From: a delta proteobacterium ML8_F1
GTDB lineage: Bacteria; Bacillota; Clostridia; Peptostreptococcales; Acidaminobacteraceae
Direction of reading: 5' to 3'
Assembly (NCBI GenBank): GCA_002029975.1
Contig: LQBE01000042.1
Location: 1 to 40,904, forward strand
Length of the DNA stretch: 40,904 bases
Shown one piece after another: positions 1-40,904 of this stretch; positions within the stretch are counted from its first letter, which is position 1; each line of letters starts with the position of its first letter. The position numbers were made by a program, and so were the translations under genes. The notes beneath the pieces were generated by a model. That model ran no database searches. It saw nothing but the letters and a program-made list of their open reading frames with translations, and was not told the origin of the DNA.

Positions 1-56
1 AGTCACTGTCAGTGAACCACGTCTCTGACAAATACTAATATACAAGGAGTCAATCC

Positions 57-995
57 ATGAACTCCCAACTCAAAATTTTCATTGTAGCCTTTATTGCATT
101 TTCCCTGTTTATTGGTTCTGCGATATTTGCCTTTGATAAATATTATTACACGGACACTTATGTAGAGCAGGAAGTGGAATTTGTGCTGGAGGACGATTCT
201 TTCGATAACAAAGAGGAAAAATCAGCCTATGAGCGGCTGATTGAAGAGAGTGCCAGGGTCAATATATTGATTTTCGGACACGATGGTGGAAGGTCAGACA
301 CCATCATGGTGGCGAGTTATGACGTCGATGCCAAGATTTTGGATATCATTTCCGTGCCCCGGGATACCTACAACTATGTTCCCGGCCATGACCTGCAGGG
401 GCAGAATAAAATCAATGCAGTTTACGGTTTTCCAGGAGAAGAGGGCGGCTCAATTGGGCTGTTGACGGCAATTCAGGATTTGCTTGGGATCCCTATTGAG
501 TATTATGTAAAAATGGATTATGATGGGGTCGAAGCGGTGGTGGACGCCCTTGGTGGCATTGAAATCAAGGTGCCTTTTGATATGAAATACGACGACCCGA
601 CGGCAGAGCCCCCCCTCCATATTGACATCAAGGCCGGAACCCAGGTGCTGAGTGGTGCCAAGGCCATGGAATATCTCAGATGGAGAAAGAACAACGGTGA
701 AGTTGGCGAAGGGGATCTTCCCCGGATTGAAAGGCAGCAGGAATTCATGGCGTTGCTGGCTGAAAAGTCCCTGAGCTACAAACTGCCAACGGTGGCCAAT
801 ACCGTTTTCAGGTATGTCAAAACCAATATGCCCCTTGATCGTGTCCTCTATTATGCGACAAAGGCAGTGGGTTTTGATATGGAGAACCTCAACCGTTACA
901 GAATTCCAGGGGATGTCAGTGACAACGGCGGATCCTACTATATTCACGATCCGGAAAAGACCCAAAAATTAATCATCGATATCTACAGTCAGTAG
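57..995 (+). CDS. LytR-CpsA-Psr (LCP) family cell-wall glycopolymer ligase
   Basis: This 312-residue protein has one N-terminal membrane segment (about residues 6-26) and then an extracytoplasmic LCP domain. LCP enzymes move undecaprenyl-pyrophosphate-linked glycopolymers onto peptidoglycan outside the cell. Family hallmarks are visible: the VPRDTY arginine motif after the first core strands, the YVKMDYDG and LGGIEI segment, and the arginine-rich GAKAMEYLRWR...DLPRIERQQ helix that contacts the pyrophosphate lipid. The length fits the family. AAGGAG lies about 7 bases before the ATG. No convincing promoter is visible in the 56 bases upstream, so transcription may begin outside the window. It is followed by a small membrane protein gene and a terminator. 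The family is secure; the polymer attached is unknown. Confidence 0.9.
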   Translation: MNSQLKIFIVAFIAFSLFIGSAIFAFDKYYYTDTYVEQEVEFVLEDDSFDNKEEKSAYERLIEESARVNILIFGHDGGRSDTIMVASYDVDAKILDIISVPRDTYNYVPGHDLQGQNKINAVYGFPGEEGGSIGLLTAIQDLLGIPIEYYVKMDYDGVEAVVDALGGIEIKVPFDMKYDDPTAEPPLHIDIKAGTQVLSGAKAMEYLRWRKNNGEVGEGDLPRIERQQEFMALLAEKSLSYKLPTVANTVFRYVKTNMPLDRVLYYATKAVGFDMENLNRYRIPGDVSDNGGSYYIHDPEKTQKLIIDIYSQ

Positions 996-1041
996 TGGGC
1001 GGCATTCACTGGACTGGTTGCACGCAAGAAAGGAGGTCACT

Positions 1042-1254
1042 ATGAAATTTGTTTTTTACGGGGCCTATCTGTTTTTTTCCATGGTTTCAAGATTTTTTGA
1101 AAAACTGGCGGTTGTCTTCAACAAGGCGGCGGCCATCATCAGACCGAGGAATACCCTGGAATGGACATTGTTAATCGCGGCAATCATCATACCCTTCGGG
1201 TTGACGGCCTACATCATCTATAAAATTGTTTCAAGAGAAAAAATAACCCAGTGA
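1042..1254 (+). CDS. small single-pass membrane protein, function unknown
   Basis: I do not recognise this 70-residue protein. The ATG at 1042 is chosen because AAAGGAGG ends 5 bases before it; a TTG at 1018 would add 8 residues but has no ribosome site. Residues about 4-30 form an aromatic and basic, probably amphipathic stretch. Residues about 41-62 form a clear membrane segment (LLIAAIIIPFG and following) with a basic tail. It lies 46 bases after the LCP gene on the same strand and is probably co-transcribed, so a role at the cell envelope is possible but is only inference from position. Its stop codon lies inside the palindromic terminator shared with murC. Confidence 0.7.
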   Translation: MKFVFYGAYLFFSMVSRFFEKLAVVFNKAAAIIRPRNTLEWTLLIAAIIIPFGLTAYIIYKIVSREKITQ

Positions 1255-1274
1255 TTAATCACTGGGATTTTTTT
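1247..1274. terminator. bidirectional terminator between the LCP/small-protein genes and murC
   Basis: A perfect 20-base palindrome, CCCAGTGATTAATCACTGGG (1247-1266), is followed by a T tract on the plus strand (1268-1274). On the minus strand it is followed by the complement of the A run at 1238-1246. Both convergent stop codons (plus 1252-1254, minus 1259-1261) lie inside the palindrome. Confidence 0.85.
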
Positions 1275-2641
1275 ATAATAGTTTCGGCGACTTCGTGGAT
1301 GTTCCCCGCGCCCAGGGTGAAAAGCAGGTGCTCCGGGTTCAACCGGGGCAGAAGATAATCGATGATTTCATCAAAGGAGGAGAAATAGGTGACTTTTTTT
1401 CCTCTTTTGGCCAGCAGTGCTTCAAGATCCCGGGTATGGATGCCCAGGGTATCCTTTTCCCTGGCGGCATAGATATCTGTCAGGATGACCTCATCGGCCT
1501 GGTCGAAGGCCAGGGAGAAATCGATGAGAAGTTCCTTGGTCCGGGTGTAGGTATGGGGCTGGAAGATGGCGATGATTTTTCTGGCTTCGAGTTTTCGGGC
1601 GGCTTCTAAGGTCGCTTTGATTTCATTGGGATGGTGGGCGTAATCATCGTAGATGAGAGCACCCTGGCAGGTGCCAAGGTATTCGAATCTGCGATGGGCT
1701 CCTTTGAACTTTTTGAGCGCCCGGGTAATGGTGGCAAGATCCACTCCGTAGTGATGGGTCAGGGCGATGGCGGCAAGACTGTTGTAGATATTGTGTCTTC
1801 CGGGTATGGACAACTCGATTTTTCCGAGGAATTTCCCGTTGACCATTAAATCGAACTTTGGAAGCCCTGACTCATTATAGGTGATATTGGTTGCCAGATA
1901 GTCTGTGTCATTGATGATGCCGAAGGTGATGATTTGTTTGCAGGTGGTTGTGTTGTAGATTTTTTTTGCGTTGAAGTCATCGATATTGATGAAGAGTTCG
2001 CCGTCCCCGGGAAGTTTTTGGGTCAATTTGCCGAAGGCCCTTACAATATGGTCGAGATCTTCGTAGTAATCAAGATGATCCTCATCGATATTGAGGATGA
2101 TCGCCTTGTTGAAAGTAAAGTCCAGAAAATTTTCCTGGTATTCACAGGCCTCTGTGACGAAGAGGCTTCCCTTTCCGATTCTTGCATTGCCTCCGATGGC
2201 CTCGACCTCGGCGCCTATGAAAATAGTCGGGTCAAGGTCGGTTTCCGCCAGTATCACCGCCACCATTGAGGTAGTGGTGGTTTTCCCGTGGGCGCCGGAT
2301 ATGGCAACGGCGTCTGGATAATTCTCCATCACAAGGCCCAGCATCTGGGACCTGGAAACCGTTTCAATGGCGAGTTCGGCTCCCTTGAGGAGTTCGGGGT
2401 TGTCTTCTTTGACAGCCGAGGTGTACACCAGCAGATCCGTATCCTCTTGGAGATTGTCCGGGTTGTGGGAATAGTGGATTTCAGCCCCGAGGGATTCCAG
2501 ATGCCGGGTGATAGAACTGGATTTAAGGTCTGACCCGGAAACACGGATACCATAGCTCAGCAGTATCTCGGCAATGGCACTGACGCCGATTCCCCCGATG
2601 CCTACAAGATGAACGTGTTTGAGGTCCTTTATATCAATCAT
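1259..2641 (-). CDS. murC: UDP-N-acetylmuramate--L-alanine ligase
   Basis: MurC adds L-alanine to UDP-N-acetylmuramic acid using ATP, the first step of the cytoplasmic peptide stem of peptidoglycan. The 460-residue protein shows the N-terminal nucleotide-sugar motif GIGGIG (residues 14-19), the ATP loop GAHGKTTTT (116-124), the ACEYQENF and NIDEDHLDYY segments of the central domain, and the C-terminal FQPHTYTRT and DDYAHHP motifs. The start at 2641 is preferred because AAGGAGAG lies just upstream and the likely promoter (2673-2701) lies between it and any longer start at 2713. It is divergent from purR and convergent with the LCP pair. Identification is secure. Confidence 0.96.
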   Translation of the reverse strand: MIDIKDLKHVHLVGIGGIGVSAIAEILLSYGIRVSGSDLKSSSITRHLESLGAEIHYSHNPDNLQEDTDLLVYTSAVKEDNPELLKGAELAIETVSRSQMLGLVMENYPDAVAISGAHGKTTTTSMVAVILAETDLDPTIFIGAEVEAIGGNARIGKGSLFVTEACEYQENFLDFTFNKAIILNIDEDHLDYYEDLDHIVRAFGKLTQKLPGDGELFINIDDFNAKKIYNTTTCKQIITFGIINDTDYLATNITYNESGLPKFDLMVNGKFLGKIELSIPGRHNIYNSLAAIALTHHYGVDLATITRALKKFKGAHRRFEYLGTCQGALIYDDYAHHPNEIKATLEAARKLEARKIIAIFQPHTYTRTKELLIDFSLAFDQADEVILTDIYAAREKDTLGIHTRDLEALLAKRGKKVTYFSSFDEIIDYLLPRLNPEHLLFTLGAGNIHEVAETIIKKSQ

Positions 2642-2672
2642 TTGATCTCTCCTTGTGGTTAATGCAATGAAA

Positions 2673-2701
2673 ATTATATCACATCCCCTGACCATTGTGG
2701 A
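2673..2701 (-). promoter_or_regulatory. probable sigma-A promoter of murC
   Basis: Read on the minus strand, TCCACA (2696-2701) and TATAAT (2673-2678) are separated by 17 bases. The -10 is preceded by TGA, making it an extended -10. It lies about 30 bases upstream of the chosen murC start. Confidence 0.6.
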
Positions 2702-2757
2702 AGGATTTTTCACCCGGAAAAAAAAGGGCCCGATTTGGGAGATATTTGCAAAATATA

Positions 2758-2786
2758 TTAAAATAGCCCTGAAAAGATGATAAGAT
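2758..2786 (+). promoter_or_regulatory. possible promoter of purR
   Basis: TTAAAA (2758-2763) and TAAGAT (2781-2786) are 17 bases apart, with an extended TGA directly before the -10. The match is modest and the region is AT-rich. A TSS near 2793 would leave a leader of about 25 bases before the chosen ATG. Confidence 0.35.
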
Positions 2787-2817
2787 GAATCTATAAACCA
2801 CTTTGGACGTGATATCG

Positions 2818-3612
2818 ATGAAAAGGAATATGCGTGTGGGCGCCATCCTGAAGACCTTGATGGACTATCCCGGGGAGATTTTCACCCTGAATTATTTTTC
2901 CGAGCGGCTCAAGGCTGCCAAATCAAGCATCTCGGAGGATATTGTCATTCTGAAAAGTCTTTTCAGGGAGCTGAATATCGGTTCCATTGAAACCATCACC
3001 GGAGCTTCTGGAGGTGTGATGGTCAAGCCCTACAAATCCGATGAAGACAAGAGAAGACTGCTGGAGAAGATTTCTGAAATGCTCATGGGAAAGGAGCGGC
3101 TCATTCCCGGAGGGTTTCTTTACTATGCGGATATTCTGTACCAGGCTCATTATGTGAAGGATCTCGGTGAAATCATTGCCCAGAGGTTTGTTGATGAACG
3201 AATTGACTATGTAATGACTATTGAGACGAAGGGAATCACCCTGGGACTGATGACGGCAAACTATCTCAATGTTCCCCTGGTGGTTGCCCGCAAGGACAAT
3301 CGGATTTCCGAGGGAGCCACAATCAGCATCAACTATGTTTCGGGCTCCACTGGCAATCTTTCAACGATGTACTGTGCCAAGCGTTCAATAAAGAGGGGAA
3401 AAAGAGTCTTGATTGTGGACGATTTCCTCAGAGGAGGAGGGACTGTAAGGGGAATGATGGACCTGGTCAGTGAATTCGAATCAGAGGTGGTGGGGGTCGC
3501 TGTTTTCATTGACAACAGGAGTCAGAAGCGAAAAATGGTGCAGGATTACTATGCGGTTCTGGCCATGGATGTGGCGGGGGACCAGATTCATCTGGAACCG
3601 CAGGGATTGTAG
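2818..3612 (+). CDS. purR: PurR-type purine operon regulator
   Basis: This matches the Bacillus-type PurR, a PRPP-sensing DNA-binding regulator unrelated to the LacI-type PurR. An N-terminal winged helix (about residues 1-75, with the FSERLKAAKSSISEDI helix) precedes a phosphoribosyltransferase-like domain. That domain carries the PRPP-binding signature VLIVDDFLRGGGT and the VVARKDN and SINYVSGSTG segments. The ATG at 2818 (264 residues) best matches the family N-terminus; only a weak GTGAT ribosome site precedes it, and an ATG at 2830 is also possible. It heads the conserved purR-spoVG-glmU-prs order. The usual yabJ gene between purR and spoVG is missing. Confidence 0.92.
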   Translation: MKRNMRVGAILKTLMDYPGEIFTLNYFSERLKAAKSSISEDIVILKSLFRELNIGSIETITGASGGVMVKPYKSDEDKRRLLEKISEMLMGKERLIPGGFLYYADILYQAHYVKDLGEIIAQRFVDERIDYVMTIETKGITLGLMTANYLNVPLVVARKDNRISEGATISINYVSGSTGNLSTMYCAKRSIKRGKRVLIVDDFLRGGGTVRGMMDLVSEFESEVVGVAVFIDNRSQKRKMVQDYYAVLAMDVAGDQIHLEPQGL

Positions 3613-3622
3613 GACCAAATGA

Positions 3623-3650
3623 TTACAATTTTCAAAAAATATGGTATGAT
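3623..3650 (+). promoter_or_regulatory. probable promoter of spoVG
   Basis: TATGAT (3645-3650) is preceded by TGG, an extended -10. A weak TTACAA (3623-3628) lies 16 bases upstream. It begins 10 bases after the purR stop. A sigma-H pattern, as drives spoVG in Bacillus, was not evident. Confidence 0.5.
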
Positions 3651-3688
3651 TAGACTAGATTTGACCAGCGAAAGGTAGGGGAGAAGGT

Positions 3689-4018
3689 ATGAATATCACT
3701 GATGTTAGAATTAGGAAAATCAATGAAGAGGGAAAGATGAAAGCCATTGTTTCCGTCACTTTTGAAGACGCTTTCGTCGTACATGACATCAAGATCATCG
3801 AAGGACAAAACGGTTTGTTTGTCGCCATGCCGAGTAGAAAAGTAGCTGAAGGAGATTACAGGGACATCGCTCACCCCATCAATTCTGAAACAAGAAACCA
3901 GCTTCAGGATCGAATTTTTGAAGAGTATGAAAAGGTCAAATTGGAGATTCAGATTCATGAACAAGAGGAGTCAATCCAGTCTGAAGTCCTCGAGGAAGAG
4001 GTTGATCAAGAAGATTAA
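3689..4018 (+). CDS. spoVG: SpoVG family RNA/DNA-binding regulator
   Basis: This 109-residue protein has the family's start [11 protein letters not shown] and the conserved segments [25 protein letters not shown] and FRDIAHPI-like YRDIAHPI. SpoVG proteins bind nucleic acid and affect division, capsule and virulence regulation as well as sporulation, so their presence alone does not show that the organism sporulates. The ATG follows a GGGGAGAAGG ribosome site. The C-terminal 20 or so residues are strongly acidic ([18 protein letters not shown]-like), as in many homologues. Its stop codon touches the left arm of a hairpin that precedes glmU. Confidence 0.95.
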
Positions 4019-4042
4019 AGAGATTCAGAGGAATCTCTTTTT
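4017..4042 (+). terminator. terminator-like hairpin between spoVG and glmU
   Basis: AAAGAGATTC (4017-4026) pairs perfectly with GAATCTCTTT (4031-4040) around the loop AGAG, and five T follow (4038-4042). It overlaps the spoVG stop. With only 18 bases to the glmU start there is no room for a separate promoter, so it probably acts as a partial terminator or attenuator. Confidence 0.7.
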
Positions 4043-4060
4043 AGTTGGAGGGATATGATA

Positions 4061-5425
4061 GTGAAAGTCAAACCCATTATACTGGCGGCTGGCCAGGGGA
4101 CCAGGATGCATTCCAAGCTGCCGAAGGTTCTCCATCCTATCGGAGGGCTGCCCATGGTAGAGCATGTTATCCGCCTTTCTTTAAAGGTGGGAGATGAAAA
4201 TCCCGTGGTGGTCATCGGTCATCAGGGTGAACTGGTGGAGGCGGCCCTCAAGGGGAAGGATGTTGCCCTGGTTTATCAAAGACAGCAGCTGGGTACCGCC
4301 CATGCGGTCAAAATGGCCTGGGACCATATTGAAAAGGACCATCAGGTGCTGATTCTTTACGGGGATACGCCCTTGATTGAAGCATCCACCCTGCAGGATT
4401 TTTTGAGCCAGCACCGGTCCATGAAGAGGGATCTGAGTGTACTCACCATGAAGGTCCCCGACCCCAGAGGCTACGGAAGAATCCTGAGGGAGGAGGGCAG
4501 ACTCCAAAGGATTGTAGAGGAAAAGGATGCCGATGAAGTCCAGAAGCAAATCGATGAGGTGAACAGCGGGATTTATCTTGTGAGAGGGGATTATCTCAAG
4601 GAGGCGCTTGAGACAATCGACAACAACAATCGACAAAAGGAATATTATTTGACGGATTTGGTAGAAATTTTCTATCGTCAGGGTTATAATATAGACGCTT
4701 ATTGCAGCGAACATCACGAGGAGTTTCTGGGCATCAATGACCGGATTCAATTGGCCCGGGGGGAGGAAATTCTACGGGAAAGGATCAACCGGGAATGGAT
4801 GCGCAGGGGGGTAACCCTGGTGGACCCGGGGAATACCTACATTGATGTGGATGTGGTCATAGGCCAGGACACTGTGATTTACCCGGGAACAATCCTCAAG
4901 GGGAGCACCACCATCGGTGAAAGCTGCAGCATCGGTCCCAGGGCGGTTCTGGAGAATTCCCATCTCTCCCAGGGCGTAACTGTCAAGGAGTCCCATGTGG
5001 TGGACAGTGCCATAGATTCGGGTTCTACAGTGGGTCCCTTCGCCTACCTTCGACCAGGGTCAAAAATTGGAAAATCCGTAAAAATAGGCGACTTTGTCGA
5101 GGTGAAGAATTCTGTCATCAGGGATGGCGCAAAGGTATCCCATCTGACCTATGTCGGAGACGGGGATGTCGGTGAAAATGTGAACCTGGGTTGTGGTGTG
5201 GTTTTCGTCAATTATGACGGTGAACAAAAGCATCGCACGGTGGTGGAGGCAGAGGCCTTTATAGGCTGTAACACCAATCTGATTGCCCCGGTGACGGTCA
5301 GAAAGGGTGCTTATGTCGCGGCGGGAACCACTCTGACCAAGGAGGTGCCTGAGGGCGCTTTGGCCATCGGCCGGGAAAGACAGAAAAATCTTGAAGGATG
5401 GGTCGCCAGAAGACGAAAGAAGTAG
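4061..5425 (+). CDS. glmU: bifunctional UDP-GlcNAc pyrophosphorylase / glucosamine-1-phosphate acetyltransferase
   Basis: GlmU acetylates glucosamine-1-phosphate and then joins it to UTP to give UDP-GlcNAc, the entry sugar for peptidoglycan. The N-terminal half shows [35 protein letters not shown] and EEKDAD motifs of the uridyltransferase. The C-terminal half is a left-handed beta helix of hexapeptide repeats, with the catalytic-type His in SHLTYVGD at about residue 361, then NYDG and [11 protein letters not shown]. The GTG at 4061 is preferred (GGAGGG ends 8 bases before); the ATG at 4055 would leave only 2 bases of spacing. prs follows after 10 bases. Confidence 0.96.
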
Positions 5426-5435
5426 GGAGGACAGT

Positions 5436-6386
5436 ATGCATAGTCAAGGGAAGCGCATCAAAATCTTTTCAGGTAATTCAAATCCCGAATTAGCAAACAA
5501 GATCTGTAGCGAGTTGGGCATTCCTCTGGGGGACGCCACAGTGAAAAATTTCAGTGACGGAGAGATTTCCGTAAACATCGGAGAGACCGTCCGGGGGGCG
5601 GATGTTTTTGTGGTCCAGTCGGTATCGCCGCCTCTGGTCAACCGTTATCTCATGGAAATGCTGATAATGATTGATGCCCTCAAGCGGGCTTCGGCGGGGA
5701 GGATTACCGCTGTGGTTCCTTATTACGGCTACGCCAGACAGGACCGGAAAGCAAAGGCCAGAGACCCGATTTCCGCCAAGCTTGTCGCGGATTTGATCAC
5801 GGCGGCCGGTGCGGACAGACTCCTTACGATGGATCTTCACGCTCCCCAGATCCAGGGCTATTTCAATATCCCGGTGGATCATCTCATTGGATCGCCCATT
5901 CTTGCCGAGTACTTCATTGAAAAGGATATCGAGGATCTCGTAGTGGTTTCTCCGGATCTGGGCAGTGTGACCAGGGCCAGATCCTTTGCAAACCGTCTCA
6001 ACTGCGGCATTGCCATCATTGACAAGTCAAGACCCGAGCCCAATGTTTCCGAGGTTATGCATATCATTGGAAACGTTGAGGGGAAAAATGTGATTCTCAT
6101 CGACGATATGATTGATACGGCGGGCACCATCACCAATGGCGCTGAAGCCCTCAAGGACATCGGGGCGAAGGATGTCTACGCCTGCTGTTCCCATGCGGTG
6201 TTCTCAGGACCCGCCATTGACAGGATAAAGAAATCCTCATTGAAGGAAGTGGTGGTGACGGATACCATCAAACTTGCAGATGACATGAGGCTCAGCAATA
6301 TCCGGGAGTTGTCAGTCGCAAGCACCTTCGCAGAAGCCATCAGAAGAATTTTCAATGACGAATCTGTTTCCACCCTGTTTGACTGA
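5436..6386 (+). CDS. prs: ribose-phosphate pyrophosphokinase (PRPP synthetase)
   Basis: Prs makes phosphoribosyl pyrophosphate from ribose-5-phosphate and ATP, the substrate for nucleotide, histidine and tryptophan synthesis and the ligand sensed by PurR three genes upstream. The 316 residues show [52 protein letters not shown] and the PRPP-binding loop [14 protein letters not shown] (about 219-232). The length is typical for class I enzymes. The ATG at 5436 follows AGGGAGGACAGT. Co-transcription with glmU is likely from the 10-base gap. A terminator follows. The ctc gene that follows prs in Bacillus is absent. Confidence 0.97.
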
Positions 6387-6393
6387 CCACCTG

Positions 6394-6421
6394 CAACTGG
6401 GCCTACGGGCTCAGTTGTTTT
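6394..6421 (+). terminator. intrinsic terminator after prs
   Basis: CAACTGGGCC (6394-6403) pairs with GGCTCAGTTG (6408-6417), with one G-T pair, around a TACG loop. TTTT (6418-6421) follows. The T tract leads straight into the pth promoter. Confidence 0.75.
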
Positions 6422-6423
6422 CA

Positions 6424-6432
6424 TGATATAAT
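6424..6432 (+). promoter_or_regulatory. extended -10 promoter of pth-mfd
   Basis: TGATATAAT at 6424-6432 is a perfect -10 with the TGn extension. There is no good -35 at the usual distance. A start near 6439 leaves only a short leader before the GGAGG site of pth. Confidence 0.65.
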
Positions 6433-6451
6433 ACCACTGTTGGAGGCCTGT

Positions 6452-7021
6452 ATGAAATTGATTGTCGGCCTGGGTAATCCAGGGAAAAAATATGATTTGA
6501 GTCGTCATAATATCGGGTTCATTGTTTTGGACTACTTTTCAAGGGAAGTGAAAATTCCAATCACAAAGGTGAAATTCAAGTCCTATACGGGTGAATTTCT
6601 CCACAAAGGGGAAAAAATCATTCTTTTGAAACCCCAAACCTACATGAATCTGTCGGGGGAAGCCGTCAAAAGGGCTGTGGATTATTACGGGATTGCCCCC
6701 GGGGATTTACTGGTGGTCTATGATGATGTGGATATTCCCCTGGGCAGTATAAGACTTCGCAAAAAAGGCAGCGGGGGGACCCACAATGGTATGCGCAATA
6801 TCGTGTATCAACTTCAGGATGATGAATTTCCAAGGCTGCGATTCGGTATCGGAAAAAATGAACACATTCCCCTCACGGATTATGTGTTGATGAATTTTCC
6901 CAGAGAAGAATTCGATGTGGTCCGGGCCAGTGTCAGGGATGCGGCTTCTGCCATCGAGGTCTTTATCGACAGGGGTATTGATGCGGCAATGAACCAGTAT
7001 AATAAAGTGGTGACAAAATGA
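6452..7021 (+). CDS. pth: peptidyl-tRNA hydrolase
   Basis: Pth frees tRNA from peptides dropped by ribosomes. The 189-residue protein has the signature GLGNPGKKYDLSRHNIGF, with Asn9 and catalytic His19. Substrate-binding Asn66 lies in QTYMNLSG, the catalytic Asp in VYDDVDIPLG (about 91), and Asn112 in GGTHNGMRNI. The ATG at 6452 is chosen because the family begins right before the IVGLGNPG strand and TTGGAGG lies 6 bases upstream; an in-frame ATG at 6440 would be too close to the likely transcription start. Its stop overlaps the mfd start by 4 bases (ATGA), indicating translational coupling. Confidence 0.97.
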   Translation: MKLIVGLGNPGKKYDLSRHNIGFIVLDYFSREVKIPITKVKFKSYTGEFLHKGEKIILLKPQTYMNLSGEAVKRAVDYYGIAPGDLLVVYDDVDIPLGSIRLRKKGSGGTHNGMRNIVYQLQDDEFPRLRFGIGKNEHIPLTDYVLMNFPREEFDVVRASVRDAASAIEVFIDRGIDAAMNQYNKVVTK

Positions 7022-10000
7022 GTTTGTATCAGGAAATCTTCAGTCGTTCTGTTTCCTATGAAGAGCTTTTGAAGAGCATCCACGGTGGTTTGACCCGAAT
7101 AGGCGTTTCCGGTGTCACGGAATCTGTCGGGTGTCTTTTGGTGTCTCAGATTCAGGAGTCGTCATCACGGAGTGCTGTGCTGGTGGTGTCTTCAGAGAGT
7201 ATGGCCCAGAGAATGGCGGAGGAGATTCGCGGGGTTTCGAGCCGGGAGGTTCTTTTTTTGCCCAGAAAAGAACTGTTGCTCAGCCATATCTACACTCAAA
7301 GCAAGGAGATTGTTTTTGAAAGGGTGGGGGTGCTCAACCAGGTTGAAGGCCTGGAAAATTCCGGGATACTGGTGGTGAGCATTGAAGCCCTGATTTATCG
7401 CCTGCTCAACCCCGAGGTGTTCAGGAACAATCGGATTGAGGTCATAGTCGGCGGGGAAAAAAATTTTGAGGGTCTCAGGGAAAAACTGGTCCAGATGGGT
7501 TATGAGAGGGTGGATATGACCCAGACCCCTGGACATTTCAGTATCAGAGGGGGTATTCTGGATGTTTTTGATCCGGCAAATGCCCACCCGGTCCGACTGG
7601 AATTCTTCGGTGACGAAGTGGACAGCATCCGATATTTCGATGAAGAAACCCAGAAATCCCTTGATAAATTATCAGAGGTGATTCTCAGACCTGCAGTCGA
7701 AGGTGTTTTCAAGGAGGAGGAGATTGAATACCTCATAGAAACCCTCAGGAATCAGGACCAGGCTGATTTTGCCGGGGAGATTGAAGCGGGACTTCACAGG
7801 GAGCATTTGGACCAGCTGCTGCCCTATATTGAAAAAAAAATCTATACAGTCCTGGATTATCTGCCTGAAGCCAGAATATTCTTTATGGACTACGACCGGG
7901 TAGTGGATCGCTACAGGCAGATTCTCAGCGAATTCGACATGAGGTTTGAGACCCTTTTTTCCCAGGGTGAAGTTTTGAAAAGCCAATGGGAAATGGTGCT
8001 TAGGGAGGATCGTTTCCACCAAGAGATTTCAAAGAGAAAAATCATCAACCTGACGACCCTGAGTATCGAAGACCAGTCTCTGGATTTTGATGAAATCATT
8101 AATTTCAAAATCGGAGCCCCCAATGAGTATTTCGGGAAGGTACCCCTGCTTTTTGAGGATTTGAAAAAATATCGACACAGAGGATACCGCACTGTTCTCC
8201 TTCTGGAGGACGACGAGAAAATCAGTCTCCTGAAACAGGCGGCGGAGGAAAGAGGGGTTGCCATCGACTGCCCTTCAAACCTAGAGGGCGGTCTCAGAAC
8301 CTCTCAGATTGCCCTGGTGAAGGGTTATCTGGAAAAGGGATTCGTCCTGCTGCCGACCAAAACCATGGTGATTACTGAAAAAGAAATTTTCGGTCTTCGT
8401 AAAAAAAGAAGAACCAGAAGGTTTGGGGACAATGCCCAGGTGATCCGATCCTTCAGAGAACTCAATGAAGGGGATTATGTGGTTCATGAGGGCCACGGCA
8501 TTGGTCGCTATCTGGGAATCGACCAGGTGGCGGTGGATGGTCTGGTCAAGGATTTTTTAAAGATCCAGTACAAGAATGACGAATATCTCTATATCCCCAT
8601 CGGACAGCTGCAGCTGATTCAAAAGTATGTAGGCAGCGATGCCCAAAGTGTCCAGGTGAACCGACTGGGGACTCCTGAATGGTCAAGGACCAAGGCCCGG
8701 GCGAAAAAAGCCATCGATGACATGGCGGATGAACTCATTGCACTCTATTCCGAGCGCATCACAAAAAAAGGACACGCCTTTGAGCCGGAGGGCCCCTGGC
8801 AAAGGGAGTTTGAAGGATTGTTTCCCTTTGAAGAAACAAAGGACCAGCTCAAGAGCGCTGAAGAAATCAAAAGAGATATGGAGAAGAGTATTCCCATGGA
8901 CCGACTGCTGTGTGGCGATGTGGGCTACGGCAAGACGGAGGTTGCACTCAGAGCGGTGTTCAAGGCCGTAGTGGATTCCAAACAGGTGGCGATACTCGTT
9001 CCCACCACCCTTCTTGCCCAGCAGCATTACAATACCATTTTTGAGCGGTTTTCAAAGTACCCCGTCAAGGTCGAAATGCTTTCCAGGTTCAAAACCAAAA
9101 AAGAAAATCTTCAAACCGTCGAAAAACTGAAAAAGGGGCTGGTGGATATTGTTGTGGGGACCCACAGACTGCTCTCTGATGATGTGGGTTTCAAGGATCT
9201 CGGCCTGCTGATTGTGGATGAAGAGCAGCGGTTCGGGGTCAGGCACAAGGAGAAAATCAAGGCCCTCAAGAGCACAGTGGATGTACTCACCCTTACGGCG
9301 ACACCCATACCAAGAACCCTTCACATGTCTATGATTGGCATTCGGGACCTCAGTGTCATCGAGGATCCTCCAGAGGACCGCTATCCGATCCAGACCTATG
9401 TCATGGCCTACCGGGAAAATATCATCCGTGAGGCGATTCTCAGGGAGACAGACCGAAGCGGCCAAGTCTTCTTTGTCTACAATCAGGTCAGGGACATTGA
9501 GGCAATGACCGCCAAAATCAGCGATCTGGTGCCTGAAGCCAGGGTGGCCTACGCCCATGGACAAATGAATGAAATCCAGCTGTCAAAGGTCATGATTGAT
9601 TTTTTAAACAAAGCCTATGATGTCCTGGTCACCACCACCATTATTGAAACCGGTCTGGATATCCCCAATGTCAATACCATCATCATACACCATGCGGATA
9701 AAATGGGGCTCAGCCAGCTCTACCAGCTCAGGGGAAGGGTGGGACGAAGCAACCGGGTGGCCTATGCCTACCTCACCTACAACAGGGCGAAGGTCATCAG
9801 CGAGGTTGCCCAGAAAAGACTTCTGGCCATCAAGGAATTCACTGAACTCGGTTCAGGTTTCAAAATCGCTCTGAGGGATCTTGAAATCCGGGGGGCGGGG
9901 AACCTGCTGGGCGGACAGCAGCATGGCCACCTTGAGGCCATCGGCTATGAGCTCTATGTCAAGCTCCTTGAAGAGAGAATCAACACCCTCAAGGGGAATC

Positions 10001-10515
10001 CGCCCAGGGAGCGTTTTGAGACGGCCATGGAGATCAATGCGGACTCCTATATCCCCGAAACCTACATTGAAGCGGTCAACCAGAAACTTGAAATCTACAA
10101 GAAGATATCTGTCATTGAAAACAGAGAGGATTACTATGCAATCCAGGAAGAGATGGAGGACCGCTTCGGGGAAATTCCCCAGACGGTACAGGATCTGCTG
10201 ACGATTGCCTATATTCGGGGACAGGCCTCCATGATTCCGCTGGCCAGCATAACGGAGGATGAGGGAGGATACAGCCTGTTCATGGTGCCGGAGCGGGTCT
10301 TGTCCCCTGAGACCCTGGTGGCCCTTTCGAGGGATTACCCCAGGGGCATAAAAATCAATGCGGGAAAAAAACCCCATATCAAACTGCTGCTGCCGCCTTC
10401 GATGTCCAATTTGAGGGACCGACTGATACAACTCGAGGAAATTGTTGAAAAACTGTATCAGCTCACCGAGGGTCAAAGGACTGGGCCGCACCCTCCGGAA
10501 TCAACAGAGGCTTAG
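7018..10515 (+). CDS. mfd: transcription-repair coupling factor Mfd
   Basis: Mfd is an ATP-driven DNA translocase that removes RNA polymerase stalled at lesions and recruits UvrA. The 1165 residues are full length. A UvrB-like N-terminal module includes [13 protein letters not shown]. An RNA-polymerase-interacting CarD-like domain starts at about 480 ([17 protein letters not shown]). The helicase core has [11 protein letters not shown] (about 633), the DEEQ box in [14 protein letters not shown] (about 733), [12 protein letters not shown] and the RGRVGR motif. A C-terminal TRCF domain follows. The fin gene that lies between pth and mfd in Bacillus is absent, and the two genes overlap directly. 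No terminator is evident after it. Confidence 0.97.
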
Positions 10516-10531
10516 TTTTGGCGGCAAAGAG

Positions 10532-10560
10532 TTCACAGAATGGGATAATTGGGATATAAT
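10532..10560 (+). promoter_or_regulatory. sigma-A promoter of the prsA-like gene
   Basis: TTCACA (10532-10537) and TATAAT (10555-10560) are 17 bases apart, 11 of 12 matches to consensus. It starts 17 bases after the mfd stop and 33 bases before the prsA-like ATG. Confidence 0.8.
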
Positions 10561-10592
10561 AATATTCAAGTGCGGAGTTGAGGAGGATAACC

Positions 10593-11567
10593 ATGAATAA
10601 AGGATGGTGGATACTGTGGGCGGTGGCCTTGATGCTGTCGGTCACAGGCTGTGTGCCACAGAAGGAACCTGTGGTGGAAGTGCCCACGGATATTGTGGCG
10701 GTAGTGGACGAAGAGCCGATTATGCTGGAGGATTTTGAAAAGAACTTTGGCATTTTGGAATATACCTATACCTCCAATTACGGGGATGATGTCTGGGCCC
10801 AGGAGTATGAGGGCAGACCCTTCAAAGAGGTGGTCATAGAGGAACTTGTGGAAAATCTGATTAAAGAGCATCTTATTGCAAGGGAAGTCCTGGCCGGGGG
10901 CTTCAGTGCAGACCTGGACACCGTCAATAATTTTTTAGCCCAGTACAAGGCCTACATGGCCTCTGATCAGGAGATGAAGGCCCATTATGAAAGCTACGGG
11001 ATTACAGATGAGTTTTTAAAGGACCAGATTACAAAGCAGCTGCTGGTAGATGAATACAAAAGCAGTATTCGGGAGGAGATTGCCAAAGACCAGGCCTGGA
11101 TTGAGAAACTTTACGGGGAGTTCAAGTTTGAGGTCAGAGCCAGGCACATTCTGATGACGGATAAAAACGAGGCCGCCGAGGTCCTGAAAAGGGTCAGGGA
11201 GGGGGAGGACTTTTCAGAGCTGGCCCTGGAAATGAGTGAGGATGCCTCGAGTGCCCAAAAGGGCGGAGATCTGAATTATTTTTCAAGGGGAACCATGGTC
11301 AAGGAATTTGAAGAGGCAGCTTTTTCGCTGGAAATTGGCGAAATCAGTGACCTGGTGGAAACGAAACTGGGCTATCACATCATAAAAGTTGAAGATTACC
11401 GAACCTTGGACACCATAAAAATGGACGGCATTACCGAAGAAGAAGAAGAAACCTTCAAGCAGTACATGATTTCCTATACCACGGAGGAAGTCACGGCTCA
11501 AAGGGTAGAGGCTCTGATGCGGGAAGCTTCAATCGAGAGGTACATGGACAACATCACTGAAAGATAG
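10593..11567 (+). CDS. PrsA/SurA-type lipoprotein peptidyl-prolyl isomerase
   Basis: This 324-residue lipoprotein probably helps fold secreted proteins on the outer face of the membrane. A short signal peptide ends in the lipobox VTGC with the lipidated Cys at residue 20. A SurA-N-like helical region (about 35-175) precedes a parvulin domain (about 180-270) with [27 protein letters not shown] and [10 protein letters not shown]. The ATG at 10593 follows GAGGAGG; an upstream in-frame start at 10578 would spoil the signal peptide. In Bacillus the equivalent position between mfd and yabM holds spoVT, which is absent. The class is secure; the client proteins are unknown. Confidence 0.9.
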
Positions 11568-11587
11568 GGCCTGGCTCTATCTTTTTT
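11560..11587 (+). terminator. terminator-like hairpin before the SpoVB/MurJ-like gene
   Basis: AAAGATAGGG (11560-11569) pairs with CTCTATCTTT (11575-11584), one G-T pair, and a T run extends to 11587. The prsA-like stop (11565-11567) lies in the left arm. The next ribosome site begins at once, so read-through or partial termination is implied. Confidence 0.7.
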
Positions 11588-11598
11588 AAGGAGACCCA

Positions 11599-13185
11599 AT
11601 GAAAAAAAAATCATTTATCAAGGGCGCTGCCATCCTGGGAATCTCCGGAGTTCTGGTCAAGGGGATAGGTGCCTTCTTCAGGATTCCCCTGGCGAATTTT
11701 TTGAGCGATGAAGGGATGAGCTTCTACCAGACGCCCTACCCCATCTACAACTGGCTCTTAGTGGTTTCTACTGCGGGAGTCCCGGCGGCAATTGCAAAGA
11801 CCATCTCTGAGCGACTGGCGGAGAATGACGAAATCGGTGCCCACAAGGTCTTTAGAGTGTCCTTGAGCTTGATGGCGGTCATCGGACTTGTCAGTTCTGT
11901 CGCCATGTTTTTCCTGGCCCAGAGTATTGCCACAGCGGTGAAAAACCCCCTGGCGGTCTATTCAATCCGGGCGATTGCTCCGGCAATTGTGTTCATTTCA
12001 GTCATGTCTGTGTTCAGAGGATACTTCAACGGCCACCAGGACCTGGCCCCCTACGGGATTTCCCAGATTTTCGAGCAACTGGGTCGGGTAATCGTAGGCC
12101 TGGGTCTGGCAATCGCCCTGCTGGGCCGGGGGGAGGAGTTCTCAGCGGCAGGGGCGACCTTTGGAGCCACCGCCGGAGCTGTCGTGGGTTTTCTGGTCAT
12201 ATTTCTCATTTATGAATTCAAATACAAACGAAGACATCTCGACATCGGTATCATCAGCCTGAAAGAAAGAAAGCAGATTATCCGTCGTCTGATGATTATT
12301 GCGGTGCCCATTACCCTGGGGGCGTCCATTATTCCCATAATGAGCATTATTGATCTTGCCCTGGTGATGCGGCGACTCACAGCCATTGGCATGGTTGAAC
12401 AGGCCAATGACCTTTACGGGCAGCTCACTGCCTATGCAGGAGCCCTGATCAATATTCCCCAGGTGGTGACTGCAGGGATACAGATCAGTATCATTCCGGC
12501 AGTTTCATCAGCCTTTGCAATCAAAGACTACGATGAACTCAGGACTACGGTGCGCAACGGCATACGAACCGCTCTGATTCTCGGACTCCCCAGTTCTGTG
12601 GGTCTGAGTGTGATGGCCAGAGAAATCATGTACCTTTTGTACCCCATGCAGCCCCAGGTGGTACCCAGTGCCTCGGGAATTCTCCAGATACTGGGGATTG
12701 GCTTTGTATTCCTATCCCTGTTTCAGGTCACTTCCGGTGTGCTTCAGGGCATGGGAAAACAGACGACCCCGGCAAAAAATCTTCTGATGGGAGGCGTCTT
12801 GAAGATTTTCCTGGTCTACTATCTGGTGGCCATACCTGCTTTGAATATCCGCGGGGCGGCCCTGTCCACGGTAATCACCTATTTTATTGCAGCCATGCTG
12901 AATCTGAGAAGCCTCAAACGCACGGGTTTTTTAGTCATGGAAAAAGCGGGATATGTCTTGGCCCCTCTGTGGGCCTCGTTGATAATGGGAGTCTTCGCCA
13001 AGTTGGCCTATCTCCTGCTCAGGGGCGTCACTTCCGGGGGCATCGCGACCTTGCTTGCAATTCTGGGGGCGGTAGTGGTATACTTGACCTTGCTTTTCTA
13101 CTTCAAGGGAATCTCCATGGATGAGCTGGAGATGATACCGGGAGGTAAAAAAATCACAAGAGTGTTCAAAAGGAGAAACCAGTGA
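11599..13185 (+). CDS. SpoVB/MurJ-like polysaccharide biosynthesis (MOP superfamily) membrane protein
   Basis: This 528-residue protein has about 14 predicted membrane segments and the opening typical of the SpoVB/YabM branch of the MOP superfamily (KGAAILGISGVLVKGIGAFF, then YQTPYPIYNWLLVVSTAGVP). Members flip lipid-linked sugars such as lipid II across the membrane. Position between mfd/prsA and mazG matches Bacillus yabM. AAGGAGACCCA precedes the ATG, and the end overlaps mazG by 4 bases (GTGA). It may be the lipid II flippase or a paralogue of it. The substrate cannot be told from sequence, so no symbol is given. Confidence 0.9.
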   Translation: MKKKSFIKGAAILGISGVLVKGIGAFFRIPLANFLSDEGMSFYQTPYPIYNWLLVVSTAGVPAAIAKTISERLAENDEIGAHKVFRVSLSLMAVIGLVSSVAMFFLAQSIATAVKNPLAVYSIRAIAPAIVFISVMSVFRGYFNGHQDLAPYGISQIFEQLGRVIVGLGLAIALLGRGEEFSAAGATFGATAGAVVGFLVIFLIYEFKYKRRHLDIGIISLKERKQIIRRLMIIAVPITLGASIIPIMSIIDLALVMRRLTAIGMVEQANDLYGQLTAYAGALINIPQVVTAGIQISIIPAVSSAFAIKDYDELRTTVRNGIRTALILGLPSSVGLSVMAREIMYLLYPMQPQVVPSASGILQILGIGFVFLSLFQVTSGVLQGMGKQTTPAKNLLMGGVLKIFLVYYLVAIPALNIRGAALSTVITYFIAAMLNLRSLKRTGFLVMEKAGYVLAPLWASLIMGVFAKLAYLLLRGVTSGGIATLLAILGAVVVYLTLLFYFKGISMDELEMIPGGKKITRVFKRRNQ

Positions 13186-14621
13186 ATAAGATAACAGTGG
13201 TTGGGCTGGGTCCGGGAGATTTCAGATTTCTTACTCTGGAAGCCCTGGAGGCCCTGGAAAAATCGGAAAAATTGTTTTTCCGAACGGACAAGCATCCCCT
13301 GGTAGAGGACTTGTACCTCAGAGGTATCAGTTTCGAGAGTTTTGATGAATTCTATGAAACAGAAGAAACCTTTGAGGGGGTATACGAAAAAATTGTTGAA
13401 ACGATTTTGAATGCGGCCCTCAAAACCCCGGTGACCTATGCGGTTCCCGGCAACCCTTTCGCAGCCGAGGAAACGGTGGCAATGCTTCAGGAGGCCACAG
13501 ACGCCATTGAATTCATCTATGGCGTCAGCTTTATTGACGCCATTGTGTCCAGTCTGAAACTGGATCCTGTCAAGGGACTGAGCATTGTGGACGGTTTGAC
13601 CATTGACAGCGTCGATCCCAAAGGCACCAGCCTCATCATACAGGTCTATGACCGGCTGACAGCCTCCAGGGTGAAGACCGTCCTGATGGAGGAATTCCCC
13701 GACGGACATGAGGTGATTGTCATCAAAAGTGCCGGGGTGACGGGGGAGGAAGTCATCGACCGGGTCCCCTTGAATGAGTTGGACCATCGCAGTGACTTCG
13801 ACCATTTGACCTCACTGGTGGTAAGGCCACTGGGTGAACACGAAGGACGCAGGGATTGGGATGATCTGATCAGAATCATGCGGGTGCTTCGCTCCCAGGA
13901 GGGATGTCCCTGGGACAGGGAACAAACCCATGAATCCTTGAAAAAAAATCTCATTGAAGAGGCCTATGAGGTAATGGGGGCGATAGATGAAAAGGATCCC
14001 GTCCATCTTGAAGAGGAACTTGGTGATTTGCTGCTTCAGATTGTTTTCCACGGTCTGATTGAGGAGGAAATGGGTTTCTTTGATTTAAAGGATGTCACCC
14101 ACGGCATCAGCCAGAAGCTGATTCGACGCCATCCCCATGTTTTTGGGACCCAGGAGGCGGATTCGTCCCAGGAAGTTGAAAAAATCTGGGAGAAAATCAA
14201 GGGAGAAGAACGCCAAAGAAAATTCCATGAAAAAATGGAGGACCTTTCAAAGGCGCTGCCGGCGACTCTGAGGGCGGCAAAGGTGCAGAAAATCGCCCGG
14301 GAAGCGGGATTTGACTGGGATGACGTGCGACCGGCCCTGGAGAAGGTGGAGGAGGAACTTCAAGAGTTCAAGGAGGAACTTTCAAGTTCCGATCAAGAGA
14401 AGCTGGCCCTGGAGCTGGGGGACCTTCTTTTTGCAGTGGTCAACGTCGCCAGACTTTCAAAAATAGATCCGGAGCTGGCCCTGGACAGAACTATTGAGAA
14501 ATTCACCAGAAGATTCAAGTTTATTGAGGACGCTTCTCAAGTGAATTCAAAGCCCCTGGAAAAAATGACACTGGAAGAGATGGATGTCCTGTGGAATTTG
14601 TCTAAAAAACAAAATATATAG
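13182..14621 (+). CDS. mazG: YabN-type fusion: tetrapyrrole methylase-like domain plus tandem MazG pyrophosphohydrolase
   Basis: The 479 residues combine an N-terminal SAM-dependent methylase fold (about 1-215, starting VVGLGPGDFRFLT with VPGNPF further on) and two MazG domains. The first MazG unit (about 235-340) has GCPWDREQTHESLKKNLIEEAYEV, EEELGDLLLQI and RRHPHVFG. The second (about 370-460) has EELQEFKEEL and ELGDLLFAVVN. MazG enzymes hydrolyse NTPs to NMP and pyrophosphate, cleaning nucleotide pools. The methylase-like half has no established substrate in this fusion. GTG at 13182 follows AAGGAG and overlaps the upstream gene by 4 bases. The fusion is standard for Bacillota. Confidence 0.94.
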   Translation: MNKITVVGLGPGDFRFLTLEALEALEKSEKLFFRTDKHPLVEDLYLRGISFESFDEFYETEETFEGVYEKIVETILNAALKTPVTYAVPGNPFAAEETVAMLQEATDAIEFIYGVSFIDAIVSSLKLDPVKGLSIVDGLTIDSVDPKGTSLIIQVYDRLTASRVKTVLMEEFPDGHEVIVIKSAGVTGEEVIDRVPLNELDHRSDFDHLTSLVVRPLGEHEGRRDWDDLIRIMRVLRSQEGCPWDREQTHESLKKNLIEEAYEVMGAIDEKDPVHLEEELGDLLLQIVFHGLIEEEMGFFDLKDVTHGISQKLIRRHPHVFGTQEADSSQEVEKIWEKIKGEERQRKFHEKMEDLSKALPATLRAAKVQKIAREAGFDWDDVRPALEKVEEELQEFKEELSSSDQEKLALELGDLLFAVVNVARLSKIDPELALDRTIEKFTRRFKFIEDASQVNSKPLEKMTLEEMDVLWNLSKKQNI

Positions 14622-14640
14622 GGCAAATCATAAAAAACAC

Positions 14641-14670
14641 TTGATATAAACAGGGTTGTAGGGATATCAT
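14641..14670 (+). promoter_or_regulatory. promoter P1 of hup
   Basis: TTGATA (14641-14646) and TATCAT (14665-14670) are 18 bases apart, 10 of 12 consensus matches. It lies in the 95-base gap after mazG. Confidence 0.65.
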
Positions 14671-14671
14671 G

Positions 14672-14700
14672 TAGACAGGGCAACGGATTCTTCATATATT
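14672..14700 (+). promoter_or_regulatory. possible second promoter P2 of hup
   Basis: TAGACA (14672-14677) and TATATT (14695-14700) are 17 bases apart. The predicted start at about 14707 would leave a leader of only about 10 bases, which makes P1 the safer call. Confidence 0.4.
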
Positions 14701-14716
14701 ATAGGGAGGGAAGATT

Positions 14717-14995
14717 GTGAACAAATCAGAATTGATTACGAGTGTATCTGAGAAGGCGAATTTAACAAAGAAAGATGCGGAAGCTGCATTGAATGCATTA
14801 TTGTCGACAATCGAAGAGACGCTGAAAGAAGGCGGGAAAGTACAGCTGGTAGGATTTGGAACCTTTGAGGTCCGGGAAAGAAAAGCCAGAACGGGCAGAA
14901 ACCCCAGAAATCCGGGACAAGTCATTGAGATTCCAGCTTCAAAGGCACCTGTTTTCAAGGCGGGCAAATCTCTGAAAGAGACTATTAACGAATAA
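14717..14995 (+). CDS. hup: HU family nucleoid DNA-binding protein
   Basis: This 92-residue protein is a textbook HU: MNKSELI start, an alpha-helical dimer part ([15 protein letters not shown]), the [22 protein letters not shown] beta-arm with the RNPR proline region at its tip, and the final helix [14 protein letters not shown] dimers bend and compact DNA without strong sequence preference. It starts with GTG after GGGAGGG. It lies between mazG and rqcP, as in other Clostridia, with its own promoter and terminator, which suits a highly expressed protein. Confidence 0.97.
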
Positions 14996-15001
14996 TGAGA
15001 T

Positions 15002-15027
15002 AAAAGCAGCTGATGAGGCTGCTTTTT
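15002..15027 (+). terminator. intrinsic terminator after hup
   Basis: AAAAGCAGC (15002-15010) pairs with GCTGCTTTT (15018-15026) around TGATGAG, with a T run at 15023-15027. rqcP begins 17 bases later without an evident promoter of its own. Confidence 0.8.
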
Positions 15028-15044
15028 GCATTGGTGGGGATGAA

Positions 15045-15296
15045 ATGAGAATAGACAAGTATCTGAAAACCGCAAGAATCATCAAAAGGCGCGCCGTGGC
15101 CAAGGAAGCCTGTGACCAGGGAAGGGTCAGAATCAATGATCTGGTGGTCAAGGCCTCTGAAAATGTCAAAGTGGGAGATATCGTCACCCTCGAGTACTCC
15201 CATCGCATTTTCAAGTACCGCGTGCTGGATCTCAGTGAACACGTCAGGAAGGACGAGGCGGGGGAGCTCTACGAAATCATAGGCCAGGGTGAATGA
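15045..15296 (+). CDS. rqcP: S4-domain ribosome quality-control protein RqcP (YabO)
   Basis: This 83-residue S4 RNA-binding protein opens MRIDKYLKTARIIKRR and continues AKEACDQGRVRINDLVVKAS, closely following Bacillus YabO/RqcP. That protein binds the 50S subunit carrying stalled peptidyl-tRNA and keeps RqcH adding alanine tails during rescue. The length is typical. The ATG follows GGTGGGG. It sits between hup and divIC, as in Bacillus, but the yabP and yabQ sporulation genes that normally come next are missing. Its stop overlaps the start of the divIC gene as annotated here. Confidence 0.93.
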   Translation: MRIDKYLKTARIIKRRAVAKEACDQGRVRINDLVVKASENVKVGDIVTLEYSHRIFKYRVLDLSEHVRKDEAGELYEIIGQGE

Positions 15297-15594
15297 ATTG
15301 AAAAAATTTTTCCTCAAAAACAAGTTTATCCTCATATTCCTGCTGGTCTTTACAGTTTACATGGGAGTGGTTCTTGTCCGTCAGGAGTTCAAATATCGCG
15401 AGCTCATAGAAGAGAGTAAAGCCTATAGTGCCCAGATTGAGACCCTCAGGGAAACGGTTGAAGAGCTCGAGGGGATGATTGAAGAAATTTCCACCCCGGA
15501 ATACATTGAAAGAATGGCCAGGGAAAGACTTCAAATGGTCAGACCGGATGAAATCATTTACATGATTGATGAAGAAAATTCTGAGAAAAATTGA
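15289..15594 (+). CDS. divIC: FtsB/DivIC-family septum formation initiator
   Basis: This 101-residue bitopic protein has a basic N-terminus, one membrane segment (about residues 12-31), a coiled coil (about 40-70: AQIETLRETVEELEGMIEE) and the family motif EYIERMARERLQMVRPDEIIY near the C-terminus. DivIC works with FtsL and DivIB outside the membrane to activate septal wall synthesis. The start is uncertain: GTG at 15289 overlaps rqcP by 8 bases, while TTG at 15298 lies behind the better GGTGA ribosome site. The stop codon lies inside the -35 box of the following promoter. Confidence 0.88.
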   Translation: MNELKKFFLKNKFILIFLLVFTVYMGVVLVRQEFKYRELIEESKAYSAQIETLRETVEELEGMIEEISTPEYIERMARERLQMVRPDEIIYMIDEENSEKN

Positions 15595-15619
15595 CATTAT
15601 GACACTTTTACCCTATAAT
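15591..15619 (+). promoter_or_regulatory. perfect-consensus sigma-A promoter of the S1-domain gene
   Basis: TTGACA (15591-15596) and TATAAT (15614-15619) are exactly 17 bases apart, a full consensus match. The -35 box includes the divIC stop codon (15592-15594). Confidence 0.88.
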
Positions 15620-15653
15620 ACCTATAAATCCAAGAAGGAGGAAAACGTCATTT

Positions 15654-16043
15654 ATGCCCGTTGAAGTTGGTCAAGTGTTGAAGGGAAAGGTTACTGGAGT
15701 CAAAAAATTCGGAGCTTTTATCAAATTGCCCGATGGGAGTACCGGTCTGTGCCATATCTCTGAGATTTCACAGAGTTTTATCAAAGATATCGAAACACAT
15801 ATTGAGGTTAACCAGGAGGTTAATGTCAAGGTCATTGGTATTGGCAAGGACGGCAAGGTCAACCTATCCATCAAACAAACAGAAGAAAGAGTGGCACCTC
15901 CGCAGTCGAGAGCTCCAAGACGAGAGACCGTTAAAGATTTTGACAGTCTGGTATCGGATTTTTTAAAGACCAGCGACGAAAAGTTGAAGACCATCAAGAA
16001 CAACAAATCTCGAAGAGGCAATGGCTATAATTCGAGAAAATAA
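15654..16043 (+). CDS. yabR: YabR-type S1 RNA-binding domain protein
   Basis: The 129 residues consist of one S1 domain (about 1-75: VGQVLKGKVTGVKKFGAFIKLPDGSTGLCHISEIS, split by short loops, then DGKVNLSIKQ) and a basic tail ending KNNKSRRGNGYNSRK. This matches Bacillus YabR (general stress protein 13 family). It likely binds RNA or ribosomes; the precise role is not established. AAGGAGG lies 12 bases before the ATG, a long spacing, but no other in-frame start is available. In Bacillus the next gene is spoIIE; here a terminator and an exopolyphosphatase gene follow. Confidence 0.9.
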   Translation: MPVEVGQVLKGKVTGVKKFGAFIKLPDGSTGLCHISEISQSFIKDIETHIEVNQEVNVKVIGIGKDGKVNLSIKQTEERVAPPQSRAPRRETVKDFDSLVSDFLKTSDEKLKTIKNNKSRRGNGYNSRK

Positions 16044-16063
16044 ACCGGTTTAGCCGGTTTTTT
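16042..16063 (+). terminator. terminator-like hairpin after yabR
   Basis: AAACCGG (16042-16048) pairs with CCGGTTT (16054-16060) around TTTAG, with six T at 16058-16063. It overlaps the yabR stop (16041-16043), and the ppx-like gene begins 15 bases later. Confidence 0.7.
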
Positions 16064-16077
16064 AAGTGGGTGAAAAA

Positions 16078-16998
16078 ATGTCTGTCGGACTTTTGGATAT
16101 CGGCACCAATTCAGTGAGATTGCTTATTCCTGATCCCGACAATCTGCTCAATTCCAGCAAGTTCATAAGAGTGACCCGAATCGGTGAGGGAGTGAATCAA
16201 AGGCGACAGTTGTCAGAAGAAGCCATGGACCGGACATTCAGGGGAATCGGGGAACTGCTGGAGATTGCCGGGCAGCGGGGGGTGCGGGAAATATTCGCCA
16301 TGGCAACCAGTGCTGTCCGGGATGCTGCCAACCGCGAGGTCTTCGTCATGAGGCTCAAGGCACAGACAGGGCTCGATTTGGAGATTGTATCCGGTGATGA
16401 GGAGGCCCGTCTTGGTTATCTGGGAGCGGTTCAGGGTCTGAAGTCTGCCCGAGGAGAGGCCATGATTGTGGATATCGGCGGGGGAAGCACTGAATTGGTC
16501 CACTTGAGGGAAGGCACTCTTCATCGGATGAAGAGCTTTGATATCGGGGCAGTCAGACTTACGGAAATGTTCCGGGTCAGCGACCCGCCCAGGGAAGAAG
16601 AAATGCAGTCCATGAGGGGCTATATCCAGGAGGTTCTGGGAGACTTCACCCAGGGGTTTGCAGGTGACCTGGTGGGTATCGGCGGCACCATCACCACCCT
16701 TGCAGCCATTGATGAGGAGCTTGCCCTCTACGACAGAAAAAAAATCCATGGGAAAACGCTGGCCGCCGGGCGGATCGGTGAAATTTATCAGCAGCTGCTG
16801 AGCATGAACCTCTTTCAAAGACAGGCGGTCAAAGGCCTGGACCCCTTGCGGGCGGACATTATTGTGGCTGGGACAATGATTCTCATGACACTGATTGCCA
16901 AGCTTAGGGTAAAACAGCTTGTTGTCAGTGATTTTGACAATCTGGAGGGATATTATCTCAAGAGAATAACCATTGACAACCCCGGGAATATGCTGTAA
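16078..16998 (+). CDS. Ppx/GppA-family exopolyphosphatase
   Basis: This 306-residue protein belongs to the sugar-kinase/actin-fold phosphatases that trim polyphosphate or hydrolyse pppGpp. Visible motifs are phosphate loop 1 (LLDIGTNSVRLL, near residue 5), MIVDIGGGSTELV for loop 2 (about 132), and the C-terminal VGIGGTITTLAAI. It lacks the C-terminal HD extension of the long E. coli enzymes, so it is the short single-catalytic-domain type. ATG at 16078 is preferred (GGGTGA spacing) over GTG at 16066. A choice between polyphosphatase and pppGpp phosphatase cannot be made from sequence. The tRNA promoter begins inside its 3' end. Confidence 0.88.
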   Translation: MSVGLLDIGTNSVRLLIPDPDNLLNSSKFIRVTRIGEGVNQRRQLSEEAMDRTFRGIGELLEIAGQRGVREIFAMATSAVRDAANREVFVMRLKAQTGLDLEIVSGDEEARLGYLGAVQGLKSARGEAMIVDIGGGSTELVHLREGTLHRMKSFDIGAVRLTEMFRVSDPPREEEMQSMRGYIQEVLGDFTQGFAGDLVGIGGTITTLAAIDEELALYDRKKIHGKTLAAGRIGEIYQQLLSMNLFQRQAVKGLDPLRADIIVAGTMILMTLIAKLRVKQLVVSDFDNLEGYYLKRITIDNPGNML

Positions 16999-17001
16999 TA
17001 T
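16973..17001 (+). promoter_or_regulatory. promoter of the tRNA-Val/tRNA-Asp pair
   Basis: TTGACA (16973-16978) and TAATAT (16996-17001) are 17 bases apart. They lie within the last codons and stop of the exopolyphosphatase gene, about 54 bases upstream of the first mature tRNA. Confidence 0.6.
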
Positions 17002-17054
17002 TGTGTTTGTCTATAAGATTTTTCACAAGAGATTTCAGGAACCATTTAATTTTT

Positions 17055-17130
17055 GGGAGTATAGCTCAGGTGGGAGAGCGCCTGCTTGACGTGCAGAAGG
17101 TCACAGGTTCGAGTCCTGTTACTCCCACCA
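17055..17130 (+). tRNA. tRNA-Val (GAC)
   Basis: This is a 76-base cloverleaf with encoded CCA. The acceptor GGGAGTA pairs with TACTCCC, and the T arm is ACAGG-TTCGAGT-CCTGT. The anticodon loop TTGACGT has GAC at 17088-17090. The first pair of the anticodon stem is a C-A mismatch (17081 with 17097). Confidence 0.95.
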
Positions 17131-17134
17131 TTTT

Positions 17135-17211
17135 GGTCTGGTAGTTCAGTTGGTTAGAACGCTAGCCTGTCACGCTAGAGGTCGAGGGTTCGAGTCCCTT
17201 CCAGATCGCCA
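17135..17211 (+). tRNA. tRNA-Asp (GTC)
   Basis: This is a 77-base cloverleaf with encoded GCCA end. The acceptor GGTCTGG pairs with CCAGATC (one G-T), the anticodon stem CTAGC/GCTAG is perfect around CTGTCAC (GTC at 17069-17071 offset by 100, i.e. 17169-17171), and the T arm is GAGGG-TTCGAGT-CCCTT. It lies 4 bases after tRNA-Val, so both come from one transcript. Confidence 0.95.
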
Positions 17212-17215
17212 CTGT

Positions 17216-17252
17216 CAAAGGAGAGAATCAGATTGATTCTCTCCTTTGTTTT
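17216..17252 (+). terminator. strong intrinsic terminator after the tRNAs
   Basis: A perfect 15-bp stem (17216-17230 with 17234-17248) closes over a GAT loop and is followed by TTTT and, further on, another T run. It lies 5 bases after tRNA-Asp. Confidence 0.9.
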
Positions 17253-17316
17253 AGGGTTTTTTATTTGGGCATATGAGTATTGGAAAGGCTTCTATGGAAT
17301 GATACTTCTTTTCCTG

Positions 17317-17325
17317 TGATACAAT
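17317..17325 (+). promoter_or_regulatory. extended -10 promoter of tldD-pmbA
   Basis: TGATACAAT (17317-17325) is an extended -10. It is preceded by a short T-rich stretch rather than a recognisable -35. The predicted start lies about 20 bases before tldD. Confidence 0.5.
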
Positions 17326-17351
17326 GGAATGAATAAAGGAAGGTGAGCAAT

Positions 17352-18728
17352 GTGGTTCATGAAAAAACCATACAGGATCTGCTTCATGAGGCCCTGGGCC
17401 TGGGCGGAGATTTTGCAGAGATTTTTATTGAAAATCGTTTCAACCGGTCTTTCGGGATGATTGGAGGCAAGCTTGAAAGCGCCCTTCAAGGCAGGGACTT
17501 CGGGCTGGGTATCCGGATCTATTTTGGTCTCAACAGCATCTATACGTATACGAATCAGCTTAAAAAGGACCATCTGCTTGAAATGATTCGACAAGCGGTC
17601 TATCTCAAAAAAAACAATCCTTCGGTTCGTGCCGTGCCCTTTAGGCACGTTATTCCTGAGGATGTCCACCAGATCAGGCATCGAAGAATCCCCTCAGAAA
17701 GGGAGAAAATTGACCTGATGCGTTTGTCTGTCAGTGGGATTCACGACCCGGAGGGGCTGATTCAGCAGGTCAGAGTCAATTACATCGACTATGAGCAGCG
17801 GGTGACGATTGCCAACAGTGACGGTCTTTTTGTGGAGGACGAGAGGCTCAGAACAAGACTTTCAGTGGGTGTCAGCGCTCTTTTTCAAGGGGAGGTCCAG
17901 ACCGGTCACATGAGTCAAGGGGCCTTTGGGGGCTTCTCCTTCTACGAAGGCATCAATCCTGCAGACCTGGGAAGAGAAAGTGCCCGGATTGCCATGACTA
18001 CTGTGAAGGCCGGCCATGCGCCGAGGGGCAATATGCCGGTAATCATTGACAAGGGTTTTGGCGGTGTTCTGTTTCACGAGGCCAGCGGCCACGGTCTGGA
18101 AGCCACAAGTGTGGCCAAAGGCATTTCAGTGTACTCGGGAAAGGTGGGGACCCAGGTGGCTTCCCCACTGGTGACAGCCATCGACGACGGGACAATCAAA
18201 GGCGCCTGGGGTTCTTCGGTTGTAGATGATGAAGGCACCCCGACGAAAAGAAATGTGCTCATTGAAAAGGGAGTCCTCAAGGGATACATGATTGACCGCT
18301 TTGGCGGCCTGAAAATGGGTGAGGCTTCAACCGGGTCCGCTAGAAGAGAATCCTACAAGTACGAACCGACCTCCAGGATGACCAATACCTTTATTGACCA
18401 GGGGGAGTCCGACTTTGATGAAATCATTGAAGATACGGAATACGGGCTTTATGCAAAATATATGGGGGGAGGATCGGTGAATCCCGCCACAGGAGAATTC
18501 AATTTTGCAGTCATGGAAGGCTACATGGTGCGGGGGGGTAAAATCGCAGAGCCGGTTCGGGGGGCGACCCTCATCGGACGGGGCTTTGATGTCTTGAAAA
18601 ATATCGACAAAGTGGGCAACAACCTTGCATACGGACAGGGAATGTGCGGCTCAGTGAGCGGGTCGGTTCCTGTCAATGTGGGTCAACCCACTCTGAGGGT
18701 GAAATCCATCACGGTGGGTGGAAGATAG
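17352..18728 (+). CDS. tldD: TldD-family metallopeptidase subunit
   Basis: TldD is the catalytic partner of a TldD-TldE heterodimeric Zn protease that degrades unfolded peptides and processes some ribosomally made peptides. The zinc motif HEASGH (residues 242-247, in VLFHEASGHGLEATSV) is intact. Other family segments seen are GGDFAEIF near the start, SVVDDEGTP, the Tyr-Lys-Tyr-Glu block near SRMTNTFI, and GGGSVNPATGEFNFAV. GTG at 17352 (458 residues) fits the GGAAGGTGAG site; a GTG at 17343 is also in frame. pmbA follows 11 bases on. No peptide precursor gene is visible nearby, so the substrate is unknown. Confidence 0.93.
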   Translation: MVHEKTIQDLLHEALGLGGDFAEIFIENRFNRSFGMIGGKLESALQGRDFGLGIRIYFGLNSIYTYTNQLKKDHLLEMIRQAVYLKKNNPSVRAVPFRHVIPEDVHQIRHRRIPSEREKIDLMRLSVSGIHDPEGLIQQVRVNYIDYEQRVTIANSDGLFVEDERLRTRLSVGVSALFQGEVQTGHMSQGAFGGFSFYEGINPADLGRESARIAMTTVKAGHAPRGNMPVIIDKGFGGVLFHEASGHGLEATSVAKGISVYSGKVGTQVASPLVTAIDDGTIKGAWGSSVVDDEGTPTKRNVLIEKGVLKGYMIDRFGGLKMGEASTGSARRESYKYEPTSRMTNTFIDQGESDFDEIIEDTEYGLYAKYMGGGSVNPATGEFNFAVMEGYMVRGGKIAEPVRGATLIGRGFDVLKNIDKVGNNLAYGQGMCGSVSGSVPVNVGQPTLRVKSITVGGR

Positions 18729-18739
18729 GAGAATGATTT

Positions 18740-20092
18740 ATGGAGATAGCAGGTTTTTACAGGCAGCTTGAATCCCGGGCAAAATCCCATGGCTTCGATG
18801 CCGTTGAAATGATCTTCAGCCGGGCCACGGACTTCAGTACAAAGATGTTCCGCGGCGAGGTGGAGGCCTATCAGCTTTCCTCAGAGATTGGAATTTCCCT
18901 TCGCGGGGAATATCAGGGGGCCATAGGCTACTATTATTCAGAACTGGTGGATGAATCCATCATTGAAGAGGCCCTTGAAGCCATGAAGGGGAGCGCCCTG
19001 GTCATGGAGGTCAAAGAGGAGTTCATCAGTCAGTCCCAAGAGGTTCTTTGTGATGACTCAGACTATCATCCGGCTCTTGTGGGTATCGAATATCCACAAA
19101 TCATGCCGCTGATGGCCGGGGCGGAAGAAATGCTAAAGGGTGGGGATCCCAGAATCACAGAGGTTCCCTACAACCTTTACGCCCTTATGGAAAGGGAAAT
19201 CAGTATTATGAATTCCAAGGGCATGAATCTTTCCCAGAAATTCAATCTCAACTATTATGTCCTGTCGGCCCTGGCAAAGGATGGGGACAAGGGCAAGACG
19301 GCAATGGATTACAAGGCATCGGGAGACCCCATACATTTCCATGACCGGGATTTCATCGGGGGCATTGCCAGGGAAGCGGTTTCTCTTTTAAGGGCGAAAC
19401 CCGTGGCCTCAGGCAACTACCCGGTGATTCTTGAAAACAAGGTTGCCGCGCAGATTCTCGGCGGTTTCAAAAGTCTTTTCAGCGCGGAGATGGTGGACAA
19501 AGACCTGAGCCTCCTCAAGGGGCTGCTGGGCCGTAAAATCGGAGTTGAAGGTCTGAACATCCTCGATGATCCCACTCAAGAAAAAGCCCTGATCCACCGG
19601 AAATTCGATGATGAAGGAACCCTGGCCAGGAGCAAGAATCTGGTGAAAGACGGGAGACTGCTGGAATACCTGCACAATTCGAAAACCAGTCGGAAAATGG
19701 GGATGGCTCCGGGTGGCAATGGCTACAGGGAGGGCATCAAATCGGCCCTGGGAATATCCCCGACAAACCTGTTTATTGAACCCGCTTCAAAGTCCTTTGA
19801 GGAACTTATCAGGGAGGTGGAGCAGGGACTGCTGATTACTGAAATCCAGGCGCTTCACTCGGGACTTAATGCGATATCGGGAGATTTTTCACTGCCGGCC
19901 CAGGGCTATCGCATCGAGGGGGGCAGAATTACAGACAGTGTGGACCAGATTACGATTTCATCGAATATCATGGAAGTGTTTCAACAAATCAGTGGAATCA
20001 GTGACGACCTGTACTTTCACATTCCCAATGGCATGGGCAGTGTGGGCAGTCCCAGTCTGCTGATTGAAGAAATCAGTGTTTCAGGAGAATAG
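18740..20092 (+). CDS. pmbA: PmbA/TldE-family non-catalytic protease subunit
   Basis: This 450-residue protein is homologous to TldD but lacks HExxxH, as expected of PmbA/TldE. It forms the closed chamber with TldD. Typical pieces are FDAVEMIFSRATDFST, the NYPVILENKVAAQILGGF block where TldD carries its metal site, SFEELIREVEQGLLIT and the closing SPSLLIEEISVSGE. TAGGAG lies about 9 bases before the ATG. It is in one operon with tldD and is followed after 8 bases by tilS. Confidence 0.92.
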   Translation: MEIAGFYRQLESRAKSHGFDAVEMIFSRATDFSTKMFRGEVEAYQLSSEIGISLRGEYQGAIGYYYSELVDESIIEEALEAMKGSALVMEVKEEFISQSQEVLCDDSDYHPALVGIEYPQIMPLMAGAEEMLKGGDPRITEVPYNLYALMEREISIMNSKGMNLSQKFNLNYYVLSALAKDGDKGKTAMDYKASGDPIHFHDRDFIGGIAREAVSLLRAKPVASGNYPVILENKVAAQILGGFKSLFSAEMVDKDLSLLKGLLGRKIGVEGLNILDDPTQEKALIHRKFDDEGTLARSKNLVKDGRLLEYLHNSKTSRKMGMAPGGNGYREGIKSALGISPTNLFIEPASKSFEELIREVEQGLLITEIQALHSGLNAISGDFSLPAQGYRIEGGRITDSVDQITISSNIMEVFQQISGISDDLYFHIPNGMGSVGSPSLLIEEISVSGE

Positions 20093-20100
20093 GTGATCCC

Positions 20101-21474
20101 TTGTTTGAGAAAATGCTTCAGACCATTGAAAAACACCAGCTTGTGCGTCCTGGAGACCGGGTTTTGGTGGCACTCTCCGGGGGACCGGACTCAGTTGCCC
20201 TGCTTCACGCACTAACCCGGTTGAGAGAGTCCCTTTCTCTTGAGATTTTTGCTGTTCATCTGAACCACAGAATCCGGGGAGCGGATGCGGATGCGGACGA
20301 AGCCTATGTCCTGAAACTGTGTCAGGAGATGGGTGTGCCCTTGCATACCTACAAAGAGGATATTCCGGGGCTTTCCAAAAGGCTCAGAATCACTGAAGAG
20401 GAAGCCGGCAGGAAGGTTCGATATGAGATATTTGAGCAGCTGAGCAGGGACCTGGGCTGTCAGCGGGTGGCAGTGGCCCAGCACCGGGATGACCAGGTGG
20501 AGACATTCTTGATGCGGATTATCCGGGGGAGCGGACTCGACGGGCTGGGTGCCATCGCCTATATGAGAGAGGGGAAATATATCCGGCCGCTGCTTGACGT
20601 CACCAAGGAGGAAATTCTCGGGTACCTGAGGGAAAATCATCTGGAGTCGAGGACTGACCATACCAATTTTGAAACCCATTACCTCAGGAACAAGATTCGT
20701 CTGGAGTTGATTCCTGAACTGAAGAAAGGATACAATCCCAATATCACTGCTACTATTTCAAGAAATATTGACATCATCCAGGAGGAACTGTCCTATATCC
20801 GGGAGGAGGGTCTGAGGCTTTATGGAATTTTCAAGACCAGGGATTATGAAGTGGCCTTTTTCCAAGACCTTCACCCGGGTTTGAAGGGGAGGGTTCTGAG
20901 AAATCTCATGGCGGATGTCAAAGGAGACATCAAGAATGTTTCGGGTGGGGAGATCAGCCAGCTCAGAGAGTTGCTGGAGCAGGGCGTCCCGGGCAAATAT
21001 CGAACAATCCAGGGGTTTCATTTTGAAATAGGCCAGGGAAGACTTCTTGTTGACAGGGAGGCCGGGCCGGTATCCTTGACGGATTTTTCCCATGAACTGG
21101 GTGAGGGCACCCACAGGATTGAAACTCCCTGGGGCGACCGCTACCAGGTGGTGATAAAAGTGACTGGGCCCCGGGAAAGAGTCAAGGGCAGTCCCGGACA
21201 GATTTATGTGGATGCTGATAAAATTAAGGGTCCCATTGTGGTGAGGAACCGCCGGCAATCAGACAGGCTCAGGCCCATCGGGATGGGGGGGAAAAGCAAA
21301 AAACTCAAGGATTTCATGATTGATGAAAAAATTCCCAGGGAAAACAGAGACAAAATCTTGATTTTTGAGAATTCAAAGGAGATTATCTGGGTATATGGTT
21401 ATCGATTGAGCGAAGTTTTCAAGGTTGAGGAGACGACGCTGAAAATATTGAAGATTGAGGTCATCAAGTTGTAA
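20101..21474 (+). CDS. tilS: tRNA(Ile)-lysidine synthase
   Basis: TilS turns C34 of the CAU anticodon of one tRNA-Ile into lysidine, so that it reads AUA. The ATP pyrophosphatase loop SGGPDS (residues 26-31) is intact, followed by HLNHRIRGADADADE and the family's AQHRDDQVETFLMRIIRGSG. A C-terminal substrate-binding domain includes NRRQSDRLRPIG and KLKDFMIDEKIP. The 457 residues are full length. The start is TTG, supported by AGGTGAT just before it. In Bacillus hprT lies between tilS and ftsH; here it is absent and 140 bases separate them. Confidence 0.95.
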   Translation: MFEKMLQTIEKHQLVRPGDRVLVALSGGPDSVALLHALTRLRESLSLEIFAVHLNHRIRGADADADEAYVLKLCQEMGVPLHTYKEDIPGLSKRLRITEEEAGRKVRYEIFEQLSRDLGCQRVAVAQHRDDQVETFLMRIIRGSGLDGLGAIAYMREGKYIRPLLDVTKEEILGYLRENHLESRTDHTNFETHYLRNKIRLELIPELKKGYNPNITATISRNIDIIQEELSYIREEGLRLYGIFKTRDYEVAFFQDLHPGLKGRVLRNLMADVKGDIKNVSGGEISQLRELLEQGVPGKYRTIQGFHFEIGQGRLLVDREAGPVSLTDFSHELGEGTHRIETPWGDRYQVVIKVTGPRERVKGSPGQIYVDADKIKGPIVVRNRRQSDRLRPIGMGGKSKKLKDFMIDEKIPRENRDKILIFENSKEIIWVYGYRLSEVFKVEETTLKILKIEVIKL

Positions 21475-21614
21475 GTAAAAACAGAATGTGTTAGAATTAA
21501 GGGACTTTAATCCAGTCAGGGATATCTTATTGTCTTTGATAAAGAATCTCCGGGGTTATTGAGCCATTGCCGGGGGCCTTTTAGGTTTAAACTTTATATT
21601 CGAGGAGGAACAAT

Positions 21615-23642
21615 GTGAAGAAGTATTTTAGAGGATTGACCTTCTATCTGTTGATATTCATTATGATTCTGTATTTTGTGAGGATGTTCTGGCAGCAGCC
21701 ACAACAAATCATTCAACTGGATTTTACTGAATTGATGGTAGAAATTGAACAGGATAATGTTACCGAGATTGACATATCCGAAAATAAAGTAGCAGGGGCC
21801 TTGAGCGACGGGACTATTTTCGAGTCGTACATTCCTGAAATTTTAGGGGACTCCTTCGGGGATTACATTTTTGAGTCTTCTCAGAACAATCAAATCACCC
21901 TGAATCTAGAGGGGGTTGCTCCCGCAGAAACACCCTGGTTTGTGGACATTCTGCCTTCGGTATTCATGATTTTGATTTTCGTGGTCTTCTGGTTTGTTTT
22001 CATGCAGAACTCCCAGGGCGGCGGCGGCAAGGTCATGTCCTTCGGCAAGAGCAAGGCAAGGCTCCATAAACCGGATGAAGGAAAAATCATCACCTTTGCC
22101 GATGTTGCAGGTCTGGCTGAGGAGAAAGAGGATATGATGGAGGTCGTGGACTTCCTGAAATTTCCCAAGAAATACATTGACCTGGGCGCCAGGATTCCCA
22201 AGGGCATTCTGATGGTAGGTCCTCCGGGAACAGGAAAAACCTACTTGTCCAGAGCTGTCGCCGGTGAAGCGGGGGTTCCCTTCTACAGCATCAGTGGTTC
22301 TGATTTTGTTGAAATGTTTGTGGGGGTAGGTGCTTCCCGGGTCAGAGATCTTTTCGATACAGCAAAAAAGAATTCCCCCTGTATAATTTTCATCGATGAA
22401 ATCGATGCGGTGGGTCGTAAAAGAGGGGCGGGTCTTGGCGGTGGCCATGACGAACGTGAGCAGACTCTCAACCAGCTGCTGGTGGAAATGGACGGCTTCG
22501 GGGATCACGAAGGGATTATCATCATCGCGGCGACCAACCGCCCGGATATACTGGATACGGCTCTGCTGAGGCCGGGTCGATTCGACCGTGAAGTCACTGT
22601 GGGCGTTCCGGATGTTCTCGAGAGAGAAGCCATTCTCAAGGTGCATTCAAGAACAAAACCCATTGCGGAAGATGTAGACTTCAGAGTTCTGGCCCGCAGG
22701 ACTCCGGGATTCACCCCGGCGGACCTTGAAAACATTCTCAATGAAGCGGCTCTTCTCAGTGCCCGCAAGAAGCACCGGGAGGTCCACATGAAAACCATTG
22801 AGGAAGCTACCACGAAGGTTATTGCGGGAGTGGAAAAGAAATCCAGGATAATCAGTGAAAAGGAAAAAAGAATCACCGCCTACCATGAAGCGGGTCATGC
22901 GGTTCTGGCCCAGGTTCTGCCAGAGATGGATCCCGTCCATCAGGTGAGCATCATTCCCAGGGGCCGGGCCGGAGGGTTCACCATGCAGTTGCCCAGTGAA
23001 GACCGCTCTTATATGACCAAGAAGCATATGGAACAGGACATTATTGTCCTTCTGGGTGGAAGAACCGCTGAAAGGCTGATTCTCAATGATATCAGCACCG
23101 GTGCCCAGAATGACCTGCACCGGGTCACCCAGGTTGCCAAGGCAATGGTCATGAAGTACGCCATGAGTGACAACCTGTCCCAAATGTCCTATGCGGAGGA
23201 AGAAGAGGTTTTCCTCGGCCGGGACATGACCACGAGAAAGAATTACTCTGAGCATGTGGCGGCGGAAATCGACCGTGAAGTGCGTCGAATCGTGGACAAT
23301 GCCTACGATGAAGCCTACCGACTCCTCAGCGAGAATATCAACAAGCTTGAAGAGGTTGCCCAGGCGTTGCTTGAATTTGAAACCCTGGGGGATGCCGATT
23401 TCAACATAGCCTTTGAAGAGGGTTTTGAAGCTCTCAAGGAGCATCGTGCAAAGGAAGATCTGGCAGCGGCAAGAAAAGCAGAACGGGAGGAAGCTGTGAA
23501 AGCGGCTCACAATCCGGAGGAAACCGCCATGGCGGCGGAGGAATCCCCCGGTGATGAGGACTCTTTAGAGCAGCATGAGGATACTCAGGCTGATTCTGAC
23601 GAGATGCTCAGTGACGATGAATCCGACAAAACCCATTCTTGA
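21615..23642 (+). CDS. ftsH: ATP-dependent membrane zinc metalloprotease FtsH
   Basis: FtsH extracts and degrades membrane and short-lived cytoplasmic proteins as a hexamer. The 675 residues show two membrane segments (about 8-24 and 113-132) around a small extracytoplasmic domain, Walker A GPPGTGKT (about 202-209), Walker [12 protein letters not shown], the second region [20 protein letters not shown], zinc site HEAGH (424-428) and the third ligand Asp near 500 (TGAQNDLHR). GTG at 21615 follows GAGGAGG; the overlapping ATG at 21613 is stopped at once. The last 60 residues are unusually acidic. The 140 bases upstream show no clear promoter or riboswitch. Confidence 0.96.
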
Positions 23643-23655
23643 TGAATGGGTTTTT
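23628..23655 (+). terminator. intrinsic terminator at the end of ftsH
   Basis: AAAACCCATTC (23628-23638) pairs with GAATGGGTTTT (23644-23654), with a T run to 23655. The ftsH stop codon lies in the loop (23640-23642). Confidence 0.8.
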
Positions 23656-23680
23656 CACTTAGTGCTGGGAGGCGATGACA

Positions 23681-24079
23681 ATGGCTAAAGAATTGGAAGC
23701 AGGATTGAAACACGTATCTGAAAAAATTGTACAGCAAAGTGACACGGCGACGGTATTTGGTTCTGGAGACATGTCGGTATTTTCGACCCCGATGATGGTG
23801 GGACTCATGGAAAATGCCGCCATGAAAGCGGTGGGGGATTATCTTGAAGAGGGCTGCCAGACTGTCGGCATCCACCTGGACATCAAACACCTGGCGGCCA
23901 CCCCTGTGGGAATGAAGGTGAGGGCTGAAGCAGAACTGGTGGAAGTCAAGGGCAAACAGCTGGTTTTCAAAGTAGAGGCCTATGATGAAAAAGAAAAAAT
24001 CGGGGAGGGCATCCACAGAAGGTTTATCGTTGACAAGACCTCATTCATGGAAAAAACTCAGGCCAAGGCAAAAAAATGA
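23681..24079 (+). CDS. FlK-like hot-dog acyl-CoA thioesterase
   Basis: This 132-residue single hot-dog domain resembles fluoroacetyl-CoA thioesterase FlK and its wide family of predicted thioesterases. The FlK catalytic triad Thr42-Glu50-His76 appears here as Thr36, Glu44 (in FSTPMMVGLMENAA) and His70 (in IKHLAATPVG), with one constant offset. The activity is therefore likely hydrolysis of a small acyl-CoA, but the substrate is unknown; fluoroacetate resistance is not implied. ATG at 23681 sits 8 bases after GGGAGG (the ATG at 23675 is too close). Its end overlaps the fumarase alpha start by 4 bases, so the two are co-translated. Confidence 0.85.
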   Translation: MAKELEAGLKHVSEKIVQQSDTATVFGSGDMSVFSTPMMVGLMENAAMKAVGDYLEEGCQTVGIHLDIKHLAATPVGMKVRAEAELVEVKGKQLVFKVEAYDEKEKIGEGIHRRFIVDKTSFMEKTQAKAKK

Positions 24080-24918
24080 GAAGGATATCCACCGCATCAA
24101 TAGGCGAAAAACTCTATGAAATTTTAATGACGGTAAATTTTGAGCTTCCCGGGGATGTGAGGGGTGCGATTGAGAATGCCCTCGAGGTTGAGGAGCACGG
24201 GGTGTCCCGAAGCATTCTTAAACGGCTGCTGGAAAACAATGCTCTGGCCATGAAAAAAAGGATTCCCCTGTGTCAGGATACTGGGATGGTGGTGGTTTTT
24301 CTCGAAATAGGACAGGAAGTGGTGCTTGAAGGAGAGTATATCGAAGAGGCTCTCAATCAGTCCATAGCCAGGGCCTATGAGGAGGGATATCTTAGAAAAA
24401 GCATCGTATCCAATCCCTTGACAAGAATCAATACCGGGGATAATACACCGGGGGTGTTTCACTACAGCCTGGTTCCGGGGGAGCATATCCGCATGGGAGT
24501 CACGGTAAAGGGCTTTGGCAGTGAAAACATGTCGAGACTTGGAATGCTTCGCCCGAGTGACGGCGTAGAGGGGGTCAAGGCCTTTGTTCTTGAAACGGTG
24601 GCTTTGGCGGGACCCAACCCCTGTCCTCCCATTATCGTCGGAGTGGGCATCGGGGGAACCATGGAAAAAGCGGCGCTCCTTTCGAAGGTGGCGCTGATGC
24701 GGGATATAGGCACTGACAACCCCCTGGCCTCTTTGGACCAACTGGAAAAAGACTGGATGAAATCCATTGAAGCCCTTGGAATCGGTCCCATGGGCATGGG
24801 AGGCAGAACCACTGCCCTTGGCGTCCATATTGAAACTTATCCCACCCACATTGCGGGGCTGCCCGTTGCAGTAAACATCAACTGCCATTCTTCAAGACAT
24901 TCGGAGGTGATCCTGTGA
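24076..24918 (+). CDS. fumA: class I fumarate hydratase, alpha subunit
   Basis: This is the alpha subunit of the oxygen-labile [4Fe-4S] fumarase (or a related tartrate dehydratase), interconverting fumarate and malate. The 280 residues carry three cysteines placed to bind the cluster: Cys66 in PLCQDTGM, Cys183 in GPNPCPP and Cys270 in NINCHSS. The N-EN-CDTG-type context and GIGGTMEKA are also family features. The start overlaps the thioesterase stop by 4 bases and the end overlaps the beta subunit by 4 bases. Fumarase is preferred over tartrate dehydratase because malic enzyme follows. The symbol is a general one for split class I enzymes. Confidence 0.9.
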   Translation: MRRISTASIGEKLYEILMTVNFELPGDVRGAIENALEVEEHGVSRSILKRLLENNALAMKKRIPLCQDTGMVVVFLEIGQEVVLEGEYIEEALNQSIARAYEEGYLRKSIVSNPLTRINTGDNTPGVFHYSLVPGEHIRMGVTVKGFGSENMSRLGMLRPSDGVEGVKAFVLETVALAGPNPCPPIIVGVGIGGTMEKAALLSKVALMRDIGTDNPLASLDQLEKDWMKSIEALGIGPMGMGGRTTALGVHIETYPTHIAGLPVAVNINCHSSRHSEVIL

Positions 24919-25442
24919 TCCATTATCTGAAGACTCCCCTGGAGGACCAGGTCCTGGATAGACTGCAACCGGGTGATGAGGTTCTTTTGTCAGGAATCAT
25001 CTACACGGCCAGGGATGCGGCCCATCAGAGATTGATGAGCCTGCTGGAGGCGGGAAGTCCCCTGCCCTTTGACCTCAAGGGTCAGGTGATCTACTACATG
25101 GGACCTTCTCCGACGCCAAAGGGGGCTGTTATTGGAGCCTGTGGCCCCACAACGGCCTATCGCATGGACGATATGACGGAGCCTCTGCTGAAAAACGGAC
25201 TCAAGGGCACTATCGGCAAGGGCTCAAGATCCCCCAAAATCAGAGAGTATTTGAAAACCTACCATGCGGTCTACCTGATAGCCGTGGGAGGAATCGGTGC
25301 GCTTTACTCTCAGATGATTGAGCACAGTGAAATTGTCGCCTTTGAGGACTTGGGAACGGAAGCAATCAGAAAATTGAGGGTAAAGGATTTTCCCTTGTAT
25401 GTGGGCATTGATACTCAAGGAAGGGATCTGTATACCCAGTGA
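24915..25442 (+). CDS. fumB: class I fumarate hydratase, beta subunit
   Basis: This 175-residue protein matches the C-terminal half of single-chain class I fumarases: LKTPL at the start, GDEVLLSGIIYTARDAAH, YYMGPSPTPKGAVIGACGPTTAYRMD and GKGSRS. It completes the active site over the iron-sulfur cluster of the alpha subunit. GTG at 24915 overlaps the alpha stop (GTGA). Malic enzyme starts 9 bases after it. The two-subunit form is common in anaerobic Clostridia and archaea. Confidence 0.9.
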   Translation: MIHYLKTPLEDQVLDRLQPGDEVLLSGIIYTARDAAHQRLMSLLEAGSPLPFDLKGQVIYYMGPSPTPKGAVIGACGPTTAYRMDDMTEPLLKNGLKGTIGKGSRSPKIREYLKTYHAVYLIAVGGIGALYSQMIEHSEIVAFEDLGTEAIRKLRVKDFPLYVGIDTQGRDLYTQ

Positions 25443-25451
25443 GGTGTCTTG

Positions 25452-26606
25452 ATGGACTACTATAAAGAATCACTCCTGCTCCATGAAAAACTAAGAGGAA
25501 AAATCGAGGTGAAATCCAAGCTGCCGATCAACACCATGGAGGACTTGTCTCTGGGTTATACGCCTGGCGTCGCGGCTGTTTGCACGGCCATTGCCGAGGA
25601 AGAGTCGAAAATCTATGATTTGACCATGAAGGGCAACACAGTGGCAGTGGTGACCGATGGCAGTGCCGTCCTCGGTCTCGGGGACATAGGTCCGAAGGGG
25701 GCGCTGCCTGTCATGGAGGGTAAAGCGCTATTGTTCAAGGAGTTTGGAGGAGTGGATGCCTTCCCCATTTTGATTGATTCAAAGGATGTTGAAGAGATTG
25801 TCCGCACTGTCGAAATGATTGCCCCTGGATTTGGAGGCATCAATCTCGAGGATATTTCGGCGCCCCGATGCTTTGAAATCGAAAGAAGGCTGAAAAAATC
25901 CCTGGATATCCCTGTGTTTCACGATGACCAGCATGGGACGGCCATTGTCGTACTGGCAGGTCTCATCAACGGGATGAAGCTCATGGGAAGAGCTTTAGAG
26001 GATATGCGGGTGGTGATCAACGGTGCGGGTTCTGCCGGAACAGCCATCGCCAACCTGCTCAACAGTGTCGGGGTCGGGGAAATAGTCGTCTGTGATCGCA
26101 AGGGAGCCATTTATGAGGGACGGGATGGATTGAATCCCTACAAGGAAGAACTGTCCTTGAGCACGAATCCCGGGAAGGAACAGGGTAATCTCCGTGAAGT
26201 CCTTGTTGGGAAGGATATTTTCATTGGTGTTTCCCAGGGGAATCTTTTGAAAGCCGAGGATATCTCCAGAATGAATCCGGATCCGATAATTTTTGCCTTG
26301 GCAAATCCGTCACCAGAAATCGATCCCTCAGAGGCCATGAAGGGCGGTGCTCTGGTAGTGGGAACCGGTCGGAGCGACTACCCCAACCAGGTGAACAATG
26401 TCCTGGTTTTTCCAGGGATGTTCAGAGGAGCCCTGGATGCCAGGGTACGGGACATCACTCAAGCCATGAAAATTGCAGCAGCTGAAGGCATTGCCCATAC
26501 CATTGGGGATTCAGAAATCTCCAGGGAGTATATTCTGCCCAAGGCCTTCGATGAGAGAGTATTGAAGAATGTCTCCGAGGCTGTGATGGCGGCTTGTAGA
26601 AAATAG
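25452..26606 (+). CDS. malic enzyme (malate dehydrogenase, oxaloacetate-decarboxylating)
   Basis: This enzyme oxidatively decarboxylates malate to pyruvate, or runs in reverse. The 384-residue short bacterial form has the malic signature (LGYTPGVAAVC, TDGSAVLGLGDIGPKGALPVMEGKA), the FHDDQHGTAIV block, the dinucleotide loop NGAGSAGTAIA and FALANPSPEIDP. Cofactor choice (NAD or NADP) is not decided here. ATG at 25452 is preferred over TTG at 25449; GAGGTG lies just upstream. It ends a four-gene operon (thioesterase, fumarase alpha and beta, malic enzyme) closed by a terminator. Confidence 0.95.
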   Translation: MDYYKESLLLHEKLRGKIEVKSKLPINTMEDLSLGYTPGVAAVCTAIAEEESKIYDLTMKGNTVAVVTDGSAVLGLGDIGPKGALPVMEGKALLFKEFGGVDAFPILIDSKDVEEIVRTVEMIAPGFGGINLEDISAPRCFEIERRLKKSLDIPVFHDDQHGTAIVVLAGLINGMKLMGRALEDMRVVINGAGSAGTAIANLLNSVGVGEIVVCDRKGAIYEGRDGLNPYKEELSLSTNPGKEQGNLREVLVGKDIFIGVSQGNLLKAEDISRMNPDPIIFALANPSPEIDPSEAMKGGALVVGTGRSDYPNQVNNVLVFPGMFRGALDARVRDITQAMKIAAAEGIAHTIGDSEISREYILPKAFDERVLKNVSEAVMAACRK

Positions 26607-26617
26607 ACACAGGATGG

Positions 26618-26650
26618 GGGAGGGATTTGTGTAAAGTCCTCCCTGTTTTT
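26618..26650 (+). terminator. intrinsic terminator after malic enzyme
   Basis: GGGAGG (26618-26623) pairs with CCTCCC (26638-26643), with an extra inner TTT/AAA pairing, and TGTTTTT follows. The T tract runs into the next promoter. Confidence 0.75.
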
Positions 26651-26651
26651 G

Positions 26652-26660
26652 TGCTATAAT
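26652..26660 (+). promoter_or_regulatory. extended -10 promoter of the ModE-like gene
   Basis: TGCTATAAT (26652-26660) is a perfect -10 with TGn extension, beginning 2 bases after the terminator T run. No good -35 is visible at normal spacing. Confidence 0.65.
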
Positions 26661-26684
26661 GCCGGTAGGAGTGGAGGGAATACT

Positions 26685-27011
26685 GTGGAGGCTGCCTGGA
26701 AGGTCTGGATTCAGGATGAAGGTAAAAAAATATTTGGGAGGGGTCCCCGGGATTTGCTGCTCAAAATTGAATCTCTGGGTTCCATCAACAGTGCGGCTAA
26801 AGCCATGGACATGTCCTATTCAAAGGCCATCAAGCTCGTTGCCACTACGGAAAAGGCCATGGGGATAACCCTTCTGGAAAGATCCATCGGCGGGACCGAG
26901 GGAGGCGGATCGAAGCTGACGCCCCAGGGGAAGGAACTTGTTGAAAAATTCACTCGTTTCGAAGAGGCTTCCAGGGAAGCCGTAGAAAGGATTTACAGGG
27001 ACCTGTTCTGA
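26685..27011 (+). CDS. ModE-type winged-helix regulator, DNA-binding domain only
   Basis: The 108 residues match the N-terminal domain of ModE, the molybdate-responsive repressor: GPRDLLLKIESLGSINSAAKAM and SYSKAIKLVATTEKAMG for the helix-turn-helix, then LLERSIGG and GGGSKLTPQGKELVEKF for the wing. The molybdate-binding (MOP) domains of full ModE are absent, so ligand sensing, if any, must come another way. GTG at 26685 follows GGAGGG and lies after the -10; a longer reading from 26649 would overlap the promoter. It leads a cluster with an NTPase, an ECF-like protein and a MocA-like enzyme. The fold is clear; targets are unknown. Confidence 0.82.
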   Translation: MEAAWKVWIQDEGKKIFGRGPRDLLLKIESLGSINSAAKAMDMSYSKAIKLVATTEKAMGITLLERSIGGTEGGGSKLTPQGKELVEKFTRFEEASREAVERIYRDLF

Positions 27012-27061
27012 TTTTTTTTACCAATCGTTATACAACAAAAAAGACAACGGGGGGGGACGCC

Positions 27062-27610
27062 TTGAAGAACATTGTCATTACAGGACCCATCGGCTGTGGA
27101 AAAACAACGGCAATCAAGAAACTCATTCAGGCGTGTTCTCTGAAGGTGGGGGGGTTTAGAACTGTCCCCGTTTTTGAAGGAAAGCGGCGAAGGGGCTTCG
27201 TTATTGAAGATTATCTGGCCGGTTCCCCGCTCCTGGATCACAGGGGGACGGGGATGATCGGGGAATTCACTGATCAAAACAGACTGGTTGCCAATACGGC
27301 GGCTTTTGAAACTCAAGGGGTCGGAATCATTGAAAAGGCATTAAAGAATCACGCTGTTCTGGTTTTTGATGAGGTGGGATTTCTTGAAAGAGAGGCCCGC
27401 GCATTTCAAAACCTCGTCATGACCTGTCTTGAAAGAGAAGATCTTCTGGTAATCATGGCTTTGAAGCAAAGAGAGGGAGAGTTTTTTCTGGACAGGATAC
27501 GCCATCATGAAAAAACTGAGCTTTTTACAATGACACCCGATGACAGAGATGAGGTATTTGAAGATATTCTTGCCTTTTGCAAGAGGAGGTATTTTAATGA
27601 AAAGTCTTGA
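27062..27610 (+). CDS. THEP1-like P-loop nucleoside-triphosphatase
   Basis: This 182-residue protein starts MKNIVITGPIGCGKTT with a P-loop at residues 8-15. It has GGFRTVPVFEGKRRRGFVIED, and VLVFDEVGFLE as a Walker B strand, the pattern of the THEP1/COG1618 NTPase family (shared with archaeal and clostridial members near cofactor genes). Family enzymes hydrolyse NTPs in vitro; the cellular role is unsettled. The start is TTG after a run of G. Its last 14 bases overlap the next gene, so the two are tightly coupled. Kinase activity on an imported compound is possible, but that is inference from the neighbour. Confidence 0.78.
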   Translation: MKNIVITGPIGCGKTTAIKKLIQACSLKVGGFRTVPVFEGKRRRGFVIEDYLAGSPLLDHRGTGMIGEFTDQNRLVANTAAFETQGVGIIEKALKNHAVLVFDEVGFLEREARAFQNLVMTCLEREDLLVIMALKQREGEFFLDRIRHHEKTELFTMTPDDRDEVFEDILAFCKRRYFNEKS

Positions 27611-28118
27611 ACTCAAGGAAATAATACTTATTGCAATCCTGGCGGCGCTGTCTATTGTGACAAAGCCCTTGGTTACGAACCTTTCGGCGGTGATGGTGGG
27701 TTCCTTCGGCATTCCCAACGGGGTCGTGGGGGGAATAATCTACATGATGTGGCTGTCCCTGATTTTCAGACTGGTCAGCAAGCCCTTCGTAGTGTTGGGA
27801 TTCACAGTGCTGCAGGGGATTCTGGCTATTATGATTATGGGAATGCCTCCCCTGGGACTGGTCTCCTATGTCGCTAGCGGCATAGGAGGGGAAATGGTGC
27901 TGTTTCCCTTGAGAAAAAAGCACCAGCTTTTCGTGAACATGCTGGCAGGTGCCGTTGCCAACAGCGTCGGTGCCGTCGCCGTCTACTTCCTGTTTTTTTC
28001 AAAGAATGTTGATCCGCTGCCTTTGGTGGTGACTCTCTCCTTTTTCAGCGGCAGTCTCAGCGGCATTTTGACCACTGGTATTTACAGCCGGCTGAAAAAT
28101 CACTGGCAGACAGCTTAG
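27597..28118 (+). CDS. ECF transporter S-component-like membrane protein (YkoE-like)
   Basis: This 173-residue protein has five or six membrane segments and a basic C-terminus. The opening MKSLELKEIILIAILAAL, the following FGIPNGVVGGIIYMMW segment and the late FFSGSLSGILTTGIYSRL resemble the layout of YkoE-type thiamine/HMP substrate-binding subunits of ECF transporters. The shared energising (A and T) subunits are not in the window, so it would depend on a general ECF module elsewhere. ATG at 27597 sits behind AGAGGAGG. No thiamine riboswitch is possible in the space upstream, because the gene overlaps the NTPase. The substrate is unknown. Confidence 0.7.
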   Translation: MKSLELKEIILIAILAALSIVTKPLVTNLSAVMVGSFGIPNGVVGGIIYMMWLSLIFRLVSKPFVVLGFTVLQGILAIMIMGMPPLGLVSYVASGIGGEMVLFPLRKKHQLFVNMLAGAVANSVGAVAVYFLFFSKNVDPLPLVVTLSFFSGSLSGILTTGIYSRLKNHWQTA

Positions 28119-28119
28119 G

Positions 28120-28144
28120 GACCCGGGATACGGGTCTTTTTTTT
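28120..28144 (+). terminator. intrinsic terminator after the ECF-like gene
   Basis: GACCCG (28120-28125) pairs with CGGGTC (28131-28136) around GGATA, and eight T follow (28137-28144). It starts 1 base after the stop codon. Confidence 0.9.
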
Positions 28145-28145
28145 G

Positions 28146-28154
28146 TGGTACAAT
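28146..28154 (+). promoter_or_regulatory. extended -10 promoter of the MocA-like gene
   Basis: TGGTACAAT (28146-28154) is an extended -10 directly after the terminator T run. A start near 28161 fits the ATG at 28177. Confidence 0.55.
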
Positions 28155-28176
28155 GGGGCCAGAGGGGGGTGATGCC

Positions 28177-28770
28177 ATGGTAAGTGCGGTAATCCTCGCT
28201 GCGGGGAAATCAGAACGTTATGGTCGGAACAAGCTGATGCTGCCCCTGGGCGGGAAGAAATTGATTGAAGTGATTCTTGAGACGGTGGCTGCCGTCGGGT
28301 TTGACGAGGTGGTGATGGTTTACGGGGAGGAAATTGTAGGAAAAATGGCACAAAAATTTCAAATCAGGACAGTCTTGAACCCGGAAAGCAACCTGGGACT
28401 CTCAAAATCTGTCAAATATGGTATCGAAGCCCTGAAAAGGGAGACTGAAGGGATTATGTTTTTTTTAGGTGATCAGCCGAACATCAAGAGAGAAATCATT
28501 CTGGAACTGATAGAAGTTTTTTTGGAGGACCCGAAAAAAATCGTTGTGCCGACCTGCAACCGTGTGCCGGGGAACCCGGTGATTTTTCCGCAAAAATACA
28601 GTAAAATACTCACTGGGCTCACTGGGGATCAAGGGGGAAAGCAGATTATCGCCAATCTGGACCAGGGGGTGGTTTACCACCGGGTGCAGGACGGGGATTT
28701 CTGCACGGATATTGACACCCCCGAAGATTATGAAAAATTTCTCTATAAAAAAATGTCGGAAGAAGTCTGA
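28177..28770 (+). CDS. MocA-like (molybdenum cofactor cytidylyltransferase-type) nucleotidyltransferase
   Basis: The 197 residues form a GT-A type NTP transferase: VILAAGKSERYGRNKLMLPL for NTP binding, FFLGDQPNI for the metal site, GNPVIFP, GDQGGKQI and the closing DIDTPEDYEKF. This combination fits the MocA/YgfJ group, which adds CMP to the molybdenum cofactor of hydroxylases such as xanthine dehydrogenase, rather than MobA (GMP). ATG at 28177 is chosen because the -10 covers the upstream ATG at 28153. The ModE-type regulator upstream supports a molybdenum link, but no molybdenum hydroxylase is in the window. Other sugar- or cofactor-type substrates remain possible. Confidence 0.8.
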   Translation: MVSAVILAAGKSERYGRNKLMLPLGGKKLIEVILETVAAVGFDEVVMVYGEEIVGKMAQKFQIRTVLNPESNLGLSKSVKYGIEALKRETEGIMFFLGDQPNIKREIILELIEVFLEDPKKIVVPTCNRVPGNPVIFPQKYSKILTGLTGDQGGKQIIANLDQGVVYHRVQDGDFCTDIDTPEDYEKFLYKKMSEEV

Positions 28771-28793
28771 TTATGATAGAATGACAGTTTTTA

Positions 28794-28822
28794 TTGCAAA
28801 TATATCAGTATACTATTATATT
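28794..28822 (+). promoter_or_regulatory. probable promoter of the methylmalonyl-CoA operon
   Basis: TTGCAA (28794-28799) and TATATT (28817-28822) are 17 bases apart in an AT-rich 130-base gap. The predicted start near 28829 gives a leader of about 70 bases. A long palindrome covers both boxes. Confidence 0.55.
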
Positions 28823-28824
28823 TG
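28797..28824. promoter_or_regulatory. near-perfect 28-bp palindrome, candidate operator
   Basis: The half CAAATATA (28797-28804) is the exact reverse complement of TATATTTG (28817-28824). The centre AGTATACT (28807-28814) is itself a palindrome about the same axis. Twelve of fourteen base pairs are symmetric. It spans from the end of the -35 to the whole -10, where a dimeric repressor would block polymerase. Confidence 0.5.
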
Positions 28825-28900
28825 ATGTGAAAAACTATACAACAAACGTAATTGTGATATATTATTATAGAAATGATTAAAATTTCCTAGGAGGAATCGT

Positions 28901-30577
28901 ATGTTTGATAAGGATAAACTACCACAACTCAAAAGTAGTTTAGAGAAATACGATGAGTTAACCAAAAAGATGACAGATAAAAGACCTGAAAGAAAAGACG
29001 TTTTCAAATCAGGCTCTGGTGATCCGGTCAAGAATGTGTATACCCCATTGGACATAGAGGAGTTCGACTACTCTGAATCTTTGGGCATGCCAGGTAGTTA
29101 TCCCTATACGCGTGGTGTACAGCCCAACATGTATCGGGGCAAGCTCTGGACCATGAGGATGTACGCGGGATTCGCCACTGCGGAAGAATCCAACAAACGA
29201 TACAAATATCTGGTGGAACAGGGGTCAAGCGGACTGTCCGTTGCCTTTGACCTGCCGACTCAGATCGGATACGATTCGGACCATGCCCTGGCTGAGGGAG
29301 AGGTCGGAAAAGTCGGCGTGGCGATTGACTCTCTCAAGGACATGGAAGTGCTTTTCGACGGGATTCCCCTGGACAAGGTCAGTACTTCCATGACCATCAA
29401 TGCCCCCGCCAGTGTGCTGCTGGCCATGTACATTGCTGTCGGTGAGAAGCAGGGTGTGAGTGCGGACCAGTTGAGAGGAACCATTCAAAATGATATTTTG
29501 AAGGAGTATATTGCCAGAGGGACTTATATTTTCCCGACAGAACCCTCCATGCGTTTGATTACAGATATTTTTGAGTACTGCTCAAAGGAAGTTCCCCAGT
29601 GGAACACCATCAGTATTTCCGGATATCACATTCGTGAAGCGGGTTCCACTGCCGCCCAGGAAGTGGGATTCACTCTTGCGGACGGCATTGCCTATGTTGA
29701 AGCGGCCCTGAAGGCTGGTCTGAAGGTGGATGAATTTGCACCGAGACTGTCCTTTTTCTTCAATTCCCACAACGATCTGCTTGAAGAGGTGGCCAAGTTC
29801 AGAGCCGCCAGAAGGCTTTGGGCCAAAATCATGAAAGAGCGTTTTGGTGCTGAAAATCCCAAATCCATGATGCTGAAATTCCACACGCAGACTGGTGGTT
29901 CGACTTTGACAGCGCAACAGCCGGACAACAATATTATCCGGGTTACCATTCAAACCCTGGCGGCTGTGCTTGGGGGGACCCAGTCCCTGCACACGAACTC
30001 CAGGGATGAGGCTCTTGCCCTGCCCTCTGAGGATTCTGTAAGGATTGCCCTCAGAACCCAGCAGATTGTGGGACATGAAAGCGGCGTCACCAATTCCGTG
30101 GACCCCTTGGCCGGTTCCTACTTCATTGAAGCCATGACGGACAAGATTGAGGAAGAGGCCCTGGCCTATATCACAAAGATTGATGAAATCGGCGGAGCGC
30201 CAAAGGCCATTGACAATGGCTACATCCAACAGGAAATCATGGACGCCGCCTATCAATACCAAAAGGACATTGAATCCAACGACAGAGTGGTAGTGGGTGT
30301 GAACCAGTATCAGATCAAGGAAGGACCGCCCAAGGGTCTTCTCCGGGTAGACCTGTCTGTAGGGGAGCAACAGAAAAAACAGCTGGTAGACCTTAAAGCT
30401 TCAAGAGACAACGATGCGGTTGAAAAAACCCTGGTTGCCCTGAAAACAGCCTGTCATGGAACAGATAATCTGATGCCCTATATTATTGATGCCGTCAAGG
30501 TTTACGCGACCCTGGGTGAAATCACTCAAGTGATGCGGGATGTCTTTGGTGAGTATCAACAGAATGTGATGATCTAA
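28901..30577 (+). CDS. methylmalonyl-CoA mutase, large (catalytic) subunit
   Basis: This B12-dependent mutase subunit interconverts succinyl-CoA and (R)-methylmalonyl-CoA by a radical mechanism. The 558-residue TIM-barrel part shows [52 protein letters not shown] with the active-site His at residue 243, and [14 protein letters not shown]. It lacks the B12-binding domain, which is a separate small protein encoded 10 bases downstream, as in archaea and many Clostridia. ATG follows CTAGGAGGAATCGT. It is the first gene of an eight-gene operon. Related acyl-CoA mutases share the fold, but the neighbours make methylmalonyl-CoA the best call. Confidence 0.95.
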
Positions 30578-30587
30578 GGAGGATAAA

Positions 30588-30983
30588 ATGGATAGACCGA
30601 TTAGAGTTTTAGTAGCGAAACCGGGTCTTGACGGCCACGATCGAGGAGCAAAAGTCATTGCAAGAGCACTCAGGGATGCCGGCATGGAAGTCATCTACAC
30701 TGGACTGAGGCAGACACCCGAACAAATTGTCAATGCGGCAATTCAGGAGGATGTGGATGTGATTGCTGCAAGCATCCTGTCCGGTGCCCATGCGACACTG
30801 CTTCCCAGGATCAGCGCATTACTGAAAAAAGAGGACGCTGAAGATATCCTCTTTGTTGCCGGCGGTGTCATTCCTGAAGATGATATCCCGGAACTGATTG
30901 AAAAAGGCATCAAAGCGGTGTTCACTCCTGGAACACCGACTACGGTGACCGTGAAGTTTATTGAGGAAAATGTGAGGAAATAG
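30588..30983 (+). CDS. methylmalonyl-CoA mutase, small cobalamin-binding subunit
   Basis: The 131 residues are a flavodoxin-like B12 domain. The DxHxxG motif DGHDRG (15-20) supplies His17 as lower cobalt ligand, with ASILSGAH and [11 protein letters not shown] as the other nucleotide-tail contacts. It pairs with the catalytic subunit encoded just upstream. AAGGAGG ends about 5 bases before the ATG. MeaB, its repair chaperone, follows 11 bases after. Confidence 0.95.
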
Positions 30984-30994
30984 GTGGGAAACAA

Positions 30995-31927
30995 GTGGAT
31001 TTAATTGATCAACTCAAAGAAGGCAACAAACGTGCGGCGGCAAAACTGATTACTTTGGTTGAGAACAAAATGCCCGGATATGAAGAAGTCCTCAAAGAGG
31101 TCCACAAGCTCTCGGGGAATGCCTATGTGGTGGGGGTGACCGGTCCTCCCGGTTCAGGCAAAAGCACCCTGACGGACAAACTGGTCAAGAGTTTGAGAAA
31201 AAGCGGCAAGAATATTGCGATAATAGCGGTAGACCCCACCAGTCCTTTTACTGGTGGGTCAATTTTGGGGGACCGGATCCGGATGAACGATCTCAATCTC
31301 GATCCGGGAGTCTTTATCAGAAGCATGGGAACCCGGGGTCATCTCGGGGGCTTGTCCGAATCGACCAGGGCCGCCGTAAAAATTCTTGACGTCATGGGTT
31401 CAGAGTATATTTTTATTGAAACCGTAGGGGTCGGCCAGTCAGAGGTTGAAATTGTGAAGAACGCCGATACGACTCTGATGGTGCTGGTGCCGGGACTGGG
31501 TGACGATATTCAGGCCATCAAAGCGGGAATCATGGAAATCGGCGATGTCTTCATTATCAATAAGTCGGACCTTGATGGCGCCAACCGAACCAAAAGAGAA
31601 GTGGAAATGATGCTGGATTTGTCCCACTACGAAAGAAGGCCCAGGGTGGTCATGGCAGTGGCCATGGACAACAAGGGCATTGATGAAGTTGTAGAGGCTG
31701 TCCAGGAGCATCACGACTTTTTAGTGACTTCAGGGCAATATCATCAGAACCGGGCGGTTACAGCCCGGGATGAGATACTGGAAATCATCCAGGTGCAGAC
31801 CATGAAAAATGTTCTTGAGAATCCTGAGATGAACAAGGAGCTCGAATCACTTACCCGGCAGGTCGCTCTGAGGAAAATGGATCCCTATACTGCGGGGAAA
31901 TACATTTTGGATAATATCCAGGGATAG
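30995..31927 (+). CDS. meaB: MeaB/ArgK family G3E GTPase, mutase chaperone
   Basis: MeaB protects methylmalonyl-CoA mutase and gates B12 loading. The 310-residue protein has the P-loop GPPGSGKST (50-58), IIAVDPTSPFTGGSILGDRIRM, the ETVGVGQSE switch region and NKSD for guanine specificity. It was historically annotated as an LAO/AO transport ATPase (ArgK), but its place between the mutase subunits and epimerase supports MeaB. The GTG start follows GGTGGGAAACAA. Confidence 0.95.
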   Translation: MDLIDQLKEGNKRAAAKLITLVENKMPGYEEVLKEVHKLSGNAYVVGVTGPPGSGKSTLTDKLVKSLRKSGKNIAIIAVDPTSPFTGGSILGDRIRMNDLNLDPGVFIRSMGTRGHLGGLSESTRAAVKILDVMGSEYIFIETVGVGQSEVEIVKNADTTLMVLVPGLGDDIQAIKAGIMEIGDVFIINKSDLDGANRTKREVEMMLDLSHYERRPRVVMAVAMDNKGIDEVVEAVQEHHDFLVTSGQYHQNRAVTARDEILEIIQVQTMKNVLENPEMNKELESLTRQVALRKMDPYTAGKYILDNIQG

Positions 31928-31935
31928 GAGGAACA

Positions 31936-32340
31936 ATGAAAACACTTAAAATTGATCACATTGGTATCGCTGTGAAAAACCTCGAAGAAACGTTGAGTTT
32001 TTATACGGATGTACTGGGTCTTGAAGTCGCCGGAACAGAGGTGGTTGAGGAACAAAAGGTGAAGGTTGCCTTTCTTCCCGTTGGAGACTCGGAAATAGAA
32101 CTGCTTGAATCAACGGACCCTGAAGGCCCCATTGCCCGCTTTATTGAAAAAAACGGTGAGGGGATTCAACATATCGCCTTCAAGGTGGATAGTATCGAAG
32201 AGGCAATTGAAGCACTTCAAGCCAAGGGGATGCGAATGATTGATGAAAAACCCCGATACGGTGCCGGCGGAGCCCGGATAGCCTTTGTACACCCGAAGAG
32301 TTCCCATCGTGTGCTGGTAGAATTAACTCAAAGAGACTAG
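31936..32340 (+). CDS. mce: methylmalonyl-CoA epimerase
   Basis: This enzyme swaps (R)- and (S)-methylmalonyl-CoA, linking the mutase product to the decarboxylase. The 134 residues form a tandem VOC fold. Metal-binding positions are visible as His8 (IDHIGIAV), His79 (GIQHIAFKV) and Glu129 (VLVELTQ). The length is typical. It lies 8 bases after meaB and 12 before mmdA, with GGAGG before the ATG. Confidence 0.95.
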   Translation: MKTLKIDHIGIAVKNLEETLSFYTDVLGLEVAGTEVVEEQKVKVAFLPVGDSEIELLESTDPEGPIARFIEKNGEGIQHIAFKVDSIEEAIEALQAKGMRMIDEKPRYGAGGARIAFVHPKSSHRVLVELTQRD

Positions 32341-32352
32341 GAGGTTTCAAAG

Positions 32353-33900
32353 ATGCCCGTAAACAAATTGGAAGATCTCAGGAAAAGAAAAGAGAAGATT
32401 TTTGCCGGCGGCGGTGAAAAAAGAATCAAAAGTCAGCATGACAAGGGAAAACTAACAGCAAGGGAGCGGATGGCCCTGCTCTTTGATGAAGGAACCTTTG
32501 TCGAGTTGGATGCCTTTGTGACCCATCGAACCACCAACTTCGGCATGGAAAAGGTTGAAGCCCCCGCAGAGGGAGTCATCACCGGCTATGGCCAGGTTGA
32601 CGGCAGGGTGGTTTTCGCCTATGCCCAGGACTTTACAGTCATTGGCGGCTCTCTTGGTGAAATGCATGCCAATAAAATCGTCAAGGTCCTCGACAATGCC
32701 CTGAAGGTGGGTGCCCCGGTAGTGGGACTCAATGATTCCGGTGGCGCGAGGATTCAGGAAGCCGTGGATGCCCTGTCGGGTTACGGCAAGATATTCTTTC
32801 GAAACACCATTGCCTCAGGGGTGATTCCCCAGATTACCGCCATCATGGGACCCTGTGCAGGCGGCGCGGTGTATTCCCCTGCGATTACTGACTTTGTTTT
32901 CATGGTGGACAAGACCTCCCAGATGTTCATCACGGGGCCCCAGGTCATCGAAACAGTGACCGGTGAAAAGGTTACCGCCGAAGAACTGGGTGGGGCCATG
33001 ACCCACAACCGCACCAGTGGCGTCGCCCATTTCATGTCTTCCACCGATGAGGAAACCATTTTGGAAATCAGAAGACTTCTGGACTACCTCCCCTCCAACA
33101 ACATGGAGGATCCACCTCAGTTTGATCCTGGTGATGACATCAATCGACTCGTGGAGGAACTGGACAGTATCATTCCGGACAACTCCAACAAGCCCTATGA
33201 TATGCATGACATTATTCGACTTGTCGTGGACAAGGGAGAATTCATGGAGTATCAGCAGTACTATGCCCCGAATATCCTGACGGTTTTTGCCCGGATCAAC
33301 GGATCGACGGTGGGCATCATTGCCAATCAACCCAAGGTTCTGGCCGGCACCCTGGATGTCAATGCTTCGGATAAAGCGGGACGATTCATCAGAACCTGCG
33401 ATGCTTTCAATATCCCGCTGCTGAATATCGTGGACGTACCTGGTTTTCTACCTGGAGCCACACAGGAATACGACGGGATTATCCGTCACGGCGCAAAAAT
33501 GCTGTACGCCTACAGTGAGGCCACAGTACCCAAGGTAACCCTGATTGTGCGCAAGGCCTATGGGGGAGCCTACCTGGCCATGTGCTCCAAGGATCTTGGC
33601 GCCGATCTGGTTCTGGCATGGCCGACAGCGGAAATTGCGGTCATGGGTCCCCAGGGTGCCGCCAATATTATTTTCAGAAATGAAATTGGCGGGGCAGAGG
33701 ATCCAGTGGCCATGAGAGCCAAAAAGATAGATGAGTATACTGCTGAATTTGCGACTCCCTACAAGGCGGCTGAAAGGGGATTCGTTGATGATGTCATTGA
33801 ACCCAGCACCACGCGGCAAAGACTGGTGGATGCCTTCAATCTCCTGGAATCCAAAAGAGAAGAGCGTCCATCGAAAAAGCACGGGAACATACCTCTGTAA
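32353..33900 (+). CDS. mmdA: methylmalonyl-CoA decarboxylase alpha (carboxyltransferase) subunit
   Basis: This 515-residue crotonase-superfamily carboxyltransferase moves CO2 from (S)-methylmalonyl-CoA to the biotin of MmdC, giving propionyl-CoA. Seen are HDKGKLTARERMALLFDEG near the start, GLNDSGGARIQEAVDAL, IMGPCAGGAVYSPAITDF, and in the second half VPGFLPGATQEYDGIIRHGAK and KAYGGAYLAMCSK. The same chain type serves as propionyl-CoA carboxylase beta. The DCB genes downstream, with the membrane pump subunit and no biotin carboxylase, point to the decarboxylase. TAGGAGG precedes the ATG. Confidence 0.94.
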   Translation: MPVNKLEDLRKRKEKIFAGGGEKRIKSQHDKGKLTARERMALLFDEGTFVELDAFVTHRTTNFGMEKVEAPAEGVITGYGQVDGRVVFAYAQDFTVIGGSLGEMHANKIVKVLDNALKVGAPVVGLNDSGGARIQEAVDALSGYGKIFFRNTIASGVIPQITAIMGPCAGGAVYSPAITDFVFMVDKTSQMFITGPQVIETVTGEKVTAEELGGAMTHNRTSGVAHFMSSTDEETILEIRRLLDYLPSNNMEDPPQFDPGDDINRLVEELDSIIPDNSNKPYDMHDIIRLVVDKGEFMEYQQYYAPNILTVFARINGSTVGIIANQPKVLAGTLDVNASDKAGRFIRTCDAFNIPLLNIVDVPGFLPGATQEYDGIIRHGAKMLYAYSEATVPKVTLIVRKAYGGAYLAMCSKDLGADLVLAWPTAEIAVMGPQGAANIIFRNEIGGAEDPVAMRAKKIDEYTAEFATPYKAAERGFVDDVIEPSTTRQRLVDAFNLLESKREERPSKKHGNIPL

Positions 33901-33917
33901 AAGTTAGGAGATAAACC

Positions 33918-34334
33918 ATGACTTTATTGGAAAGATTTGCAAATCCGGATCTGATTGTTCAAATGGAATTCTCGGAGAAGCTCCTGGCCTCAACCTATGT
34001 GGCTCTGCTGGGAATCGGCATTACCTTTCTGGCCCTGATTCTTTTATGGGGTGTCATCGAAATCCAGTCCAGACTGGTGGCAGGAATCGACAAAAAAGCG
34101 GAAGGTGTCAAGGTGGCACCCCAGGCGAAGGCGCCGGTGGCCACCGGGCAAAAGGAGGCGGCAGCCGAGCCTGCGGAGGATTTTGAACTGGTGGCAGTGA
34201 TTGCGGCAGCCCTTGCCGCCGCGACGGGACAGCCTGTGAATCAGATTGTTGTGAAAAATATACGTCGCATTGCCGGAGAACAGCCGGCGTGGAAATCAGC
34301 GGGAATCAATGCCCAGTTTTTCAAGAGAATGTAA
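33918..34334 (+). CDS. mmdD: Na+-pumping decarboxylase delta/gamma (OadG-family) subunit
   Basis: The 138 residues have one membrane segment (about 23-46, VALLGIGITFLALILLWGVIEI-like) followed by an Ala/Pro-rich linker and a soluble C-terminal part (ELVAVIAAALAAATGQPVNQIVVKNIRR, split). Such subunits tie the soluble carboxyltransferase to the membrane pump. TTAGGAG precedes the ATG by about 7 bases. A separate MmdE, present in Veillonella, is not seen. Confidence 0.88.
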   Translation: MTLLERFANPDLIVQMEFSEKLLASTYVALLGIGITFLALILLWGVIEIQSRLVAGIDKKAEGVKVAPQAKAPVATGQKEAAAEPAEDFELVAVIAAALAAATGQPVNQIVVKNIRRIAGEQPAWKSAGINAQFFKRM

Positions 34335-34350
34335 TTTATAGGAGGCTATC

Positions 34351-34740
34351 ATGAAAAAATACAATATCACGGTAAATGGCAATACCTACGAAGTAGAGGT
34401 TGAAGAAGTCGGTTCAGCGTCAAGTGCTCCCAGAGCCCAGGCTCCAGCGCCCAAGGCGGCCCCTGCTCCCCAGGCGGCTCCGGCAGCCAAGGCGGCTCCG
34501 GCACCCCAGGCGGCAGCTCCTGCCGGGTCAGAAAGTGTCACGGCCCCCATGCCCGGCACCGTATTGGATGTCAAGGTCGCCGTCGGGGATACAGTGGCGG
34601 GTGGGGATGTGCTGCTGATTCTGGAGGCAATGAAAATGGAAAACGAAATCATGGCGTCCCGGGGCGGAAAAGTAGTTTCTGTCAATGCGGCAAAGGGAGC
34701 CTCCGTCAACTCCGGAGATGTTTTAGTGGTCATCGAGTAA
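34351..34740 (+). CDS. mmdC: biotin carboxyl carrier (gamma) subunit of methylmalonyl-CoA decarboxylase
   Basis: The 129-residue protein has a short N-terminal beta segment, an Ala/Pro-rich linker (about residues 24-58, with repeated [16 protein letters not shown]-type units) and a biotinyl domain with EAMKM (92-96), biotin on Lys95. It carries CO2 from MmdA to the membrane subunit MmdB. The linker makes the DNA at about 34430-34530 GC-rich and repetitive. BirA, encoded downstream of mmdB, is the likely ligase. AGGAGG precedes the ATG. Confidence 0.94.
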
Positions 34741-34766
34741 TCACACAATAGAAAGGAGATGATCTT

Positions 34767-35918
34767 GTGATCCAGGCAATAACGAACTTTTATTCTAGCA
34801 CAGGATTCTCGGCAATCGATATCGGGCAAGTTCTGATGATTATCATTTCTGCTGTGTTGCTTTATCTGGCCATCAAAAAAGGATATGAACCCTTGCTGCT
34901 GCTTCCCATTGCCTTTGGGATGCTTTTGACCAACCTTCCCCTGGCGGGAATGATGGAGGGTGCGGTTTATGACAGTACCGGGGCCATGGCGCAGCCCGGG
35001 GGCTTGCTCTACTATATTTCCCAGGGGAATAAGCTGGCGATTTTTCCGCCTTTGATTTTTCTTGGAATCGGCGCCATGACAGATTTTGCACCCTTGATTG
35101 CCAATCCCAAATCCCTGCTTTTAGGTGCGGCGGCACAGTTTGGCATCTACATCACCTTCCTTGGGGCGATTTTATCCGGCCTTTTCAATGCGCAGCAGGC
35201 CGCTTCCATTGGCATTATCGGCGGAGCAGACGGACCGACCGCCATATTTCTATCCTCAAAGCTGGCCCCTGAACTGCTGGGCCCCATTGCCGTAGCGGCC
35301 TATTCCTACATGGCTCTGGTACCGGTCATTCAACCGCCAATCATGAAGGCCTTGACCACGAAAGAAGAGCGGATGATTAAAATGGATACCTTGAGAAATG
35401 TTTCCAAGCTGGAGAAGATTCTTTTTCCCGTGGTGGTCACCCTGGTGGTTTCTCTCATCGTGCCTCCTGCAGCCACCCTGGTGGGGATGCTGATGCTGGG
35501 GAATCTGTTCAAGGAGTCCGGTGTGGTGGCAAGGCTTGAAGATACGGCGAAGAATGCCCTGATCAATATTGTGACCATCATGCTGGGTGTCGCGGTGGGT
35601 GCCACGGCGACAGCCGAAAAGTTCCTGCAGATTGAAACCATCGCCATCATTGCTCTGGGAGTGGTCGCCTTTGGATTTGGAACCGCCGCCGGCGTGGTGC
35701 TTGGAAAAATCATGAACAAAATCAGTGGTGGGAAGATCAATCCACTCATTGGTTCGGCAGGGGTCTCTGCAGTGCCTATGGCTGCGAGGGTTTCTCAAGT
35801 GGTTGGACAAAAGGAAAACCCTTCAAACTTCCTGCTCATGCATGCCATGGGACCCAATGTGGCCGGGGTTATCGGTTCAGCGGTATCCGCCGGTGTCCTG
35901 TTGTCCTTGTTTGGATAA
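34767..35918 (+). CDS. mmdB: Na+-translocating methylmalonyl-CoA decarboxylase beta subunit
   Basis: This 383-residue membrane protein has about ten hydrophobic segments and the conserved beta-subunit blocks [31 protein letters not shown] and [15 protein letters not shown], plus the [11 protein letters not shown] segment near the end. It decarboxylates carboxybiotin and exports Na+, so it stores energy as a sodium gradient. GTG at 34767 follows AAAGGAGATGATCTT. The hydrophobic start is normal. A terminator closes the operon. Confidence 0.95.
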
Positions 35919-35944
35919 AAAGAGCTGAGGCTCTTTTTTTCTTT
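35917..35944 (+). terminator. terminator at the end of the methylmalonyl-CoA operon
   Basis: AAAAAGAGC (35917-35925) pairs with GCTCTTTTT (35930-35938) around TGAG, followed by more T. It overlaps the mmdB stop (35916-35918) and ends 13 bases before birA. Confidence 0.85.
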
Positions 35945-35957
35945 TAGGGGGTAAATG

Positions 35958-36929
35958 ATGAGGGAAAAAATTCTGAAATTGTTAAGGGAAACCCCGGGGG
36001 ATCTCTCCGGGGAGAAGATTTCCGAATATCTGGGGGTCAGTCGGACTGCAGTCTGGAAGCAGATCAAAGCCTTGAAGGATATCGGCTATGTCATCGAAAC
36101 GAAGGCGGGAAGCGGTTATCGATTGAAAAGCGCTGAGCGACCCCTGAATCAAGAGGAACTGCGGTTGATTCTGGGGGAGGCAGGGGTATTCACCCAGGCG
36201 TACTATCACCCTTCCATCGATTCCACCAATGCCTGGGCGAAGACTCTTTCAGGCAGGGAAGGCACGCTGATTGTTGCTTCAGAGCAGACCTCGGGAAGGG
36301 GACGTCTCGGAAGAGAATGGATTTCCCCCAGGGACAAGGGACTCTATGTGAGTTTCAAGCTTCACCCCTCAATACATCCTGAAAAAGCCATGATGCTGAC
36401 ACAGATTGCAGCCTTGGGAATTCTCAAGGGTTTAAAGCAGTACTGCGGTATCGAGGTTGCAATCAAATGGCCCAATGACCTGGTGGTGGCAGGTCGTAAA
36501 CTGGTGGGAATTCTCACTGAGATGACAACAGAAATTGAGCAGGTTGAGAAATTGGTGATTGGTTTCGGCATCAACCTGTACCCGATGTCTTTGCCAGAGG
36601 AGGTTCTCAATCGCGCCGTTGCACTGGAGGAACTCATGGATGGACCGATTGACGGGTTGATTCTGATCCAGAAAATACTGGAGAATTTCACACCGCTCTA
36701 TCTGAAATTCCTGAAGGTTCAGGATTTATCCTTTGTGATTGAAGAGCTGAATCGTTACTCTGCAGTCGTCGACAGGGATCTGATGGTGATTGAAAACGGC
36801 GAAAGCGTGCCCTGTCATGGTTCCCGTATTGACAAGACGGGCCGGCTGTGGGTCAGGGATCCGTCGGGGAAAAGCATCCCCTTGAATTCAGGTGAAGTGT
36901 CTGTCAGGGGGACGGAGTCTTATATATGA
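35958..36929 (+). CDS. birA: bifunctional biotin--protein ligase / repressor
   Basis: BirA makes biotinyl-AMP and attaches biotin to carrier proteins. With its N-terminal winged helix (about residues 1-60, LSGEKISEYLGVSRTAVWKQI) it can also repress biotin genes. The catalytic domain has the ATP/biotin loop GRGRLGREW (113-121), IKWPNDLVVAGRKLVGIL and a C-terminal SH3-like cap. ATG at 35958 gives better spacing from AGGGGG; ATG at 35955 is possible. Placement right after the biotin-dependent decarboxylase operon suggests linked use. No biotin synthesis gene or BirA box was recognised in the window. Confidence 0.94.
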   Translation: MREKILKLLRETPGDLSGEKISEYLGVSRTAVWKQIKALKDIGYVIETKAGSGYRLKSAERPLNQEELRLILGEAGVFTQAYYHPSIDSTNAWAKTLSGREGTLIVASEQTSGRGRLGREWISPRDKGLYVSFKLHPSIHPEKAMMLTQIAALGILKGLKQYCGIEVAIKWPNDLVVAGRKLVGILTEMTTEIEQVEKLVIGFGINLYPMSLPEEVLNRAVALEELMDGPIDGLILIQKILENFTPLYLKFLKVQDLSFVIEELNRYSAVVDRDLMVIENGESVPCHGSRIDKTGRLWVRDPSGKSIPLNSGEVSVRGTESYI

Positions 36930-36932
36930 GGA

Positions 36933-36961
36933 TTGAAACTTCCTGATGAGGGTGTTAATAT
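36933..36961 (+). promoter_or_regulatory. promoter of coaX-dusB
   Basis: TTGAAA (36933-36938) and TAATAT (36956-36961) are 17 bases apart, with TGT making an extended -10. It lies between birA and the coaX ATG at 36990. Confidence 0.6.
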
Positions 36962-36989
36962 TAAGTAATGAAATTTGAAGGGTGATGAA

Positions 36990-37769
36990 ATGCTGCTGAC
37001 CATCGATATAGGAAACACCAATATTGTTTTCGGGGTTTACCGCAATGACGAATTGATCACAAACTGGCGCATGTCCACGGACCGCAATATCACTGCGGAT
37101 GAACTCGGCATGTTCCTCAGGCAGATGCTGGTTTATGACAAACTCAGTTTTGAGGATATCAAGGATTTGATTATTTCTTCGGTGGTGCCGCCAATCATGT
37201 ATGCCATGCAGCATATGGCGCAGAAGTACTTCGGCAAAGAAGCCATGGTGGTGGGGCCGGGGATAAAAACCGGAATGAAGGTGCTGTACGACAATCCCAA
37301 ACAGGTTGGGGCTGACAGGATTGTCAACGGTGTGGCCGCCTTTAAAAAGTATGGAGGCCCGGTGGTGGTGGTGGATTTTGGGACGGCCACGACTTTTTGT
37401 GCCATCAATGAAAAAATGGAGTATTTGGGAGGGGCGATAGCTCCCGGTATAAAGATTTCCAGCGAGGCCTTGTTTGAAAAAGCGGCTAAACTGCCCAGGG
37501 TGGAGCTTGCCATCCCCCGCAGCGTCATTGCAAAATCCACCACCGAGAGTATGCAGTCAGGCATTATCAACGGAGCTGTAGGCACGGTGGACCACATGGT
37601 GACCCTGTTCAGGAAAGAAATGGGGTGGGAGGATGTGAAGGTGGTGGCGACAGGAGGCCTGTCTTCCCTGATCTTTTCCCTGAGCACTGAAATTCAGGCG
37701 GTGGATAAATTTTTGACCTTGGATGGACTGAAGATTATTTATGATTTGAATCGTTTGAAGGAGAAATAG
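36990..37769 (+). CDS. coaX: type III pantothenate kinase
   Basis: CoaX phosphorylates pantothenate in the first step of coenzyme A synthesis. The 259-residue protein has phosphate loop TIDIGNTNIVFGVY at the start, the VGADRIVNGVAAF block, VVDFGTATTFCAI and GGAIAPGIKISSEAL. ATG at 36990 follows GAAGGGTGATGAA. dusB begins 1 base after its stop, so the two are co-transcribed. CoA supply suits the acyl-CoA pathway upstream, but the pairing is likely incidental. Confidence 0.95.
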   Translation: MLLTIDIGNTNIVFGVYRNDELITNWRMSTDRNITADELGMFLRQMLVYDKLSFEDIKDLIISSVVPPIMYAMQHMAQKYFGKEAMVVGPGIKTGMKVLYDNPKQVGADRIVNGVAAFKKYGGPVVVVDFGTATTFCAINEKMEYLGGAIAPGIKISSEALFEKAAKLPRVELAIPRSVIAKSTTESMQSGIINGAVGTVDHMVTLFRKEMGWEDVKVVATGGLSSLIFSLSTEIQAVDKFLTLDGLKIIYDLNRLKEK

Positions 37770-37770
37770 G

Positions 37771-38733
37771 GTGAGAATCAAAGATGTATTGATTGAGACC
37801 GACCTCATGCTGGGCCCCATGGCCGGGGTCACGGACGGTGCCTTCAGAAAAATCTGCCGTGAATTCGGATTAGAGATGTCTTTCACGGAAATGGTCAGCG
37901 CCAAGGGGCTGGTCTACGGTGACAAGGGATCTCTGGAACTTTTGAGTATTGCAGATGAGGAGCATCCTGTGGGTGTTCAGATATTCGGGTCGGATCCGGA
38001 ATTCATGGAAAAAGCTGCCCGGTTGCTTCAGGAGCGGATACAGTTCGAGATTCTGGATATCAATATGGGTTGTCCCACCCCGAAAATTGTGAAAAATGGG
38101 GACGGGTCAAAACTCATGACAGATCTTGAAAGGGCTCAGAAAATTGTGGACCGGGTGGCCAAGGTCTCAAAAAAGCCGGTTACGGTAAAAATGAGAACCG
38201 GATGGGATGAAACAACGGATTATTTGGGTTTCGCCAGGGGGATGGAAAGTGCCGGCGCCCGGATGCTCACGGTCCATGGCAGAACCCGGAATCAGATGTA
38301 TTCAGGAAAAGCGGATTGGACCAAGATAAAAGCAATCAAAGACACCCTGAAGATACCGGTAGTGGGAAATGGAGATATTTTTTGTCTCGAGGATGCGATT
38401 GAGAAGAAGAAGTTTTCTGGTGTAGACGGCCTCATGATTGCCCGGGGCGCCCAGGGCAATCCCTGGCTGATTCGTGAAATCATTACTTATTTCAAGACGG
38501 GTGAGGTGCTTGCGCCCCCGACCCCAAAGGAAATATATGAAGTTATTATGCGACACTTTGACTTGATTGTCAGGGAGAAGGGCGAGTACCGGGGCATGGT
38601 GGAAATGCGCAAGCACATTGGCTGGTATGTCAAGGGGATGAAGCATGCTTCAAGCGTGAGGAATGAAATCAATCGGGCCAGTAATTTTCAGGAGATGCAC
38701 CGGGCACTGGTGCAAATTCTTGACATTGACTGA
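37771..38733 (+). CDS. dusB: tRNA-dihydrouridine synthase, DusB type
   Basis: Dus enzymes reduce specific uridines in the tRNA D-loop using FMN and NADPH. The 320 residues form a TIM barrel with LGPMAGVTDGAFRKICREFG, the catalytic Cys in INMGCPTPKIVKNGDGS, RTGWD, GRTRNQMYSGKADW, GNGDIF and ARGAQGNPWL. GTG at 37771 follows AAGGAGAAATAGG. The pair dusB-greA-lysS is a common order in Bacillota. The greA promoter starts inside its last codons. Confidence 0.95.
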   Translation: MRIKDVLIETDLMLGPMAGVTDGAFRKICREFGLEMSFTEMVSAKGLVYGDKGSLELLSIADEEHPVGVQIFGSDPEFMEKAARLLQERIQFEILDINMGCPTPKIVKNGDGSKLMTDLERAQKIVDRVAKVSKKPVTVKMRTGWDETTDYLGFARGMESAGARMLTVHGRTRNQMYSGKADWTKIKAIKDTLKIPVVGNGDIFCLEDAIEKKKFSGVDGLMIARGAQGNPWLIREIITYFKTGEVLAPPTPKEIYEVIMRHFDLIVREKGEYRGMVEMRKHIGWYVKGMKHASSVRNEINRASNFQEMHRALVQILDID

Positions 38734-38748
38734 GTAGTCAAATATAAT
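38720..38748 (+). promoter_or_regulatory. perfect-consensus sigma-A promoter of greA
   Basis: TTGACA (38720-38725) and TATAAT (38743-38748) are exactly 17 bases apart, a full consensus match. The -35 lies in the last codons of dusB (stop at 38731-38733). Confidence 0.88.
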
Positions 38749-38783
38749 AATTCATATTCTTTAAGGGTGTAGGTGAGATAATG

Positions 38784-39257
38784 ATGGAAAACAAGGAAGT
38801 TCTGATTACCAAAGAAGGTTTAGAAAAGGCCAAAAAGGAATTGGACTATTTATTGGTTGAAAAACGGCAGGAAATTGCTGAAAAAATCAAGGCGGCAAGA
38901 GAATTCGGAGACATCAGTGAAAACTCTGAATACGATGAAGCCAAGAATGAACAGGCAGAAATTGAAGCGAAGATTCTCAAACTTGAAATGATTGTGAAGA
39001 ACGCAAAAATCATTGAGGAAAGCAGTGCCAAAAAAGGCATCATTGATGTAGGGTCCAAGGTGATTGTTCTTGATGTGGAATACAATGAGGAAGAAACCTA
39101 CGCTATTGTGGGTTCAACAGAAGCGGACCCGTATGAAAACCGGATATCCAATGTTTCCCCCCTGGGCAGTGCCCTGATCGGCAAGAAGGTTGGGGATGTG
39201 GTAGAGGTGCCGGTGCCGGCGGGTGTGATCAGTTACAAGGTGGTCAATATCATCTAA
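38784..39257 (+). CDS. greA: transcription elongation factor GreA
   Basis: GreA enters the secondary channel of RNA polymerase and restarts backtracked complexes by stimulating RNA cleavage. The 157 residues have the N-terminal coiled coil with the acidic tip GDISENSEYDEAKNEQ and the C-terminal FKBP-like domain (VGSTEADPYENRISNVSPLGSALIGKKVGD, in parts). AGGTGA lies 7 bases before ATG 38784; the ATG at 38781 is an alternative. lysS follows 25 bases later, so both use the strong promoter at 38720. Confidence 0.96.
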   Translation: MENKEVLITKEGLEKAKKELDYLLVEKRQEIAEKIKAAREFGDISENSEYDEAKNEQAEIEAKILKLEMIVKNAKIIEESSAKKGIIDVGSKVIVLDVEYNEEETYAIVGSTEADPYENRISNVSPLGSALIGKKVGDVVEVPVPAGVISYKVVNII

Positions 39258-39282
39258 GTCCAAATAGATTGGGGTGGCTCAA

Positions 39283-40761
39283 ATGACAGAAGAACTGAAT
39301 CTCAACGAAGTGCTGAAAATCAGACGGGAAAAACTGAAGCAGCTCAGAGCTATGGGAAGAGATCCTTTTTTAGTTGAAAAGTACGAGAGGACGAGCTTCA
39401 GTGCTGAAATTCTTGAACACTTCGAGAAGTTTGAATCTAAGGAGGTATCCGTCGCCGGGCGGATTATGGCGAAGCGCACCATGGGAAAGGCCGCTTTCAT
39501 TGATGTGCTGGATTCTGAGGGCCGGATTCAGGTGTATGTCCGCGGAGATGAAATAGGAGAAGAGGAATATGAAATTTTCTCTTCCTATTACGATATCGGC
39601 GATATCGTGGGAGTCAAGGGTAAGGTTTTCATGACCAGAAAAGAGGAAATATCAATCCGGGCCACGGAGGTGGTGTTGCTGTCAAAATCCCTTCAGGTGC
39701 TGCCGGAAAAATTCCACGGACTGAAGGATCAGGACTTGAGGTACAGACAGCGATACGTGGATTTGATTGTCAATCCGGAGGTCAAGAAGACATTTTTGCT
39801 CAGGAACAGGATTATCAGCGCCATGAGGGAATTTCTTGAAAGAGAGGGCTTTCTTGAAGTGGATACGCCCATACTGGGCACCGTTGCCGGTGGAGCTGCG
39901 GCAAGGCCCTTTGTCACCCACCACAATACCCTGGATATAGACATGTACATGCGAATCGCCAATGAGCTTTATTTGAAGCGGCTTATTGTGGGAGGATTCG
40001 ACAAGGTCTATGAAATGGGGAAAATGTTCAGGAATGAGGGAATGTCTGTCAAGCACAATCCTGAATACACGGCCATGGAGCTTTATGCGGCTTACAAGGA
40101 CTATGAATACATTATGTGGCTGACTGAAAACGTTGTGGCCCACATGGCACAAAAGGCGACGGGATCGACGATTGTGAATTACCAGGGGATCGACCTGGAC
40201 TTCACACCCCCCTGGAGAAGGATTACCATGGTGGATGCCATATTGCAGTATACCGGAATCAACTTCAATGAACTGCGGGCTCTGGACCAGGCCACGAAGG
40301 CTGCTCAAAAGCTGGGAATTGAAGTCAGCAAGGATATGGAATGGGGACATATCGTGGCGGAGGTTTTTGAAACCTTCTGCGAGAAGCATCTTGTTCAACC
40401 GACCTTTGTCACCCATCATCCGGTGGCAATATCCCCTTTGTCGAAAAGAAATCCCGATGATCCCGAGGTGACCAATCGATTCGAAGCCTTCGCCAACACC
40501 TGGGAGATTGCCAATGCCTTTTCCGAACTCAATGATCCCATTGATCAAAGAGAGCGGTTTACGGAGCAGGCAAAGAGAAGAGATGACGGGATTGATGAAG
40601 AAGCCCATCCCATGGATGAAGACTTCCTCAACGCCCTGGAGGTGGGGCTGCCACCCACCGGAGGACTGGGTATCGGAATCGACCGGGTCATCATGCTCTT
40701 GACCAACGTCACCTCCATCCGTGACATCATACTGTTTCCCACTATGAAACCCATTGAGTGA
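39283..40761 (+). CDS. lysS: lysyl-tRNA synthetase, class II
   Basis: LysS charges tRNA-Lys. The 492 residues include the N-terminal OB-fold anticodon-binding domain (about 55-140) and the class II core. Motif 1 lies around [20 protein letters not shown], motif 2 around [21 protein letters not shown], and motif 3 is [16 protein letters not shown] at 39283 is preferred because GGGGTGG lies just before it; GTG at 39274 is in frame. There is no T-box leader in the short gap after greA. A hairpin and then an rRNA-type promoter follow. Confidence 0.96.
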
Positions 40762-40765
40762 ATCC

Positions 40766-40797
40766 CCGCCCTTCTCGCTGAGAAGGGCGGCTGCTTT
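40766..40797 (+). terminator. hairpin after lysS, weak U tract
   Basis: CCGCCCTTCTC (40766-40776) pairs perfectly with GAGAAGGGCGG (40780-40790) around a GCT loop. Only CTGCTTTC follows, so the stem is strong but the U tract is poor. Confidence 0.6.
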
Positions 40798-40827
40798 CAA
40801 AAGAATTTAAAAAAAACAAATAAAGTG

Positions 40828-40857
40828 TTGACACCCGGTAGTGGAGGATGCTAATAT
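40828..40857 (+). promoter_or_regulatory. promoter of a downstream rRNA operon
   Basis: TTGACA (40828-40833) and TAATAT (40852-40857) are 18 bases apart, with TGC as extended -10 and an A-rich stretch just upstream (40801-40824) resembling an UP element. The rRNA leader follows at once. Confidence 0.7.
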
Positions 40858-40864
40858 AATTAAG

Positions 40865-40904
40865 TCGCCACACACGGCGGAGAACCTTGAAAACTGAAGT
40901 AGTG
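40865..40904 (+). other. start of rRNA operon leader (cut by window end)
   Basis: A small CGCC/GGCG hairpin (40866-40869 with 40876-40879) is followed by GAACCTTGAAAACTGAA (40881-40897). That motif is typical of the leader just upstream of 16S rRNA in Clostridia and Bacilli. No 16S sequence itself is present, so the operon is inferred. Confidence 0.7.

Follow-up and report, generated by a model that had tools for sequence, protein, structure and literature searches.

A ModE-type regulator, THEP1-family NTPase, ECF S component and MocA-like gene as a candidate module for molybdenum cofactor acquisition

Introduction

Which compound is handled by a gene set that joins a ModE-type regulator, a P-loop NTPase, an ECF-type S component and a MocA-like nucleotidyltransferase, and which enzymes would such a set serve? 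The question is raised by four plus-strand genes on contig LQBE01000042.1 of the bacterium deposited as delta proteobacterium ML8_F1 (Acidaminobacteraceae, Clostridia), where they are flanked by genes for malic enzyme and methylmalonyl-CoA mutase. The whole stretch of DNA that was analyzed, 40,904 nucleotides long, is called the window here. A sequence-only reading of it had linked the genes to a molybdenum or tungsten cofactor and to small-molecule uptake coupled to the NTPase, and had called the cluster uncharacterised.

Bacteria that use molybdenum cofactor (Moco) are usually assumed to synthesise it, and MobA-MobB pairs or MobAB fusions serve the synthesis of molybdopterin guanine dinucleotide. 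How intact Moco gets across membranes is an open question that has been raised for C. elegans (PMC9793310). No earlier description of Moco uptake or salvage in bacteria was found in our literature search, which was mostly limited to open papers and is weak evidence of novelty.

Results

Four genes with recognisable domains

All four open reading frames are real and are arranged as the sequence-only reading had described. The features of the cluster are as follows.

26685..27011, + strand: ModE-type winged-helix regulator, DNA-binding domain only (108 aa, GTG start)
27026..27049, no strand assigned: ModE-box-like palindrome CGTTATACAACAAAAAAGACAACG, 24 bp, 13 bp upstream of the NTPase start
27062..27610, + strand: THEP1/NTPase_1-family P-loop NTPase (182 aa, TTG start)
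27597..28118, + strand: ECF-type S component, PF09819 (173 aa)
28117..28139, + strand: terminator-like hairpin behind the S gene (9-bp stem, then a T-run)
28177..28770, + strand: MocA-like molybdenum cofactor nucleotidyltransferase (197 aa from ATG 28177)

The stop of the NTPase gene and the start of the S gene overlap by exactly the 14 bases reported earlier (27597-27610). The regulator matches the PF00126 HTH with 31.9 bits (cut-off 26.6) and TIGR00637 with 61.6 bits (E 5.5e-17), which is under the cut-off of 98.5; a domain search of its 108 aa did not find a C-terminal molybdate-binding MOP/TOBE domain, in agreement with the previous description of a ModE domain without a molybdate-sensing part. 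The NTPase is a clear member of PF03266 (110.3 bits, cut-off 23.9, E 1.2e-31) and carries the Walker A motif GPIGCGKT and the motif FDEVGFLE (DE..GxxE); G..GK of Walker A, DE and E109 are invariant in 20 relatives. By profile, with full-length alignment, it belongs to the same family as THEP1/NTPCR (1ye8, 2i3b), for which the literature found reports no molybdenum role; an AlphaFold model from single-sequence input reached a pLDDT of 48, too low for the model to be of use. The S component matches PF09819 with 27.9 bits (cut-off 25.2), its structure model is mostly helical (pLDDT 67), and a PDB sequence search with it returned no match.

MocA matches TIGR03310 over its full length with 185.0 bits (E 1.4e-54; cut-off 186.45) and PF12804 with E 4e-36. 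Its start is likely the ATG at 28177, behind GAGGGGGG, rather than position 28153. Transcription of MocA apart from the NTPase-S pair is plausible from the sequence, because the terminator-like hairpin parts it from the S gene. The promoter of its own that had been claimed for MocA is thereby partly borne out: the hairpin and a -10-like TACAAT, common to the window and its congener G001, speak for it, but a -35 element was looked for ahead of the gene and not found.

The exact four-gene order is rare, having been seen in the genus of the window; another genome, G004, has three of the four genes adjoining a hydroxylase, in the order ModE, NTPase, S, then the FAD, FeS and Mo subunits and then a purine permease, all on one strand. 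In congener G001 the same cluster is kept with the NTPase gene as a pseudogene (L046:9225-9812; frameshifts and a deletion). Since this pseudogene lies beside intact ModE, S and MocA genes, the NTPase is dispensable at least in G001. This would agree with an NTPase that a genome can do without when it has moa genes.

A ModE-box-like site precedes the NTPase gene

The 50-bp gap between the regulator and NTPase genes contains the palindrome at 27026-27049, which is the top ModE-box match of the 41-kb window (14/18 positions); five simulated windows contained no match of at least 14/18. The pattern scanned, CGTTATAY-N8-RTATAACG, which we take to match the E. coli ModE operator, differs from the window palindrome by two mismatches. 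A palindrome is present at the equivalent place in G001, G004, G083, G103, G211 and G075, and G001 retains the window's site within the same regulator-NTPase gap. Perfect copies of the pattern occur upstream of the NTPase gene in G004 (by 29 bp), G211 (27 bp) and G075 (30 bp) and, in G007 and G168, ahead of FecCD or SBP genes; copies with one or two mismatches precede the NTPase gene in G103, G083, G013 (contig C56) and the window. Over all scanned loci, 28 sites with at most three mismatches were found against 13.7 expected, and those with zero to two mismatches almost all precede NTPase_1, FecCD or SBP genes, in several genera. At two loci, L081:9876-10441 (G013) and L146:9908-10491 (G075), an NTPase_1 gene with a perfect or near-perfect ModE box has no molybdenum gene nearby.

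NTPase_1 genes lie among hydroxylase accessory genes

Searches with PF03266 covered 61 relatives and, from the class, 392 genomes, 28 of which were positive, and the neighbourhoods of NTPase_1 were read by eye and by seed searches; when the NTPase sequence alone served as query, a scan of the genome contigs yielded no relative. XdhC, MocA, ModE, YqeC or a hydroxylase subunit (Mo/FeS/FAD) lies within 8 kb of NTPase_1 at 30 of the 49 loci, or at 38 when a FecCD-type importer or SBP is also counted. This is the tie to molybdenum hydroxylase accessory genes that the sequence-only reading had raised. Independent scattering of the genes, which it had named as a ground for refutation, was not observed, and XdhC, MocA, ModE, hydroxylase subunits and FecCD are steady neighbours of the NTPase. 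Some NTPase_1 genes have no molybdenum gene nearby, several of these loci being on short contigs, and in many genomes a FecCD-type importer replaces S beside NTPase_1.

Domain fusions join MocA to NTPase_1 (L154 and L157, one genus), MocA to a ModE HTH (L063, L057), ModE to YqeC (L078) and NTPase_1 to a methyltransferase (L051 and L135; genomes G043 and G103). We rejected a chance neighbourhood on the basis of the fusions and the conserved operator. An operon of G103 combines NTPase, ModE, hydroxylase subunits, purine permease, YqeC, MocA, XdhC and YqeB. Co-localisation of the type known from selenium-dependent molybdenum hydroxylase (SDMH) gene sets is seen in G103 (YqeB, YqeC, XdhC), in G008 and G012 (XdhC, hydroxylase) and in G004 (hydroxylase only). 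Judged by these neighbourhoods, the fusions and the G103 operon, the NTPase is best seen as a putative accessory protein of molybdenum hydroxylases.

Class-I methyltransferase genes occur near 12 of the 49 NTPase_1 loci, and within molybdenum clusters class-I SAM methyltransferases beside or fused to NTPase_1 were seen at L062:9278-10066, L051:8461-9648, L135:8945-10156 and L139:6003-6830. In G008 and G012, a 196-aa membrane protein with no Pfam match lies between the hydroxylase FAD subunit and the XdhC-NTPase genes (L064:4576-5166, L091:16929-17519) and is possibly another importer component.

The S component has a sister clade with Moco riboswitches

Besides the window species, a scan with the S alignment found just three that have an orthologue belonging to this lineage, with 85% (G001), 65% (G004) and 39% (Acidaminobacter sp. 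JC074, G025) identity to the window protein. In G004 the S gene is flanked by the NTPase gene on one side and by the genes for the three hydroxylase subunits on the other. The G025 gene and MocA are convergent; ModE lies some 7 kb from them and, judging by coordinates, a hydroxylase some 13 kb. In G083, which is from another taxonomic family, a PF09819 protein of more remote kinship is encoded in the order ModE-NTPase-methyltransferase-S. In a tree, the five molybdenum-linked S proteins split from nine homologues of 27-34% identity with branch support 90/98, and a profile comparison of the five with the sister set gave a probability of 99.5 and E 1.7e-22.

The sister set comprises ten loci (L066-L075), in which S belongs to complete ECF operons with A, A' and T; examples are L071:6423-10412 and L070:4764-19176. 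These operons encode SUOX-fold (PF00174) proteins and a phosphodiesterase/nucleotide-pyrophosphatase-like protein, about half of the loci carry an APH/RIO-like kinase, and at seven of the ten MobB (PF03205) follows the T component. The Moco riboswitch RF01055 lies directly upstream of seven (L069, L070, L071, L072, L073, L074 and L075; E 2.7e-5 to 3.7e-16); it was not found at L067 and L068, and L066 is cut at its start. MobB, the riboswitch or both are present at all ten loci. Hydroxylase genes were found near none of the ten sister S genes, which form a small, non-random control for the NTPase_1 neighbourhood counts. Kinship of the S component with a known vitamin S component would, by the terms of the earlier reading, likewise have refuted it; no such grouping was seen, and the sister clade is Moco-riboswitch-controlled and MobB-linked. 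Both of the refuting outcomes that it named have thus failed to appear.

Since this riboswitch is also found upstream of plain molybdate transporters (PMC2408646), it alone cannot identify the cargo. The gene content would fit a cofactor-type cargo, as it combines an importer and a pyrophosphatase-like enzyme with a fold that binds cofactor on the outer side of the membrane and, on the inner side, MobB and a protein resembling kinases. We regard the sister ECF operons as candidate cofactor salvage operons. Neither a Moco riboswitch in the window cluster nor a TPP riboswitch near its S component was found.

Hydroxylase-bearing relatives without Moco synthesis genes

The comparison set consisted of 39 relatives with hydroxylase genes (PF02738). 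Eight of them, all draft genomes, are without MoaA, MoaC and MoeA (G004, G006, G007, G012, G020, G030, G031 and G043). Their completeness is 94-100%; if incompleteness were the sole cause, one locus should be missing from about 1.8 of the 39 genomes (p 0.0003). NTPase_1 is present in 8/8 of these genomes versus 13/31 of the others (p 0.004, uncorrected for kinship). The class sample added 25 genomes with NTPase_1, of which ten are without MoaC, and in five of those ten (G103, G303, G359, G418 and G430) a hydroxylase or XdhC gene lies beside or near the NTPase gene, in the case of G303 as inferred from congeners. Without molybdopterin synthesis and molybdenum insertion such genomes have little use for molybdate, yet hydroxylase, MocA, NTPase and importer are kept. 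Our main inference, which rests on draft genomes, is that what they import is the finished cofactor.

The window genome makes Moco

The genome of the window has its own Moco operon (mogA, two moeA-type genes, moaA and moaC), which adjoins a tungsten-type AOR; moaC and AOR are separated by a Moco riboswitch. A different contig (C27; L085, L086) carries its two molybdenum hydroxylases, within a purine-degradation-like cluster, and also holds the only, weak, XdhC match of the genome. A search for MobB (PF03205) gave no match in this genome. Shared ECF A-A'-T genes are located in the ribosomal operon, between rplQ and truA (C46). Because Moco is made de novo, import is not essential here, and by analogy with B12 the module would supplement synthesis.

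Discussion

The molybdenum link of the cluster is strong: ModE-box site, hydroxylase accessory neighbours and MocA fusion all agree with the cofactor handling first proposed. Uptake coupled to the P-loop NTPase, the other half of that proposal, is supported as well, with phosphorylation or gating as candidate reactions of the NTPase; taken as a whole, the proposal holds in part and its direction is right. On balance we hold it probable, if only just, that the four genes form a molybdenum-regulated module that acquires Moco and loads it with nucleotide for enzymes of the xanthine dehydrogenase type. In this reading a molybdopterin-type compound enters through S, and NTPase_1 stands in for MobB next to MocA. 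The ModE-type protein would bind the palindrome at 27026-27049 and so control the NTPase-S operon. The S component, together with the housekeeping ECF A-A'-T module, would import the molybdopterin-type compound, either Moco or a dephosphorylated or nucleotide-free derivative. As a kinase or carrier, the NTPase may then work with MocA to process or pass on this compound, taking the place where MobB is found next to related S components. MocA would form the cytosine dinucleotide cofactor, leading to hydroxylase maturation. Points against this reading are the de novo Moco synthesis of the window genome, the NTPase pseudogene of G001, the small number of species with close S orthologues, and the NTPase_1 genes that have no molybdenum gene in their vicinity. 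The general form of this proposal, a bacterial Moco salvage in which Moco or some derivative of molybdopterin enters through an ECF S family (in other genomes through FecCD) and is turned into the dinucleotide form by MocA together with a THEP1-type protein, is offered tentatively, as something that may well exist and falls a little short of probable.

Other cargoes were weighed against the cofactor. FecCD-type molybdenum importers exist, for example H. influenzae MolABC, and an importer of this type takes the place of S beside NTPase_1 in many genomes. Together with the molybdenum-type regulation, the ModE box and the Moco riboswitches known ahead of molybdate transporters (PMC2408646), this would suit an S component that imports molybdate, tungstate or a molybdenum chelate, with NTPase and MocA serving de novo synthesis only. 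We consider it unlikely, as molybdate would be of no evident benefit to the relatives that lack MoaA, MoaC and MoeA, which nevertheless keep the module, MocA and hydroxylase (in G004 S, NTPase and hydroxylase), and as the SUOX-fold, nucleotide-pyrophosphatase-like and MobB proteins of the sister operons are easier to reconcile with a pterin-nucleotide cofactor than with an oxyanion. S could also import the hydroxylase substrate, a purine or other heterocycle, with NTPase_1 as a MobB-like partner of MocA that is unrelated to transport; in G004 the S gene is indeed followed by hydroxylase genes and the gene for an NCS2 purine permease, and the hydroxylases of the window genome lie in a purine-degradation-like cluster. 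This seems improbable to us, because the NCS2 permease already covers purine import in such clusters and the sister S components occur with MobB and the Moco riboswitch and away from hydroxylases (0/10).

A metallophore for molybdenum uptake, on which NTPase_1 and a methyltransferase or importer would act, is given a similarly low probability. The methyltransferases near 12/49 loci and fused in G043 and G103, the resemblance of FecCD/SBP importers to siderophore/heme systems and the DUF364 'heavy-metal chelation' genes in some clusters would agree with it; however, no chelator biosynthesis enzymes were recognised in the clusters, and the window cluster contains neither methyltransferase nor FecCD. 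PF09819 also includes YkoE, and from this shared membership S might be taken for an ordinary YkoE-like thiamine/hydroxymethylpyrimidine transporter that came to lie among molybdenum genes by chance. We rejected this reading on gene context and the absence of a TPP riboswitch and think it very improbable: S recurs with NTPase, ModE, MocA or hydroxylase in G001, G004, G025 and G083, and its sister clade is under Moco riboswitch control.

Most parts of the cluster are recognisable in a known accessory set, so that its description as uncharacterised in kind is not supported. The SDMH papers list YqeB, YqeC, MocA/YgfJ, XdhC and ModE as accessory genes and describe an E. faecalis island with a ModE-type gene between XdhC and a purine permease; an NTPase is mentioned in neither paper, and an ECF S component is absent from the lists in the passages considered here (Haft and Self 2008, PMC2276186; Zhang et al. 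2008, PMC2432076). The window set shares with those sets the MocA-family gene, and NTPase_1 lies within a full YqeB/YqeC/XdhC/MocA operon in G103, whereas the window genes stand apart from hydroxylases. As in MobA-MobB, a P-loop protein is paired with a MobA/MocA-type nucleotidyltransferase, to which it is fused in one genus, but NTPase_1 (PF03266) is of another P-loop family than MobB (PF03205). The solitary S component with a shared A-A'-T module in the ribosomal operon resembles group II ECF vitamin transporters, from which this S subfamily differs by its tie to molybdenum genes. The sister S operons share the riboswitch with the Moco regulon (RF01055; PMC2408646), in contrast to the window cluster with its ModE-type box.

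If bacteria import Moco, molybdopterin would be an exchangeable cofactor like B12, which bears on purine breakdown in anaerobic communities. THEP1-family proteins would acquire a pathway role, and bacteria without moaA, moaC and moeA could operate enzymes of the xanthine dehydrogenase type with cofactor obtained by scavenging. With the gene sets, the operator and the relatives that lack moa genes, the salvage idea is directly testable.

Two further ECF arrangements were noted. At the end of a G056 contig, NTPase_1 overlaps the gene for an ECF T component (L058:8453-9690), which is another NTPase-ECF pairing. On C27 of the window genome, a second ECF cluster (L160:1058-11001) encodes an S-like protein, a fused ATPase and a T component beside a very long repeat protein.
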